IMG/VR virus record: IMGVR_UViG_3300017706_002637
Span: 1 to 59,626 of that record
DNA: 59,626 nt
DNA from: a virus
Strand: one strand, 5' to 3'
Part shown: positions 1 through 59,626 of the stretch, piece by piece
How positions within the stretch are numbered: position 1 is the first letter of the stretch
How the letters are laid out: every line of letters begins with the position of its first letter
The notes under the pieces: generated by a model
What the model saw: the letters and a program-made list of their open reading frames with translations, nothing else
Database searches by the model: none
What the model was told of the DNA's origin: nothing
Program-made: the position numbers and the translations under genes

Positions 1-243
1 AAATATTTCTTGGTCTTCAAAGAGAGTATGTTTTAAGTCTACAGAGGATAAATCTCCATATAGATATTCATCAACCGTGTCTATTGCGTAGCCAGCCGCA
101 AACCCTCCGGCGGTATACTTTGCTCCAGACGTAAGAATTCTTATTATACCACCCAACATTGCGGTTTTATTTATAGATCTTTTTTCAAGAATATTAAAAA
201 GATCAATCTCTGATCTCGAGGACCCAACTTTATTTATCTTCAT
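1..243 (-). CDS. Unknown protein, 3' end cut by window edge
   Basis: Open reading frame that starts at ATG 243 and runs off the left edge; 81 codons are visible, beginning MKINKVGSSRSEID. The start is supported by an AGAGG ribosome binding site just upstream, and the ATG overlaps the end of the preceding gene by 14 bp, as is common in this genome. A Gly/Ala-rich stretch (residues about 30-55, including LGGII and AGGFAAGYA) could be membrane-active or a flexible virion segment. No family is recognised. It is the last visible gene of the transcription unit that begins at 2014. Confidence 0.7.
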   Translation of the reverse strand, partial: MKINKVGSSRSEIDLFNILEKRSINKTAMLGGIIRILTSGAKYTAGGFAAGYAIDTVDEYLYGDLSSVDLKHTLFEDQEIF

Positions 244-673
244 TTATCGCCTCTTTTATTTCAGCAACGGCTCTCTCTATTTTGTAGGCAAGTTTTAAAT
301 TTCCAGACATTCCTGCATCATAAGCCATTGCAGATAATTCTTTAATTTGTTGCTCAAAATACTCTTCTTCCTCTATCTTTTCTTCATCATCTGCAGAGTT
401 TTTAGACACAGTTACGCTTACATTGTCATTCGAAACCTGCTCTAGTACTTCGTGATCGGAAGTATTATTTACCTGATCATTTATGTCTTTTATCGTGGTA
501 TTAAGTTTTTCCCCCGCAGTATTTGCAGAGTTTAAAGTTTGCTCTAGCTCATTAATTTTCGCAGTCTTCTGAGCCAGCTCTATCTTATTATAGTTTTCAA
601 TTATTTTATTTTCCATATTTTTGAAAACTTCGGAAAGGTTAAACATTTTTCTATCTTCTTTAGGCCAAGACAT
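230..673 (-). CDS. Coiled-coil acidic protein of unknown function
   Basis: 147 aa from ATG 673, preceded by a GGAG ribosome binding site. The first 75 residues are strongly helical and heptad-like (KNMENKIIENYNKIEL onward), followed by a very acidic segment (DDEEKIEEEEYFEQQ) and a second helical stretch ending in INEDK. This looks like an oligomerising accessory or assembly protein rather than an enzyme, but that is inference; no motif is recognised. It lies 44 bp after the gene at 718-1314 and overlaps the next gene. Confidence 0.75.
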   Translation of the reverse strand: MSWPKEDRKMFNLSEVFKNMENKIIENYNKIELAQKTAKINELEQTLNSANTAGEKLNTTIKDINDQVNNTSDHEVLEQVSNDNVSVTVSKNSADDEEKIEEEEYFEQQIKELSAMAYDAGMSGNLKLAYKIERAVAEIKEAINEDK

Positions 674-717
674 ATTATCTCCAAATTATATTTTTTATAT
701 TTTTATTAGTAGCAAAA

Positions 718-1314
718 TTAATCTTCTGAATAATATTCGCTATCCTCATCCTCATCTTCATCAGCAAGAAACTCGATTGGTGCTTTATAATCAATTATAG
801 ATTTAGCAGAAATAATCCACTTATCGCTTGGATTAGAGCTAGCCACATAAACTGCGTTCAGAGAAGTTCTGGGACCAGTTAGCTCCATATCTGAATATAT
901 ATAAAGATTTTGATTTTCAGAAGATAAAATTTGAGGATCAATTATTAAAACTATAAGTTCATCATCACTAGATACGCTTCCAATTATGGCATCTTGGTCT
1001 TGGTAAGAAGACATTGTGGCTATCATAACAGAATCTAGATCTGAGAAAAAATAGGCTCTAAGCTCTTCCTCTCCATTATCACTAAGATATTTGTCGCCGA
1101 GGTCTAGTGAAGAAGATCTAATTTTGATGCCATCCGACAGGTACTCTTCGAGCTTTGACTTCTTCCCAACTCTATAAAGAGGGGTATGTCTGCTGGATAA
1201 AGATGATATCGGCGATCTATCTTCTGGATTAACAAGATCATTAGCAAGTTTATTCAGATAATAAAAATCTTTTTCTTCAAAACGTTTTTTAATTTTATTC
1301 AATAATTTTTTCAT
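718..1314 (-). CDS. Unknown protein with very acidic C-terminus
   Basis: 198 aa from ATG 1314, beginning MKKLLNKIKKRFEEKD. An in-frame ATG at 1350 lies inside the upstream gene and lacks a ribosome binding site, whereas 1314 has GAGG at good spacing, so 1314 is chosen. The protein has a basic amphipathic N-terminus, a mixed alpha/beta middle (DELIVLIIDP, AVYVASS) and a tail rich in Asp and Glu (DEDEDEDSEYYSED). No family is recognised. It lies 7 bp downstream of the decoration-like gene, so a virion role is possible but unproven. Confidence 0.72.
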   Translation of the reverse strand: MKKLLNKIKKRFEEKDFYYLNKLANDLVNPEDRSPISSLSSRHTPLYRVGKKSKLEEYLSDGIKIRSSSLDLGDKYLSDNGEEELRAYFFSDLDSVMIATMSSYQDQDAIIGSVSSDDELIVLIIDPQILSSENQNLYIYSDMELTGPRTSLNAVYVASSNPSDKWIISAKSIIDYKAPIEFLADEDEDEDSEYYSED

Positions 1315-1321
1315 AAAAACC

Positions 1322-2014
1322 TCATAAAAGCATAAACTCCAAACTTCCAACCGCAGCAGTTGGAGGTCCCGTACATATTGCTACGCCAGGATGAGATTCT
1401 GTTGGCTGCTTAGAGGTCAACTTTCCTCCCAATCCAACATATAAAGTTGCGTTTAGAGGGTATATCTCTGTTGTGTCAAATTGGTCTGTCGCGTAGATAC
1501 CCCTTTGATAGTGAACTGTCATCCTTCCGGTACCCATAGTTGAGTCATCTCCGGGTTTCCCAAACACTCTATATATATAATTGACGATTATCCTAAAAGA
1601 ATCATTCTGTCCATCACCATCAGAGTCATAGTTAAGCTCTGTTCCTGCTGGGACTGTAACAATTCCATTTATTGGATTAAGAATTACTGATGTTGTTGAC
1701 ACAAAACTTGACTCTATAATACTTGGATTTTCCAAAACTCCAGTTAGATCTTCTATAGATACACGATTTCCATTTGAGTCTATTTCAGATGAGTTTGAGT
1801 TTATTATAATTATTTCGTCTACTTTTGGTTTGGTGAAAGAAGCAGTTCTTATGTCATCTATAATTCCCAGGGGTGCGGTTCCATCTGAAACCGAAGCGAC
1901 TATGTCATTTCCAATCAAACCTAACTGAGCAAACATACCAGGTTCGAACTCGGCGGTTGGATCTGCATTTAATGACAAAGGAAGGGAATTCCCAGAATGT
2001 ATTATCTTAAGCAT
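1322..2014 (-). CDS. Putative head decoration or other virion surface protein
   Basis: 230 aa from ATG 2014 with a GGAG ribosome binding site. The N-terminal 60 residues (EPGMFAQLGLIGNDIVASVS, then GTAPLGIID) resemble the short beta-barrel style of phage capsid decoration proteins. The middle is beta-rich and includes an EF-hand-like calcium loop, DSDGDGQND, at about residues 130-138. The C-terminus is Gly- and Thr-rich. It is the first gene after the terminator at 2086-2113, and a GTATAAT-like box lies 40 bp upstream, so it probably heads its own unit, as expected for an abundant structural protein. Family assignment is by architecture only. Confidence 0.6.
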   Translation of the reverse strand: MLKIIHSGNSLPLSLNADPTAEFEPGMFAQLGLIGNDIVASVSDGTAPLGIIDDIRTASFTKPKVDEIIIINSNSSEIDSNGNRVSIEDLTGVLENPSIIESSFVSTTSVILNPINGIVTVPAGTELNYDSDGDGQNDSFRIIVNYIYRVFGKPGDDSTMGTGRMTVHYQRGIYATDQFDTTEIYPLNATLYVGLGGKLTSKQPTESHPGVAICTGPPTAAVGSLEFMLL

Positions 2015-2053
2015 AATTGATCTCCATAAACTTACATCTTTATTAGTATATAC

Positions 2054-2063
2054 TATTATACAA
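2054..2063 (-). promoter_or_regulatory. Candidate promoter -10 box (TTGTATAATA)
   Basis: On the minus strand this reads TTGTATAATA, about 40 nt before the start of the gene at 2014 and just after a terminator. No convincing -35 box is present. The same GTATAAT core occurs in other gaps (13517-13526, 26335-26344, 56653-56662). Confidence 0.4.
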
Positions 2064-2082
2064 AATAATTCATTATAAAAAT

Positions 2083-2113
2083 AAAAAAAGCAGAGAAAAA
2101 ATTCTCTGCTTTT
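2083..2113 (-). terminator. Rho-independent terminator
   Basis: Perfect 12-bp stem (AAAAGCAGAGAA, 2086-2097, with TTCTCTGCTTTT, 2102-2113) and a 4-nt loop, followed on the minus strand by a T-run at 2083-2089. It ends the long packaging and head unit after the gene at 2138-2908. Confidence 0.88.
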
Positions 2114-2137
2114 ATATTTAAGACTATTATGTTCGAG

Positions 2138-2908
2138 CTATTTCTTACAAAGTGATTTGTATTTTGAAGCATCATCAACAATAATTAGCAAGCCATCTTT
2201 TCCTTTAAAAGTAATTTCACACTTTCCAACGCCATCCTTTACGCTAGTCTTAGTGTTTTTAATGTGATATTTTGTAAGAATATCCAGTCTTTTAAAAGGA
2301 TCAGAGACTTCTTTCAACTCAGACTCAGCCTTAGAAGCGTACTCTTTTGCCTTAGATTCGCCATCAGGCTTGGGGAGCTCCGGCTTATCCATTTCATCAA
2401 ATGCGTCTTCCATTTCAGCAAAAGGATCTCTTGCAATTTTAGACATAGTTGCTTCAACTAAGTCTGCCGCAAATCTATCTTTAGTCCTCAATTCAGAGGC
2501 AATTTTGCTCAGCTCAGAAACTACAGATTCTGCCTTGTTGTGCTTTTGAGAAGCCTCTTTGCTTATAGATATGGCCGTAGCCTCAACTACATCTGCCGCA
2601 AAGTCTTCGCCTTCACCTCTAAGGCTTGCTGCAATCTTGCCAAGACCCGACATCAGAGACGCCATTTTTGGATCATGGGCCAAATTCATTCTATCTTTTG
2701 CCTCAGAAATTTCGTCCATAGAATGGTGCCTAACTTCATCTTCAGATTCATTTATCATCATATCGGCAGCAAGATTAGCTAGACCTTCATCTTTATCATG
2801 CGACATAGAACAGTCAGACTCTTCTTTTGATGCAGTCTTTTTAATATTCTTTTTTATAAGATTATTAAAAATATTTGCTATTTCATCACCAGATTGTTTT
2901 CTAAACAT
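2138..2908 (-). CDS. Repeat-containing virion-module protein, possibly core or scaffold
   Basis: 256 aa from ATG 2908, beginning MFRKQSGDEIANIF; an AGGGG ribosome binding site supports this over the in-frame TTG at 2914. The middle carries two copies of a motif of about 45 residues: GKIAASLRGEGEDFAADVVE with a following ATAISISKEA, then SKIASELRTKDRFAADLVE with ATMSKIARD; a weaker earlier trace is LANLAADMM. The C-terminal 70 residues look folded (CEITFKGKDGLLIIVDD). It directly follows the protease-scaffold gene and precedes a terminator. A core or scaffold role is inference from position and helical repeat composition. Confidence 0.7.
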   Translation of the reverse strand: MFRKQSGDEIANIFNNLIKKNIKKTASKEESDCSMSHDKDEGLANLAADMMINESEDEVRHHSMDEISEAKDRMNLAHDPKMASLMSGLGKIAASLRGEGEDFAADVVEATAISISKEASQKHNKAESVVSELSKIASELRTKDRFAADLVEATMSKIARDPFAEMEDAFDEMDKPELPKPDGESKAKEYASKAESELKEVSDPFKRLDILTKYHIKNTKTSVKDGVGKCEITFKGKDGLLIIVDDASKYKSLCKK

Positions 2909-2920
2909 AACCAAAACCCC

Positions 2921-5900
2921 TTATTTTTCCCACATTTTTGACAATGAAGATACATCTAAATTTCTTTCGGCTCTAGAGGCAACCTTTTCTATTTGAGACT
3001 CGTCATTTCCGAAGTTCAATCCTCCAAGATCGTTTGCAACCTTTATAGTCGAAACAGCCTTCGTATTTGCGACAGTTCTCTTGAATGCCTCAAATGCTCT
3101 GCTGTCAAAATTCATCATGTCATCAACTTGTCTATCGAGCGCAGCTTTTGAGTTTGAAATCAAACCTTTTTTCTGCATCTCAAGAGAGAGGTCGTACGCT
3201 CTTCTGAGCTTAATCTTGTAGTCGTCTTTGGTCTGCTCTTTTTGCTTATTTGCAAAAGAATCTTTTAGCCTGGTCTTAATATAGTCTTTTCTTTCCATCA
3301 GCTCATCTTCAATTTTTGCAGTTTTTTGAGTTTCTTCAGATGAAGACTTTTTAAATTCAGAAGAAAGATCAACTTTTTTCTTTGCAGACTTAAGAATTGC
3401 TTCTCTTTTTGCCTTTCTAAGCTCAAGAGCTTCCTTTATCAATGAGTCCACTCCACTTGCAGCCTCGGTGGTCATGTCGTGCGCCATTCCCATATCTTTT
3501 GACAATTCATCTTCAGCCATGTGATCGTGATCTTCAGCCATGTGCTTGTGGTCGTGATCTTTGGACATGTGATCGTGATCTTCAGCCATGTGCTTGTGGT
3601 CTTTGGCATAGCTAGACTTCTTTTGAATTTTAGCTTTAGCTTTTTTGTAAAAACCGAAGTTTTGAGAAGCCATAGATAAGATAGCTTTTGACTGCCCGAT
3701 GGTTTCAACTGAATCATCATAAGCGTCAGATGCGAGACTTACGAAAGATCTTTTTTGCGAAGAGGAAAGTTTTCCGATGTTCTCGTAAGTTTCGCTAACC
3801 ATAGCCATTTCGTCGGCAGTTTGGTCTAACTCAGCGAGAGCAACTTTAAGCTTTCCAAGGGTAGATGCAGCGAGAGCTTCCATTTCTTGAGCCTCACCCT
3901 GTGGTTCTTCTCCGACATTGACATTTACATCAACATCAGTCATTTTTTCATCTTCCATCTTTGCTTTCAGATCTTGAATCTCAGAGATCAAGTTCTCCAT
4001 TTCCAAAAGTTTATCATCAATAAGTTCACTTGGACTTTTGTCATCTTCTTCGGCCACAGGCTCTTCTACAGGCATGTCTTCGCCGGCTAAGTCTAAGGCG
4101 GGCTCTTCTGAAGGCATGTCTTCACCCATCTCTGGCATAGCTGGCATCTCTGGTGCAGCACCCATCTCTGGCATAGCTGGCATCTCTGGCATCTCTGGCA
4201 TAGCAGGGGCTTCTTGTGCTGACTTCAAAATAGACTTAACGTAATTAATTCCGCTTGATCTAACTTCTTTGCATACTTCTTGGCCATACTCTCTGCTGTT
4301 TAACCATCTCCAGTTTCTGTTAAGATCCGGTCCATAAATATCTCTTGCCTTAACAGATATAACTTTTTGGTCTCCGGCAAAAACTTGAAATACGGAGTTT
4401 TTTCTATCCACAGAACCATTCTGTCTTTTCTTGAGAAGAAGTCTGGTCCTCAAAGAAGGACCGGTATATCCAGCCTTTTTTGAAATAGGATTTCTTGACC
4501 CGGCTCTAGAAATCTTCTGCTTTCTTTCCAAGTCACCAGGAAACAAACCTTCTGCAGATCCCATAGACCCAGTTTGGTGCATATGCTTATCTTGAGTATT
4601 TCTTACGTTATTAGCAGAGCTACCCTCGTCCTTATATCCGGCAGGCTCTCTATGCGCCTTGTTATCAACAGAGTCTCCACCTTGCATGTAAGCATTCCTT
4701 CTGAGACTTCTCTCTTTTAGGTCAGCTCTTGACATTTTCTGCTTAGACTCTAAATCACCAGGAAACAAACCTTCTGCAGATCCCATAGATCCAGTTTGTT
4801 GCATTTGCTTATCCTGAGTGTTTCTTGTATTGTTTGCAGCAGCGCCCTCGTCTTTAAAGCCAGCAGGTTCTCTGTGTGCTTTGTTGTCGACGGAATCGCC
4901 ACCTTGTAAATAAGCAAGTTTTCTTTTTGCTTCTCTTCTTTTGCTAAATCTAGACATTTTAATATCCTCCAATGCTTCTTTTATACTTAATTTAATATTT
5001 GAATTTGCCAATTTTGTTTCAGTCTCTTGGGCTTCATAGTTTACAGTCTTGTTTGAGTCGGGAGTTTTCAAAGATTCAATAACCTCTCCTTCCTCAACAA
5101 AATCATTTGAGTTACCCATAGAGTAACCCCTTCCATAAAACTCATCATGAAATCCTTCGCTTTCTTGGCTAGGATCGTAAGAAGAAGTTTTAATCATTCC
5201 ATTATTGCCAAGAAAAGACTTAACAATTCTATCTCTTTTTTCAATAGAACATCCGTTATCACCACAGGCTGATTTCATTATAGAGTCAAGATGTTCGGCT
5301 TGTTTTCCCGAAAGAGATCCAAGCATATTATCTACATTTTCTATTCCCATTCTAGAAAAATCACTTTTGTACTTATTCAAAGAAGCGATACATTTAAGAA
5401 GGACGGCTCCAGGTTCTGCAGGCTGAACGACCAAAGAATACTCTATGGGTTTCAGTCCAACATTAATTTCGCCATATGCAGACCTATTGTTTACGTGAGT
5501 GCAATAATTATCTGGAGTTGTCGCAATGTTGCAACACTCAGAACAGACAGATCTCTCTACTGCGGTACCCATACTTCCAAATCTAACTATTCCGGTTTCA
5601 ACCTTTCTTGCTAGATCCGGATAGTTAATTCTATCGAGCGCACACAAACCAACTACTTGTTTAAACTTTTCATCATAATAAGTGTCTAAGATTATACCTC
5701 TAACTCCATCAACTGATGAAGACTCATGATCTCTGCAAAGAGGAAGCCCGATCCACTTAGATGACGCTTTTTTCAATTCAGACTCAGGAAATATATCAGA
5801 GTTATTATTCCTGTGAGGCTTGACATTTCCATGCCACTTCCAGTTTTCATCAAAATAACCCCAAGCTTTTTCGCCGCTCGAAGTTTTCTTTATCTCGCCA

Positions 5901-6100
5901 TCTTCATCCAGCAGTGCGGCCTCTGCAGATTTTAAAAATATTATAGAAAAATATAAGAAATCATCAGATTTTGGACTAACACTCTTTATTCCGTGAGCAA
6001 TCTTATCCATTCTTTTGAGTATCTTTGGGCTAGCCTTTACTTGCTTAAGCTCGCTTCCTTCTAATACTTTAAAGTTATTTGTGCTTTTTTTAATAATCAT
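2921..6100 (-). CDS. Head maturation protease fused to a long scaffold-like region
   Basis: 1059 aa. Residues about 45-235 match the phage prohead-protease style seen in large phages: GLPLCRDHESS with a candidate catalytic His125, then VRFGSMGTAV with a candidate Ser176. These are followed by a cysteine cluster (C186, C189, C190, C200, H202) that probably binds zinc. The remaining 800 residues are low-complexity and helical. They hold two 74-residue-period repeats (about 397-459 and 471-533), a Pro-Glu-Met repeat (631-665), an acidic region, a His/Asp repeat (HMAEDHDH, 832-864) and Lys-rich helices. Protease and scaffold are usually separate or nested genes, so this fusion is unusual. Proposed role: capsid assembly core and its maturation. 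It follows the 6200-8119 gene after 99 bp. Confidence 0.78.
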   Translation of the reverse strand: MIIKKSTNNFKVLEGSELKQVKASPKILKRMDKIAHGIKSVSPKSDDFLYFSIIFLKSAEAALLDEDGEIKKTSSGEKAWGYFDENWKWHGNVKPHRNNNSDIFPESELKKASSKWIGLPLCRDHESSSVDGVRGIILDTYYDEKFKQVVGLCALDRINYPDLARKVETGIVRFGSMGTAVERSVCSECCNIATTPDNYCTHVNNRSAYGEINVGLKPIEYSLVVQPAEPGAVLLKCIASLNKYKSDFSRMGIENVDNMLGSLSGKQAEHLDSIMKSACGDNGCSIEKRDRIVKSFLGNNGMIKTSSYDPSQESEGFHDEFYGRGYSMGNSNDFVEEGEVIESLKTPDSNKTVNYEAQETETKLANSNIKLSIKEALEDIKMSRFSKRREAKRKLAYLQGGDSVDNKAHREPAGFKDEGAAANNTRNTQDKQMQQTGSMGSAEGLFPGDLESKQKMSRADLKERSLRRNAYMQGGDSVDNKAHREPAGYKDEGSSANNVRNTQDKHMHQTGSMGSAEGLFPGDLERKQKISRAGSRNPISKKAGYTGPSLRTRLLLKKRQNGSVDRKNSVFQVFAGDQKVISVKARDIYGPDLNRNWRWLNSREYGQEVCKEVRSSGINYVKSILKSAQEAPAMPEMPEMPAMPEMGAAPEMPAMPEMGEDMPSEEPALDLAGEDMPVEEPVAEEDDKSPSELIDDKLLEMENLISEIQDLKAKMEDEKMTDVDVNVNVGEEPQGEAQEMEALAASTLGKLKVALAELDQTADEMAMVSETYENIGKLSSSQKRSFVSLASDAYDDSVETIGQSKAILSMASQNFGFYKKAKAKIQKKSSYAKDHKHMAEDHDHMSKDHDHKHMAEDHDHMAEDELSKDMGMAHDMTTEAASGVDSLIKEALELRKAKREAILKSAKKKVDLSSEFKKSSSEETQKTAKIEDELMERKDYIKTRLKDSFANKQKEQTKDDYKIKLRRAYDLSLEMQKKGLISNSKAALDRQVDDMMNFDSRAFEAFKRTVANTKAVSTIKVANDLGGLNFGNDESQIEKVASRAERNLDVSSLSKMWEK
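3509..3607 (-). repeat. His/Asp-rich short tandem repeat
   Basis: In-frame tandem units encoding variants of HMAEDHDH and HMSKDHDH (residues 832-864 of the protease-scaffold protein). The DNA copies differ by few bases, suggesting recent unit duplication. The composition suggests metal binding, which is inference. Confidence 0.8.
4106..4210 (-). repeat. Pro-Glu-Met short tandem repeat
   Basis: Repeated codons for PEMPAMPEM-type units (residues 631-665 of the protease-scaffold protein). It is likely a flexible linker between the repeat region and the acidic scaffold region. Confidence 0.8.
4502..4912 (-). repeat. Two-copy tandem repeat, 222-bp period
   Basis: Encodes two nearly identical blocks (residues about 397-459 and 471-533). 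Both contain QGGDSVDNKAHREPAG, then KDEG, NTQDK, QTGSMGSAEGLFPGDL and KQK..SRA. Synonymous differences between the copies indicate that the protein sequence is being kept. Confidence 0.9.
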
Positions 6101-6199
6101 ATATATATACCTAAATTAAATTTTAATTTGGCCTCAACCAAATATACCAATAAATAATTTATAATAATATTGTGTAATTTTTTATGCAAATCAACATTA

Positions 6200-8119
6200 T
6201 TATGATAAAATTAAAATCCCAAGTATGTGAGAGTGTATGAATTCCCTGCAACCCTTTATAGAATACTCGCAATCTTTCGAAAGATTCTTAAAGTTTTCAG
6301 TTTTTTCTGACAGCATATTAAAAAACTCAAGATCTTCAACCCTTTCGGTTAGATCAAAGATTCCGTTTAATATATCGGACAACTGAGCTGCAGACTGAGA
6401 CATCCCCTTTATAAGCCCCTCTGTCTGAGAGGCGTCCTTTATCTCATAAAGAATTTTCATTGCAGCTTTGACAGACTCAAGCATATCTTCATATTTTTCA
6501 ATAATTTTTTTCATAGACAGATGAAATTGAGCCTTTGAAGATTTTATCAAATCTTGATTATCTTTATGTGCGCTATAAGCGGATAAGTTCTGGTCTAGAT
6601 CATTTATTATGTTAGTGAGCTTTTTAATTGAGGACAAAAGCCTTTGGTCTGATTTTTTCGCAAGCTCTTTCGTAGATTCCGATACAGGAAACGATGCCAT
6701 CTTATAAATTGGACCACTTGTAAAGAATACTTTTTCTGAAGAATATTTATCTTTTAATATTTTAGAAACAGAAGAAAGCTTGCTTTCTTTTGTGCTTATT
6801 ATATCAAAATCTATATTTTTTACAGAAAATGAATCAAATAACTTTGATATTGCTATTTTGTTAACCAAAGTATCTTCTAAGTCTCCATATATAACTATTT
6901 TGTCAACAAATGGAAACTCTAGTGATTCTCTGCTTATCTTAGATAAATCAAAAGATGCGACCTTCACATTGCTATATTTAATACTGTCTGATTGAAATAA
7001 TTTAAAAGTATCCCACTTTATTTTTGATCCATTTAAAATAAAATCAGTTTTTCCCTTTGGAAATATGGTACCCTCGTCAATTGCCAATATAGAAGGAGAT
7101 GATATTTTCTGATCATATCTGGAAAGCTTTGCAGTTTTTGAAAAAGACTTTGTCGAAGGGCTTAGGGCATTAGATAAATCATCTTGAGACAGCTCACTTA
7201 ATTTGTTAAAATATATATAGTCACCTTCAGATATATTATTTTTAGTGCAGTAGCCTCCCGGTATTTCCAATACGGTTTTTGAATTCGCGCACCCAAATGT
7301 ACCCAAAGATCTCGGCTTGACATTTCCATAAACTTTTAATATTTTATTATTATCGTCTGCAAATATTATGTCTATTGGAAACTTAACTGTTCCCATATGA
7401 AAATACAAATCACTAGCTTTTCTGTATAAAAATAACATTCCAGAATTTGACTCAAGAACATCTCTGTCTTGCAACCCAGTAACTTTATCCTGATAATCTT
7501 CCGCTAAGTCACAAACGAAGCTGTGGTTACCGGAAATAACTACGTGGGCCATCTTGTCTCTTGAGTCTTTAGTTATTCTTATTAAAGAAGAATCCTCTCT
7601 ATTTTCAACTGAATTTTTTAATCTTTTGAAATTGCAATAATTTGCCAGAGAATTTATTATTTTTCTTTTTGCGCAAATTACAATATTTGAAACAGGATGG
7701 GAGCTCCTTTCTGCATTTTTTAAAAATAATTTGTAATCATCTTCGTTATCATAAAAATTATCAAGATAAATATTTTTAGCTCCAGATAAAATTGAGCTAT
7801 GCCTTAAATCTTCGTTAATTCCATTCCAGTTATTATTTATAATATTATTGTTCGAAATAATTACAGATTTTTTATTTCTTGCAATCTTTATCAAGTTATT
7901 TGTAGACTCTTTGCAGGCATAAATTACACCATCGCTTTCTAGTACGTCCGAATGAGAGTCATTCTTATCAAACAAATAGTCGTAGCCGTAGTCCATTTCT
8001 TCGCCGTATTGAAAATCTCCGTCGGCAAAGGAATAATCATTCGCAGGAGGAATAAGTTCTTCATTCTCTGGATTAGGCTTACCTTTTATTTCTAAGTCTA
8101 CAAAAGATTTTTTTTTCAT
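6200..8119 (-). CDS. Virion-module protein with an internal DUF192 domain
   Basis: 639 aa from ATG 8119, in a TGATG overlap with the upstream stop and with GAGG at good spacing; a GTG at 8122 is rejected. Residues about 200-305 match the DUF192 (COG1430) fold: GMLFLYRK, FHMGTVKFPIDIIFADD, a VKP motif and VLEIPGGYCTKNNISEGD. Flanking regions are unrecognised: an acidic N-terminus, a mixed alpha/beta region, and a helical coiled-coil C-terminus (about 475-625). DUF192 proteins are usually small, stand-alone and exported, so embedding one in a long phage protein is odd. The gene sits between the portal and protease genes, which suggests a head or head-associated role. Confidence 0.75.
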   Translation of the reverse strand: MKKKSFVDLEIKGKPNPENEELIPPANDYSFADGDFQYGEEMDYGYDYLFDKNDSHSDVLESDGVIYACKESTNNLIKIARNKKSVIISNNNIINNNWNGINEDLRHSSILSGAKNIYLDNFYDNEDDYKLFLKNAERSSHPVSNIVICAKRKIINSLANYCNFKRLKNSVENREDSSLIRITKDSRDKMAHVVISGNHSFVCDLAEDYQDKVTGLQDRDVLESNSGMLFLYRKASDLYFHMGTVKFPIDIIFADDNNKILKVYGNVKPRSLGTFGCANSKTVLEIPGGYCTKNNISEGDYIYFNKLSELSQDDLSNALSPSTKSFSKTAKLSRYDQKISSPSILAIDEGTIFPKGKTDFILNGSKIKWDTFKLFQSDSIKYSNVKVASFDLSKISRESLEFPFVDKIVIYGDLEDTLVNKIAISKLFDSFSVKNIDFDIISTKESKLSSVSKILKDKYSSEKVFFTSGPIYKMASFPVSESTKELAKKSDQRLLSSIKKLTNIINDLDQNLSAYSAHKDNQDLIKSSKAQFHLSMKKIIEKYEDMLESVKAAMKILYEIKDASQTEGLIKGMSQSAAQLSDILNGIFDLTERVEDLEFFNMLSEKTENFKNLSKDCEYSIKGCREFIHSHILGILILS

Positions 8120-8826
8120 CACAACCTCAAAATTAATTCTTTTATAACGGCATCAATAAAGAATTGATCTCTTGCCATTAACATGTTCTTTATCAAACTT
8201 AATGTTACCCCAATCGCAGCACCACCTGGAGATTTTTTTTCAGCCAACTCCGGTATATTCACTTCTTTTATTTTGTCTCTAATGGAATTTAGAGATTTTA
8301 ATCTCGACTCTGGCTTAATTCTCTGAAGCATAATTTTTATAATTGAAGACATTTGTTCTGCAACATAAACAGGAGAATTCTCTGCATATTGAGCTTTTTT
8401 GTAAAAAGATATATATTTAAAAGAATATTTATCTATCACAAACTCGAAAGCTTCTTTCTCTGATTTTGATTTTTTTTGAATATAAAAATCATGAACGCAC
8501 TCTTTTATATCATTTATTTTGTCAAAATGATCTGAATCATATAACTTATTTATAAAATTTCTAAATCTAGACATATAGTTTTTATTTTCAGAAATTTTCT
8601 TTATTATACCAGAAAGCTCCTCGGCTTCTTGCTCGGAAGAGATTGACTTCAGCTCCTCTAAAACTTCCTCAATATCAAAATTATCCGTATCGACAATCCT
8701 CTGGGCATTAGGCATCCATCCGCTACCATAATCAGAATTAGAATCAGAGGGAGTTGCGGACAATCCAACCATTATAGATTCTTCTCCTTTTTCAAACGGA
8801 GTTACTTTCTTTATCCTAAGGCTCAT
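8119..8826 (-). CDS. Unknown helical protein of the packaging operon
   Basis: 235 aa. ATG 8826 overlaps the upstream stop as ATGA, and the stop overlaps the next start, so translation is probably coupled. The N-terminus is polar with a Gly/Ser stretch (SDSNSDYGSGW). Most of the rest is helical and charged, and it ends in a hydrophobic helix pair (GVTLSLIKNMLMARDQFF, then AVIKELILRL). One K-K-A motif (SFYKKAQ) matches the motif recurring in this module. No family is recognised. Confidence 0.72.
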   Translation of the reverse strand: MSLRIKKVTPFEKGEESIMVGLSATPSDSNSDYGSGWMPNAQRIVDTDNFDIEEVLEELKSISSEQEAEELSGIIKKISENKNYMSRFRNFINKLYDSDHFDKINDIKECVHDFYIQKKSKSEKEAFEFVIDKYSFKYISFYKKAQYAENSPVYVAEQMSSIIKIMLQRIKPESRLKSLNSIRDKIKEVNIPELAEKKSPGGAAIGVTLSLIKNMLMARDQFFIDAVIKELILRL

Positions 8827-10025
8827 TTTTTCATACCAGATAAAGATGCAGGCCTGCCATTTTTTGGCCTAAATTTATTTCCAGATGAATCAACTAGCTT
8901 TCCGCCATTAAGAACCAACTGCGTGGGAGTGTAATAATACCACTTTCCTTTATGTTTACATTTGTAAAGCGGAGCCTCCCCAATTGCATTTTTTATTATG
9001 CTATCTACAACATTCTTTTTTGAAAAAATAAAATCATTTGCCGGGCTTTGAGCAGTCACTTCATATTTGTCGCCACTAATATTACCATTGGCTTTATAGT
9101 AAATGCCCGGCGCACTCGGGGCATTAAACTTAAAAATAACCTTTGGAGGTGAATCATCTATATATTCGACAACGTAATTAGACGATGAAATTGAATCCAG
9201 ATGAGCTTTAAAGTCAGAACTCCTTGCTTCCGAATTAGTTTCTGTAACAAAATCAATAAAATCTTTTTTTACAGTTTTATTTATTGAGTTTGAGGGTCCG
9301 GAAGTTATGTTATTTGTCGACAAATATTTTTCAACTTTGACAGCAGATCTTTTTGTAAAGACTATTTTTAGCTCAGAATCTTTCTGATCTGGATTATATT
9401 TTCCGCAAATAACTTTGCTAATTTTATCTGCTTTAAAAATGCTAGCCAAAGAAGTCCTAGCCTCAGACCTACCTGATGGAGACTCAAGCCTTATTTTGCC
9501 AAGCATATCATTCATGTAATCCGTAAATTTTTTCAAAATTAAAATAATGTTATGAGCATAAATAAAATTTATATCTCCGCCAGATGTATCTTTACTTTTA
9601 AATTCAGATATCTTAAGGTCACACTTTGATGAAATAACATTTGCATACTTCCTCAATATAGGAAGTGGGCTTACTTTGAAATTTCCCTCATTCCCGTCGG
9701 CTTTACGGGCTTTAAACGCATTTAAATCTGCTGTATATTTCACATAGTTTCTGTTTATCTCACCTAGAAGTCCATCGACATCTGTTTTTAGCTTTGTCTG
9801 CAACTCTTTATCTCTTGTTTCGGTAACTTTAGAGTATTCGGCTAATGAGCTATCAAAATCACTGGGGGCCATAGGGAGTTGGTTTAAAAATTTTATCGAA
9901 GATTCCCTCCAGGCTGTAGCGTATTCTGAGTTTAAAAAAGACATAAATCTTGGTCCGATGTTATCTATTGTCTTTACATAGTCAATAGTCTTCTTTGTAG
10001 TATTGGCATTTAAATCATTAGGCAT
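8823..10025 (-). CDS. Unknown virion-module protein
   Basis: 400 aa from ATG 10025, 6 bp after the portal gene. Residues 1-200 are mainly helical; the C-terminal 200 become beta-rich, with segments such as YVVEYIDDSPPKVIFKFN and a Lys/Gly-rich end (KHKGKWYYYTPTQLVLNGG). No catalytic motif is visible. Its position after the portal gene suggests a head or portal-associated structural protein, but that is inference only. Confidence 0.72.
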   Translation of the reverse strand: MPNDLNANTTKKTIDYVKTIDNIGPRFMSFLNSEYATAWRESSIKFLNQLPMAPSDFDSSLAEYSKVTETRDKELQTKLKTDVDGLLGEINRNYVKYTADLNAFKARKADGNEGNFKVSPLPILRKYANVISSKCDLKISEFKSKDTSGGDINFIYAHNIILILKKFTDYMNDMLGKIRLESPSGRSEARTSLASIFKADKISKVICGKYNPDQKDSELKIVFTKRSAVKVEKYLSTNNITSGPSNSINKTVKKDFIDFVTETNSEARSSDFKAHLDSISSSNYVVEYIDDSPPKVIFKFNAPSAPGIYYKANGNISGDKYEVTAQSPANDFIFSKKNVVDSIIKNAIGEAPLYKCKHKGKWYYYTPTQLVLNGGKLVDSSGNKFRPKNGRPASLSGMKK

Positions 10026-10031
10026 TATCTA

Positions 10032-11696
10032 TCATCCTCCCATCATTCCTTCTAAGCCGCCGCCTTCTCCTCCGGAGTCCATTCCGGGTAAGCCGCCGCC
10101 TTCTCCTCCGCCTTCGGCCTGAACAGTTTCTGCTGGCTCTGGAATTGGCTTAGATGGATCAAGATTTGCGAGCTCTGAAAGTCTCATTGATCCCAATATT
10201 TGTTGCTGTTTCGCAAACACTGCATCTGATATCTGCTCAGCTCTAAGTTTCTCTCTTTCTTCTTCGTAAGACAGACCGAGGGATCTGTGTAAAGTCTGAA
10301 GGGAGACTTGTTTGTTTCCAACAAAATTTGAGATGCTGTTTATGTAATCTTGCATGTCGTAAAGATTCATGTGATTGAAGTCAATACTTGGGACTAGAAG
10401 CCTCTTCTCTCCATTTTTGTATTCGAAGAAATCTTGTATTTCGCAGATTGGAGCGAAAATCCTTCTCTCTAGCCACTTCTTCATCATGTTTCTAAATATG
10501 TCATATCTTTGTCTTAGAACTTCAAGTCCAACGGAAGACGAAGCGTACGTGGCACCCTCCTGATCTATCAAAGATTTTGGACACATCAATCCTGCGTAAA
10601 GATTATCCATAATATGAGACACATCATTTGATATATCCATTACTCCGCCACCATATCCATTCCTCTCTATGCTAACATCTGAATGGGTGACCAACTTAAA
10701 GTCCTTATCATATTGGGCTTCTTCAAGTATCATTCTGAACGCTTCCAAGTCAGATTGGGAAGGCCTATAGTCATTGCCGCCTAATTTGACAAGAGTGAGG
10801 GGATTTATCATACTGTCTGCTTGCGCAAACTTTGACTCCCTAAGCTTGTCGTACATCATTAAATCTTTGTAGCAAGAAACAACTATTGATGTACCTCTAA
10901 CGTCATACGGTGAAGACAAAAGTTTCAAGTGAGATATGTTGAAGGAATCCAAAGGTATGTTCTTACCAGTTTTAACATAATCTATAATGTGCTTTGGAAT
11001 GTACTTCTTTAAAGCCATATCAGATGGATTTGTAGAATTTACAACTCTTTGAATTGAAGAGTCAGGCCTGAGCGAAATCATTGTTTGATTTCCAATTATG
11101 CTTTTCTTTACGTGAACATAATCTGGGTTTAATATCGATATCTTCTTCCAAGAGCCAGTGCTTTCGTCCAACTCTGCATAGGGGAATGCTTCGCCTAACT
11201 TCCAAAACTCTAGTGCTGCTCCATATACAACCGAATACAAGTCTATTCTCTCTGACATATCCATGAAAAAGTCTTGAACTTTTTTGTTTTCACAAGATAT
11301 GTTAATTTTTGATATAGGAAAGCTTGCGTGCAAATTGATTGCATTTCTAACAAGAGGATGTGTGTCATAGTAAATTCTATTCCACGCATTCATAGTAATT
11401 CTATCTCTAGGAAGATTTAAATTTGAAAGCTGAAATAGCGGACTATATACTTCGGGGCTCATCCTCTCAGTATTAGTGGAGGTTGTCGGACCAGTCATAG
11501 GAGATGTTATTGATCCAGTTTTATTTATATCTTTTTTAAATTTACTACTAAAAGCAATAGACGCAGAGGCAGAGGAGTCAAGCTCATCTTGTTTTGCAGA
11601 AAAATGATTATTTATCTGAGACCTTCTTATATCCGAAAGAAGACTTGAGCCTTCCTTGGTTATTTGGCCTTTAGGCCTATTTATTCTTCTTGACAT
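10032..11696 (-). CDS. Portal protein
   Basis: 554 aa, starting 39 bp after the terminase gene. Portal-like features include ITMNAWNRIYYDTHPLVRNA near the start (residues about 95-115), the stem region with EEAQYDKDFKLVTHSDVSIE, and GATYASSSVGLEVLRQRYD followed by FRNMMKKWLERRIFAPICE. The last 25 residues are a Gly/Glu/Met-rich tail made of two GGEGGGL units. It forms the dodecameric ring through which DNA enters the head. Length and the position directly after TerL fit the family. The exact portal subfamily is not certain. Confidence 0.88.
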   Translation of the reverse strand: MSRRINRPKGQITKEGSSLLSDIRRSQINNHFSAKQDELDSSASASIAFSSKFKKDINKTGSITSPMTGPTTSTNTERMSPEVYSPLFQLSNLNLPRDRITMNAWNRIYYDTHPLVRNAINLHASFPISKINISCENKKVQDFFMDMSERIDLYSVVYGAALEFWKLGEAFPYAELDESTGSWKKISILNPDYVHVKKSIIGNQTMISLRPDSSIQRVVNSTNPSDMALKKYIPKHIIDYVKTGKNIPLDSFNISHLKLLSSPYDVRGTSIVVSCYKDLMMYDKLRESKFAQADSMINPLTLVKLGGNDYRPSQSDLEAFRMILEEAQYDKDFKLVTHSDVSIERNGYGGGVMDISNDVSHIMDNLYAGLMCPKSLIDQEGATYASSSVGLEVLRQRYDIFRNMMKKWLERRIFAPICEIQDFFEYKNGEKRLLVPSIDFNHMNLYDMQDYINSISNFVGNKQVSLQTLHRSLGLSYEEEREKLRAEQISDAVFAKQQQILGSMRLSELANLDPSKPIPEPAETVQAEGGGEGGGLPGMDSGGEGGGLEGMMGG

Positions 11697-11735
11697 AACT
11701 TTCCTAGTTTATTATATAGTTATATTAATAATAGT

Positions 11736-13496
11736 TTAAATGCTTCTTTTGATGTTTGCCAAAACAGGAGTCGGCATAGAAATCTTTTTATTTGCTCCAG
11801 GCCTTATCGTAAAACCATTTGTGAGGTCAAACTTGTAGGCCATGTAAGCATACATCAAAGCCATAAGGCCATCATTTGGGCCAGATCCTTTTACATATTT
11901 TTTTACAGGCTGATTTCCAACAACCCTATGCCTCATCTCCATAGAAGTACAGTGCTCTATTAGCCACTCTAAATGCTCATAAGATTTCCACGGAAATCTT
12001 ATCTTTCCCTTTTTCATAAGATTGAAGAGCTCCTCAACCATAAGGTCCTTGTTGTAGGACACTATAAGCTCTTCTTCCCTGTATTTCAAAGGCTTTATCA
12101 AACTTCCTGACCCTTGAGCTCCAATAAATCTGTCTCCATATCTAAGCTGTATGTCGTGAACTACATCTTGTCCAAAGAACCAGTCAGATACGGCTCTTGT
12201 TATTCCAAATCTTCTAAACATCTCATTTATAGTCTCTTTCTTGTAATTAAAAGAATTTTCTCTTAATTTATGAGCATGCTCAATTAGTATTTCTCCAGAA
12301 TGAGTTACAGATATAACTACAACGCAGGAATATGATTGGCCTCCAGTTGCGCCATCTGCTTTTCCACCCCAGTCTACTCCAAAGTAACTTTTCTTTATTC
12401 TGGGGTCTATACTCTTGGAGAAGTATCTATCTGGATCTCTGCACTTATCATATATATCTGCCTTGGTTATAGGCATTCCCAAGCCAGAGTAAAATTCTCC
12501 AACAACCTCGTTGTTCCATATCCTCTCTGTCTGAGATGGATTATTCTCGGGCATCAAGTCCAGGATATTTTCTTTTGAGAAGTAGGGTATATATAGTTGA
12601 TTTATATGAAATCCAGTATATTGACATTCTTCAGAATTTTTAGTCGCAACCCACTTCCCGGCCTCTATCGCATCAATCTTTTTTTGAACGGCTCCACACA
12701 GAGGGCACTTTATGTTATAGCCTTCAACCCAGATCTCCTTCCATCTGTCATCATTTGGAAGGTAAAATGGAAAGGTATCTTTGCAGTTTGTGCATCCAAG
12801 ATGATAATATCTTTGGTCAGACATATCCCATATTGTAGAAAAGTGAGAGCCTCTCTCTTTTGGAGTTCCAAAGTAAACCTGAACCCCCTTACCTATTGGG
12901 CCATATTTTGCTGCAGTCAAAATCTTTGTTGCGTTTCCAATACCCTGAGAGAACATGTCTTGTATCTCATCAAAGAATACTATGTCTGCAGTCATACCTC
13001 TAATTCTATCTGCATCTGCACCCATGGAGTCTATCCAGAGAGTTCCGTTGTTAAACTGCTTCATGGTTAAATTATCAACAGCATTTGCTGTTTTTAATTT
13101 ATTTTTATTTATAACGTCACCCTTTGCAGTTCTTATCATACCCTCTAGTTTATCTTGAGAAAACTTTTTTACTTGAGCTAGCGCAGGAAATAGATGAACT
13201 ACCCTTATTGGAGGTTTTGAAAAGAGCCCAGAGTTTGTAAAATAAAGGTCTAAGGCTCCTGCCATAACGGTCGCCCCAACTTGTCTTCCTTTCTTAATAA
13301 CGACCGGCTTTCCATCCTTCTTGGTTGCGTTTATGGCTATATATCTGTATATATCAACCATAAACCTCCAGCCATTCCCTAGAATTTTGAAATCTTCGCC
13401 ATCTATAGTTAAATTATTTTGTATAAAATTAGCGGGATCTATGTCTAAAAAATTTGACTTCAATTCTTCAAAAATTTTAATTTCTTCTTTTTTCAT
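11736..13496 (-). CDS. terL: Terminase large subunit (ATPase and nuclease)
   Basis: 586 aa. The ATPase domain has Walker A GRQVGAT (residues 70-76) and Walker B IVFFDE (172-177). A zinc ribbon follows (C235, C238, C264, C267), a feature of GpA-type terminases. The RNase H-like nuclease domain shows FGVDWGG (D375), SDWF (D438) and a C-terminal GPNDGLMAL Asp. It cuts concatemeric DNA and drives packaging through the portal. The gene follows a strong terminator and a GTATAAT-like box, so it heads the packaging unit that continues through portal and protease. Confidence 0.95.
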   Translation of the reverse strand: MKKEEIKIFEELKSNFLDIDPANFIQNNLTIDGEDFKILGNGWRFMVDIYRYIAINATKKDGKPVVIKKGRQVGATVMAGALDLYFTNSGLFSKPPIRVVHLFPALAQVKKFSQDKLEGMIRTAKGDVINKNKLKTANAVDNLTMKQFNNGTLWIDSMGADADRIRGMTADIVFFDEIQDMFSQGIGNATKILTAAKYGPIGKGVQVYFGTPKERGSHFSTIWDMSDQRYYHLGCTNCKDTFPFYLPNDDRWKEIWVEGYNIKCPLCGAVQKKIDAIEAGKWVATKNSEECQYTGFHINQLYIPYFSKENILDLMPENNPSQTERIWNNEVVGEFYSGLGMPITKADIYDKCRDPDRYFSKSIDPRIKKSYFGVDWGGKADGATGGQSYSCVVVISVTHSGEILIEHAHKLRENSFNYKKETINEMFRRFGITRAVSDWFFGQDVVHDIQLRYGDRFIGAQGSGSLIKPLKYREEELIVSYNKDLMVEELFNLMKKGKIRFPWKSYEHLEWLIEHCTSMEMRHRVVGNQPVKKYVKGSGPNDGLMALMYAYMAYKFDLTNGFTIRPGANKKISMPTPVLANIKRSI

Positions 13497-13516
13497 AAAA
13501 AACCTATGTTTATCAA

Positions 13517-13526
13517 TATTATACTT
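13517..13526 (-). promoter_or_regulatory. Candidate promoter -10 box upstream of terL (AAGTATAATA)
   Basis: The minus strand reads AAGTATAATA, 22 nt before the terL ATG and right after the terminator at 13543-13574. The -35 position falls in the terminator T-run, so a host-type -35 is absent. A -10-only promoter, as in phage late promoters, is plausible. Confidence 0.45.
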
Positions 13527-13540
13527 AAAAAATAATATAT

Positions 13541-13574
13541 AAAAAAAAGGCAGAGCTTAAGCTCTGCCTTTTTT
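13541..13574 (-). terminator. Rho-independent terminator
   Basis: Perfect 14-bp stem (AAAAAAGGCAGAGC, 13543-13556, with 13561-13574), TTAA loop, and a T-run on the minus strand at 13541-13548. It ends the virion unit after the Cys-rich gene at 13591-14310 and separates it from terL. Confidence 0.92.
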
Positions 13575-13590
13575 ATTCGTAAACTTTAGA

Positions 13591-14310
13591 TTAGTAATCT
13601 GAAGTTTTAAAATATGATGGAGTCATATCATCTGTATCATGAAGACTTTCTGCGGCAATAGAATCTCTTGAGATATATTCTGAATTTACAGGAGATTCTT
13701 TTTTATACTTTTCAAACAAACTACCCATATATCCCTCAAACTTGTCCGGATCTATTTTTCTGGACAGACTTGAGAAGTTCAAAGAAGGGTTACCGGAGCA
13801 ATGACCATAAACTTCGGCTTTGGTGGTATAACCTCTATCCTGAATTAAGCTTTCTATATAAGACAAAAGAGATTCTACTTGGCTTCTAATGTAAGATAAA
13901 GATTCGCTAGAATCAACCATATTTCTTTTTTTGCAAATTTTACAAGAAGAACTATCTGATAGATTATCTTGCTCGCAAGAGCAATCTTCCGTTTGACAAG
14001 ACTGACAGACCTGGGAGGCCTCAACGTCGCAAGAGCAATTTTCTGTCTCGCAACCACATCCGCTTGCAAATTTGCTAATGTGACCACAGGAATTCTTTGA
14101 AGCAGATATTGTTTTAAGATTAGAAAATCCGACTCTTTTTTTGAGATCTTCCATTTTATCTTCAATTGTTGAAAATTTTTCAACAGCAGGTCTGTCCCTT
14201 CTTTCCTTTACCCTATCTTGAAAATTTGCAGATTTTGAAAAATCATTTAGCCAGCCTACAGTTGTATTGTAAGACTCAACTTCTGTTTTTATTCTATTTA
14301 TTTTAATCAT
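13591..14310 (-). CDS. Cysteine-cluster protein of unknown function
   Basis: 239 aa. Residues 75-126 hold eleven cysteines, including three CxC pairs (85/87, 92/94, 110/112) and two CxxC pairs (102/105, 123/126), a pattern that suggests metal coordination. The N-terminus is basic and helical with a K-S-A motif (DFSKSANF). The C-terminal 110 residues look folded (SYIRSQVESLLSYIESL). A Lys-Thr-Ser motif ends the protein. It is the last gene before the terminator preceding terL. No family is recognised. Confidence 0.75.
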   Translation of the reverse strand: MIKINRIKTEVESYNTTVGWLNDFSKSANFQDRVKERRDRPAVEKFSTIEDKMEDLKKRVGFSNLKTISASKNSCGHISKFASGCGCETENCSCDVEASQVCQSCQTEDCSCEQDNLSDSSSCKICKKRNMVDSSESLSYIRSQVESLLSYIESLIQDRGYTTKAEVYGHCSGNPSLNFSSLSRKIDPDKFEGYMGSLFEKYKKESPVNSEYISRDSIAAESLHDTDDMTPSYFKTSDY

Positions 14311-14328
14311 CTTTAATCCTGTTATTTA

Positions 14329-15216
14329 TTATGAAAAATAGCTTCTTACAAAATCTACTCCACCTAAGTTGGACTCCATTTCCTCAGTTTCTTTTTTATT
14401 AGAAATAGAATCTGGGATTGACAAAGAGCCTCTATCCTTAAATATAGGCTGGCCAAAATCCATAAGAGTTTGCAGGATTTCTAGCTCTTCTCTTGGTTTA
14501 ATTTCATATTTTGATTTAAGATATTCGTAAACCTCTTCGAATGGCTTTCCCGCAGAGACACATGAGTTTATCAAAATTCCACATATTGCTCTTATAAATG
14601 GAGTAACGGATATAACTACATTATTTGGGGTTGCCGCAAGTTTTATCATTTCATCTTTATTGGAAGAATTCTTTATCTTCCTTTTTAGATTCTTCACATG
14701 CTCTTTTAGCTTCAAGATGTCTGCCAAAATAGAATTATTTATTTTTTCCAAAGACACTACGTCTAAATTGTCATCGACATCTAATTTTATATTTTTAAGA
14801 ATATCCCTAGACAAAGAAGTCAGAAAGGACATTGCCTTTTCGCAGCCAAGCACAGAAGTTCCATCATGCGATGGAATACTTTTCGGATATTGGCCAAGAA
14901 TATACTCCATAAATTTAGAAAGATCTCCGTCTTCTTCATAGCTAGTTTCTTTTATCGGCTCAACGTCTTCTTCGCTTAAAATCGTAGCTTGTGATCCTGG
15001 AACGAGCTCCTTTATCTTAGTCTTTTCTCCGTATTCATCTGAGGCCTCTTCGAGATAATCTTCAATTTCTTCTTGTGCTTCATCAACGAATTCATTCGTA
15101 GCCTTTTGAAGTTGGTCTAAATCTTTCGAAAAATCTTCTTGAAGCTCTGGAATTGTCATATCCATTACGCTAGCTTCGCCTAATTCAGAATATTCTTTTG
15201 CAATTTTATAAGACAT
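14329..15216 (-). CDS. Unknown coiled-coil acidic protein
   Basis: 295 aa with a long acidic helical N-terminal half (EAQEEIEDYLEEASDEYGEK) and a Lys-rich coiled coil around residues 165-190. A hydrophobic helix (VVISVTPFIRAICGILINS, about 200-220) follows, then a polar C-terminus. No catalytic motif is seen. It lies in the virion unit, 18 bp before the Cys-cluster gene. A structural or assembly role is inference from context. Confidence 0.72.
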   Translation of the reverse strand: MSYKIAKEYSELGEASVMDMTIPELQEDFSKDLDQLQKATNEFVDEAQEEIEDYLEEASDEYGEKTKIKELVPGSQATILSEEDVEPIKETSYEEDGDLSKFMEYILGQYPKSIPSHDGTSVLGCEKAMSFLTSLSRDILKNIKLDVDDNLDVVSLEKINNSILADILKLKEHVKNLKRKIKNSSNKDEMIKLAATPNNVVISVTPFIRAICGILINSCVSAGKPFEEVYEYLKSKYEIKPREELEILQTLMDFGQPIFKDRGSLSIPDSISNKKETEEMESNLGGVDFVRSYFS

Positions 15217-15226
15217 TTTTCTTCTC

Positions 15227-15673
15227 CTAAGTTAAATCTGGGGTTTGTCTTCCGACGTTTGCCAACCCTATTGGAATATCTCTAATGTTGTCATCTTCAA
15301 ATGAAGAGTCTCCATATAAAGGTAATCCATTATTAGTAGGATTAGTGTCGAATATATTTATCTGGGTTGGAGATCCATCTATAGATAGCTGCGTAGCTTC
15401 TTCTTCGTGATTTTGAGATTCCCCATAGGTGCAAATTACTTGATTTTTATTTCCATCAATAGTCTTTGCAAACGGGCACCTTCTTTTGTTTTTATCTTCA
15501 CCAGTCATAACATAGAAGAATTTTTTAAAATTAAACTCAACATTTGAGTAATCTGCCTCTCCAGTTTTTGGATCGACTATTGGCTTCATAGATTCTATCT
15601 GCTTTCCAACTTTTTCGCATCCGAGCTTTATTGGAAGCGCAAAAGGGCATCCTTTAATTTTTCCCCTTATCAT
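15227..15673 (-). CDS. Small protein with two CPFA cysteine motifs
   Basis: 148 aa. Two similar elements are present: GCPFALPIKLGC (C9, C19) and RRCPFAKTIDGNKNQVIC (C66, C81). Four cysteines in this arrangement suggest a metal or Fe-S site. The C-terminal half is polar and probably flexible. The ATG overlaps the stop of the upstream nucleotidyltransferase gene by 4 bp, so the two may be translated together. No family is recognised. Confidence 0.72.
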   Translation of the reverse strand: MIRGKIKGCPFALPIKLGCEKVGKQIESMKPIVDPKTGEADYSNVEFNFKKFFYVMTGEDKNKRRCPFAKTIDGNKNQVICTYGESQNHEEEATQLSIDGSPTQINIFDTNPTNNGLPLYGDSSFEDDNIRDIPIGLANVGRQTPDLT

Positions 15674-16434
15674 ATAATCCCTCTAAAATATTTTTTAATT
15701 TTTTCGCTTTTAATAAGATAATCTCTATAATAACCAAACAAAGGTATCTTATTATATAGATTTAATTTTTCTATATTTTTAACAGTTATATCATATGAAG
15801 CAGAGAATGCTTCATCTACAATTGACGTAATAAACTTGTAGTTATCTTTTACAAAATCTTCAATATCAACCTTATTTATTGCCGAGACAACTCTATCTGA
15901 TAAAACTAAATTATACCTAGAGGATAAAGATAAAGCCCGGTATATTCTTTTCGGATCATCAAAAAATGTTATTTCTGGCTCCAATATAGTGTCAATAATA
16001 TTATTTTTTATATCAGATATGCCTCTTCCTGTGAAGTCATATATAGAAGAATCTTTGCACATAATGTGAATGGAATCAATCGTGAAATCTCTAGAGAAAG
16101 GCTCCCTCTCAAACTCTTCCGTATTGCTAGGAATTAGATCGCTAACGAAGCCGGAAGAGAAGTCTATCTTTCTGCTTCTATATCTAGTAGTTAAATGTGC
16201 TTGATTATATATATTAAAATTTAAATTATTTTTTTTACAAAATAGGATGCCCAAATAAAGAGACTCATCTCCATTATTAGACGTAAAGTCAAGATCATCT
16301 TCTGCAGACTCTGTCTTTAAATATAAATTTCTTGGATATCCGCCAACTAGGTACGGACTCTTCATAGAATACTCGGAAGATAGCTCATGAACCTCTGTCA
16401 TAATCTCTTTTACATCGGGGCTTATCGGATCCAT
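15670..16434 (-). CDS. CCA-adding/poly(A) polymerase-like nucleotidyltransferase
   Basis: 254 aa. The class II nucleotidyltransferase head is clear: YLVGGYPRN (GG31-32), DDLDF with Asp47 and Asp49, RKIDFSSGF (third carboxylate, D91), RDFTID (115-120), DFTGRGISD (133-141) and DPKRIYRALSLSSRY (160-174). Family enzymes add CCA to tRNA 3' ends or poly(A) to RNA. The usual body and tail domains are shortened; family proteins are often about 400 aa. Its place inside a packaging and virion operon is unexpected. The substrate cannot be deduced from sequence. Confidence 0.85.
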   Translation of the reverse strand: MDPISPDVKEIMTEVHELSSEYSMKSPYLVGGYPRNLYLKTESAEDDLDFTSNNGDESLYLGILFCKKNNLNFNIYNQAHLTTRYRSRKIDFSSGFVSDLIPSNTEEFEREPFSRDFTIDSIHIMCKDSSIYDFTGRGISDIKNNIIDTILEPEITFFDDPKRIYRALSLSSRYNLVLSDRVVSAINKVDIEDFVKDNYKFITSIVDEAFSASYDITVKNIEKLNLYNKIPLFGYYRDYLIKSEKIKKYFRGII

Positions 16435-16442
16435 ACAGCCTC

Positions 16443-17867
16443 CTATTGCTCAGAAGTATCGTCTGTTCCCGGCACAGATTTTTTAGAGCTCATAATCGAC
16501 TGAGCATTTGAAAGCTGACCCATCATCTTCGTAACCCTAGTTAAGGCGTACCCAAACGCATCAATCAACTTTGATTGAGATTCGGCTAACTCTGGAAACA
16601 TACTCGCTATACCCAATTTGTCAAGCATGATGTCAAACTCTGCCAAATTTCTAATAACTCTTCTGTCTGCAAGCATTCCTGCGACTTGATCTAATTTCTC
16701 TGAAGCATCAGTTATATTAATATCATCATCAACTATTCCGTCATACTCTCCTTCTTCCGGGCCGTCAGTCTCTATGTCTTCAAATCTTACCGGTTTAACC
16801 TCGTCAGATCTTGGTATCCCAGAATCATTGCTTGCGGGCTCTTCTTGTGTTTCCGGAACCACACCTTCGGGCTGAGGCTGAGATTCAGGTTGGTTTGCCG
16901 CTTCTGGAGCCACACCTTCGGGCTGAGGCTGAGCCTGGACCTCTTGAGCTAACTTCTCTAATTCTTCAATTCCATACTCTATTCCATCTCTTCTTAATTT
17001 ATTCGCAGTTTTGTAGATTAAAGAGGATGCGGTATTAGAGGTTTTAACTTGATGTGCTTCAATAGTTAGATCATTTAAAAGATCCATAACCCTCTTGACT
17101 GTTGGCACGGGCAAAGACTTTGTGTTCATCATATTATTAAGGATGCTTCTAACGCCTCTGCTTATGCTGTTTTTAAACTTTAAAGAATTATGAGAGTCTT
17201 CTTCGGAAAAAGCAAGGGCGGGCTCTTCTTCATACTCCACTCCTTCATCATTCGCAAGGTTTATTTTGCTCAAAAAAGATTCGGAATCATTTAATTTATT
17301 CTTTTGCCTTAAATTTTCTTTTGCACGAAAGATTGGATCATCCGAAAGATTTTCATCCTCAGAATTAAATGATGGATTCTTTTGATAATTGCTATTTGGA
17401 ACCAAACCTGTGTTATAAGAACCCTTTTTCCTTAATTTCATTTTTTCACCAGCATACCTTTTGTGTTCACCATTTGAATAAAACTTAAACCATTTTAGAA
17501 AACTTTGCTTTTCTATTTCATCATAATCATTACTATATTTTTCAGCTAAAATACTGCCATGCTGTTTAGACCTGGCCTGAGATCTTATCTTGTAATATAA
17601 ATTTTTCCACTTAATAGTGTCATATCCAGTGCTATTATCTTTTGGATTTTTGTTTGAAAAATAATCAAAAGAAGAAAGCTTTTCTATAGAATTTTGGTTT
17701 TTGTCAATCTCTGCAGATTTAAGCATATCTAATTTAAAAGAATTGTCGACTCCTATAGCCGACAGCTCCGATGCTTTATCTTTGAAATATTTTCCAAACG
17801 CGGAGTTTTCAAATCCAGATATATCTTCTGATTTTTTTGAGAAAAATTTATTTATCTTTTTTGACAT
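16443..17867 (-). CDS. Unknown virion-module protein with Pro/Gln/Glu repeat
   Basis: 474 aa. The N-terminal 250 residues are Lys-rich and polar with K-S-A and K-T-A motifs (DMLKSAEID, LIYKTANKL). A linker near residues 313-345 repeats QPQPEGVAPE and QPQPEGVVPE. The C-terminal 110 residues form a helical domain (DQVAGMLADRRVIRNLAEFD). No enzyme motif is seen. It precedes the nucleotidyltransferase by 8 bp and overlaps the upstream small gene by 20 bp. Confidence 0.72.
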   Translation of the reverse strand: MSKKINKFFSKKSEDISGFENSAFGKYFKDKASELSAIGVDNSFKLDMLKSAEIDKNQNSIEKLSSFDYFSNKNPKDNSTGYDTIKWKNLYYKIRSQARSKQHGSILAEKYSNDYDEIEKQSFLKWFKFYSNGEHKRYAGEKMKLRKKGSYNTGLVPNSNYQKNPSFNSEDENLSDDPIFRAKENLRQKNKLNDSESFLSKINLANDEGVEYEEEPALAFSEEDSHNSLKFKNSISRGVRSILNNMMNTKSLPVPTVKRVMDLLNDLTIEAHQVKTSNTASSLIYKTANKLRRDGIEYGIEELEKLAQEVQAQPQPEGVAPEAANQPESQPQPEGVVPETQEEPASNDSGIPRSDEVKPVRFEDIETDGPEEGEYDGIVDDDINITDASEKLDQVAGMLADRRVIRNLAEFDIMLDKLGIASMFPELAESQSKLIDAFGYALTRVTKMMGQLSNAQSIMSSKKSVPGTDDTSEQ

Positions 17868-18111
17868 AATGAGACCTAATTCTTTTTTTCAGCTTATCTG
17901 CTGTTTCATTAAATACCTTCTTCTCTTCGAAGTTCATTTTTTTAGAGGCATCATCTGTAATCTTTTTTAATAATATAAGCATCAAAGTTGCAAGATCTGC
18001 CCTATCCTCTATGCTTTCTGAAAAATTATCTTTTAGCCAGTCAAGAAAGCTGTAATAGGAGTGCATATCTTTAAGATATATAACTACTTCTTTTGACTTC
18101 TCATCTTTCAT
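17848..18111 (-). CDS. Small unknown helical protein
   Basis: 87 aa, beginning MKDEKSKEVVIYLKDMH and continuing as charged helices (ADLATLMLILLKKITDDASKK). It overlaps the following gene by 20 bp and starts 1 bp after the upstream stop, which fits a tightly coupled operon. No family is recognised. Confidence 0.65.
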   Translation of the reverse strand: MKDEKSKEVVIYLKDMHSYYSFLDWLKDNFSESIEDRADLATLMLILLKKITDDASKKMNFEEKKVFNETADKLKKRIRSHYVKKDK

Positions 18112-18112
18112 T

Positions 18113-18787
18113 TTAACTTTCCAATAATTTTATTTGATCTTCATAATCTACGGAGTCTAATTTGTTACTTAAGTTATCTAAAAATATTGTGGTATAAGAA
18201 GGATCTATCCCGCCCAGAGTTTCTAGTATTGCAGATTTAAGTATATTGACTTGCTGATTCACAATAGTTATATTTATATTATTGTTTTCAACTCTATGAT
18301 CAGTAAACCCCTCTATGTATTTTTTCCAATCTTGCATAAGGCCTCTCATAGTTCCGATGTACTCTAAAAACATCTTGTCATCTTTAAAAGAACCGCCATT
18401 TTGAAGCATATTGTAGTAATATTCAATTCTAGTCTCGACTAAAGCATCAAGCTCCAGAAGTCTTTTAGTTATATCTAATTCAGTATTTGCAATTTCTTCT
18501 ATTTTTTCCCTATAGGATTTAGACTTCTGAATAAGCTCAGCCTTCTCTACGGCTTCTTCTTTTGACACAATTTCTTGTCTTTTGTTTTTTATATCCTCTA
18601 GAACCTCACCCTTTATGTCAAGCTCTTCTTTTCTAAATTTTTGAAGAGTCATATAGGATATATGACAACTTTTTTTATTAGGATACTTATCCTTAAGCCA
18701 AGATTCGATTTCCCTAGTTGATTCTCCAGAGATAAGCTTATCTACAATTTCTTTTTTATTTGGATGTCTTAATACTTTACTGCTCAT
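18113..18787 (-). CDS. HTH protein, possible terminase small subunit
   Basis: 224 aa. Residues about 10-50 look like a helix-turn-helix (EIVDKLISGESTREIESWL, then ISYMTLQKFRKEEL). A long helical segment (60-150) and a C-terminal region with NNINITIVNQQVNILKSA follow. Phage small terminases often have an N-terminal HTH, a helical oligomerisation core and lie upstream of terL; here terL is about 4.6 kb downstream in the same direction. A DNA-binding regulator is the main alternative. Confidence 0.55.
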   Translation of the reverse strand: MSSKVLRHPNKKEIVDKLISGESTREIESWLKDKYPNKKSCHISYMTLQKFRKEELDIKGEVLEDIKNKRQEIVSKEEAVEKAELIQKSKSYREKIEEIANTELDITKRLLELDALVETRIEYYYNMLQNGGSFKDDKMFLEYIGTMRGLMQDWKKYIEGFTDHRVENNNINITIVNQQVNILKSAILETLGGIDPSYTTIFLDNLSNKLDSVDYEDQIKLLES

Positions 18788-18798
18788 AATAAAATATT

Positions 18799-19209
18799 TT
18801 ACTTAATTAAAGATAAAATCTTATTAGACTGCTTACTAAAACCAAGATCTTTTAGTTTTTTCGCAAGAGAATACAGATTTGTCTGCATAGAAACAGAGTA
18901 AGCTGGATAGTCTACTCCATCTAAAGAGAATCCTTGCTGAAAATTATATTCCTTTTTTGTTATCGGATTATAGAACCCACCCTCTTGACCGGGAATCCTT
19001 CCCGCCTGAACTCCTTCCATTCCAGGAACGTACCTTGTAGACAAAGTGTTTGAAGGATACTCGGGCATAGACTGAGTTGGAGTCTCAGGGTTGTTTTCGC
19101 CATAAAGGCCTGTTTGCTCATTACGAGGTGGTTGCTCAAGATGCTTATTCTTTTTAACCTGCTCTTCGTAAAATCCATCAATGAGGGCTTTTTTCTTTAA
19201 ACCTTTCAT
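18799..19209 (-). CDS. Small unknown Pro/Gly-rich protein
   Basis: 136 aa. It has a basic N-terminus (MKGLKKKALIDGF), a Pro/Gly/Asn-rich centre (EQTGLYGENNPETPTQSMPE), then YNPITKKEYNFQQGFSLDGV and a short helical end. It probably has extended structure, as in minor virion or tape-associated proteins, but no family is recognised. It sits 10 bp after the 19220-20788 gene. Confidence 0.68.
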   Translation of the reverse strand: MKGLKKKALIDGFYEEQVKKNKHLEQPPRNEQTGLYGENNPETPTQSMPEYPSNTLSTRYVPGMEGVQAGRIPGQEGGFYNPITKKEYNFQQGFSLDGVDYPAYSVSMQTNLYSLAKKLKDLGFSKQSNKILSLIK

Positions 19210-19219
19210 AGAATCCTCC

Positions 19220-20788
19220 TTATGTTAGCTTTATTTGATACGATGATATTCCGACTGCTTCAGAATTTTTCATATTTTTAAGCTTTTCTTTTCTTCCCTT
19301 TATAATTAAAGATCCATCTTCATCAAAAGAAAGCTTAGACAGCGGAAGTCCAAATTTTGGAGAGTAAGGCTCAAGAGAGGTCTTTACTCTTATCAAATCT
19401 CCTTTATCGAAGGCTTGCTTAATTAATGTCTCGTCACTCTTTGTCTTTGCAAAAGAAGTTATAGAGGATGAGTACATATCGAAGGCTTTCTTGTACATTG
19501 TGCCGTCAAATCTTTCCTGTATTACACCTAAGCAGTCTTCAGCCGTTCCGTAGTCATTTCCGATAACAGAAGAGCTCATAAGATCACACAGCTCATGATA
19601 AGAGGCGGTCTTTAAAGTTCCGATGTCTTTGGAGAAAGAAGAGCTTTTATTTTGCCTATCTGCAAATTTAGAAAGATTGTGTACTGAAAAATCATATTCT
19701 TTCCCCGCATAAGAAAATAAGCTAGGCATGATAGGCTTGTTGTTTGAAAACTCAACAGGAACATCGATTTCTTTTCTACCCTCTGTGGTAGGGATAGAAG
19801 CTCTAAAGATAACACCTTTATCATTCGAAGCAAATGTTTTGATCTGAGGATTTACGATTCCGGAAGATGACAACTCTCCGACGAGAACGCCTTTTGCGAA
19901 TTTTATCTGGTCACTTGAAAATTTAGAGTTTGCAGTTGCTGCAAAATCTTCAAAATGGCTGTACCTCTCTAAACTTTTTGGAACTACAACTTTATCTACC
20001 GACAAGGAGTCTGATGCTCTCATCTGACTATAATAACTTGAGTTATTTTTTTCCGTAGCCTTCTCTCTTATCTTTAAGTCTATCAATAAATTATCTTGAC
20101 TTATCTTTTGAAGAGACCCGGAGTGATCTATAAACCTATCGGGAAATGATGCGTTTACTCCGGAATATTTAACCGGAACATCTACACTTACCTCTCTAAA
20201 GCCATTTGTTGCAAATGTAGCCTTACAAAGAATGAAGTGCTCATTTGAGTGCACAGCTTTAACGTTTTTCGGAGCAAGACTTACAGATTTTAGTTGAGCC
20301 GCCACAAACTTTTCAGCTTTTCTGCCTACATTGCTCCCAAAGGTTGAAAACGATGCAGACTTATTTAAAGAAAAAACATCTTCAAATTCTTTTGACGCTT
20401 TAGATATATCTTCGTTATGACCATGAAGACTCATTAGCTGACCACCCATATCCACTCTAGACGAAGAAGCCCCTCTCTTTTGAGAAGACTCCCTTATAAA
20501 AGTTTGAGGTGTTAAGTCTCCAAGCTCAGACTCAAAATTGGAGCCTCCGGATGCAAATCCATAAAGAGAGTTGTAAACGGAGCCTATTTCTTTTTGAGAG
20601 AAGAAGGTCTTGGATGAGGCTTGCTTCTTAATTACATCCCTCATTGTGTTTATCAGTATATCTTTTGGATTTCTTTCTGAAGCCTGCACAAATCTTTCGA
20701 CAACGTATTTGGTCGGATACTCTTTTCCTTTTTGCAAAAGATCGAGAGCTTTCTTTGAATCTCTAATTAATTTTTTTAAATCCTTCAT
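19220..20788 (-). CDS. Virion-module protein with internal domain duplication
   Basis: 522 aa. Two segments of about 80 residues resemble each other: residues 157-234 (FREVSVDVPVKYSG, then ASFPDRFIDHSG) and 295-372 (GRKEIDVPVEFSNN, then IMPSLFSYAGKE). Each is preceded by KFVAAQLK or KFAKGVLVGEL and ends in DNL or HNL. The N-terminus is helical and the C-terminus is Lys-rich with several K-x-A motifs (LKTASY, MYKKAFD, LIKQAFD). No known capsid fold is recognised with confidence. Duplication and operon position suggest a structural protein. Confidence 0.75.
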   Translation of the reverse strand: MKDLKKLIRDSKKALDLLQKGKEYPTKYVVERFVQASERNPKDILINTMRDVIKKQASSKTFFSQKEIGSVYNSLYGFASGGSNFESELGDLTPQTFIRESSQKRGASSSRVDMGGQLMSLHGHNEDISKASKEFEDVFSLNKSASFSTFGSNVGRKAEKFVAAQLKSVSLAPKNVKAVHSNEHFILCKATFATNGFREVSVDVPVKYSGVNASFPDRFIDHSGSLQKISQDNLLIDLKIREKATEKNNSSYYSQMRASDSLSVDKVVVPKSLERYSHFEDFAATANSKFSSDQIKFAKGVLVGELSSSGIVNPQIKTFASNDKGVIFRASIPTTEGRKEIDVPVEFSNNKPIMPSLFSYAGKEYDFSVHNLSKFADRQNKSSSFSKDIGTLKTASYHELCDLMSSSVIGNDYGTAEDCLGVIQERFDGTMYKKAFDMYSSSITSFAKTKSDETLIKQAFDKGDLIRVKTSLEPYSPKFGLPLSKLSFDEDGSLIIKGRKEKLKNMKNSEAVGISSYQIKLT

Positions 20789-20797
20789 TCTTATATC

Positions 20798-21277
20798 CTA
20801 TTTTAAAAACTTAGTCATTTCAGGAAAAGTAGAGCATAAAGCTTCAAGCTTAGACTTAGGCTGATTGCTTAATATATTCTTTATAAAATCACCGTCTTCG
20901 TCTACAGACTCTAATATTGCACTCTTAAATAATCCGATGTCTCCTTCTCCAAATTCAAACTCTTGAGATGAAAATCTGTGAATCGGGATATCTTTATAAC
21001 ATAAAGTTACATTTCTAAAGTCGTAATCGCTTGATGCGGACCAGCCATTATTTCCACTTGCATATGCATATTTTGGATCAGATGATCTTACTAAAGTATC
21101 TTCTCCATTAATGCTGTCAAGCCTCCAGAGTCCGTCATAATGATCTTTAAACATATCAAAGGCTACTTTACGAAACCCTTTTGCTTCTGATAATTTAATC
21201 ATGTTTTTATTTCTTATATCATTCGACTGATCTCTAAGAAGATCAATCAAAGTTTTGTCTAGTTCTGAGTTGCTCAT
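20798..21277 (-). CDS. Unknown protein at head of virion unit
   Basis: 159 aa. A helical N-terminus contains GFRKVAFDMFKDHYDGLWRL, followed by a beta-like middle (KYAYASGNNGWSASSDYDF, VTLCYKDIPIHRF) and an acidic helical end. No family is recognised. It follows an 88-bp gap holding a GTATAAA-like box and a palindrome, so it may be the first gene of the late virion unit. Confidence 0.7.
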   Translation of the reverse strand: MSNSELDKTLIDLLRDQSNDIRNKNMIKLSEAKGFRKVAFDMFKDHYDGLWRLDSINGEDTLVRSSDPKYAYASGNNGWSASSDYDFRNVTLCYKDIPIHRFSSQEFEFGEGDIGLFKSAILESVDEDGDFIKNILSNQPKSKLEALCSTFPEMTKFLK

Positions 21278-21309
21278 AGGTTACCTCTATTTTCTTCAGC
21301 ATTATTAAT

Positions 21310-21321
21310 AGATAATTATCT
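21310..21321. promoter_or_regulatory. Perfect 12-bp palindrome, possible operator
   Basis: AGATAATTATCT is a perfect palindrome in the 88-bp gap upstream of the virion unit, 33 nt before the ATG at 21277. It lies downstream of the candidate -10 box at 21349-21358, where a repressor could block transcription. Chance occurrence in A+T-rich DNA is possible. Confidence 0.35.
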
Positions 21322-21348
21322 CATTAAATTTTTAATTTATGATACACA

Positions 21349-21358
21349 CTTTATACTT
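21349..21358 (-). promoter_or_regulatory. Candidate promoter -10 box (AAGTATAAAG)
   Basis: The minus strand reads AAGTATAAAG, 72 nt before the start of the gene at 21277, and closely matches the AAGTATAATA box upstream of terL. No clear -35 box is seen. Confidence 0.35.
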
Positions 21359-21365
21359 AAAATAA

Positions 21366-21845
21366 TTAGTAATAGTATCCGGGAAAAAGATCCTCATCAT
21401 CTTCCCTATCCCTATCTCTGAACTCTTGCATTTTTCTCAGAATTTCCTGAATTCTTTCGTTATTCTTGGATAACTTCTGAATCTTCTTGATTATCCCACC
21501 ATATCTTTTTTTGTTGTTTCTGTAGTCTATGTTTCCATGTATAGCCTTATGGACTGCTGACTGAGTTATGCCAAGATGTTCCGCTATTTGATTTTGGGTT
21601 TGACCCTCTAACCTCATAAAGATAATCTTCTTCTGATGCTCAGTTAGCTGCTCAGAGAAGATTATCTTATATAATTCATCCACCAATTGTCTTTTGAGCT
21701 CAACCATTTCTTCAGAGGGGCCGCTGTTTTCTAGTATGTGCCCAATTCCACGATCTGAAGAAAAGTTATTTAGATTGGTTTGGTCAAAGGGTACCTCTAC
21801 TATTTTGTACTGGTAGCTTTTACTCTTTTTTTTTCTTTTAGCCAT
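21366..21845 (-). CDS. Sigma-70 region 4-like HTH protein
   Basis: 159 aa. Residues about 75-115 match the helix-turn-helix of sigma region 4: LTEHQKKIIFMRLEGQTQ, then QIAEHLGITQSAVHKAIHG. The N-terminus is very basic (MAKRKKKSKSYQYK), and a basic helical stretch then an acidic aromatic tail (DDEDLFPGYYY) follow. No region 2 is recognisable, so it is either a minimal sigma-like factor or an HTH regulator. It lies at the end of the recombination unit, just before the virion unit, a good place for a late-gene switch. Confidence 0.75.
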   Translation of the reverse strand: MAKRKKKSKSYQYKIVEVPFDQTNLNNFSSDRGIGHILENSGPSEEMVELKRQLVDELYKIIFSEQLTEHQKKIIFMRLEGQTQNQIAEHLGITQSAVHKAIHGNIDYRNNKKRYGGIIKKIQKLSKNNERIQEILRKMQEFRDRDREDDEDLFPGYYY

Positions 21846-21853
21846 TAATTCTC

Positions 21854-22621
21854 CTAAAATAAGCTTATCATTTTAAAGTCTTTCTTAAACGAACTTAAAC
21901 TTTTTACTTTAAAATACTCGTCAACATCTTTTATATCCGGCTCAGAACATTTTAAAAACTTAAGATCTAATCCATATTTCATAAATTTATTGTAAATAGA
22001 TATAGATGATCTATGCCCAGCGTCATCATTATCTAGGACAAAATAAATTCTATCACAAAATCTTCTTAATTTCATATAGTGACCTTTTGAAAACGCAGTT
22101 CCACATATTGCAACTGAATTTTTAATATTATTTTTGTACATTGCAATCTGGTCAAAATATCCCTCTACGACAAAAGCGCACCCTTTTTCGGATATGCTAT
22201 CAATTGAGCCATTTAGACCGTACAATACATTTGATTTTTTATAACTACTGTTTTTATACTTTGGAATGCCCAAATTTGAAATAGTATCTGGGTCAAGTGT
22301 AGCCCTACCCGATATTCCAATTGCATCTCCATACTCATTGAAAATTGGAAAGATAATGCTATGATACTCTGCAAAATCAGAAGTTCCATTGGTTCTAACT
22401 ATATTTTTTGACTTTAGTAGATCGAAGTTTACAAAATCTGACAACTTGTTGAGATTTTGAGGAAAGTACCCAAGTTTATATTTTTTAACAAGATACGAGT
22501 CGAGACCTCTTTCGTTGAGATATTTCATTGACTCAGAAGAGTTAAGCAGATTTGAGTGACAAATGTCAATCAATCTGCCCAATTCTTCGCTCTCATATTC
22601 AGCTCTTTTCTGATTCTCCAT
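21854..22621 (-). CDS. DnaG-type primase, catalytic (TOPRIM) part only
   Basis: 255 aa from ATG 22621 with an AGGAAGG ribosome binding site; longer starts up to 22669 lie inside the upstream gene. The DnaG core is recognisable: an N-terminal primase-core part (KYKLGYFPQNL, SIIFPIFNEYGDAIGISGRA) and TOPRIM motifs VVEGYFDQIAMY and YFVLDNDDAGHRSS. The CHC2 zinc finger normally at the N-terminus is missing and is found as a separate gene at 39191-39703. The helicase-binding C-terminal domain is also absent. It makes RNA primers for the phage polymerase. Confidence 0.88.
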   Translation of the reverse strand: MENQKRAEYESEELGRLIDICHSNLLNSSESMKYLNERGLDSYLVKKYKLGYFPQNLNKLSDFVNFDLLKSKNIVRTNGTSDFAEYHSIIFPIFNEYGDAIGISGRATLDPDTISNLGIPKYKNSSYKKSNVLYGLNGSIDSISEKGCAFVVEGYFDQIAMYKNNIKNSVAICGTAFSKGHYMKLRRFCDRIYFVLDNDDAGHRSSISIYNKFMKYGLDLKFLKCSEPDIKDVDEYFKVKSLSSFKKDFKMISLF

Positions 22622-22973
22622 CTTTGCCTTCCTCATCTTTATCGGGTTTCGATGAAGCTGCGATTGCATGCTTCATAGCTGATGTTATTTTAAACATGCA
22701 TTTGCCTTTTGTCTGACAATTCTTTCCTACCGATTTATGATTTTCAACCTCTACCTCACATCTTTTGTCGCAATAAGAGCATTCAAAGGTAAAAGCCCTC
22801 CTTTTTTCTTTTATCACGTCACCCGTATTCTTCATAGATATTTTTGTAAATTTTGATATCCCTGGAAGCTTATCTCCGCATACATTACAGACTACCTCAT
22901 TGGAGCTTAAGTCCAACGAGGCATCTGTGGTTCCGCCATTTTTTTTGCATCCAACATTACAACTAACCAACAT
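22599..22973 (-). CDS. Zinc-finger-like protein, unknown role
   Basis: 124 aa. Cysteine pairs suggest zinc binding: CNVGC, CNVCGDKLPG, CSYCDKRCEVEVENH and CQTKGKC. The C-terminus is acidic and Lys-rich. It overlaps recA by 11 bp upstream and the primase gene by 23 bp downstream, so it is probably translated with them. A nucleic-acid role is inference from context; it could assist the zinc-finger-less primase encoded next. Confidence 0.72.
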   Translation of the reverse strand: MLVSCNVGCKKNGGTTDASLDLSSNEVVCNVCGDKLPGISKFTKISMKNTGDVIKEKRRAFTFECSYCDKRCEVEVENHKSVGKNCQTKGKCMFKITSAMKHAIAASSKPDKDEEGKDGESEKS

Positions 22974-24105
22974 CTATCTCTCCTAGTAATGGGTTTTCCA
23001 TTTCAAAGTCCTCGTCGTCTTCCTTCAACAAAGAAACTTTTTCTTTATCAAGGTAATGAGTTCTAATTACCTCTTCTATTTTTTCAAGGCCAAATTCATC
23101 CAAGCCTTTGGTGCATGCAGCCCTTCCTCTGAATTTGTCACCCATAAACTCATAAGTTACATTGTTTGGCCTTTCCACTATATTATACTTTACTGCCAAA
23201 TCAACTAGCTCTTCTGATGTCTTTACCATGCCTTTTGTATACTGAATTGAGTATTCAGTTTTCCCGAATGGCTTCCCTACTTTATTTTTTCTAACAGTAG
23301 CCCTGACTTTGTGACCAATCGTTATACCGCCATCATCTTGCTCCAGAGATCCTCCCACTGGAGCCATCTCAATCATGACTGAGCATGCGTGCTTTAGAGC
23401 TCTACCGCCCGGAGAGGATGTAGACGGCCCGTACATAACACCTATGGTTTCTCTAAGTTGATTTATGCCAATAAACGCAACATTCGCCTCTGCCAAAATT
23501 GGAGTTAGCTTTTTTAATTCTACAGTTAAAAATCTTGCAAGACTCGCAATGTTCATTTTTCCCGCCTCAGATTCTTCTTCCTGAGGAGTGCTTAGCGCAG
23601 CAACAGAGTCCAAAACTATTAAGCCAAGATTTTTAAATTTCGGGTCCAATCCTTCTTTTACGAAGTCTAAAATTCCTTTAGATTTCTTCTTTCCAACTCT
23701 AGAGTTTGGATTAGGTATTCCTATTAATCCATCAAATACCTTTTTCGCCTCATTTGTTTTAATTACCATCACCCTGCTTGTGTCAACACCCAAACTAGAG
23801 GCCCAATCTGGATCAAAGGTATACTCGGCATCAATAAACAAAGCTGTGTTTTCTGGATTTTCATTTAGGTAATTTTTAATGCAAGATAAAGCAAGCATTG
23901 TCTTTCCAGAGGATTCTTTTCCTGCTAGCTGAATAATTCTACCCCTTGGAAGTCCACCTATTCCAAGGCATTCATCTAGGGATGGTGACCCTGTTTTGAT
24001 ATGGTCTACTTTGACCATATTTATATCTTCTCCGGTAAAGAAGACTGAATCTTCTCCAAATAACTTGGTAATCTCTTTTTCTGCTTCACTTTTCGTCTTT
24101 CTCAT
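22963..24105 (-). CDS. recA: RecA family recombinase
   Basis: 380 aa from ATG 24105 with an AAGGAGA ribosome binding site; an ATG at 24132 lacks one. The sequence shows Walker A GKESSGKT (residues 62-69), GLIVLDSVAAL (Walker B), the L1/L2 region with NQLRETIGVMYGPSTSSPGG, and GGRALKHACSVMIEM. It forms filaments on single-stranded DNA and drives strand exchange for repair and recombination-dependent replication. It lies 34 bp after the chaperonin gene and upstream of primase. It resembles bacterial RecA more than T4 UvsX. Confidence 0.94.
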   Translation of the reverse strand: MRKTKSEAEKEITKLFGEDSVFFTGEDINMVKVDHIKTGSPSLDECLGIGGLPRGRIIQLAGKESSGKTMLALSCIKNYLNENPENTALFIDAEYTFDPDWASSLGVDTSRVMVIKTNEAKKVFDGLIGIPNPNSRVGKKKSKGILDFVKEGLDPKFKNLGLIVLDSVAALSTPQEEESEAGKMNIASLARFLTVELKKLTPILAEANVAFIGINQLRETIGVMYGPSTSSPGGRALKHACSVMIEMAPVGGSLEQDDGGITIGHKVRATVRKNKVGKPFGKTEYSIQYTKGMVKTSEELVDLAVKYNIVERPNNVTYEFMGDKFRGRAACTKGLDEFGLEKIEEVIRTHYLDKEKVSLLKEDDEDFEMENPLLGEIDVG

Positions 24106-24139
24106 TATCTCTCCTTTTAGTATATAATTCAATATCTTT

Positions 24140-25789
24140 TTAGTATTTGTGATTCAGAGCTCTATCCTCTGGAGGCCTCCAACCTGCTGGCGGCTGCCAT
24201 CCAGTTGGCTTTTCTGGATCTTCAGACACAATTGCATCTGTGTTAATTAAAAGAAGTGAAATTGAAGATGCGTTTGATATAGCAGTTTTTGTAACCTTAG
24301 CAGGATCAATAACTCCCATTTCTACCATGTCTCCAAAGACTTCCTCTGCTACATTATAACCATAAGTCAGAGATTTAGACTCTTTTATTTTTGAGATAAT
24401 TTCATCTGGATCAAATCCTGAGTTTATAATAATCTGTCTAATTGGTCTTTCGCACGCGTGAGCAAACGCACACACGCCAGCCCTATACTTTTCATCGACA
24501 GAGTCTAAGTCTATCATTTCTGCAGCCCTAAGCAGTGCAACTCCCCCGCCAGGCAAGAAGCCCTGCTCTAAGGCCGCTTTGGTTGCGCTTATTGCGTCAT
24601 CAACCCTGTCGCTCTTTTCTCTCAACTCAAGCTCTGTTGAGTACCCCACAGTTATTACGGAGGCCTTTGAGTTTAAAAATCTAATTTTTTCCTCTACGTT
24701 TTTTCTAGCAGATTCGCTCAAAAGCTTTTTAAGGTCATGATTATAAATAAGCATCTTGGACTCTCTAGCCTGAACCTCAAACTTCGGCTCAACTAACTTT
24801 GTGCTATATTTATCTACATAAACCTTTTTGGCAAAACCAAGACAGCTAAGGTCTGCTGATGACATGGAAACTCCCTTTTCCTCATCAATTATTTTCGCAC
24901 CAGTCATTATTGATAAATTTTCAAGCTCGTCATCTCCCCTAAATATGCTTGGAATCTCTACGCAGGCAACTTTTATTTTCCCAATTCTATTGTTTTCGTA
25001 CAAAGAAACCAAGGCTTCTGACTGAATAGATTTGGCAATAATTAAGACAGGAATGTTGCTCTCATGAATTTTTGTAAATAAATTTACGCAATCATCAAAA
25101 TGAGTCATATCTCTTCCGACCAAAAGAATTCTGCAGCTGTCGAAGGAAATAGAGGTTTGTCCGCTCTTTGTGAAAAATTTAGAAACCAGACCTTTATTTG
25201 AGTTAGGAAATTCTATACCTTGTGACTTAGTAACATAGTTTTCTACCCCAGGTTTCGCTTCAGCTACAACAGTTCCGCTTAATCCAGAGTATGAAAAAGC
25301 TTCCGATATTACAGAGCCCAGCTCTGAGTCATTATTTGCAGAAATAGATGCTATGTCTAGAAGTTCCTGATCTGTAGTTACATCTCTTGTCATTGAGTCT
25401 AGATTTGAGTTAATAAGCTCAATACCTATATCAACCGCTTTTCTGTAATTCAAAGGACTGTAGCCATTTGAAATAAGATCTTTTCCTCTCAGTAGAAGCT
25501 CTTCTGTTAGAACTGTGGCGGTAGTTGTTCCATCTCCGACAATATCGACAGTTCTTCCCGCACTTTCTTTTATTAATTGAGCAACTAAGTTTTCTATTGG
25601 ATCAGACAGAACAACTTCTCTTGCGACAGAGACGCCATCCTTAGTTATAACTGGAGCTCCAATAAACTTTCCTAGAATTACATTTTTTCCTCTAGGACCC
25701 ATAGTAACTGAGACGGTTTTTGCAATTTTTCTAGCACCACTTAAAATTTTATCTTTAGCTTCATCATCGTATACGATTATTTTTCCCAT
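24140..25789 (-). CDS. groEL: GroEL-type chaperonin
   Basis: 549 aa, full length for HSP60. ATP-site motifs are present: VTMGPRGKNV, TKDGVSVARE, VGDGTTTATVL (catalytic Asp in DGTTT) and VDDAISATKAALEQGFLPGGG (Asp that triggers hydrolysis). The apical segment GLVSKFF corresponds to the substrate and GroES-binding groove. The C-terminus lacks the Gly-Gly-Met tail of bacterial GroEL and instead ends in a Pro/Trp-rich stretch (TGWQPPAGWRPPEDR). No co-chaperonin gene is visible. Phage chaperonins are known from phages such as EL, where one acts without GroES. It sits in a recA-ruvC-like unit. Confidence 0.95.
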   Translation of the reverse strand: MGKIIVYDDEAKDKILSGARKIAKTVSVTMGPRGKNVILGKFIGAPVITKDGVSVAREVVLSDPIENLVAQLIKESAGRTVDIVGDGTTTATVLTEELLLRGKDLISNGYSPLNYRKAVDIGIELINSNLDSMTRDVTTDQELLDIASISANNDSELGSVISEAFSYSGLSGTVVAEAKPGVENYVTKSQGIEFPNSNKGLVSKFFTKSGQTSISFDSCRILLVGRDMTHFDDCVNLFTKIHESNIPVLIIAKSIQSEALVSLYENNRIGKIKVACVEIPSIFRGDDELENLSIMTGAKIIDEEKGVSMSSADLSCLGFAKKVYVDKYSTKLVEPKFEVQARESKMLIYNHDLKKLLSESARKNVEEKIRFLNSKASVITVGYSTELELREKSDRVDDAISATKAALEQGFLPGGGVALLRAAEMIDLDSVDEKYRAGVCAFAHACERPIRQIIINSGFDPDEIISKIKESKSLTYGYNVAEEVFGDMVEMGVIDPAKVTKTAISNASSISLLLINTDAIVSEDPEKPTGWQPPAGWRPPEDRALNHKY

Positions 25790-26328
25790 TATATATCTCC
25801 ATTTAAATATTTATAGCAAAAGCATATGCCAACCGCAAAGGAGTCGACTACGTCATAGCACTCCTTCCTTATGTTGTTGTTTCTATTATATTCAATTTCA
25901 TAATTTTCGAATTTATTTTTTAATAAATCGAAAGCTTCATCCTTGCTGACGATTTTGGTCTCATAAAATTTGCCAACGCAAGACCTTATGGTTACAACCG
26001 GAAACCTTATAGAGAACTTTCCTGTAAGCCTATATATGGATAGGTTCACAACTTCGTTGAATACCGACAAAACCCTTATCGTATTCGCTGTACTTTTGCC
26101 TTTTGAAAATTTATTGGCATAAGACTCCACACAATAATAATCACTTTTATTGTTTTCGCATATGCTTTTTATTTTGCTCTCAACATCTACTAGCCTTTCT
26201 TCTATATTCTTAGACTTCTTAGGCTTGAAGTACCCATAGCTTAGTAGAGTGATTGTTTCGTCTGATAATTTTATTTTAGACCACCCTATTACGGATGATG
26301 ATATGTCAAAGGATAATATTGTTTTCAT
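25789..26328 (-). CDS. RuvC-like Holliday junction resolvase
   Basis: 179 aa. The RNase H-like acidic residues are in place: ILSFDISSSVIGWS (first Asp), YYCVESYANKFSKGK (Glu) and CYDVVDSFAVGI (last Asp pair). A spacing resembling RuvC resolvases supports junction cutting to resolve recombination or replication intermediates before packaging. It heads the unit after the terminator at 26389-26413, and its stop overlaps the chaperonin ATG as TAATG. Some relatives act on other branched structures. Confidence 0.82.
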   Translation of the reverse strand: MKTILSFDISSSVIGWSKIKLSDETITLLSYGYFKPKKSKNIEERLVDVESKIKSICENNKSDYYCVESYANKFSKGKSTANTIRVLSVFNEVVNLSIYRLTGKFSIRFPVVTIRSCVGKFYETKIVSKDEAFDLLKNKFENYEIEYNRNNNIRKECYDVVDSFAVGICFCYKYLNGDI

Positions 26329-26334
26329 ACCTAT

Positions 26335-26344
26335 TATTATACTT
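26335..26344 (-). promoter_or_regulatory. Candidate promoter -10 box (AAGTATAATA)
   Basis: The minus strand reads AAGTATAATA, identical to the box before terL. It lies only about 8 nt before the ATG at 26328, so a transcript from here would be nearly leaderless; a second A+T-rich hexamer (TATAAG) lies just upstream. Confidence 0.35.
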
Positions 26345-26381
26345 ATAATAAAATTTTATCTGGTAATAATAGTAGAAAAAC

Positions 26382-26413
26382 AAAAAAAAAGACCGATGAA
26401 AATCATCGGTCTT
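26382..26413 (-). terminator. Rho-independent terminator
   Basis: 11-bp stem (AAGACCGATGA, 26389-26399, with 26403-26413), 3-nt loop, and a T-run on the minus strand at 26382-26390. It ends the polymerase-to-SSB unit. Confidence 0.92.
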
Positions 26414-26436
26414 AGTTAAGTTAATTAACTTATGGC

Positions 26437-27057
26437 TTAAAAGTCATCGAAATCAAAGTCATCATCAGTGAAGCTGTCAGCTGATGCTTCTTTCTGATTA
26501 AATTGAGTTGAATCCCAACCAAGCAGTTCGCATACTTTTGCTGCTTCAGCAGGCTTTGTCATTTTAGACACATCAACTCTAGAACTGAATTCGACGAACC
26601 TACCCTTTAGACTAGGATCAATCTTTTCCTTTGGGTTTGGCTGAACAGAGTAAAGGGGCTGACTTCCCTTTGGCCCTCTCATGATAGAGATATCGTAATC
26701 TGTAACCTTACCCCATTTTGTATTATTATAGAGTGATCTAATTCCGTTATAAATCTGAGATCCAACTTCGAGGATTTTAAAGGTATCTGTTTTTCTATCC
26801 AGAACTTTTACCATCCAAGTTGCCTTTCTTTTAAATCCTGCATCTTCAAGTCTTGATACAAGTGCCATGCTATCAATAGGTGAAACGATTTTTCTTTTAG
26901 ATCCATCGGTTGTTACAATCCAATGTACATAATACTGCACTGGATTACCCATAACTCTTACAACGTTTTCGCCTTCTTCGAGTCTCATATAGTCGTTTTT
27001 GGGAGCGCCTGTGTCTCCGCTATTCCAATCGACTTCGCCAAATACTATTTTGCTCAT
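26437..27057 (-). CDS. Single-stranded DNA-binding protein
   Basis: 206 aa. It has a beta-rich core (ENVVRVMGNPVQYYVHWIV, TFKILEVGSQIYNGI, YDISIMRGPKGSQPLYSV) and ends in the acidic tail DDDFDFDDF typical of phage and bacterial SSB proteins, which recruits partner proteins. It is not OB-SSB of the bacterial type by motif; it looks like the phage gp32-like group. It coats single-stranded DNA at the fork. It is the last gene of the DNA polymerase unit, immediately before a terminator. Confidence 0.82.
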   Translation of the reverse strand: MSKIVFGEVDWNSGDTGAPKNDYMRLEEGENVVRVMGNPVQYYVHWIVTTDGSKRKIVSPIDSMALVSRLEDAGFKRKATWMVKVLDRKTDTFKILEVGSQIYNGIRSLYNNTKWGKVTDYDISIMRGPKGSQPLYSVQPNPKEKIDPSLKGRFVEFSSRVDVSKMTKPAEAAKVCELLGWDSTQFNQKEASADSFTDDDFDFDDF

Positions 27058-27113
27058 ATTTTTTCCTTTGTTATTATTTGTTTTAGTTATTGTATTGTTA
27101 ATTGTTAATTAAT

Positions 27114-27662
27114 TTACCAATCTATCTCGCCAGCCATATCGTCTTTGCTTGATGAATTGGGCAGAGGCTCATCCCCTACATCATTAGTATATCCAGAATT
27201 TGCGTTCGTGGCTGACTTTTCTAATAAATAATCTCTGCTGAGGAAAGTTTTAAAAGCATAGTGCCAACTTGAAAAATAGCCTGCTTTATTTTCCAACCAC
27301 TTTTTGCAAGCCTTAGATAAAGTTATTTCATTTTGATATTTGAGATACTCATCATCTGCCGAGGCATACCACTCTTTATCTTTCCCAGTTTTATATCCAG
27401 CTTTCGGAGCTTCATCTAAGGCTGCGTTAGACCACGCCTTACTTTTCTTAGACTCCATAAGCCCAATCCATCTTTCTACCTTTACAAGCTTTTCTTGACA
27501 AATATTTTGACCCTCAAGAGTTATAACAATTCCTCTTTCCGCAACATTCAAGTCAACAATACCGTTAGATGGCATCATAAGCTCTATTTTTTTAACCTCC
27601 TCTATTCCGAGATTCTTAATGCTGAACCCCTCTATATCTGCTATATCTCCAAATGTTTTCAT
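27114..27662 (-). CDS. Unknown replication-unit protein, possible recombination mediator
   Basis: 182 aa. The N-terminal 60 residues are beta-like. A helical middle contains WIGLMESKKSKAWSNAAL, KTGKDKEWYASADDEYL, and ACKKWLENKAGYFSSWHYA followed by FKTFLSRDY. An acidic tail (DDMAGEIDW) ends the protein. The Trp- and Tyr-rich helical pattern next to SSB is loosely reminiscent of UvsY-type mediators, but I cannot support that assignment firmly. It lies between the polymerase accessory genes and SSB. Confidence 0.7.
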   Translation of the reverse strand: MKTFGDIADIEGFSIKNLGIEEVKKIELMMPSNGIVDLNVAERGIVITLEGQNICQEKLVKVERWIGLMESKKSKAWSNAALDEAPKAGYKTGKDKEWYASADDEYLKYQNEITLSKACKKWLENKAGYFSSWHYAFKTFLSRDYLLEKSATNANSGYTNDVGDEPLPNSSSKDDMAGEIDW

Positions 27663-27988
27663 TCTTTTCCTCCAAATGTTTTATTTTCTAATTTTGTTAA
27701 TCTTTCTTCCAAACTTTTTATTTCACTTTGGTACTTAAACTCTCTATCCTTAATGAATAAATCTAGCTTCCTAAGTCTCTGATTAAAGCATACATTCATT
27801 AAGAAGAAGTAAACCACCAATGATGTCTGCTTTTCGGGGCTTGGCATAACATTTGTTATTATGCCATTTTTATCGGTTTGAAATATTCCAACAAACTCTT
27901 TTTTGTCTACATGCTCGATAAGACTTTTGAAATACTCAAACTCATCATCTGACAAATCCAGCCTTTTGTTGCCTATTGCTCTAATCAA
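27659..27988 (-). CDS. Small unknown protein, TTG start
   Basis: 109 aa. No ATG occurs near the 5' end; the TTG at 27988 has a very strong AGGAGG site 8 nt upstream and overlaps the previous stop as TTGA, so it is taken as the start. The N-terminus includes LDLSDDEFEYFKSLIEHV. The C-terminus is a Lys/Glu coiled coil (FKYQSEIKSLEERLTKLEN). No family is recognised; it is probably a small partner in the replication unit. Confidence 0.7.
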   Translation of the reverse strand: MIRAIGNKRLDLSDDEFEYFKSLIEHVDKKEFVGIFQTDKNGIITNVMPSPEKQTSLVVYFFLMNVCFNQRLRKLDLFIKDREFKYQSEIKSLEERLTKLENKTFGGKE

Positions 27989-28428
27989 TCTGAAATCCTC
28001 CTAACCGAAGCTCCTTTTTTACCTAATATTGGATTATTTCTGGCCAAAGTTCTAAGTCTGGAAACCCTATCTTCCTCATCGGAGTACCCTTCTTGTTCGA
28101 CACCGAAGTCTTCTTCTGGGTCTTTCGCTTGGCCTTCCTCAGAATCAACTTTGGGCTCAACTTCATTTTCTTCATAAAATTCTGAGATTTCATCCTTGGA
28201 GCCCTCCGAAGGTATCTTTTTTAAATATTTATTATAAATAAATATAGACATTTCATATACATCAGATTCTTTAAACCCGGCGCTCAAAAGATCATGAGAT
28301 ATATTTTTGCATTGCCTCAAGTCTTCATTGTTTAGAATTTTGCTACCACAAAATGGACACTCATTTGACTTCATGGAGTGCTTCATACTTTTGTTTATTG
28401 AGTTATTGCAATTACTACAATTTATCAT
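27985..28428 (-). CDS. Zinc-ribbon protein of unknown function
   Basis: 147 aa. An N-terminal zinc ribbon is visible: INCSNCNNS and NECPFCGSK. A helical middle (DVYEMSIFIYNKYLKKI) and a long Glu/Asp-rich linker follow, and it ends in RISD. Its ATG overlaps the polymerase stop by 4 bp, suggesting a role alongside the polymerase, such as an accessory DNA-binding factor; that is inference. Confidence 0.7.
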   Translation of the reverse strand: MINCSNCNNSINKSMKHSMKSNECPFCGSKILNNEDLRQCKNISHDLLSAGFKESDVYEMSIFIYNKYLKKIPSEGSKDEISEFYEENEVEPKVDSEEGQAKDPEEDFGVEQEGYSDEEDRVSRLRTLARNNPILGKKGASVRRISD

Positions 28429-31400
28429 AATACCTTCCCGTTTATATTCTCTAATTTAACCAGACTCAAGTCTTTTTGTCCAAGATATTCATTAACTTTG
28501 CAAATTGCTTTAAAGGGGGACCCCTCTATAAGATATCCTTTTAATCTTGAATAATCTCCAGCCCAAATGGTTATGCTAGATGAGTTTCCTTCAAGGTCTT
28601 CTATTTGGTACTTGGCAAACTTCTTTCCGATATTCTTTCCATTCTTAATCTTAAATTCTTTTATCAAAGATTTAAGTATTCCCTCTACCCTAACTTTGTC
28701 TCCCTTATTTTTAAATGAAATTTTATCTAGCTTCGTAATTATACTTGAGTTTGAAAAGAAGCCTTCGTACATTTCGTGGGCTGATCCAGATATAGTTCTG
28801 CCCAATACCTTATACTCATTCTTTAACTTATCTTTAAACTCCCACTCTTCATTAAACTCCGGAAGAATAACGTCACAGGGATCTTTTTCTTTTTTTACGG
28901 CATTGGAAACCTTTGTTCTGTACTTTGCGTAGTTATCATGCATATCCATTCTAGTTCTGTCAAAATAGTCTAGGGCTCCCGCATTAGCTAATGATTGAAT
29001 CACAGTTTTGTTTACAACCCTACCCGTAGTTCTTGCCAAAAAGTCCTGAAAGCAAGAGTAAGGCTGATGCTCCAGAATATCGTTAATAGCCTTCTCTCCA
29101 ACCCCCTTCATACAGGTGAAACCACTTACTATTTCCTTTTCTCCTAATACTTTGTACCCAAATCCGCTGTCATTTACAGATGGAGGAAGTATATCTATTT
29201 TAAGCTTTTTGCACTCTTGAAGATATTCCTTTGCCTTATCTCCATTTGGATCTTCCGAGTTTAAAAGCCCGCACATAAATTCAACTGGATAATGACACTT
29301 AAGCCAAGCAGTATATACTGATATATGAGAATAAAGAATTGAGTGAGACTTGTTGAAGCCATATTTTCCAAAAGGAATAATCTCTTTCTCCCAGATGTCT
29401 GATGCTTCCTCATAAGACATCCCTGTTTTCTCCATACAATCCTTAAGGAAGTCTGCTTCGGTTCTCAATACAAGTTCTGGATCTTTACCCTTTAACTTTG
29501 TAATTTTCCTCAGAGCGTCAGCCTTGTTTAGATCCCATCCGGCACAATCTTTTGCGATAGCCATCATTCCCTCTTCATAAAGAGAAACTCCATAAGTGTC
29601 ACCCAAAGCACCTTTGAGACTTGAGTGCCTAAAAGAAGAAGGCTCCAAGCCAAGTCTCCTTTTCGTATAGTTTTTTCTATCTTGAGGAGAACAAGAAGGT
29701 CTTCCTAGTGCATTGATGTCAGACACCATAGTTACATTCTTTGGCTTTACTTTTTTACAAATTGGAGAAAGAGAAGACTCGAGTTGAAACACTCCAATGT
29801 TATCTCCGTTTGAAATCATATCGAATGTTTTTTTGTCATCAATTGGAATTCCATCCATGGTTATAGTTTCGCCTCTGAAGTTTTTAATTATACTAAAAAC
29901 ATTGTCTATCACCGTAAGAGTCTTAAGCCCAAGGATGTCCATTTTAATTAACCCATTTTCCTCGCACCTATTCTTTTCCCACTGAGTTACAAGCTGACCA
30001 GTTTCGTCAATTCTCAGTGGAACAGACTCATATAATGGCTCATCGGATATAACAACGCCTGCAGCATGAACGCCCCAGTTTCTAGTTAGACCCTGAAGTT
30101 TGGTTGCTCCCTCATACAGATCAGGGTATTTTTCCATATAACCTTTAAACTCTTTGCTCAGCTTGCAGGCTTCCTCTATGGTTCCTGCATCTGGCATAAT
30201 AGAAGTAATGTGGTTTGCTATCTTAAAAGCCGAGGATTTATCTCCTCCAATTCTTAGGGATCTTGCCACATCTTTAATTATAACTTTTGGAGATAAAGTT
30301 GACCAGTTTGATATAGAGGCGACCCTATCTTCTCCGTATTTCTCTTTCAAGTATTCCTTAACCCTAGGTGGGCTTGCGAAATCTGTGTCGATATCTGGAA
30401 AAGATTTCTTTTCTTTATTGTGAAACCTTTCAAATAAAAGCCCATATTCCATCGGGTTTACTGAAGTAATTCCAGTTAGATAAGAAACTAAAGATCCTCC
30501 AGATGAGCCTCTTCCTGGCCCAACCGGGATGTTATTATTTTTAGCCCAATTAATATAATCTGCAACAATTAGCATATAGGAAGAAAAGTTTCTCGCCTCC
30601 AATATAGAAAGCTCATATTTGACTCTGCTCCAGTGTTCTTTTTTATCTTTCGGAGAAAGATCAGAGAATGTCTCCTTGAAAGACTCCATGCATTTGTATC
30701 TCAAATAAGCTTTATCTACACCAACATTCTGCTCAGTTCTTTCATACCAACCTTTGAAGGAATCATAATCTTTCTCTTCTTTTATTGGAAACTTCGGAAG
30801 CCTTGGGCCGCTTGGCTTAATGTAATGCGGCTCTTCGCACATATCAGAAATCATAGTAGAGTTTTTCATACCCTCATTTGCAATCTCTGATCCAAAGAAG
30901 TCAATGATCTCTTCGTGAGATTTCAAATACATATCTTGAACCCCATATCTAAATCTGTTGGGATCATCAATTGCTTTCTTATCTTTAATCGCCAACATCA
31001 TATCGTGATACTTTGCGTGATCTTTATCAAGATAATGAGCGTCGCAAGTTATAGTGTACCTAATTCCATGATTTCTGCCAAACTCTATGAGCTTTTGATT
31101 TAAAAACATCTGATCTACATTTCCGTCATCTGTCTTTAGCGCATGAGGTTGAAGCTCTAAAAACAATCTGTCTGAAAAAATTGACTGAAGTCTAAGCATT
31201 CTTCTTATAGCCTCATCTTCATCTTTGTCTGCAATTAAAGCCTTTGCGATTGGACCGTTTGAACATGCCGTCAGACATATCACATCTTTATTAAAAGACT
31301 CTAAGTGCTCCCAACTGATTCTAGGAGTTTTCTTGCCCATATATCCAGAAACTTGATTCTTATAGGCCTCGTAGTTTAACCTGAGAATATTCTTGTAACC

Positions 31401-31679
31401 AAGATGTGTTTTGGGCAAAAGAATAAGGTGGTGAGACTTTCTAACTGTTAAGTCTGGAGCAAAGTAAGCCTCCATTCCAGGTATAAGCTTAACTCCAGTT
31501 CTTTGTGACGCCTTATAACAGTCATAATGGGCTGTCATAGTTCCGTGATCAGTAATTGCTATAGCTCTATGGTTAAGAGAGTTTGCTTGGTCAAAAAGCT
31601 GGTTTACATCATTCATTCCGTCTAACGGAGATCCAAGCTCCGTATGGTTGTGCAAAGATACAAAAGGTGATTTTTTCAT
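28425..31679 (-). CDS. dnaE: DNA polymerase III alpha subunit (DnaE type)
   Basis: 1084 aa. The N-terminal PHP domain keeps its metal ligands (SLHNHTE residues 8-14, ITDHG 42-46, PGMEAYF, TCDAHYL 211-217), so it may act as a proofreading nuclease. The C-family polymerase palm has VGPGRGSSGGSLVSYLTG (386-403) and the catalytic PDIDTDF (428-434), with a further Asp in KMDILGLKTL. The C-terminus contains an OB-fold (KVRVEGILKSLIKEF onward). It is the replicative polymerase of this phage; most large phages use family A or B enzymes. No clamp or clamp loader is visible in the window. Confidence 0.95.
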   Translation of the reverse strand: MKKSPFVSLHNHTELGSPLDGMNDVNQLFDQANSLNHRAIAITDHGTMTAHYDCYKASQRTGVKLIPGMEAYFAPDLTVRKSHHLILLPKTHLGYKNILRLNYEAYKNQVSGYMGKKTPRISWEHLESFNKDVICLTACSNGPIAKALIADKDEDEAIRRMLRLQSIFSDRLFLELQPHALKTDDGNVDQMFLNQKLIEFGRNHGIRYTITCDAHYLDKDHAKYHDMMLAIKDKKAIDDPNRFRYGVQDMYLKSHEEIIDFFGSEIANEGMKNSTMISDMCEEPHYIKPSGPRLPKFPIKEEKDYDSFKGWYERTEQNVGVDKAYLRYKCMESFKETFSDLSPKDKKEHWSRVKYELSILEARNFSSYMLIVADYINWAKNNNIPVGPGRGSSGGSLVSYLTGITSVNPMEYGLLFERFHNKEKKSFPDIDTDFASPPRVKEYLKEKYGEDRVASISNWSTLSPKVIIKDVARSLRIGGDKSSAFKIANHITSIMPDAGTIEEACKLSKEFKGYMEKYPDLYEGATKLQGLTRNWGVHAAGVVISDEPLYESVPLRIDETGQLVTQWEKNRCEENGLIKMDILGLKTLTVIDNVFSIIKNFRGETITMDGIPIDDKKTFDMISNGDNIGVFQLESSLSPICKKVKPKNVTMVSDINALGRPSCSPQDRKNYTKRRLGLEPSSFRHSSLKGALGDTYGVSLYEEGMMAIAKDCAGWDLNKADALRKITKLKGKDPELVLRTEADFLKDCMEKTGMSYEEASDIWEKEIIPFGKYGFNKSHSILYSHISVYTAWLKCHYPVEFMCGLLNSEDPNGDKAKEYLQECKKLKIDILPPSVNDSGFGYKVLGEKEIVSGFTCMKGVGEKAINDILEHQPYSCFQDFLARTTGRVVNKTVIQSLANAGALDYFDRTRMDMHDNYAKYRTKVSNAVKKEKDPCDVILPEFNEEWEFKDKLKNEYKVLGRTISGSAHEMYEGFFSNSSIITKLDKISFKNKGDKVRVEGILKSLIKEFKIKNGKNIGKKFAKYQIEDLEGNSSSITIWAGDYSRLKGYLIEGSPFKAICKVNEYLGQKDLSLVKLENINGKVL

Positions 31680-31700
31680 GTTTAGACTCCTATAATTTTT

Positions 31701-31732
31701 GGATTAAATAGTAGCATTGGTTTCTTTAATCC
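31701..31732. promoter_or_regulatory. Inverted repeat in polymerase leader
   Basis: Arms GGATTAAA (31701-31708) and TTTAATCC (31725-31732) flank a 16-nt loop, between 22 and 53 nt before the dnaE ATG. The arms could form an RNA hairpin upstream of the ribosome binding site (TAGGAG) or act as an operator. Confidence 0.4.
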
Positions 31733-31764
31733 ACAAAATAAAATGTTTATCAATTCAATATTTT

Positions 31765-31800
31765 TAAAAAAAAATAAGGTGAACCGTTTCGGTCACCTTA
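31765..31800 (-). terminator. Rho-independent terminator
   Basis: Stem of TAAGGTGA (31775-31782) with TCACCTTA (31793-31800), extended by a CCG/CGG pairing around a small loop with one bulged base, and a T-run on the minus strand at 31766-31774. It ends the unit that contains the phosphatase gene. Confidence 0.88.
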
Positions 31801-31839
31801 TAATTATACACATATGTTATAAAATTTCACAACTTTAAA

Positions 31840-32316
31840 TTAAGAAAAGATATTGATATCCTTTTCATTTACAATGTCATTTATCATGCTTTCCACTATC
31901 TTCTGAGTTTCATCTAATGTTTGCTTCGGCTCCCAGTCAAACACATCTTTTACTTCAAAGAAATTAAATTGATTTATATAAGACGGAAAATTTTCCATTA
32001 TCATCGGCGTATGCTCTTCTTTGTCCATCGCGATTACCATATCTGAATTTTCTATAGCATCTTTAGTCAAAGATTTTCTGTCTCTTTCGAAATATCTTTC
32101 TGGTATTCCAATATAATTCATTCTTTCTCTTGAAAAAGGAGAAATTTCTCCGTGCTTCTCAGATAGTTCGTCTGCAAAGTGTATCGCTAAGCCATAGCTA
32201 TCTGCAATATAATCTAATTTTAAAATGTCGCATAAGTAATTGAAATAAGACTCTGCAAACCTGCTTCTATAATAATTACCCGTACAAACAAAAGTTACCT
32301 TGGTCTTGTTTATCAT
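31840..32316 (-). CDS. Low-molecular-weight protein-tyrosine-phosphatase-like protein
   Basis: 158 aa. The phosphate loop CTGNYYR (C11 to R17) fits the CX5R signature of low-molecular-weight phosphatases and related arsenate reductases, and lies at the end of the first beta-strand as in the family. A downstream KDVFDWEPK holds the probable general acid Asp. Length is typical. It removes phosphate from tyrosine residues in relatives; the phage target is unknown, and a role in altering host signalling is inference. It is the last gene before the terminator at 31775-31800. Confidence 0.82.
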   Translation of the reverse strand: MINKTKVTFVCTGNYYRSRFAESYFNYLCDILKLDYIADSYGLAIHFADELSEKHGEISPFSRERMNYIGIPERYFERDRKSLTKDAIENSDMVIAMDKEEHTPMIMENFPSYINQFNFFEVKDVFDWEPKQTLDETQKIVESMINDIVNEKDINIFS

Positions 32317-32318
32317 AA

Positions 32319-32588
32319 CTACTCCTCATCAAAATCTGCGTCGAATTCACTAACTATATCCATAATAAGCTCTACATCTGCATCTTTTTTTCTAATTTGC
32401 TCTGCAATAGCTATCTCTTTCTTGGGAAGGTTATACTTGTCGATTAAGTTTTTCAGAGCATCTCTCATAGATTCTCTGGCCTGCTTAATTTCTTCTTCAT
32501 AAGCACCCTTTGTTCTAAAATACTCTTCCAGGTGTTCTGGGTTATAAGTATTGGCCTCTTTTTCTTCTTCAAACAATTTCTGCATCAT
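32319..32588 (-). CDS. Small acidic helical protein, unknown
   Basis: 89 aa from ATG 32588 (a second ATG follows immediately). It is almost entirely charged helix, beginning MMQKLFEEEKEANTYN, and ends with VSEFDADFDEE. The start overlaps the stop of the upstream gene by 4 bp, and it lies 2 bp before the phosphatase gene. No family is recognised. Confidence 0.68.
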   Translation of the reverse strand: MMQKLFEEEKEANTYNPEHLEEYFRTKGAYEEEIKQARESMRDALKNLIDKYNLPKKEIAIAEQIRKKDADVELIMDIVSEFDADFDEE

Positions 32589-33544
32589 TTTTGTTTTCTC
32601 CTAAATATGAAATTATCTTTTATGGTTTCAATTTTATTTTTTAGCCAGGATTTTAGATTGATGAAGTCCTCCATTTCTCTTCTTGTGGAAGCAATTATTA
32701 TTTCAGACTTCGACCAATCTATGTTTGTAGAACTAACCTCTACAGCTTTATAATACACATCTTTTTGCAATATTACTTTAAATTTGTGAGAAATATTTAT
32801 CTGCGAGCCATTTCCATTTCTAATCATCAAATAAAGCGGAGATATTTTTTCGTAACCACTATGAGGCATATCTAATACTGCAAAATAATTTTCTTTTTCC
32901 AGGCTAGCCGTTTTCTCAAAAAGACAAGATGCATCTTCTAGCGGCTTATATTTTTTTATCTCTAAATCGCTTAACGATCCAACTTTCCTTAGTATTAAAA
33001 AGCTATTGTTATAATATCTATATATATTGAACTTTAGGGTTGAAAAGAAATAGTCTAACTCCTCAAATGTATATTCTGAGTTATATTCTTCTAAATTTTT
33101 AAAACATTTTATTAGGCAATTCAAAAGTATCTTCTGCTTCATAGTTATCTTGTATACGAAGCTTCTTATTGAGCTATCTTTATTGTACATATTCCTATTT
33201 GAAATATTCGGAATAAAATATCCACCTATCGTATTTCCGTCAACAGTTATTTCTTCTATTTCTTTGAATATGAAATTATATATTTCCTCAAAATCTATTT
33301 TAAACTTTTTATTTCTATATCTCTGGTCAAAAAGATCTTTTGATTTTCTAAAAAGATTTAAGGCTTTTCTACACTCTTCTATATCTGAAAAGTTTATACT
33401 TTCAAAATCATACTCTACAAAATCAACCTCATTCTGAAGAAAGTCTGAAGAGATAGAGTTTGAAACTCTATTCTTCAGAACTGATATCTTAAAAGAAGAG
33501 GTAGCCTTTTCTTTGTTTATATATTCAATAATTTTTTGACTCAT
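32585..33544 (-). CDS. Unknown protein co-transcribed with a sigma factor
   Basis: 319 aa from ATG 33544, which overlaps the sigma-factor stop as ATGA; the in-frame start at 33613 lies well inside the upstream gene. It is mainly helical (FEEIYNFIFKEIEEITVDG, KQKILLNCLIKCFKNLEE), with a more beta-like C-terminal third (NYFAVLDMPHSGY, ISHKFKVILQKD). A K-T-A motif (LFEKTASLEK) is present. No enzyme motif is seen. Coupling to the sigma factor could indicate an anti-sigma or regulatory partner, but nothing in the sequence proves it. Confidence 0.65.
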   Translation of the reverse strand: MSQKIIEYINKEKATSSFKISVLKNRVSNSISSDFLQNEVDFVEYDFESINFSDIEECRKALNLFRKSKDLFDQRYRNKKFKIDFEEIYNFIFKEIEEITVDGNTIGGYFIPNISNRNMYNKDSSIRSFVYKITMKQKILLNCLIKCFKNLEEYNSEYTFEELDYFFSTLKFNIYRYYNNSFLILRKVGSLSDLEIKKYKPLEDASCLFEKTASLEKENYFAVLDMPHSGYEKISPLYLMIRNGNGSQINISHKFKVILQKDVYYKAVEVSSTNIDWSKSEIIIASTRREMEDFINLKSWLKNKIETIKDNFIFRRKQK

Positions 33545-34158
33545 AGTTGTTTCAATAACTCTATAATCCTCGAATCTTTTGCAAGCTTCTTTAGTTTGTT
33601 TGACGCAGTCCAAGAGTTAATATTTAATATTTTTGCAGCAGCAACCTTGGTGTACCCTTCTATTGATACTAAGTATAGCAACTCGGATGTCTTCTTCCCA
33701 TATATAGACTCCACTTCGTCAAATATTTGCTGCAAATGTAATTTATCTTCGTCATAATGAAAGTCTGTAAATGAAGAAATTGGAACGTAACCGTCCAAGT
33801 CTTTATCCGATAGTTTCGAAAAGGCTATTTCTCTGGCAAACTTTTGATCTTTCGACAGAGTGGCGCATCTACTTTTCTTGCTAAGAGTTTTCATTTTTGA
33901 GATAACCTTGTTATTTATATGAACATGCAAAAAGGTTGAGAGTTTTACTTCTTTTTTTTCATCATAGTTTTTGATTCCTTCTATTAGAATTATAAGAACT
34001 TCTTGCTTTGAATCTTCAAAATCTAACCCAAAAGCGCAAAGCTTTCTTGCATATTTGTTTACAAGGGGGTCGATCTTGTTCATTACCTTTTCGTAACCAT
34101 TGCAGCTCTTATGGCATATATCGTACTCCTCATCATACATTTTAACCTTCATCTTCAT
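33541..34158 (-). CDS. Phage RNA polymerase sigma factor
   Basis: 205 aa from ATG 34158; ATG 34152 has better spacing to the GAGG site and may be the true start. Region 2 is recognisable (LVNKYARKLCAFGLDFED, then KQEVLIILIEGIKNYD and VHINNKVISKMKTL), and region 4 has an HTH (EGYTKVAAAKILNINSWTA). It is short, like T4 gp55-type late sigma factors that recognise a -10-only promoter. It may direct host RNA polymerase to the GTATAAT-like boxes seen upstream of several units; that link is inference. It overlaps the nuclease gene by 17 bp. Confidence 0.8.
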   Translation of the reverse strand: MKMKVKMYDEEYDICHKSCNGYEKVMNKIDPLVNKYARKLCAFGLDFEDSKQEVLIILIEGIKNYDEKKEVKLSTFLHVHINNKVISKMKTLSKKSRCATLSKDQKFAREIAFSKLSDKDLDGYVPISSFTDFHYDEDKLHLQQIFDEVESIYGKKTSELLYLVSIEGYTKVAAAKILNINSWTASNKLKKLAKDSRIIELLKQL

Positions 34159-34927
34159 TTTCCTCTGCCCAAGTTCCCAAACATATTGATTTATAGTCGC
34201 ACCAATCGCAAAGTCTATTTTGATTTTTAGGCCAAACTTTTTCGGTTCTTATGGCGTTAGCTTTTTTTATAATAGTATTGAAAGTTCTATCCATATCCAT
34301 TGTTCCAAATTCAAACTCAACTTCTTTAAAGTGATGCTTCATTAGAACAAAAGAACCAGAAATTGTTTCTACTTGAGGATACATTCTTTTTATAGCCAAA
34401 GAGTAAACTAGAAGCTGGAACTCTTTTAGGTATTTTGGATTTTTAGATGTTTTATAATCTACAACTTTGTAATGCGTATCAGAAATCTTGTCAATTCTAT
34501 CAATGAAGCCTCTTATCTTTACCCCTTCTGTGACTTCAAACTCATAAGAAACTTCCGTTCCGACAACATTCGGCAGACCCTTTTCTTCGATTATATCTAA
34601 ATATTCTCCGGTTATCTCTTTCAAATAATCGAAACCAGGCTTATCCCCATCTGGAGACCAAACATATGACCTCAGTATTGTTGGGTCAAACTGCTTGTCT
34701 GTAACGGCATCTTTGAAGCACCCCTTCATTATCTCCCTATATTTTGATGGGTCGGTATCATTGTCAACCCTATTGTGAAAGTGTTCTAAGATTAAATGTG
34801 CGCAAGATCCAAACTCTGTAAAATTCCAGGCTGGCTGATTAACTTTAACTCTCTGTATATATCTATACTCATACTTTTTTGGACAATTATTAAATGTATC
34901 TATAGACGAAACTGACAACTTTATCAT
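34142..34927 (-). CDS. RecB/Cas4-like PD-(D/E)XK nuclease with Fe-S cysteines
   Basis: 261 aa. Family motifs: SSIDTFNNCPKKYEYRY (Cys15), GSCAHLILEHF, VKIRGFIDRID (metal-binding Asp), VVDYKTSK (catalytic DYK), LKEFQLLVYSLAI, and a C-terminal CDWCDYKSIC. Cys15 plus the three C-terminal cysteines match the Fe-S cluster of AddB/Cas4-type exonucleases. It probably degrades or processes DNA ends during recombination or host genome breakdown. It lies between a beta-rich unknown and the sigma factor. No Cas1, Cas2 or CRISPR array is nearby, so a CRISPR role is unlikely. Confidence 0.88.
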   Translation of the reverse strand: MIKLSVSSIDTFNNCPKKYEYRYIQRVKVNQPAWNFTEFGSCAHLILEHFHNRVDNDTDPSKYREIMKGCFKDAVTDKQFDPTILRSYVWSPDGDKPGFDYLKEITGEYLDIIEEKGLPNVVGTEVSYEFEVTEGVKIRGFIDRIDKISDTHYKVVDYKTSKNPKYLKEFQLLVYSLAIKRMYPQVETISGSFVLMKHHFKEVEFEFGTMDMDRTFNTIIKKANAIRTEKVWPKNQNRLCDWCDYKSICLGTWAEENEDEG

Positions 34928-34952
34928 AACTTATTTACTCCATGTATTAAAC

Positions 34953-35831
34953 CTAAAATATTTTTGACATAACCGGATCTTTAATCCACTTATAAACAAA
35001 GTTTTTAGGCCTACCATTGCTTATATTTAGTGTTTTCGGTTCTATTTTTTGATTAGAAATTATCCATCTAGACTCCCTGCTTTCGTAGTAGTAAGAGGTT
35101 ATAACTCCAGTATTGCAATTATACACAGATCTCACTAAATTTCCCGAAATTATTTGCTCAAAAGTAGTTTCGTTTTCTACATAGAATTTTGATGCCGGAT
35201 CGAAAGTACCATACGCCCTATTTATTAATAATACAGATTGACTATCTTGCTCTGACTGATCTCTTCCGTTTATAATTACAACCTTTGACTTTGGGTCAAA
35301 ATTATTATTATTATTTACAAGGCTACTTTTGAAAAAATCTGAGTTATATTCATCTTTTTTGGAAAAATTTATAAAGTCAACAGATGTCTCTCCTTCGGAA
35401 ACAGAGTACTCTTTGCTGGTCATCACCATAGAAGCCCTTATGTCTAAATCGGAAAACTGAATGGAGGTCTCCCTTGCAGGAGATCCATCTGAGTCATACC
35501 CCATGAAGTCAACACCCTCTGAGCTTTCAGTCATAACGACTACGCCCGCCTCGTTACCCTTTCTCGTGTTTCTTATCTTTGCTGACTTCACAGTATATCT
35601 GTTTGAGTAAACTTCAGATTTATCAGATTCACTTATTGCGACAATTTTTATCTCAAAAGAATTCATATCTGTTGGGAGATATATTTTATCTCCGGCAATC
35701 AGTGAATCTTCCGTTGGGATGGTTTCGTCAAAAGTATAATATATTACTCCAGAATCTGAAGATACGTCAATGTATTGTGGTATACCAAAGATAACCTCTG
35801 TTTCGCTTTCATCTATATTTAAAGATATCAT
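34953..35831 (-). CDS. Beta-rich protein with chitobiase/Fn3-associated-like domain
   Basis: 292 aa from ATG 35831, which has a GGAGG site; the upstream ATG at 35855 lies beside the terminator. Residues about 20-75 (SDSGVIYYTFDETIPTEDS, KIYLPTDMNSFEIKIVAI) resemble the small beta-sandwich with a YYT-D-P-T-S motif found in chitobiase C-terminal and Fn3-associated domains. The rest is beta-rich with no known motif. Such domains often bind carbohydrate or act as spacers, so a virion surface role is possible. It heads a unit otherwise made of DNA-metabolism genes. Confidence 0.62.
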   Translation of the reverse strand: MISLNIDESETEVIFGIPQYIDVSSDSGVIYYTFDETIPTEDSLIAGDKIYLPTDMNSFEIKIVAISESDKSEVYSNRYTVKSAKIRNTRKGNEAGVVVMTESSEGVDFMGYDSDGSPARETSIQFSDLDIRASMVMTSKEYSVSEGETSVDFINFSKKDEYNSDFFKSSLVNNNNNFDPKSKVVIINGRDQSEQDSQSVLLINRAYGTFDPASKFYVENETTFEQIISGNLVRSVYNCNTGVITSYYYESRESRWIISNQKIEPKTLNISNGRPKNFVYKWIKDPVMSKIF

Positions 35832-35852
35832 AAATCCTCCATATAGTAATAT

Positions 35853-35890
35853 CAAAAATTAATAGCCCGAGCAAGTTCTCGGGCTATTAA
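35853..35890 (-). terminator. Rho-independent terminator
   Basis: 13-bp stem (35859-35871 with 35878-35890, core AATAGCCCGAG) and 6-nt loop; the minus strand continues with TTTTTG. It ends the long fibre-to-SbcC unit after the gene at 35896-37995. Confidence 0.85.
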
Positions 35891-35895
35891 GCTAA

Positions 35896-37995
35896 CTACA
35901 CTTTTGTTACAGTTACGTTGCTATCTCCATTAACCTTCGTTATTTCGATGATATCGCTAAAACTTTCCTTCAGGCTTTCATCATGTGTGATCATCATAAC
36001 TAAGAGCTCATCTTCAAACGCATTAATTATAGACTTCATGAGATTCTCAACCCCATCTCTATCCAAAGGAGAGTTTATTTCATCTAACATTAAGAACTCG
36101 AAATCCCCACCTCCGTATCTTGCGCAAAGAAAGCTTAGTCCGAATCTAAGAGATAAGGCAATTTTCGCCTTCTCTCCTCCACTCAATGAATCAAACTTGT
36201 GATAATGTCCATCCTTCCTTATGTTTATCTCAAGAGTCTCTTTTATGTCGCCCTTGGAGCCTTTCATCTGAGTGTCGATTGATATTGAAAATGGAAGACC
36301 TATCTTTTTCACAACTCTATTTGTCTCATCCTCAAGATCTTCTAAAAAATTGTTAAGCAAAACTGTCTGAATTCCTGTTTTTCCAAAATATTTTGACATT
36401 CTAGAGTAAACCTTTACCTTTTCCGTCAAGTCATGAAGGTCTTTGCTTTTTTCTTTATATACAGCGACCCTGCCTCCTATATTTTTTATCTCCTGCTCAT
36501 AAGCCCCAATCTTCTTTATTATCTCAAGTCTTTCTAAGTCAACCTTCTCTTTGTTATCTTTCGCAACTTTACATCTCTCTTTTATCTTTGAGAAGTCTGA
36601 GTCTTTCAAAGAGTTTAAAACTCTTTCCTGCTCAGATCTTTTGGATGTAAAATCTAGAACTCTTTCGTTTGCCATAGATATAGACTTATCTAGGGTATCT
36701 ATATTTGAGTCATAGAAATCAAGCTTTTCCTTGGAAGACTCAATCTTTTCCCTTAGCGTGGATATAGAATGTCTTTGCTTTAAATTCATCTCAAAAGATT
36801 CCTTTTCTGACTTCATAAAAGACAGATCTTTTTTAAGGCAAGAGATCTTATCTTTATTTTCTTGCAGTTTTATAGAATCCTGAGACTTTATATATTCGAC
36901 GTGATCTCTCGATACAGGTTGACTGCAGTGATTGCAAAAGTCGCTAGAATAATTTTTTGCAGATAACTCCGAAACGATAGCCGTAAGATATTTAAGCTCA
37001 CTTTTTTCGTCCAAGAACCTGGCCTTTACCTCCTCGAGATTTGACTCTAAGTTTGGCTCCTCGACATAAGCCTCGACCTTCATCTTCATTTTGTTATATT
37101 TCTCAGAAACTCCTTCTTTCTTTTCCAAGAATGACTTTAGATCTTTGCTGTCTTTCCTTAAGATGTTTTCATTCTTAACAATCATATCTGAGAAGTATCT
37201 TATCTTTTCCAATGTTTTATCAAAAAGACTCGTGTCAAGTTCAGACTCTTTTCTTAGATACTCCCCCATTAGAACTTCGTGATCCTTATCATATCTGGAC
37301 TTCAACTCAGATGTCCTAACGAGCCTTTGTCTTTGCTCATCTAGATTCTCCTCAGCTTCTTTTTTCTCAGCTTCAATGACTTCGAATGATTCGAGATCTT
37401 CCGATAGAACCTTCAGCTTTATCTTAAACTCTCTCAGCTTATCCTTTGCCTTTTTTTCATAAACATCCCATTTACTTATATCAACAATATTTTTGATTAT
37501 TTCTTTTTTGGAGCCCGGATCAGCCTCTGCAAACTCAGAAATATCATTTTGCCTAAAGTATACAGTATTTAAGAATGTCTTATAATCCATACCAATAACT
37601 CTCATGATGTAGTTATTAGTTTCCGTAGCCGTCTCTTTTGTGAGGTCAGTCCACTCACTTAGAGAGTTTTCTCTGAAGAAATACACATTAGATGTAGAAG
37701 ACTTTCTAAACCTTTCTCTGACAACCTTGTACTTGTCTTCTTCGTGCAGAAATTCTATCTCTACTTTGCAACTATCCTGTCCCCACCTGATATTATCATT
37801 TTTAGATGAAGATCTAGAGTTGTTAAACAAAGACCAGGTTATGGCTTCAAACACAGCAGACTTTCCGCTTCCATTTGACTTTGAGTAATCTCCTTCTATA
37901 TTTCCAACAAGAAGGCATGAAGATATGTCTGTTAGAGATATCTTTGAATTCTTATGAGAAAAGAAGTTTTTTAGGGTTAAACTTATAGGTTTCAT
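35896..37995 (-). CDS. sbcC: SbcC/Rad50/gp46-like ATPase
   Basis: 699 aa. It has Walker A SNGSGKS (residues 40-46), a Q-loop region (VYFRQNDISEF), and long coiled coils interrupted by a zinc-hook CNHC (C354, C357). The ABC signature SLSGGEKAKIALSLRFG and Walker B FEFLMLDEINSPLD lie near the C-terminus. With its nuclease partner SbcD it processes DNA ends and hairpins and feeds recombination. The coiled coils are shorter than in cellular SbcC (about 1000 aa), as in phage gp46. Its start overlaps the sbcD stop by 1 bp. Confidence 0.95.
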   Translation of the reverse strand: MKPISLTLKNFFSHKNSKISLTDISSCLLVGNIEGDYSKSNGSGKSAVFEAITWSLFNNSRSSSKNDNIRWGQDSCKVEIEFLHEEDKYKVVRERFRKSSTSNVYFFRENSLSEWTDLTKETATETNNYIMRVIGMDYKTFLNTVYFRQNDISEFAEADPGSKKEIIKNIVDISKWDVYEKKAKDKLREFKIKLKVLSEDLESFEVIEAEKKEAEENLDEQRQRLVRTSELKSRYDKDHEVLMGEYLRKESELDTSLFDKTLEKIRYFSDMIVKNENILRKDSKDLKSFLEKKEGVSEKYNKMKMKVEAYVEEPNLESNLEEVKARFLDEKSELKYLTAIVSELSAKNYSSDFCNHCSQPVSRDHVEYIKSQDSIKLQENKDKISCLKKDLSFMKSEKESFEMNLKQRHSISTLREKIESSKEKLDFYDSNIDTLDKSISMANERVLDFTSKRSEQERVLNSLKDSDFSKIKERCKVAKDNKEKVDLERLEIIKKIGAYEQEIKNIGGRVAVYKEKSKDLHDLTEKVKVYSRMSKYFGKTGIQTVLLNNFLEDLEDETNRVVKKIGLPFSISIDTQMKGSKGDIKETLEINIRKDGHYHKFDSLSGGEKAKIALSLRFGLSFLCARYGGGDFEFLMLDEINSPLDRDGVENLMKSIINAFEDELLVMMITHDESLKESFSDIIEITKVNGDSNVTVTKV

Positions 37996-39191
37996 TATTC
38001 CTCCAGTATTTCTTTAGAAGCAGAAACGATCATCTTTCTTAGGTCTTCATCTACAGATGTCTGATCATTCACAAACTTTTTAAATATCTTAAAATCACTC
38101 TCTTCTTCCATAATTTCAAGATTTCTTTTTATTTTTTCTTTTACTGGCTCCAAAATTATTTTTGATATATAACATGGATTTCCAGATACAATGCTATTCT
38201 TTATTTTATCTTCAGATATTATTCCCCTTAGGGTTTCTTTTAGCATTACTTTGAATCTTACTATGTGATTATCGTAATCAACCTTGGAAATTTCTTCCTT
38301 AAAGTTTGCATAAAAGTTTTCTGCATCTGCTGATGACAGATCTATTGTTATATCACTAAGAGTTTTGCATGGAAGCTCAACAAACTCGCATTTATCAAGA
38401 ACGGAATCATATACAGATAAATATTTTGTCTGACTTGACTCTCCAAAGTTTGTCCTTTCCAATGATCCAGTGTATATGATTGTCGGATTGTACTTCTTTA
38501 CCACTCTAAATTGATGAAGATGCCCCATCATCGCTGCATTGCACTTATCTTCAAATATTTCTGGCCTAACGAGAATCTCTCCTCCTCCAAATTTATTGTA
38601 ACTTCCTTCATAGAAAAAGTTGTGCCCTACAAAAATTGTAGGCTTTTCTGTGTCTAGTTCATCCAGCATATTTGTTATAATTTGCTCAACTTTCTTTGAC
38701 GCCTGCTCGGTTGTTGCAGGTTTAACATTTCCTTCGTCATCTTTTGTAAAATAACTCTTTTTATCTTGGAATGGAAGAAGAACCAAGTTTACCTCTTCTC
38801 CATTTATATTAACCTTTGGAGCTTGCGGCTTTATGTATATAGAAACTTTATCGTAATTATTCGCCGGGATTGCCTCCAAATAAGATTGATGCCCGCCCGG
38901 ATACCTTATGTAATCATGATTTCCCATGATAACATAAGTTCTAATTCCCGCAGAAGACAGCCTTCTTAGGCATCTGTCTGCCGCCATAAGAGATGCCCCA
39001 TCTGGCTTTCTGTGCTCAAACAAATCTCCTGTTTGAATTAGAATCTTTACATCATTTTCAATACAGTAATCTATAATGAAATTAAACGTGTTTTCGTAAT
39101 CATCAATTCTGGTGTTTCCACCTGAGTCTTTGTCTTCACCAAGGGCAAATATAGCCCCAAAGTGGGTATCTCCAACTACTGCAATCTTCAT
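37995..39191 (-). CDS. sbcD: SbcD/Mre11/gp47-like nuclease
   Basis: 398 aa. The calcineurin-like phosphoesterase motifs are complete: VVGDTHFGA (residues 5-13), QTGDLFEHRKPDG, VIMGNHDYIRYPGG, VGHNFFYEG and MMGHLHQFRV. These bind two metal ions and catalyse 3'-5' exonuclease and endonuclease cleavage together with SbcC. It overlaps sbcC by 1 bp and the upstream zinc-finger gene by 1 bp, giving strict translational coupling. The C-terminal helical part probably binds the SbcC coiled-coil base. Confidence 0.95.
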   Translation of the reverse strand: MKIAVVGDTHFGAIFALGEDKDSGGNTRIDDYENTFNFIIDYCIENDVKILIQTGDLFEHRKPDGASLMAADRCLRRLSSAGIRTYVIMGNHDYIRYPGGHQSYLEAIPANNYDKVSIYIKPQAPKVNINGEEVNLVLLPFQDKKSYFTKDDEGNVKPATTEQASKKVEQIITNMLDELDTEKPTIFVGHNFFYEGSYNKFGGGEILVRPEIFEDKCNAAMMGHLHQFRVVKKYNPTIIYTGSLERTNFGESSQTKYLSVYDSVLDKCEFVELPCKTLSDITIDLSSADAENFYANFKEEISKVDYDNHIVRFKVMLKETLRGIISEDKIKNSIVSGNPCYISKIILEPVKEKIKRNLEIMEEESDFKIFKKFVNDQTSVDEDLRKMIVSASKEILEE

Positions 39192-39703
39192 TACAACTCC
39201 TTTAGTTTTTCTTCTACTTTGTATCTCAAGAACCTAGCCCTCTTTACATCAGATGGCTTTATCTTATCAATATACTCATCTGTTTTCTTCATGACTACCT
39301 TTAATTCATCAAGGCAAAACGGATTTTCTTTTAATTTATCTTTGAACAAATCAGATATTTCAAGAAGAATTAAGTAGTTTGAAGCCTTAGACTTATACTC
39401 TACGTCTCCTTTTATTCCATCTACCATCGGTCTCATACAATCTATTGCGCTAGAAAAATCAAGATTTGCGCAAGCCATATAAAAATCAATAGATGATGAT
39501 CCTGCTTGACATCCAAAGCAATAGAAATTGTTTTTTTCTGCATCCACATAACATGACCCTGTTCTCTCTGAGCCATTTTTGTGATCGGGATGAGGACATT
39601 TGCACCTATGAGTGAAATTTCCAACTGATGCCTCAACCATACCTATATTGAACTTTTCTGCTATATCAGTAATCATAGCGTATTTTTTTATCTTATCAAT
39701 CAA
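39191..39703 (-). CDS. Free-standing DnaG-type CHC2 zinc-finger protein, TTG start
   Basis: 170 aa. The DnaG N-terminal zinc domain is clear: CKCPHPDHK and FYCFGCQAGSSSIDFYM with a preceding GSCYVDAEKNN. The C-terminal 80 residues are helical and unassigned. A TTG at 39703 has GGAGG 6 nt upstream, whereas the first ATG (39676) has no ribosome binding site; the TTG is preferred. The catalytic TOPRIM part is encoded 17 kb away at 21854-22621. Together they would supply template recognition and catalysis of the primase. Confidence 0.85.
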   Translation of the reverse strand: MIDKIKKYAMITDIAEKFNIGMVEASVGNFTHRCKCPHPDHKNGSERTGSCYVDAEKNNFYCFGCQAGSSSIDFYMACANLDFSSAIDCMRPMVDGIKGDVEYKSKASNYLILLEISDLFKDKLKENPFCLDELKVVMKKTDEYIDKIKPSDVKRARFLRYKVEEKLKEL

Positions 39704-40721
39704 TGTTAGCCTCCATAAACTCTGCTATATCTTCCACAAATGGACTTTTAAATATTGACACTTTTTGCTTCTCGTCTATAAATATTCCAGTCCCAACTTC
39801 TTTTAACTTTTCTGCGCCATTTCTATCTAAAACAATTCTGCTATCAATAGAGTTGCTGACTCTCATTGATATTCTTCCTAGAAAATTCGCTTTGATTAGC
39901 CCCGATATTACTTTTACCGACGGCCTTTGCGTCGCCAATACGATTGACATTCCTGCGGCTCTACATTTTTGAGCCAATTTACAAAGAGGCTTCTCTAAAC
40001 TTTTATCTTGAAGAAAAAGATCTGCCCACTCATCAATGACAATCACTGCAGGCCTTATATTTGAGCCAGTCTTTTTGTTATGCTCCATCATATTTCTAGA
40101 TCTACTAGATTTAAGCATTGCAAACCTTTTGTTCATTTTTGAATTCATATCTTCTATCAAGGTAAGAGTATCTTCGGCATCATAACATATTTTCTTTACT
40201 TGAGGCAACTCTTCGTATGCTGAGAACTCAACCATTTTTGGGTCAGCTAAATAAATATCTGAATTGTTTTTTATCAAAGATATAATTATATTATGAAGAA
40301 CAACACTTTTTCCCGACCCTGTAGCTCCAGCTATCAGGAGGTTTGGAAATTTGCTTAAATCTGAAACAACCTTATCCCCAGATGCATTTGATCCAATTGC
40401 AATTGGGCAGTACCCTCTGTCAAACTCTTCGAAGTATTCCTCTAACTCTGATTTGTCAAAGTCTTTTACTTGAACCTCCAGTCTATAAATGCCTTCGCTC
40501 ATGACTGGGTAACCTCTAGGTGTCGACTTTGACTTTAAGCCCATGCCTAGTTCGGGAAGAATCTTCTCTAATTTTGAAAATTTTGTACCAGAAGAAAGTT
40601 CGATGTCGTATATATCAAAGTTATTTCTGGATACCTTTTTTACAGATTTTGTTTTAACTCCAAAATCAAAAAGTAGTCTCTCAATTTTTGTTGAAAAAGT
40701 TTCCTCTATAAGTTTTATCAT
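39696..40721 (-). CDS. FtsK/SpoIIIE-type DNA translocase
   Basis: 341 aa. A motor domain is clear: LLIAGATGSGKSVVLHN with Walker A residues 132-139, DIYLADPKMVEFSAY (FtsK-typical), VIVIDEWADLFLQ with Walker B residues 226-231, and AGMSIVLATQRPSVKVISG. No N-terminal membrane segments and no gamma domain are visible, so it is a soluble motor about a quarter of the length of E. coli FtsK. It pumps double-stranded DNA using ATP. A function in moving phage DNA during replication, segregation or packaging is inference. It overlaps the upstream small gene by 41 bp. Confidence 0.9.
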   Translation of the reverse strand: MIKLIEETFSTKIERLLFDFGVKTKSVKKVSRNNFDIYDIELSSGTKFSKLEKILPELGMGLKSKSTPRGYPVMSEGIYRLEVQVKDFDKSELEEYFEEFDRGYCPIAIGSNASGDKVVSDLSKFPNLLIAGATGSGKSVVLHNIIISLIKNNSDIYLADPKMVEFSAYEELPQVKKICYDAEDTLTLIEDMNSKMNKRFAMLKSSRSRNMMEHNKKTGSNIRPAVIVIDEWADLFLQDKSLEKPLCKLAQKCRAAGMSIVLATQRPSVKVISGLIKANFLGRISMRVSNSIDSRIVLDRNGAEKLKEVGTGIFIDEKQKVSIFKSPFVEDIAEFMEANID

Positions 40722-40932
40722 TAGAACCCTCGCTGAGTTTTTTTGCCTGCGAAATTACAGAATCTAGGGCTTCGATGTACCCTACCATTGTAATATACGC
40801 AATATCTCTGCTGGGGTCTAAGTCTAATTTTAAAAGCCAAGTTTCGATTTCTCTCAGCTTTTCCTTATAGCTCATAGATTCCTTTAAGACATACTCTAAA
40901 AGTTTGTCGTATTTTGTATCCTTAGAACTCAT
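40681..40932 (-). CDS. Small helical protein, unknown
   Basis: 83 aa, beginning MSSKDTKYDKLLEYVLKES, mainly helical with SYKEKLREIETWLLKLDL. It directly abuts the upstream gene and overlaps the FtsK-like gene by 41 bp; the latter's start has its own GAGGG site, so both reading frames are considered real. No family is recognised. Confidence 0.65.
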   Translation of the reverse strand: MSSKDTKYDKLLEYVLKESMSYKEKLREIETWLLKLDLDPSRDIAYITMVGYIEALDSVISQAKKLSEGSNDKTYRGNFFNKN

Positions 40933-41259
40933 TTATTTTCTTTCTTTCGAAGACAGCTTCTTTATTCTGTACTCTAAGTCAACTACCTTGTCTTTTAGTC
41001 TTATATTATTTCTTAACGCTAACATTATAAGGGTGTATATGCCTTCCCCTGGATTGGAGCTCTCTAATTCATCTGCCCCCTCTAATAAAGAATTTAATAT
41101 GTGCCTCACGTTTCTCTCGTAAGCCTCAGTTTGATTATCTTTATGAGTCTTATCTTCCATAAGAGAATTATAAGATTTGACCGCAGCCTCTGCTTTGGTT
41201 TCCTTTTTCTTGTGGCTTCTATTTAAAAAATCTGATTTGGGGTATTTCATATCTGACAT
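40933..41259 (-). CDS. Small coiled-coil protein, unknown
   Basis: 108 aa. The N-terminus is Lys-rich (RSHKKKETKAEAAVKSYN) and a C-terminal coiled coil reads LKDKVVDLEYRIKKLSSKE. It abuts its neighbours on both sides with no gap. No family or motif is recognised; it may be a small partner of the adjacent translocase. Confidence 0.65.
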   Translation of the reverse strand: MSDMKYPKSDFLNRSHKKKETKAEAAVKSYNSLMEDKTHKDNQTEAYERNVRHILNSLLEGADELESSNPGEGIYTLIMLALRNNIRLKDKVVDLEYRIKKLSSKERK

Positions 41260-41577
41260 TTATTCCTCCGGAACTAAAAATAAACTTAATCCAAAATGCT
41301 TATACATTAATAAAAATTTTTGTATTTTTAAAAGCATTGTTTCGTCTATAACTTCAAAATTTGTATGAAGCATTTTCAATATATTTGATATTTTATTATA
41401 ATCATATATGTGACTATCAAATAGGCCGCATGCATCGTCCAAAAAACTTATTACTTTGTCTCTTTTTGTTTTATCTATTTTGTTTAAATAAAGAATTTTG
41501 TTGCAAATTGTTGACGCATAACAAAATCCCTCTCTGTCTTCATACTGATTACTACTTAAAATTAAACTGGCCATCAT
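41260..41577 (-). CDS. Small helical protein, unknown
   Basis: 105 aa from ATG 41577 with GAGG 9 nt upstream; the longer open frame to 41685 lies inside the fibre gene and is rejected. The protein is helical (ICNKILYLNKIDKTKRDKV, ETMLLKIQKFLLMYKHFG) and ends LFLVPEE. It starts 11 bp after the fibre gene. No family is recognised. Confidence 0.65.
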   Translation of the reverse strand: MMASLILSSNQYEDREGFCYASTICNKILYLNKIDKTKRDKVISFLDDACGLFDSHIYDYNKISNILKMLHTNFEVIDETMLLKIQKFLLMYKHFGLSLFLVPEE

Positions 41578-41588
41578 TAAGGCTAACC

Positions 41589-43829
41589 TCACACTTTTGT
41601 AAGTGAACAAAGCGGTACGTAATAGGCTACCTTCTCCCAAGAAGAGGAACCTGAATTCCATTCGTCTACATAAACTTTCATCCAAGCATTCACATCCGCA
41701 TAAAATCCAGCATCTGAGGCTCCGCCAAACTCTGAAGAGCTTACCGGTATTCTATTCATTGCTTTGTTGGGAATAGATACTCCCGCTGTAGATACGTAAG
41801 TTGGGCTAGAAAGGTTTGTCATTAGCATTGGATGCTCATCTATTGCGCTTTTACCCATAGAGTAAGGTGCTGAGGTTGGATCTGTAGATTCATCTCTAAC
41901 TGGATGTCTAAAGTTTAAAAGGGCAGCAGTCTTAGATCCAAAAGACTGACCTCCATTGTCAGTATGATTCGTAAGAGTGTAAAATGCAATATTGGGAACC
42001 ACGGTATTTGAGGTAACTTTATTTACAAAGTCTGGGGCTTCAACCTCTATGTATCTCAAATCTTTAACTTGATAAGAAGTCGAGTTACTCTCCTGAGAAT
42101 ATGTCTGGGAAAAAGACATAATCGAGTCTTCTGCTTTTCCGTCAGACTCTATCATCGTTTCTGTCTGTATATTCAAAAGCCTTTCATAATCTTTCTTTAT
42201 AAGCGCGGGTTTTGATTTCGCAGTATGGAAGGCCTTAGATTGACCTCTTTCCGGCTTTCCAACTGCCATGTTTCCATTATAATTTATGCCCGCCCTAACC
42301 ATGCTTTCGTAAGACCCAGTTGTATACGGAGAACTGGCACTGCTTGAAATTAAAGAGTCTGAACCATGAACCGAAAACTCTATTTTCCCTCCGTAACTTC
42401 CAACCGGAACTAAGGATGGATTCTCTTTTGAGCCCAATATTTCTGAAAAAAGATTTGTTTGATTATTTATAGCGACTGCGTCAACTTGCCCCCCAAGCTG
42501 TATCCCTGGCTTGGTTGGACTTGCAGCTAAGCCAGATGTAAGGTCATCTAAATATAGCTTGGGGCCTCTACCATCTCTAACGTGAATACTTATATCTTCC
42601 TTGACTACAGAGTTTTGCTTTGCGTTTTGCCCAATATAAATCTTAGCATTGCTGTTTGAGGGATCGGCGTTTGAGGCATTCGATGTTTTGTTTCCAAGAT
42701 CAAAAGTAAAAACTGATTTCTTACTTGGATCTATATCTGATTTGTCATAAATGTTTATAAAGTCAGACTCATGAGGATAAGAGGATATAGCTGGAGTTCC
42801 AGTAGATCTTAGGGGGGGGTGAAAATTAAACTGCTCAGAGGTAAACCTAACCTCTTCTGTGGGGCTGGCCAAAGCCGTACTGAATGTTTGAGTCCCTATA
42901 TGAATTGGAGATCCGCCCCAAGTTTCCAGATTTATTCCCGGTCCAAAGCCGGCAGTCCTATTTGATGAAATCTCAATATTTGAGTCATCCGAAGTCTCTA
43001 TCTTTAGTCCAAGGCCAGATGCTTTGGAAGATGTAAGGGAAACCGTATCTTTGGAACTTATCTGAATCTCTCCCTGGTCAGAATTCAGCTCAAGCCCTAC
43101 TGATGGATATACAGAAGTGTGAACTGGAAATATTTTAAAGGAATTATCATCAGGTCCCGAATATGATTCTAGCTTAGAAGATACTTCGAAGTAGTGAGTT
43201 CCATTGCTCATAGAAAACGAAGTTGAGGATGGACTAGAGTCTGTGTTTAGCAGCTTAAAGTGTTTGCTCAATGCAGAGTCTGCAATAATATCTAGTTGAG
43301 ACTGAGGAGTCTCCGTATCTGATCCTAGCATTATCTTCTGATCAGTTTTGTTCCCAACTGTAGCAACAGAATCTAAGTCTAAGGTTCCAACCACGGTAGA
43401 CGTATACTCTGAAAGATTCAAATGGTATAGGTGTCCGCCAGAACCGTCTGCAACTCTCCAGGGTATAACGTTTGTATTCGTCTCAAGGTTAGCTCTAAAT
43501 GCGTTATTCTTATATACAGAATAATCAGAAAGATTTACGTGCTGCAACTCACCTCTAACGTGAGGATGACCTAAACCTGCTGGCACTGAAGATGCGTAGT
43601 CAACACCTGTTCCTCCTAAATTTATCTTCTGAGCATGACCATCGCCACCTTGTCCGTCATGCATATGTCCTGCTAGTAACGGGTCATATGAGCCATACAT
43701 AGAGGCTGTAGTTATATCTGATTCTTGATCTGAGCCCTTAAGCCCCCCAAATATACTATTTGCAAATCTGGATGTAAGAATTGTTGCCGCTGTTTTAAAT
43801 CTAGTTAATATTGAAGATGAACTTGACAT
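41589..43829 (-). CDS. Tail-fibre or virion surface protein, His-rich N-terminus
   Basis: 746 aa, low in charged helices and rich in Ser, Thr, Gly and Asn, as in beta-structured phage fibres. Near residues 50-75 are AGHMHDGQGGDGHAQKINLG and further His motifs (LGHPHVRG, GGHLYHLNLSEY), reminiscent of metal-binding histidine motifs in fibres. The C-terminus includes AFYTLTNHTDNGG and ADVNAWMKVYVDEWN, and probably forms the receptor-facing end. It is the last of three consecutive fibre genes, 19 bp after the 804-aa fibre. Confidence 0.78.
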   Translation of the reverse strand: MSSSSSILTRFKTAATILTSRFANSIFGGLKGSDQESDITTASMYGSYDPLLAGHMHDGQGGDGHAQKINLGGTGVDYASSVPAGLGHPHVRGELQHVNLSDYSVYKNNAFRANLETNTNVIPWRVADGSGGHLYHLNLSEYTSTVVGTLDLDSVATVGNKTDQKIMLGSDTETPQSQLDIIADSALSKHFKLLNTDSSPSSTSFSMSNGTHYFEVSSKLESYSGPDDNSFKIFPVHTSVYPSVGLELNSDQGEIQISSKDTVSLTSSKASGLGLKIETSDDSNIEISSNRTAGFGPGINLETWGGSPIHIGTQTFSTALASPTEEVRFTSEQFNFHPPLRSTGTPAISSYPHESDFINIYDKSDIDPSKKSVFTFDLGNKTSNASNADPSNSNAKIYIGQNAKQNSVVKEDISIHVRDGRGPKLYLDDLTSGLAASPTKPGIQLGGQVDAVAINNQTNLFSEILGSKENPSLVPVGSYGGKIEFSVHGSDSLISSSASSPYTTGSYESMVRAGINYNGNMAVGKPERGQSKAFHTAKSKPALIKKDYERLLNIQTETMIESDGKAEDSIMSFSQTYSQESNSTSYQVKDLRYIEVEAPDFVNKVTSNTVVPNIAFYTLTNHTDNGGQSFGSKTAALLNFRHPVRDESTDPTSAPYSMGKSAIDEHPMLMTNLSSPTYVSTAGVSIPNKAMNRIPVSSSEFGGASDAGFYADVNAWMKVYVDEWNSGSSSWEKVAYYVPLCSLTKV

Positions 43830-43848
43830 ATTTTTCTCTCTAATTTAT

Positions 43849-46263
43849 TTATGCGGAAGCTAATTGGTATATAAACTTCGAACCATTATACAAAAACACC
43901 ATTCTCTTTCTTCCGGGAATAGATAATGAACTTGTCGAGGACTGTTCTCCGGCATCAGACACTAACGAAAGAAATGACACAAGGTTTCCGTCCTTTCTAG
44001 TCTCAACAGTTAAACTTTGTGAGCTCTTTGTATTTACAACAACAATTATATCTCCAACCGAGAATCCATTTGGATTATCTATTATGAATTGATTTTGAAA
44101 AGCATCTGTGGACGACCAACATATGTACTCAGAGTTATTGTAATAGTTTGAAGTCGAAGTTGAGAAGTCTGAAGGTGTAAGGTTTACAGATTGAGCGTGC
44201 GCAGAGTAAGATCCTGAAGAAGAAAGAGTTACAGTTCCTCCTGACTCAGAAACAGTCACCCCTGTTCCTCCCACTATATTAAGCGTCTCCGAGGAGCCTA
44301 AAGTGTTGCCTCCGGCCTGCACTGTCCTAAACGTATTGGTATCTGTGGCAGAAAAGTTTAGCTTTCCGGTTGAGTCATTATAGGTAACCGACATATTTGT
44401 CTCTGTATTTCCAGTTACCATACCCCCAACTACATCTTGAACTTCTTCATCTGAAAGCTGAGTGTTTGTGTATGTTGAGCTTACAGTTACAGTTCCTGCG
44501 GATTCGGTTAAACTTACATTTGTTCCTGCGGACAAGGTAAGGGTTTCTGCCGCACCTAACGTATTGCCTCCGGCCACAACAGTTCTGAACGTATTTGTAT
44601 CTGTTGTTGAATACCCCTCAGCTGAATGATCTCCCCAACCATAGGCCTCATCCCAATTTCCAACTTTGTCATCAGTAATTAAGTTTGTCCCCATGTTTAT
44701 ATCTGAACTCACAACCAGGTTTCCTGTTCCATTTGGAGAAATATTTACATCTCCGTTTAGAGTAGAGGTTAGGCTGTTTCCGTTTACATCTAAATCACCT
44801 CCAAGCTGTGGTGTTGTATCTCCCGCAACATCTAGCAGGCCTTCAGAAGTTTGATTTACCCAGTCTAAAACTCCAGATCCGTCTGTTTTTAAAACCTGAT
44901 TTGCACTTCCATCTGTGCTTGGCAATACAAAGTTTACATTAGATGATAACGCCGGGGCTTCTATAGAGACGTATAAGTCCTGCGGACTGTAAAGCCTCAA
45001 CTGTGGAGATCTTGTTGCAGATACAGAATTTGTGGCGTTTAGACTTACAGACTTTACGGAAACTGAAGCTATAGAGTTCGAACTCTCTCTCAGTCTAAGC
45101 TCTATACCCTCTCTTGTTCTGGACTGACTGTCAGTTATGTTCTCTCCGTGGTTAATTTGAACATAAGAAGTGTCGCTGAAGTTATTTGCCGCAATGACAA
45201 ACGACTCTGCTTCTGACTCCAACTTTGATATGTCGGTGCCCTTTCCGTTATCAACTGCAGAAGACGCTGCGCCAATGTTTCCTATTCTTACTGAGTTTTC
45301 AGCATGAGATGTTCCATATTTAGGGTTTAAATATAAAGACCTATCAAAGTTTATGCCCTTTATCTCTGGCCCAGAATTATATTGCAAAGAATTTAAGCCA
45401 ACAATATTGTTGTCTTGAGAGTCAAGGTTTCCGCCCAACTGAGGGGTTAAGTCTTCAACTATATCGCTCAAACCTCCAGATGAGGGTGCCGACCAAACTA
45501 AGTTTACGACATCCCCCGAGCTTGATGGATCTATCGACAAAACCTGATTTGATGATCCCGGAGAAGGGGGAAACTTTAAAATCATATTCTGACTCATACT
45601 TTCATGAGTCTTTAAGCTCAAATAGCTTTTCTGATAAGTGTTTCCGCCTCTCATCAAGAGCTCTGAAGATGACGAATATCCTAGATGGCTGTTCTCAAAA
45701 ACATACTTCGTTAAACCTTCCGCACTACCAGATGCAGGGTTAGCCTTAAAGACAAGATTTCCGATTTTTCCATCTGAAGATATTGTGGAAAAATCTGAAG
45801 AACCATAACTTTTTGATATTTTCAAGCTACTAGGCCCAAGGAATAAGTCCCTGACTCTATTCGAAGGATTGCCTATGTCATAAGTGTTATCAAGAGTTGG
45901 CTCCAAAGACCCAGAGGAGCTAACCGACCAATTTGAGCTCTCTAACTGCCCGAGTCCATTTGCAGATGGAATTGCATTTGCGCTAAGCACCTGTCCAGAA
46001 TTAAACTCTTCGCAGCAAGAGGAGTTTATTCCATCTGTAACATATACAGAGCCGCCATAGTTGATGGTTATGTCTGAATCATTTTGAATATAAAGATTGG
46101 CCCTTCTAACCTCTTCTTTGTCATCTACGGTTATTGACTCCGACCCAGAAGTCTCTTGCTTGTCAACCCAAGAATTACCCGAAAGAATTTCATCCGCATC
46201 TCTAAATTTTGCAGTCTTGTCGTTATTTGACAAATCAACAACTAGTATCTTTTTATCAGACAT
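43849..46263 (-). CDS. Long tail-fibre protein with internal repeats
   Basis: 804 aa. Typical fibre elements: EPTLDNTYDIGNPSNRVRDL (about residues 120-140), a QLGGNLD block and a related QLGGDLDVNG block, and two longer repeats beginning NTFRTVVAGGNTLG and NTFRTVQAGGNTLG, each ending in a short VTVSS or VTLSS strand. A LSDEEVQDVVGGMVTGN module also occurs, a type I associate with marine phage fibres. It binds host surface structures. The repeats favour recombination and rapid change in host range, which is inference. Confidence 0.85.
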   Translation of the reverse strand: MSDKKILVVDLSNNDKTAKFRDADEILSGNSWVDKQETSGSESITVDDKEEVRRANLYIQNDSDITINYGGSVYVTDGINSSCCEEFNSGQVLSANAIPSANGLGQLESSNWSVSSSGSLEPTLDNTYDIGNPSNRVRDLFLGPSSLKISKSYGSSDFSTISSDGKIGNLVFKANPASGSAEGLTKYVFENSHLGYSSSSELLMRGGNTYQKSYLSLKTHESMSQNMILKFPPSPGSSNQVLSIDPSSSGDVVNLVWSAPSSGGLSDIVEDLTPQLGGNLDSQDNNIVGLNSLQYNSGPEIKGINFDRSLYLNPKYGTSHAENSVRIGNIGAASSAVDNGKGTDISKLESEAESFVIAANNFSDTSYVQINHGENITDSQSRTREGIELRLRESSNSIASVSVKSVSLNATNSVSATRSPQLRLYSPQDLYVSIEAPALSSNVNFVLPSTDGSANQVLKTDGSGVLDWVNQTSEGLLDVAGDTTPQLGGDLDVNGNSLTSTLNGDVNISPNGTGNLVVSSDINMGTNLITDDKVGNWDEAYGWGDHSAEGYSTTDTNTFRTVVAGGNTLGAAETLTLSAGTNVSLTESAGTVTVSSTYTNTQLSDEEVQDVVGGMVTGNTETNMSVTYNDSTGKLNFSATDTNTFRTVQAGGNTLGSSETLNIVGGTGVTVSESGGTVTLSSSGSYSAHAQSVNLTPSDFSTSTSNYYNNSEYICWSSTDAFQNQFIIDNPNGFSVGDIIVVVNTKSSQSLTVETRKDGNLVSFLSLVSDAGEQSSTSSLSIPGRKRMVFLYNGSKFIYQLASA
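44190..44610 (-). repeat. Imperfect repeats within the long fibre gene
   Basis: Two in-frame copies of a block of about 45 residues (NTFRTV.AGGNTLG..ETL...AGT or GGT, V..SESAGTVTVSS type) are separated by a LSDEEVQ module. The two DNA copies are similar but not identical. Confidence 0.7.
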
Positions 46264-46275
46264 TTATATCCCCTA

Positions 46276-46944
46276 TTAAGTCACTATTCTCAATGTTCCG
46301 GAATCATTCCAAAGATCTCCAGATGTCAAGCCAGAAGATGAAGTTGGCAGGCCAGAAAATTTTATATTTGATGCGTAAACATTGAAAGAGTCAACGGCAG
46401 AGGCTACTGATCCCACATTAAGAGTGTCTTGTCCATCTGATCCATTAGTTAATATGTTAACAGTGTCATTTCCTGTGCCGCCATCAGAGAGGATGTTTAC
46501 TGTGTCGTTTCCGTTTCCAGCATTAGAAAGAATGTTTACTGTGTCTGAACTAGATGTTCCGACTCCAATATTTAAGTTTGGGGCAGAAACATTTACAGTC
46601 CCCGCCGACTCAATATCTGTGGTCACTGAAGAGTGAATCAGTATAACTTCTGTATCTGGAGATCCTGAGGTTCCGCTTCCAACAATTATTTGATCTGTCG
46701 CTCCACCAGAAGCCTTTAGGTGAATTGAGTTTGGACCCGCTCCAGTTTCATTACCAAGAACAACTGTATCCGCTACAGGGTCAAACGAACTTGAGGTTAT
46801 ATTTGTTACAGCTCCCGTTGAATCTTTATAGTATAGACTAGATCCATCGGTGTATATTCTCAAGCTATTTGCATCTGCATTCGCAGGAGTATCCGTGGGG
46901 CTTCTAACTATAACCTCTTCTGTGTTTACTTTTGCATTTGACAT
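46276..46944 (-). CDS. Beta-helical fibre-associated virion protein
   Basis: 222 aa. After an N-terminal TDTPANADANSLRIYTDGSS and a beta-rich region, residues 133-182 carry four copies of a 13-residue unit of the form GNDTVNILSNAG. The C-terminus LPTSSSGLTSGDLWNDSG fits a motif common at the ends of phage structural proteins. The repeat pattern suggests a beta-helix, perhaps a fibre or a neck whisker. It precedes the long fibre gene by 12 bp. Confidence 0.75.
   Translation of the reverse strand: MSNAKVNTEEVIVRSPTDTPANADANSLRIYTDGSSLYYKDSTGAVTNITSSSFDPVADTVVLGNETGAGPNSIHLKASGGATDQIIVGSGTSGSPDTEVILIHSSVTTDIESAGTVNVSAPNLNIGVGTSSSDTVNILSNAGNGNDTVNILSDGGTGNDTVNILTNGSDGQDTLNVGSVASAVDSFNVYASNIKFSGLPTSSSGLTSGDLWNDSGTLRIVT
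46399..46551 (-). repeat. Four 39-bp tandem units
   Basis: Encodes four 13-residue copies (DTVNIL core; the last copy DTLNVG) in the 222-aa virion protein. The GTCATTTCC-type DNA core is shared by the middle units. Confidence 0.8.
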
Positions 46945-46946
46945 AT

Positions 46947-47234
46947 CTATTTTCCTCTACTTTTTAATTCATCAGATATTTTTTTAGAAGGCCTAAATTT
47001 AACTTTTTTAAAAGGTTTAAGCATCATACTCTCCATAGTCTTTGGATTACGCACAGGCCTTTCTTTTTGCTGCTCCAAAGAAAACTTTCCAAATCCAACT
47101 ATATATACATCTTCTTCGTTCAAAAAACTTTCTTTTATAATACCAAAAACCTCTTCGACTGCCTGCTTAGATTCATCTTTCGTTAGCAAAGTATTCCTGC
47201 ATAACGCATCAACTATCTTTTTTTTGTTTAACAT
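46947..47234 (-). CDS. HU/IHF-like DNA-binding protein
   Basis: 95 aa, typical family length. The N-terminal helices (KKKIVDALCRNTLLTKDES, AVEEVFGIIKESF) and beta-arm region are recognisable: VGFGKFSLEQQKERPVRNP, then the C-terminal KVKFRPSKKISDELKS. It bends DNA and could help package, replicate or regulate phage DNA. It overlaps the upstream small gene by 26 bp and lies 2 bp before the fibre-associated gene. Confidence 0.92.
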   Translation of the reverse strand: MLNKKKIVDALCRNTLLTKDESKQAVEEVFGIIKESFLNEEDVYIVGFGKFSLEQQKERPVRNPKTMESMMLKPFKKVKFRPSKKISDELKSRGK

Positions 47235-47478
47235 TCCTACGTCCAGTTTTAGTTATACTTTTATTATTACTATATTTTGAAGAAACCAAATTGGACAAAT
47301 CCTGATCGATTTGATCAGGGTTTTTGATATAGTGTTTATATATTCTTCCCAACTCTTCTTCCGTCATGTTATCTACATCTAGGCCATATCTTTCGTAAAG
47401 CTCTTCGACTTTTTTAACCAAGTCTTTTGGAAATCTAGTTGCTTCATAATCTGAACTATCTTGGCTTATTGAAGACAT
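47209..47478 (-). CDS. Small unknown protein between KH and HU genes
   Basis: 89 aa. It begins MSSISQDSSDYEATRFP and includes a helical segment LVKKVEELYERYGLDVDNM, TEEELGRIYKHYIKN, and a basic end (KTGRRNVKQKKDS). An AAGGG site lies 9 nt before the ATG. The basic tail suggests nucleic-acid binding, which is inference. It overlaps both neighbours. Confidence 0.68.
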   Translation of the reverse strand: MSSISQDSSDYEATRFPKDLVKKVEELYERYGLDVDNMTEEELGRIYKHYIKNPDQIDQDLSNLVSSKYSNNKSITKTGRRNVKQKKDS

Positions 47479-47704
47479 TTACTAAGACCCTTTTGTTATT
47501 TTTTGCACCACAGGCTCTAACAAGATTTCTTATCGACTCTGCAATTTTTCCACCCTTTCCAATGACCTTTCCTACGTCGCCCTCCGAAACTTTTATCTCC
47601 ACAAAGACACCTTTTTCGCTCTCAGATTCCTCTACGAGAATACCCTCTTTGTCAGACACCAATCCTTCGACTATAGTTCTTGCATATTTTCCAATATCAC
47701 TCAT
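47456..47704 (-). CDS. KhpA-like KH-domain RNA-binding protein
   Basis: 82 aa with the single KH domain of the KhpA (YlqC) family: YARTIVEGLVSDKEGILVEE, then VFVEIKVSEGDVGKVIGKGG, AESIRNLVRACGAKNNKRV. The GKGG loop is the RNA-binding GxxG. An AGAGG site precedes the start. Bacterial KhpA works with KhpB in binding many RNAs; no KhpB partner is visible here. I infer that it acts on phage or host mRNA. It overlaps hsp20 by 8 bp. Confidence 0.88.
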   Translation of the reverse strand: MSDIGKYARTIVEGLVSDKEGILVEESESEKGVFVEIKVSEGDVGKVIGKGGKIAESIRNLVRACGAKNNKRVLVNVFNKPR

Positions 47705-48161
47705 TTATCACCTCTATTTTTTTAGCCTCATTATCTTCTGAATAAAAAGGAATTCTTATCGTAAGAAGGCCATCCTTCATTTTGGCCTCCGCTTTACTTC
47801 CATTTAGGGAATCATATAAAAAATAGCCTTTATTGAAAGCTCTTTTTGCGATTCCTCTGTGTATAAACCCAGGTTCTTTCTCCGTCATACTAACAATTTT
47901 TTCTGTAGAAACCCAAAGAGTGTTGCCTTTGATTGCAACGCTTATATCTTCAGGGCTAAATCCCGCTAATGCAAACGCTAAGTTAAAGAATTCTTCGTCG
48001 CACCACTGATCTGTTTTTGGGTATCTTCCTGAATTAATTTTCTTATAGGAAGATACGTGCGAAAAGAATTCGTCATCAACAAACAGTGACTCTACAACTT
48101 TGGAATCCAAACACATCTTATTTCTTTTATCCAATTTACTCTCCAATATTTTCTTCATCAT
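47697..48161 (-). CDS. Small heat-shock protein (Hsp20 family)
   Basis: 154 aa. The alpha-crystallin domain is clear: FFNLAFALAGFSPEDISVAI, GNTLWVSTEKIV, FIHRGIAKRAFNKGYFLYD, AEAKMKDGLLTIRIPF. It prevents aggregation of unfolded proteins. Hsp20 genes occur in many aquatic phages. The start is uncertain: ATG 48161 lacks a good ribosome binding site, and a TTG at 48134 with GGAGAG just upstream is an alternative. It overlaps the membrane-protein gene upstream. Confidence 0.9.
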   Translation of the reverse strand: MMKKILESKLDKRNKMCLDSKVVESLFVDDEFFSHVSSYKKINSGRYPKTDQWCDEEFFNLAFALAGFSPEDISVAIKGNTLWVSTEKIVSMTEKEPGFIHRGIAKRAFNKGYFLYDSLNGSKAEAKMKDGLLTIRIPFYSEDNEAKKIEVINE

Positions 48162-48426
48162 AATAATATGATAGTGTTATCAATAAATTTCCGACAATAC
48201 TTGCCAACCAAGAACTTATACTTGTGCAAAAAGATAATAGAATTGGGTCTACAGAAAAGTAAAAACTCATCATAAATCCAATCCAAACTCCTAAGCACAT
48301 AGGGCAGCTTATTAGCTCTCCTAAAAAATTAGAATAAAAAGAAACCCAGTCTCTAAGTTTTTGAAACAAAGAAGACTGGGTTATAATAATTGTTATTCCG
48401 ACACAAGAAACAATATTTAAAATCAT
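48136..48426 (-). CDS. DUF1360-like small membrane protein
   Basis: 96 aa from ATG 48426 with AAGGAG 8 nt upstream; an in-frame TTG at 48432 is too close. Three hydrophobic segments are visible: residues 1-20 (ILNIVSCVGITIIITQS), 35-57 (ELISCPMCLGVWIGFMMSF) and 60-88. The CPMCLGVWIG motif matches DUF1360-type proteins. It is probably in the inner membrane. A role at lysis or in virion exit is not established. It heads the unit with Hsp20 and the fibres. Confidence 0.75.
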   Translation of the reverse strand: MILNIVSCVGITIIITQSSLFQKLRDWVSFYSNFLGELISCPMCLGVWIGFMMSFYFSVDPILLSFCTSISSWLASIVGNLLITLSYYYDEENIGE

Positions 48427-48442
48427 TTTCAATACTCCTTAT

Positions 48443-48452
48443 ACATTATATA
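48443..48452 (-). promoter_or_regulatory. Candidate promoter -10 box (TATATAATGT)
   Basis: The minus strand reads TATATAATGT, 16 nt before the ATG at 48426 in a 62-bp gap. It contains TATAAT but no convincing -35. It would drive the membrane protein to fibre unit. Confidence 0.35.
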
Positions 48453-48488
48453 ATACTAAAAATGTATTGAAAATAATAATAATTTTAA

Positions 48489-49466
48489 TTATGTTTTATC
48501 TTTTAATACCTCTTTCATTAGTTGAGCCACAGCTATGTGCTCAATTTGTGCGTGTGAGGAATTCCTAAGCATGAGAAAGTTATCTAAATCGTCCAGATAC
48601 ATAGAGATATATAATTCCGTAAGTCTTCCCTCTGGAAGAATGAATCTTACATACTCTCTCATTCTTTTATATTCATCATTGGTTATAAAGCCATTAGTCT
48701 TGCATCCTTTTAACTCTTTCATCATACTGAGATAATGAGTTTTGCTTTCATCCATAATGTCTATCATTTTTTCAGTAAGAGAGGTCATATCGTTCTCTCC
48801 ATTAGAATTCGATGATTTTAATATTTCCGATATGTCTTCTGGAATTCCAACAAGTTCTTGTCTGATTGTTTTGTATCTTCCAGAAACCATATTAAAAGAA
48901 GCAGTTCTATGTCTTAAAATCTGAACTGCTATAGAAAGAGGACACTTTACCCTCCAAGTAGCCCTACTCTCTGATCTTGACAACCCTTCGTGAAAAGACA
49001 CCAACTCCACGTCAACCTCGTGAGGAAACGACTTTGTCTCATCTTCTGTAAAACTTTCCTTCTTTGAAAAGTCAAGCATTTTGACTATCTGAGATAATCT
49101 TGGTTCATCTTTTTCAAATATTTTCCATAAATCATTTTCAAATGAGTTAAAGCAAGAATGCTTTGAGAAGTTTAGCAAGTCTATAGTTACCGAAACTCCG
49201 TCTTTAAAATTAGAAGCTTTTGAGTATTTATTATTCAGAAGACTTAGAATATCTAAGTTTGCATCCTTAATGTAATCGAGTTTACTCTGAACGAACGAAA
49301 GCGTAACTGACTCAAATGGAGATGTATGAAGGTGTTCCGCTAAAAAGCAAACAACTCTATCTACATCTTCATCTGTCCTAGTTTTAGCTCTAGACTCGCT
49401 AATGGTTGAGATCCAAGCAGAGTTTGCTATAGATCTCATATCACCAGTCTTAGTCATTACTATCAT
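48489..49466 (-). CDS. thyX: Flavin-dependent thymidylate synthase
   Basis: 325 aa. The ThyX signature RHRTASFNMVS (RHR at 185-187, Ser195) is followed by GRY, with LPEGRLTELYISMYLDDLDN and SSHAQIEHIAVAQLM nearer the C-terminus. HTSPFESVTLSF (47-58) is the early substrate-binding strand. Between these lie about 110 extra residues compared with the typical 220-250 aa enzyme, and the usual Asn-Glu after RHR is Asn-Met. It makes dTMP from dUMP using FAD and folate, supplying thymine for this A+T-rich genome. It overlaps the M16 gene by 17 bp. Confidence 0.92.
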   Translation of the reverse strand: MIVMTKTGDMRSIANSAWISTISESRAKTRTDEDVDRVVCFLAEHLHTSPFESVTLSFVQSKLDYIKDANLDILSLLNNKYSKASNFKDGVSVTIDLLNFSKHSCFNSFENDLWKIFEKDEPRLSQIVKMLDFSKKESFTEDETKSFPHEVDVELVSFHEGLSRSESRATWRVKCPLSIAVQILRHRTASFNMVSGRYKTIRQELVGIPEDISEILKSSNSNGENDMTSLTEKMIDIMDESKTHYLSMMKELKGCKTNGFITNDEYKRMREYVRFILPEGRLTELYISMYLDDLDNFLMLRNSSHAQIEHIAVAQLMKEVLKDKT

Positions 49467-50661
49467 CTTTTTCTCCTCTGCAAATAAGAGTTACTACATG
49501 CTCTTTGTCATAAATTCTTTTTGCATACTCCAATATATCTTCAGATGTTACTTCGCTTAGCATCTTAATATACTCTTCAGCAGTACAGGATTTATTTATT
49601 GCCCTAGAAATCTCATAGGAGCAAAGACTGTTACTGCACTCAATAAACCCATAGAAGCTTGACTTAATTTGGTTTTTAATTCTAATTAAGTCATGATCTG
49701 TAACTAGCTCCGTAGTAAGTCTTTCTATTTCAGACTCAATCGTATTTACCGCCTCCTCTAGTCCAGCCTCCCTTGTAGAGAAACTGATCGTTTGAATTGA
49801 CCCATCTCCATCAAACTCTGAGCATCCAGATGAAATAGAGTAAACCAGTCCTCTCTTTTCTCTAACTTCTTTGAATAGCCTAGAGTTCATTCCACCTCCA
49901 AAGTAAGAATTCATCATAGAGGAAATGGCTCTATCTTTTTTATTTTCAATCTTAGCAGGCACACACACTTTTGCGTATACGTGTTCAATTCCAGGCTTCT
50001 CAATCTCTACATTGCAAGACTCTGGATAACTTGTTTGCTTAAACTTAGGCCTTTTAATCCTACCGTTTGGATTTCCAAAGTTATTCCTCATAATTTGAAC
50101 CGCATCTTTCTTTTTCATATCTCCAGAAATAACAACAATTGCCTGATCAATAGAGCAAAATTGCTTATAGTATCTTAGAACCTCTTCTCTTGTAAACGCA
50201 GATATCGTTTCTTCTGTTCCAATTATTGGATATTGCAAATGATTGTCAAACAAAACTTCCGATAAGGACTCCCAGATGTAACTTCCAACTGAATCTGATG
50301 AGCTTACCATTTCTTCCATGACAACGTTTCTCTCTTTCTGAAACTCTTCTTCTGAAAGATCCATATTTGCAATCATATCATGCAAAATCTCAGTAGCCTG
50401 ATCTACATTCTCTACTGGAACATCTATCATATAAGCGACCTTTCCGTATGATGTAAATGCGTTCGCACTACCTCCAATAAATGATATATCGTCCAATAGT
50501 TTTTCCCAATTTCTATTTGTAGTTCCTTTGAAAAAACAATGCTCTAGCATATGAGATATGCCTAGATTGTACTTGTGCTTGACCTCTATTCTTGATCCTG
50601 CATTAAATCCAACCATAATGGTCGCAATTCTGCTTTTACTTTTAACAAATCTTTGTATCAT
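49450..50661 (-). CDS. M16 family zinc peptidase
   Basis: 403 aa from ATG 50661 with GGAGAAG upstream; an earlier ATG at 50697 lies inside the preceding terminator and is rejected. It carries the inverted zinc motif HMLEH (H37, E40, H41) and a distal glutamate in KERNVVMEEMV (about 110-119), plus the Arg/Tyr pair in SRLFKEVREKRGLVYS. These are complete active-site features of processing-peptidase and PqqL-type enzymes. The two-lobed length fits one chain. The substrate is unknown. A phage-encoded M16 peptidase is unusual. Confidence 0.92.
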   Translation of the reverse strand: MIQRFVKSKSRIATIMVGFNAGSRIEVKHKYNLGISHMLEHCFFKGTTNRNWEKLLDDISFIGGSANAFTSYGKVAYMIDVPVENVDQATEILHDMIANMDLSEEEFQKERNVVMEEMVSSSDSVGSYIWESLSEVLFDNHLQYPIIGTEETISAFTREEVLRYYKQFCSIDQAIVVISGDMKKKDAVQIMRNNFGNPNGRIKRPKFKQTSYPESCNVEIEKPGIEHVYAKVCVPAKIENKKDRAISSMMNSYFGGGMNSRLFKEVREKRGLVYSISSGCSEFDGDGSIQTISFSTREAGLEEAVNTIESEIERLTTELVTDHDLIRIKNQIKSSFYGFIECSNSLCSYEISRAINKSCTAEEYIKMLSEVTSEDILEYAKRIYDKEHVVTLICRGEKDDSND

Positions 50662-50674
50662 ATTTTTCTTCTCC

Positions 50675-50707
50675 AAAAAAAAAGGAGATTGGAACATCCC
50701 AATCTCC
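50675..50707 (-). terminator. Rho-independent terminator
   Basis: 9-bp stem (GGAGATTGG, 50684-50692, with 50699-50707) and 6-nt loop, then a T-run on the minus strand at 50675-50683. It ends the VWA gene unit; the M16 gene starts only 14 nt later and shares no coding use of this hairpin. Confidence 0.9.
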
Positions 50708-50736
50708 TATAATATACCCAGCGATATGAACGAAGT

Positions 50737-51858
50737 CTAATCCGTTATTACAACTTTTCTTCCGTATGGAAACTCTACCTCTCCACCATTGTTTTCGCAT
50801 ACTGCCCAAAGCACTCTTGTCTTTGGTTTAGGAGGAAATGGTGCATACCCATCTGTGAATATAACCAATCCATCGTAACTTAATTCGTCTGCTAAGTTAA
50901 TAATTGGATGAAAATCAGTTCCACCTCTGCCTATTATATCAATCTCTTTTGCTTTTTTGCTAAAAGTCTCAGGCTCTCCTCTAATACAGGTATCAAACTG
51001 AATGAAGTCACACTGAACATGATCTATCATCCCATTTAACTCTGTTACAAAACTAGACAACTCTTTGTTTGATACAGATCCAGACGTGTCAAAGGCTACG
51101 AGCAACTTTGAAGTGTAGTTTCTTTTGGAGCCAGGATTGGCATAACCATACCTTCTGTTTGGTCTCATTCTAGTTGATCTTCTGCCCATCATAACTAGTT
51201 GATTTATAAAGTATTTAACTTGTTTTTTCCAATTAACCTTTGGCTTATTTGCTGCAATAACTTGACTTGCAATGTTGCCTTTTATATGCCCCCAACCTTT
51301 CTTCTCTTGCTCCTTAATAGCCTTCTCTGCAATACCCCTAACCTTTTCTTCGATAATGTCTTTGTCAAAATCATCCCAAAGACTATGGTCATCTAACGTT
51401 TCCCCCTCTATGTCTCCAAAGCCACCATTACCGTCGCCATACTTATCTTTGAGTTTTGCGTAATAATACTCTGAAGATTTATCTCTCTCAAATCCAAACT
51501 GCTCTGGGTACAAAGCACCATTTGGTAAGCCCTCAATATGGCAATTGATAGCCATATCTGCGGCTATATTATAACCTTTTGGATTAAAATTAAAATGCTT
51601 AATCCTAGTCAAATGATGCAGTAAGAAATGAAGTGACTCATGAATTAGTACTGCAATTAACTCAGAAGAGGATAACTTCTCTACAAAGTCTGAGTTATAA
51701 TAAAGAGCCATATCAACCTTTCTTGTAACCCCAACTGCCAGTGTTGGTATCGACTTAGATTCTTTCTTGTTTAATGATAGAAAAACTACTCCATAAAGAG
51801 GCTGAAAAAGGATTAGTTTTGAGATAGCACTCTCTATTCTTGCTTTTGCTTTTGACAT
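50737..51858 (-). CDS. VWA domain protein with HExxH metallopeptidase-like motif (DUF2201-like)
   Basis: 373 aa. The N-terminal half has LIAVLIHESLHFLLHH with an HESLH zinc motif (residues 73-77). The C-terminal half is a von Willebrand A domain with a complete MIDAS: AFDTSGSVS (257-261), RGGTDFHP (T314, D315) and LVIFTDGYAP. This combination is that of the DUF2201 group, usually paired with a MoxR-type ATPase, as here upstream. The pair may fold, load or dismantle a target complex. The gene stands alone between two terminators. Confidence 0.9.
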   Translation of the reverse strand: MSKAKARIESAISKLILFQPLYGVVFLSLNKKESKSIPTLAVGVTRKVDMALYYNSDFVEKLSSSELIAVLIHESLHFLLHHLTRIKHFNFNPKGYNIAADMAINCHIEGLPNGALYPEQFGFERDKSSEYYYAKLKDKYGDGNGGFGDIEGETLDDHSLWDDFDKDIIEEKVRGIAEKAIKEQEKKGWGHIKGNIASQVIAANKPKVNWKKQVKYFINQLVMMGRRSTRMRPNRRYGYANPGSKRNYTSKLLVAFDTSGSVSNKELSSFVTELNGMIDHVQCDFIQFDTCIRGEPETFSKKAKEIDIIGRGGTDFHPIINLADELSYDGLVIFTDGYAPFPPKPKTRVLWAVCENNGGEVEFPYGRKVVITD

Positions 51859-51896
51859 AAATAAATCTCCGTTTTAATACTAAATATAATAAATAT

Positions 51897-51931
51897 AAAA
51901 AAAATGAGTAGCCACAAAGGTGTGGCTACTC
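51897..51931 (-). terminator. Rho-independent terminator
   Basis: 11-bp stem (GAGTAGCCACA, 51906-51916, with TGTGGCTACTC, 51921-51931), AAGG loop, and T-run on the minus strand at 51897-51904. It ends the MoxR gene and separates it from the VWA gene. Confidence 0.92.
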
Positions 51932-51948
51932 AAACAGACTTTCAGTTA

Positions 51949-53013
51949 TTATGAGAGAAAAACCTCATTAACCTTTTTGTTGACATCTTCATCATCTTGC
52001 CACTCAAGACTTAACTTTTTAGTTTTCTTGCCACTAAGCAATCCAACCCAAGTATCTGATGTTACATCATTTGGCAACATAAGAAAGAATTTCTTTAAGT
52101 TTTCTTTTTGCTTATCTTTGAAAGTTTTTGCATTTCTTTCATTTGCCTCTCTTACAACTTGCTTTGCAAGTGTTGCGATAACCTCAATATCATCACAGGC
52201 TTTCTCTATATCTTTCTTATTCTTTGGAAAATTGTCCAATACATCTTCTGCTCTGAGTAAGGAAAACTCATTTTGGCAAAACTTCTGAAACATAATAGCA
52301 ATCTCTCTACCGACCCAACCTTTGCAGACTTGGGTTAGCATATTATTTACATCATTGTCAATTAAATCCATCTTCTTTGCAAAATCTGAAAAGGCTACCC
52401 AACTTCTTCTCGAAGGATAAACTCTGCCTGCTTCTAAAGAGCCTACTGGCGGATCTAAAAGATTTTGATTTCTTGAAATAAACTGAGCAATTGCAGGATG
52501 AAGATCACTTTTTTCTGCCCATTCCAACCACTCATTTACCGTTGGGTCAAACTGAATGTGAAACCATCTGTCTGCAAGAGCAGGATCAAACTCAATTACA
52601 TCATATTCATCATCTGAGTTTACAGCAGAAACAATCTGCCAACCATCTGGGATTTTCTGCCCATCTAATCTTCTATCTAGGCACAACTCAAATACAGATT
52701 GAAGAACATCTTTTGTCGCTCTATTCAATTCATCTAAGAAAAGAATACCTTTTGAGTCTTGATCAGTAGGAAACCACTCTGGCTTCGCAAATCTTACAAC
52801 TGTTGTTCCATTTTCAAGCGTATGATTGTATGGCAGACCTTTGATATCTCCAACTTCACACTGAGATAATCTTAAGTCATAAAAACCAATTCCTTGCTCT
52901 TCTGCAACTTGCTTTACTACACTACTCTTACCAACACCATGCTTTGCATGAAGCATTACAGATTTATCTTTGGGTGCATTAGTAAGAATAAGTTTTGTCT
53001 GTTTGATGTCCAT
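51949..53013 (-). CDS. MoxR-type AAA+ ATPase
   Basis: 354 aa. It carries Walker A HGVGKSS (residues 25-31), a loop LRLSQCEVGDIKGLPY typical of MoxR/CbbQ proteins, Walker B GILFLDELNRA (89-99), sensor 1 VSAVNSDD, and DPALADRWFHIQFD with the arginine finger. The C-terminal helical lid ends KVNEVFLS. The family works with VWA-domain partners to remodel or activate enzymes; the VWA gene follows after a terminator. The gene is preceded by the best sigma70-type promoter in the window. Confidence 0.92.
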   Translation of the reverse strand: MDIKQTKLILTNAPKDKSVMLHAKHGVGKSSVVKQVAEEQGIGFYDLRLSQCEVGDIKGLPYNHTLENGTTVVRFAKPEWFPTDQDSKGILFLDELNRATKDVLQSVFELCLDRRLDGQKIPDGWQIVSAVNSDDEYDVIEFDPALADRWFHIQFDPTVNEWLEWAEKSDLHPAIAQFISRNQNLLDPPVGSLEAGRVYPSRRSWVAFSDFAKKMDLIDNDVNNMLTQVCKGWVGREIAIMFQKFCQNEFSLLRAEDVLDNFPKNKKDIEKACDDIEVIATLAKQVVREANERNAKTFKDKQKENLKKFFLMLPNDVTSDTWVGLLSGKKTKKLSLEWQDDEDVNKKVNEVFLS

Positions 53014-53085
53014 TTTTTCTCCAATAGGAATAATTTAAGTTTTGATTGAAAGTCTGTCGTGGTAGCCCTTGCCCCCCACAACAAT

Positions 53086-53114
53086 AGTATAACCATATTC
53101 CCAAACGGTGTCGA
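53086..53114 (-). promoter_or_regulatory. Sigma70-type promoter upstream of MoxR gene
   Basis: The minus strand reads TCGACA (53114-53109), a 17-nt spacer, then TATACT (53091-53086): each hexamer differs from consensus by one base and the spacer is optimal. The transcript would begin near 53079, about 65 nt before the ATG at 53013. No other gap in the window has so good a host-type promoter. Confidence 0.7.
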
Positions 53115-53125
53115 GGAATATGGTT
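53091..53125. promoter_or_regulatory. Operator-like inverted repeat over the MoxR promoter
   Basis: Perfect 11-bp arms AACCATATTCC (53091-53101) and GGAATATGGTT (53115-53125), spaced by 13 nt. One arm ends next to the -10 box and the -35 box lies in the spacer, so a dimeric regulator bound here would cover the promoter. The T-run lies on the plus-strand side only, so it is not a terminator for the minus-strand genes. Confidence 0.6.
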
Positions 53126-53162
53126 CTTTTTTCATAAAAACTGAAAATGGACTATTTAAATT

Positions 53163-53450
53163 TTATTTCTTTGGTTTATAAACTTCTAGCATGCTAGTTA
53201 TATTTTTCAAGATGTCTTTCTTGCCCGCTATATCTCCTATTCCTCCCAACTCTTCTGTCTTTAGAAGCTCTGAAAGATTTCCTAAGGAGCCGTCTATCAT
53301 ATCCGATAGAGATGACGTTGTATCTCCCATACTTTCCTCTATACTACACACCTTTTCCTTTATTGTCTGAATTTCTTTTACCAATAAAGAAAGTACCGAG
53401 TCCATCTCTCTTAAATTTTGTTTCATTTCTTTTATGTCGAATTCGATCAT
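53163..53450 (-). CDS. Small coiled-coil protein, unknown
   Basis: 95 aa, ATG 53450 with AGGAG upstream. A heptad-rich helix covers residues 8-40 (KEMKQNLREMDSVLSLLVKE), then SSLSDMIDGSLGNLSELLK and a second helix. It overlaps the metallopeptidase gene by 4 bp. No family is recognised. It is the last gene before the promoter region at 53086. Confidence 0.65.
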   Translation of the reverse strand: MIEFDIKEMKQNLREMDSVLSLLVKEIQTIKEKVCSIEESMGDTTSSLSDMIDGSLGNLSELLKTEELGGIGDIAGKKDILKNITSMLEVYKPKK

Positions 53451-53995
53451 CTTACCATCTCCTCTATATTTAAAGCCTCATATTCGTTTTTTGGATTTGT
53501 AACAGCTTTACAGTTTTTAGCATACCACAAGTGAGCTATTTCATGAATGTACCTTTTTCCCAAACTAAGTTTGTCATAGTGCGAGTCCGATAAAATTATA
53601 ATATTTTCATAATTTTTATATGAATAAATTCCAAGATATCTTTGGGACTCTCTAGATAAAACTGGAAGGCCATAGTATCTGACCGTATCATAATCATTTA
53701 GATATGAGCTTTTAACATAATAGACCTTTACTTCATCGGACCTGCAAGAGTGTTCTTGGCCTGGCAGTCCGTGCTTTTCCCCATAAAGATTTGAATATAC
53801 TTCGAACCTCTCTAGCATTGAATCTGGACTGTAATTTGATAAATCTGAACCACTTTGATGATACACAGATAAGTTTACCTTTTTCCCGTTATCAAATACT
53901 ATAACTTTTTGAGCATCTAAGTTCATCTTATCTTCATAATCTGATCCGTGAGCATAGGAGTTTGTGGGCATCAATAAATACAATAAAGCAAACAT
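53447..53995 (-). CDS. Probably exported HExxH metallopeptidase
   Basis: 182 aa. A hydrophobic N-terminus (MFALLYLLMPTNSYA, with a possible signal-peptidase site after TNSYA) suggests export to the periplasm or beyond, though it lacks the usual positive start. Residues near 151 read KRYIHEIAHLWYAKN, the HExxH zinc motif, within a fold ending NEYEALNIEEMVR. Cys pairs could form a disulfide. Target unknown; cell envelope or host surface protein breakdown are possibilities. Its ATG overlaps the upstream stop as TAATG. Confidence 0.75.
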   Translation of the reverse strand: MFALLYLLMPTNSYAHGSDYEDKMNLDAQKVIVFDNGKKVNLSVYHQSGSDLSNYSPDSMLERFEVYSNLYGEKHGLPGQEHSCRSDEVKVYYVKSSYLNDYDTVRYYGLPVLSRESQRYLGIYSYKNYENIIILSDSHYDKLSLGKRYIHEIAHLWYAKNCKAVTNPKNEYEALNIEEMVR

Positions 53996-54207
53996 TATTC
54001 TCTTCCTCTTACAAAGCTTCTATTTTTGACCTCTAAAACATAAACGCTTAGATTCGGGTTAATTTTCATTAACTCTAAATGTTCATATGGAACATTGTTA
54101 TGAATTAGAGTTCTCTTTGAATCTTTTGCAACAACTTTTACTTTATAAGTTATCTTTGTCTTTTTAAAAATTTTACTCAAATCTGAAGAATCTTCTTTTC
54201 TTTTCAT
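53995..54207 (-). CDS. Small basic protein, unknown
   Basis: 70 aa, Lys-rich (MKRKEDSSDLSKIFKKTK, ITYKVKVVAKDSKRTLIH) with a beta-like second half (LSVYVLEVKNRSFVRG). Its ATG overlaps the upstream stop by 4 bp and its stop overlaps the next start. No family is recognised. Confidence 0.65.
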   Translation of the reverse strand: MKRKEDSSDLSKIFKKTKITYKVKVVAKDSKRTLIHNNVPYEHLELMKINPNLSVYVLEVKNRSFVRGRE

Positions 54208-55091
54208 CTTATTATCAACCTTCTTCTCAAATTATTTACAGAAGTATTATTTGTGCAAAGCGGAAAAATAAAGACACAGTATTTTTCCGGAAGAAAGGAG
54301 GTTACTATGTCGCAAACATCTTCTCCCCTCCTCAATGATAATAATACACATAATTTCGCCTCTAAGTCTGAAATTATTCCTTCGTCTTCATAACTCTTCT
54401 TATATTTGTGTTTTAGATTATAAAAGTGCTTACTTTTTTTAGCCCCAAGCCTCTTATCCACCTTGGACTTCATTTCCCAGCAAAGATCCTTTGCTCTTCT
54501 TTTTGTTACTGACCTTGCAATAATTTGATTCAACTCAGAGCTCAAGGCAGAATTTTTAACTGCGGCTTTCGCTATCATATACTTCTTGTCCAGATAACCC
54601 CTCTTCTTGTCTGTATTAACCATACAGTCTTCGTAAAACAATGGGTCTTTGGAATTAGCTAAGCCGTACCTAACCCACTTGCTAAGAACATATCTTCCCA
54701 TATGCATAGATCTTATTATATTTATATTTTTCAGATAATCTATCTCTTCTGAAAAGTAATTTTTCAATATAACTTCCGCCTCAGATTCTATCTGATCTAT
54801 TCCGCTATCTTTGAAATGATTTAATAAAATTTCTGCACATAAATCTTTTATGTCTTTAGAATAAGATATATTTGACACATCTTTCATTATTTTGTCAAAT
54901 GGATAAATGAAGTTTTTCTTTAGCTCAATATTGTTTGGATAATTACTCCACAAATATTCCAGCTCGGAGAAAGATTCTATCTTTATACTTTTTTTTCCGC
55001 CAAAAGAGGATAGGACTTTTCTTAGCAAATCCTCATGGTCTGCTTTCTGCTGAGCCTCTATCATCTTAAGCGGAGAAAAGTACCTAGACAT
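54204..55091 (-). CDS. Unknown helical protein
   Basis: 295 aa from ATG 55091 with GAGGAT upstream; an in-frame TTG at 55100 is not preferred. It is alpha-helical, with segments such as LLRKVLSSFGGKKSIKIE, YSKDIKDLCAEILLNHFKDS and a basic region (KRRAKDLCWEMKSKVDKRL). No catalytic motif is seen. It lies between a HEAT-like protein and a small basic protein. Confidence 0.68.
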   Translation of the reverse strand: MSRYFSPLKMIEAQQKADHEDLLRKVLSSFGGKKSIKIESFSELEYLWSNYPNNIELKKNFIYPFDKIMKDVSNISYSKDIKDLCAEILLNHFKDSGIDQIESEAEVILKNYFSEEIDYLKNINIIRSMHMGRYVLSKWVRYGLANSKDPLFYEDCMVNTDKKRGYLDKKYMIAKAAVKNSALSSELNQIIARSVTKRRAKDLCWEMKSKVDKRLGAKKSKHFYNLKHKYKKSYEDEGIISDLEAKLCVLLSLRRGEDVCDIVTSFLPEKYCVFIFPLCTNNTSVNNLRRRLIIR

Positions 55092-55794
55092 TATCCTCAA
55101 ACCTCTTTTTTATTATATCTGATATTTTTTTATTTCCCTTTACCTTTGAGTTTCCCAAAAAATAAGGGATGTCATTCAAACTTATTTTATTAATAACTTG
55201 CTCTAAAACTTTAGATGAGCTATCGTCTACAAAATACATCAATTCTCTCGAACCCCTAGGAATTACTGAGACGGCCATAGATCTTGCCTCAGACTTAGAG
55301 TCATTCTTCATATAAGGCATAGAATATTCCGGTCCAAGCCTAGTGTAGCACACACTTCTTATCTTATAATTTTTGTCGTTTATTACCGCCATCAGAGATT
55401 TTTGAGAGCACATATAAGCCGAATGAGCCCTCACCTCTAAAGAGTACTCTTTGTCCATTATTATTTTATCAAATACAGATATATCTTCGTAATAGGAATC
55501 TTCCAAAATTTTTATGTGGAATCTAAACGGTAATTCTTTAGATAAAGATACTTTTTTCAGAATATCTGATGTAAGCATATCGATTATTTTTAGTTGGCAA
55601 AACCAAGAACTCATTCCCGTTGGATATTCTTCGCTTATATTTTTATCAACAAGCGATTTAACAAATAGCGCTATGTCTTTATCACCCATTTGCAAAAATA
55701 TTTTATTTAGCTCAGAAGACATTTCAAAGTCGCTCGGCTCTGATAAAGTATCAAATACCGCTTCTTCAAAATCCTCAAGAGAAAACATAATCAT
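55084..55794 (-). CDS. HEAT-repeat-like protein
   Basis: 236 aa. Residues about 120-180 show a repeated pattern like HEAT repeats: LEVRAHSAYMCSQKSLMAVI, NDKNYKIRSVCYTRL, and KSEARSMAVSVIP. ATG 55794 overlaps the stop of the phosphoesterase gene as ATGA, with a second ATG at 55788. HEAT-like proteins act as scaffolds for protein interactions. The assignment rests on a loose pattern and is moderate. Confidence 0.6.
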   Translation of the reverse strand: MIMFSLEDFEEAVFDTLSEPSDFEMSSELNKIFLQMGDKDIALFVKSLVDKNISEEYPTGMSSWFCQLKIIDMLTSDILKKVSLSKELPFRFHIKILEDSYYEDISVFDKIIMDKEYSLEVRAHSAYMCSQKSLMAVINDKNYKIRSVCYTRLGPEYSMPYMKNDSKSEARSMAVSVIPRGSRELMYFVDDSSSKVLEQVINKISLNDIPYFLGNSKVKGNKKISDIIKKRFEDNV

Positions 55795-56621
55795 TTTAAA
55801 TCCTCAAACGAGTCAACTGCAAATCCAGATGCGCAGTGATGACCTCCGCCTCCATAAGATTTTGATATATCGCAGCAGCTAACCCCACCTCTTCTGCTTC
55901 TTAAAGAGAAAACTATGTTATCTTCTTTTAAATAATATATTGCGGCCAAGTCAACAGAGGAATCTTCTTTTAAAATTTCATTTCCAATAAACGACTGAAG
56001 TATCGATGAATTAACAAATGTGGTATTAATACCATTTAGTTTTCCGTAATATTTTTTGCTGCAAGCTTTTTTAACCAATTGTTTCTGATAACTTTTAATA
56101 AGAGTTCCGTTTGAAACAACCCTTTTGTAGCCCCAACTCTCTCCATCCTTGAAGCACTCTATTTCTTTTGAAAAATTATCCCATATCTCAAATGTCTTAT
56201 CCATAGAATCCAAAACCATGAGGGCTTCTTCTGATCCTTCCACATTCCACTTCCACAAATCTCTGTCTTCAATTATATCTATAAGCTTTGGTCTTTTATT
56301 AAATCCGAAGAAATAATCCCAAGATATTCCCGCCCCACTTCTTTCGTTGTCAAATACATGCTCTTTGCAGAACTCTATATTATCTTTTGATCCAATATGA
56401 TGATCAAGCACGACAACTCTGTTTTCTACCTCAAGAGTTTGAATAACTTCCTTTGGAGGGCAAATATCTAAGAAATATATTTGATGATTTGAAACAGGAC
56501 TTATTGAATCTCCATGCTTCAAAGGAATGTATTTAGCAGAATACCCAAACTTCTTCCAGGCAGACCAAGCCGCGCCAAACCCATCTGGACAACCTTTGTG
56601 ATAATAGATAATTCTTTTCAT
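55791..56621 (-). CDS. DHH/DHHA1-family phosphoesterase
   Basis: 276 aa from ATG 56621 with GGAAGG upstream; an ATG at 56648 lacks one. It has N-terminal motifs YYHKGCPDGFGAAW (first Asp), FLDICPP, VVLDHHIG (the DHH motif) and IEDRDLWKWN. The DHHA1 end is GGGGHHCASGFAV. Relatives include nanoRNases (NrnA), cyclic dinucleotide phosphodiesterases and RecJ. A nucleotide or short-oligonucleotide hydrolase is likely; degradation of host signalling dinucleotides is an interesting option but unproven. It opens a six-gene unit. Confidence 0.88.
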   Translation of the reverse strand: MKRIIYYHKGCPDGFGAAWSAWKKFGYSAKYIPLKHGDSISPVSNHQIYFLDICPPKEVIQTLEVENRVVVLDHHIGSKDNIEFCKEHVFDNERSGAGISWDYFFGFNKRPKLIDIIEDRDLWKWNVEGSEEALMVLDSMDKTFEIWDNFSKEIECFKDGESWGYKRVVSNGTLIKSYQKQLVKKACSKKYYGKLNGINTTFVNSSILQSFIGNEILKEDSSVDLAAIYYLKEDNIVFSLRSRRGGVSCCDISKSYGGGGHHCASGFAVDSFEDLK

Positions 56622-56652
56622 ATGACCTTCCTTTGTTTTGGTTTTCATATGA

Positions 56653-56662
56653 AATTATACGC
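56653..56662 (-). promoter_or_regulatory. Candidate promoter -10 box (GCGTATAATT)
   Basis: The minus strand reads GCGTATAATT, 32 nt before the ATG at 56621 and within a 131-bp gap. No clear -35. It shares the GTATAAT core with other gaps, and a second A+T-rich box (AGTATATTATAC) lies near 56719-56730. Confidence 0.4.
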
Positions 56663-56752
56663 ATAAAAAATGCTCTAGGCTAAAAGTTTTTTTAAAAAAG
56701 TTGGACGATAAAAATTGGCCTGTATAATATACTAACAAGATAAGTAATAACC

Positions 56753-59599
56753 TTATTCTGCTGTTAACTTAGCTCTTTCCGATTCTAAAAACTTAATAAT
56801 GCTCTCTTTGTAGGTCTTTAGTATTTTTGCAGACTCCCCCACTATTTGAGGATTTGTAAGCTGCCCTATTGACACTTCTCTCGCTACATTTACCCTGCTC
56901 CAATCTACATACCACTCCGGACTCTTGCTATTGTTTATATCCGTCATTACTTTGCAAACTTTTTTCAGATCAAGTTTACCCCCTGAGGATGTTACAGAGC
57001 CAGACTCTGTTGGCCCGCTTAGCTTATCAGCAATCTGTGAGTTTCTTGATATTAAGGGTGGACTGAAAACTTTTCCGTCGGAGCTGAATATGTAAGTCTT
57101 GTACGTTAAGGGGGTTACCGAAGCTAAAGCTTCTTTTACTTTTTTAATGTGATTTTCTTTTCTTTTTTTGTTAATTTCTTCAGTTGCTACAGCAGATGGG
57201 CTTAGACCTTTGGCTATTTGAACTAGAGCTTTTCCAGTTTTTGATTTAGAGGAGAATGCATCTTCTTCTAAATTTACTTTTCCTATGTGGTTGTCGAAGA
57301 ATAAAGTGTTAAGAACTGCTTTTAGATTATCATCTTTATTCAAAGAGGTGCTGTTATTTGCTTGATCACATATGGTTTGGAATAAAGAGGAGTTGGTTTT
57401 AAAGGAGCAGGCGGGAGAGGAGCATACTTCATCACTCAAGATCTTTTCCAAAGATTCTAAGTCCGCAATATAGTTATGTAAGAAGTACGCTGAGACGTTT
57501 GAATACTTCTTATCTTTAATATATGTTTTGTCGCCAACTTTTATTTTTCCGTCAACGGCTACAGATCCTTCCTTTTCCTTGGTAACATAGTAGTGATCTT
57601 TGGTATTTTTCTCATTATAGTATTTTACAGTTTTTTGATTTTCTTCTTTCTGCATTGCAAAATTTCCTTTTTTTGCATTCTCTCCAATCAAGCTATTCAA
57701 AATTAACTTTAGAGCTTTTGCATCCTTTAGCATTTCGGTTATATCATCTTTTATCGGACCAGGAGTATACCCATCATATTCTTTGTTTAGTATAATTTTT
57801 TCTTTATTTATAAAAAGATTTTTGTAAAAATCAAATATAGATCTGGAATCAGCGTTCGTTTTTTCTGATTTGTATTTTGATATTAAGGCGTTTATCTCGT
57901 TGTGCTTTCCTAAAATTTTATCATATACGGATATAAGGTATTCTGATTTGTAATTTTCATTATTACTATTAAGAGATAAGGCTACTTCTTTGGGAATATC
58001 ATAATTATCTTGGTAGTTAAGATAACTGCTGCTCATATCAGTCTTAGCCTTATCTTTGTACATCTCTATTGGGTTAGCCCCGCTTTCGTCGTTTTTCCAT
58101 TTTTCGAAAAAATTAGTTATAGCGATTATACAATTATTCTGAGCCGAATCCTCAACTCTATTCTTTATAGACTCTAAGGATACCTTGTAGCCATTCTGCA
58201 TGTAAATTAGCTCGACATACTCTATAGGAATAACGTTTGCTTTTGCCAATTCAAAAAGACCACTCAGGCAGGCTTCTTTGGATATATAATATTTTCTCTC
58301 AGCTTTTGTAAACCCATATTCTATATCTGAGCTAAGGGCCGCCAATACTTCGTGATCTCTTTCTGCCTTTGCTTTATTTACATAAAAGCATACTGCGGGA
58401 TTTCCTATTTGTTCTTTTCCGCTTTCATCTTCTTTTATGAAATTTTGATATTTTGTCATTATATTTTTTACACTTTTATCTGAAGATTTAACATAATCTT
58501 TTATAACTTCTTTAAGATCTTCTCCTGTATCTTCTTCATAATCTTTTTTATATTTATTTGATATAGACTCTGTTAGATCTGAATCTTCGAAAGACATCAG
58601 TTTTCTTTTTTCATTGGAGATGCTATTTGACTGATCCGGATTTTTAAAGTCAAGTTTTAGTTTAGCATAAGTAAAGCAAGAATCGTAAGACTCTCTTAGT
58701 CCTTCGTTGTAGTACTTTAGAAATACATGAAGAAATGATTCATCTCTATTATTTGGTGTAAAATTAGGTATATTTAAAGATAAGAAGTATTTTATTATCT
58801 TCTCAAGTCCATCTTCGCAAAAAGTATAAAACAAATATATATAAAGATACTTGTTTTTATTGAAAGAATTTTTATCTATCGGCACAAACAAATATCCGAC
58901 TTCCGTTAGGTCTTCTGCCTCCAACCATCCTGCTTCTTCGACAAGATCTTTTAGCATCTCGTTTCCCGATTTAGCTGACTCTAGTATATCACGAATTGCA
59001 GAGACATCGTTTCCTTCTTTATATATGTATTTGTTTAAAAAATCAACAAATTGAGTGCTGTTTAGATTTGCTTTGTAATATTTTAAGCAACCCATAATTA
59101 AATTAAACAAAGATATTATCTTTGTCTGACCAGACTTATTTACTAGCACTTCCAAGAGGCATAGCTTTTGCTCACATGTGGCTGAGCTGAAAAACATTTT
59201 ATTCTTAAAATCAAATATTTTTAAAACATCTAAATTTTTTCCCGAACAGTTTATCGTAACTGGAAGGTAATCTTCGCCAACCCTACCGCTTGACGGTGCG
59301 CCATCTTCTTTTTTGACAGCAGGAGCAGGAGTGCTTTCTTTTGAGCTAGATTGATCTGGAGCCTCAATAGTTTCTTTTGGTTTAGGCTCAGCTGGACTCT
59401 CTTGAGTTTCAGGATCAGACTCAGGAGTCTCTTTGGACTCAGAATCTTCTTTTCTTCCATACATCAATTCTTTTGTTTTTTCTGCATTACTTGGAGCTGT
59501 AAACGCAGCAATTTTATCCAAAGCATAAATTTGATCTATATACTTTGGATTTACATTTATCTTATTTAAAGCGTCTATTAGTGTGGAAATTTTATTCAT
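56753..59599 (-). CDS. Large protein of unknown function
   Basis: 948 aa from ATG 59599. N-terminus MNKISTLIDALNKINVNPKY, then a Pro/Glu/Ser-rich linker at residues about 50-105 (KETPESDPETQESPAEPKP). The rest is Lys- and Asn-rich and mainly helical, with no enzyme motif I can support. One K-I-A motif (ALDKIAAF) and one K-E-A motif occur, as in the virion-module proteins. Length and composition would fit a large virion or injected protein, or a tape-measure-like protein, but this is speculation. The last 27 bp of the window hold only its leader. Confidence 0.75.
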   Translation of the reverse strand: MNKISTLIDALNKINVNPKYIDQIYALDKIAAFTAPSNAEKTKELMYGRKEDSESKETPESDPETQESPAEPKPKETIEAPDQSSSKESTPAPAVKKEDGAPSSGRVGEDYLPVTINCSGKNLDVLKIFDFKNKMFFSSATCEQKLCLLEVLVNKSGQTKIISLFNLIMGCLKYYKANLNSTQFVDFLNKYIYKEGNDVSAIRDILESAKSGNEMLKDLVEEAGWLEAEDLTEVGYLFVPIDKNSFNKNKYLYIYLFYTFCEDGLEKIIKYFLSLNIPNFTPNNRDESFLHVFLKYYNEGLRESYDSCFTYAKLKLDFKNPDQSNSISNEKRKLMSFEDSDLTESISNKYKKDYEEDTGEDLKEVIKDYVKSSDKSVKNIMTKYQNFIKEDESGKEQIGNPAVCFYVNKAKAERDHEVLAALSSDIEYGFTKAERKYYISKEACLSGLFELAKANVIPIEYVELIYMQNGYKVSLESIKNRVEDSAQNNCIIAITNFFEKWKNDESGANPIEMYKDKAKTDMSSSYLNYQDNYDIPKEVALSLNSNNENYKSEYLISVYDKILGKHNEINALISKYKSEKTNADSRSIFDFYKNLFINKEKIILNKEYDGYTPGPIKDDITEMLKDAKALKLILNSLIGENAKKGNFAMQKEENQKTVKYYNEKNTKDHYYVTKEKEGSVAVDGKIKVGDKTYIKDKKYSNVSAYFLHNYIADLESLEKILSDEVCSSPACSFKTNSSLFQTICDQANNSTSLNKDDNLKAVLNTLFFDNHIGKVNLEEDAFSSKSKTGKALVQIAKGLSPSAVATEEINKKRKENHIKKVKEALASVTPLTYKTYIFSSDGKVFSPPLISRNSQIADKLSGPTESGSVTSSGGKLDLKKVCKVMTDINNSKSPEWYVDWSRVNVAREVSIGQLTNPQIVGESAKILKTYKESIIKFLESERAKLTAE

Positions 59600-59626
59600 T
59601 ATTATTTTTCAGATCTACTCTTTGCT

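Follow-up and report, generated by a model that had tools for sequence, protein, structure and literature searches.

The window analyzed here, a 59.6-kb stretch (59,626 nucleotides) that is itself an IMG/VR virus record (IMGVR_UViG_3300017706_002637), carries on its minus strand, in series, genes encoding a MoxR-type AAA+ ATPase, a DUF2201 protein with a von Willebrand factor A domain (hereafter VWA protein), an M16 peptidase and ThyX (Table 1). Terminase and portal genes were also found in the window by profile, and RecA-like and DNA-polymerase-III-like genes were assigned by sequence inspection. Since relatives range up to 332–335 kb, the window is probably a fragment of a larger phage genome. 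An earlier note on this DNA had described MoxR, VWA protein (HESLH) and M16 (HMLEH) as a three-gene island within 3.6 kb. The open reading frames were found as described, with complete active-site motifs, but the extent proposed for the island was too narrow, because a gene upstream of MoxR encoding a putatively exported HExxH protein, absent from that note, belongs to it as well.

Table 1. Features of the MoxR–VWA–M16 locus and of other genes of the window discussed in the text.
Feature	Position	Strand	Basis or remark
Head-maturation protease domain	2921–6100		Window's own, separate from M16
GroEL	24140–25789		Profile match
HSP20	47697–48161		Encoded in window
ThyX	48489–49466	-	Pfam ThyX/Thy1, 3.5e-28; also PHROGs
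M16B zinc peptidase, 403 aa	49450–50661	-	Pfam; ORF as called reaches 50697 (415 aa)
Intrinsic-terminator-like hairpin, VWA–M16 gap	50683–50708	-	11 bp stem, T8 tail
DUF2201 protein, 373 aa: N-terminal putative zincin (HESLH) and C-terminal VWA with MIDAS	50737–51858	-	Pfam; phrog_1314
Intrinsic-terminator-like hairpin, MoxR–VWA gap	51905–51932	-	12 bp stem, T8 tail
MoxR-type AAA+ ATPase, 354 aa	51949–53013	-	Pfam AAA_5/AAA; phrog_1297
Small zincin-like protein, putatively exported (signal-like N-terminus, HEIAH, downstream E)	53447–53995	-	Conserved upstream of MoxR

Relatives of the locus were gathered by alignment-based scans of viral contigs, which recovered 35 IMG/VR contigs besides the window, several of them near-copies, so that about 28 distinct lineages are represented; a scan of viral contigs with the single M16 sequence gave no matches, and a genome-contig scan with the VWA protein returned only four loci, all distant. 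Residue conservation was scored over 36 sequences (the window plus the 35 relatives) with a threshold of 97%. MoxR matched phrog_1297 in PHROGs (E 2e-63) and contains a Walker A motif (GVGKSS), a Walker B motif (LFLDE), and a putative sensor 1 and arginine finger, both placed by sequence position; residues K29/S30, D94/E95, N132 and R149 are invariant in 36/36. The VWA protein matched Pfam families DUF2201_N (2e-19) and DUF2201 (1.5e-18), and both its HESLH motif (H73/E74/H77) and its MIDAS (DTSGS; D257/S259/S261/T314/D336) are equally invariant, and the HExxH recurs in almost every DUF2201 member from other phages and from bacteria. A moderately confident AF2 model of this protein (mean pLDDT 78.7) matched VWA folds with its VWA half only, and a PDB sequence search with MoxR and the VWA protein gave no informative match. 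PHROGs, like many phage annotations, gives the VWA-zincin family phrog_1314 the label 'HNH endonuclease', for which its domains offer no support.

The M16 protein, which carries the HMLEH motif, matched Pfam families Peptidase_M16 (7e-25) and M16_C (1e-31). Residues H49/E52/H53/E129, forming the HxxEH motif with its downstream Glu, are invariant in 36/36, and R273 and Y286 were identified at the C-terminal R/Y positions. The AF2 model, a confident one (pLDDT 91.6), adopts the two-domain M16 fold, with 3hdi as best PDB match (TM-score 0.83, E 2e-32; E 4e-80 in a profile search). As modeled, M16 is an M16B-fold peptidase, sharing fold, HxxEH...E site and C-terminal R/Y positions with the enzymes from Bacillus halodurans (3hdi) and Sphingomonas (3ami) and with MPP beta. 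A lone M16 gene was found in the window and in G001, which is compatible with a homodimer. The start of the gene is probably M13, at 50661, because the called ATG at 50697 falls within the second terminator hairpin and residues 1–12 have no counterpart in most relatives, conserved homology beginning at M13. A role as prohead protease was discarded, since the window encodes its own head-maturation protease domain and M16 is not needed for that task.

The earlier note had also proposed that terminators separate the genes. This held for the MoxR–VWA and VWA–M16 gaps, but no terminator lies between M16 and ThyX, whose reading frames share 17 bp. None of 40 dinucleotide-preserving shuffles produced a hairpin with a stem of 10 bp or more and a T-rich tail, and by this measure the two predicted intergenic hairpins are real; in the VWA–M16 gap, a hairpin region and T-run were present in 25 of the 35 relatives. 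A third terminator-like site (51517–51500), lying within the VWA gene, was at chance level and was dismissed. Terminators between the cassette genes argue against strict co-expression. ThyX had a strong match in just 8 of 28 relatives and is a neighbour rather than a stable member of the cassette. In a 332-kb relative (L002, 13697–15370), an HNH-endonuclease-like ORF apparently interrupts ThyX, which suggests an intron or a comparable insertion.

All 35 related contigs contain the three families together, in the order MoxR–VWA–M16 on one strand (36/36 with the window), and M16 was missing from none of the 36 contigs. The MoxR–VWA gap measures 25–122 bp across relatives and the VWA–M16 gap 9–146 bp in all but two, which carry inserts of 0.8 and 3.3 kb. 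Hence two outcomes anticipated in the earlier note as damaging, unlinked genes in related phages and degenerate MIDAS or zinc sites, did not occur within the lineage. Identity to the window proteins was 54–69% for MoxR, 49–72% for the VWA protein and 31–44% for M16, the most divergent of the three. The wider region (DHH, HEAT-like, HSP20, KhpA, HU) is collinear as well, so that linkage alone constitutes weak evidence of a functional connection. General collinearity as the full explanation is, however, weakened by five loci (L094, L096, L115, L117 and L125) in which the DUF1360–HSP20–KhpA–HU block is gone from the flank while M16 still lies behind the VWA gene, the downstream sequence of L094 spanning just ~4 kb. 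When six flanking genes were regressed out, partial distance correlations were 0.59 for M16–MoxR, 0.62 for M16–VWA and 0.80 for MoxR–VWA, with control genes ranging from -0.18 to 0.45, in a comparison of non-independent pairwise distances that carries no significance values. Evolutionary rates of M16 covary with those of MoxR and VWA above the genomic background, which is supportive and not decisive, as linked genes can covary via shared recombination history.

The gene upstream of MoxR was found in 33 of the 35 relatives, and its 38 copies, some of them in tandem (in L041, L043, L044 and L046), form one homologous set. Residues C84, H151, E152, H155, C162 and E171 of its product are invariant. 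The protein gave no convincing family match in Pfam or PHROGs, and its export is predicted from N-terminal hydrophobicity.

The origin of the cassette M16s was addressed with a 73-row tree, in which they form one clade (support 100/99) with an unusually long branch for the window protein (1.09). Closest to this clade are M16s of other phages (L017, L020, L021 and L024; 98/92), and the bacterial rows, from a single phylum, fall elsewhere; repeated independent capture of M16 was rejected, since the tree gives a single origin. A bacterial origin of the triad was likewise set aside, as 0 of ~30 bacterial DUF2201 loci, all from one phylum and many cut by contig ends, had M16 within ~1.5 kb. Among 15 other M16 contigs, many of them fragments, a VWA gene was found only in phage G and L024, and a 511-kb contig was also without it. 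In phage G, M16 lies next to terminase at 2 kb and VWA at 424 kb; in L024 the two genes are ~4 kb apart, and a MoxR profile had no match within the 21 kb stretch. Conversely, the flanks retrieved for ~45 further MoxR–VWA loci of phages or bacteria contained no M16. M16 and MoxR–VWA thus each occur without the other, which makes M16 a lineage-specific partner and not an obligate part. The earlier note's proposal is supported in so far as a three-gene cassette is conserved in this lineage of large environmental phages; in other giant phages M16 is unlinked to MoxR–VWA or occurs without it. The M16 genes of Microcystis phage MaAM05 were excluded because of the bacterial look of the genes around them (smc, scpAB, cardiolipin synthase, uvrA); the record bearing that name (L005; MW495066.1, 133188–150465) is possibly a bacterial contig. 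A subtilase gene immediately precedes M16 in one phage-G-like contig (L010, 9022–11176).

The MoxR–VWA gap of relatives holds a further feature. In 18 of the loci examined it contains a ~40-nt element, CCCACRGG…AGGCAC AGGG TTATCAG GTGYCT (for example L105:11079, L103:9703 and L096:11088), which by its sequence can form an H-type pseudoknot. The exact pattern occurs in at least 120 stretches of viral contigs, L198–L277 among them; of the matches listed, most lie 6–15 nt past the stop codon of the preceding gene, and in 62 of 99 that gene resembles, by sequence features, a T4 gp32-type ssDNA-binding protein. Compensatory changes affect the two outer pairs of the 7-bp stem, and the invariance of the inner stem bases is partly by construction, these having been fixed in the search pattern. 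No match was found in Rfam. The nearest analogue by context is the STAXI pseudoknot motif (PMC2864571), likewise found near ssDNA-binding protein genes. The window is devoid of the element, and the terminator hairpin occupies its place.

Adjacency of MoxR and VWA genes, observed in 36/36, is the norm elsewhere in phages and in bacteria. The suggestion that such pairs are mainly bacterial was not sustained, as phage records contain VWA in 290 and MoxR in 761 cases, and a pair from jumbo phages was published in 2021. In that work, group 2.2 jumbo phages are described with adjacent genes for a MoxR AAA+ protein and a vWA protein with an N-terminal metallopeptidase domain, the arrangement shared by the cassette, and virion assembly and peptidolysis are proposed as functions (Iyer et al. 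2021, PMC7824862). A term search of its main text returned no mention of M16 or insulinase, nor does the available text mention the putatively exported zincin. In the archaeal Acidianus two-tailed virus (ATV), MoxR p618 binds VWA p892, stimulation of its ATPase was measured, and a link to tail development was drawn (PMC4124505); the viral MoxR with a VWA partner is common to both systems, whereas the ATV VWA protein lacks a peptidase domain and no M16 is present. RavA–ViaA, like ATV p618/p892, is a MoxR–VWA pair acting as a remodelling chaperone, and a MoxR-like ATPase was reported in a jumbo phage virion proteome, although called unconfirmed by its authors (PMC10638138). Bacillus phage G resembles the window in having an M16 (gp2, a zinc-dependent peptidase) together with MoxR-/VWA-type genes (gp566, gp576), but gp2 is unlinked to VWA and belongs to a separate M16 lineage; the cassette M16s form their own clade, distinct from the bacterial M16 sequences sampled. 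Cyanophage S-TIM5 (L129, 4514–9328; JQ245707.2, 156476–161290) has a similar neighbourhood, Hsp20–MoxR–VWA–x–x–ThyX, without M16. Prokaryotic ternary conflict systems combine a MoxR–vWA core with a third component, in some cases accompanied by peptidases (Kaur et al. 2020, PMC7159879). As far as the accessible text of that paper goes, the third components are VMAP, iSTAND, FtsH or beta-propeller, the peptidases are mostly trypsin- or caspase-like, and M16B is not described; no match to VMAP, iSTAND, FtsH or beta-propeller was found among the genes scanned, which cover the neighbours in part. A search for phage M16 peptidases, in literature mostly outside subscription journals and preprints, yielded no relevant paper. 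The MoxR–VWA/metallopeptidase pair was already known in phages (PMC7824862), but no description seems to exist of its fixed coupling to M16, or to the fourth gene, whose peptidase-like product is predicted to be exported.

We tentatively regard the cassette, at somewhat less than an even chance, as a vertically inherited phage proteostasis and processing module in which MoxR–VWA and M16B act on virion proteins. MoxR would serve as an ATP-driven remodelling ring, partnered by the VWA protein, which would hold the substrate and may nick it with its N-terminal zincin; M16B, as an enclosed-chamber dimer like BhP and the mitochondrial processing peptidase, would then trim or clear the resulting extended segments or peptides. 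The likeliest targets would be phage proteins in tail or head maturation, because earlier work links viral MoxR–VWA pairs to virions and to the assembly of tails. The analysis shows the order of the genes, the intactness of their sites, the conservation of the linkage, the covariation of rates and the M16B fold. That M16 joins MoxR–VWA in one machine is inferred, and so are contact between the proteins, the sequence of processing steps and the nature of the substrate. Nearly as likely, the genes are neighbours only: the MoxR–VWA pair would be self-contained, and M16, an independent enzyme for recycling peptides into amino acids or clearing host peptides, would have been fixed alongside it once in an ancestor and kept by vertical descent. 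The solitary or unlinked M16 genes of phage G and other giant phages, the MoxR–VWA loci elsewhere without M16, the broad collinearity of the region and the terminators between genes all agree with this, whereas the persistence of M16 where the downstream block was lost, its rate covariation with MoxR and VWA, and the lack of any M16 loss among the 36 contigs fit better with a joint function.

Disassembly and degradation of a host or defence complex, instead of virion maturation, seems distinctly unlikely as the task of the module. Peptidases do partner MoxR–vWA in conflict systems, according to PMC7159879, and in another phage (L017) a Gabija anti-defence gene is found close to M16; yet PADLOC gave no match for the three cassette proteins, so that a defence or anti-defence assignment was dropped, and retention in every relative departs from the patchy pattern expected of host-directed proteases, an argument made in PMC7824862. 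Very improbable is a dosage-graded stress chaperone set, in which GroEL, HSP20 and MoxR would fold phage proteins and the zinc sites of the VWA protein and M16 would be structural or peptide-binding: GroEL and HSP20 are encoded in the window and S-TIM5 groups Hsp20, MoxR and VWA, but the catalytic HxxEH+E of M16 and HExxH of the VWA protein are kept without exception in the lineage. The virion-processing module could be extended to include the exported zincin: MoxR unfoldase, VWA-zincin, M16B chamber peptidase and exported zincin would then each take one step in a single process of virion maturation or envelope crossing, and the conserved terminators or, in relatives, the new RNA element would grade their expression; we consider this four-part pathway rather unlikely.

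Combined, these results extend a known phage MoxR–VWA pair by an M16B peptidase kept in every relative examined, and make that peptidase a concrete, testable candidate partner of a chaperone family whose function in phages is unproven. If the three proteins act together, they would constitute a viral system for remodelling and digestion whose parts are not known to occur in combination. Work on cultured phages would also gain a defined target, the identity of the substrate among virion or host proteins.
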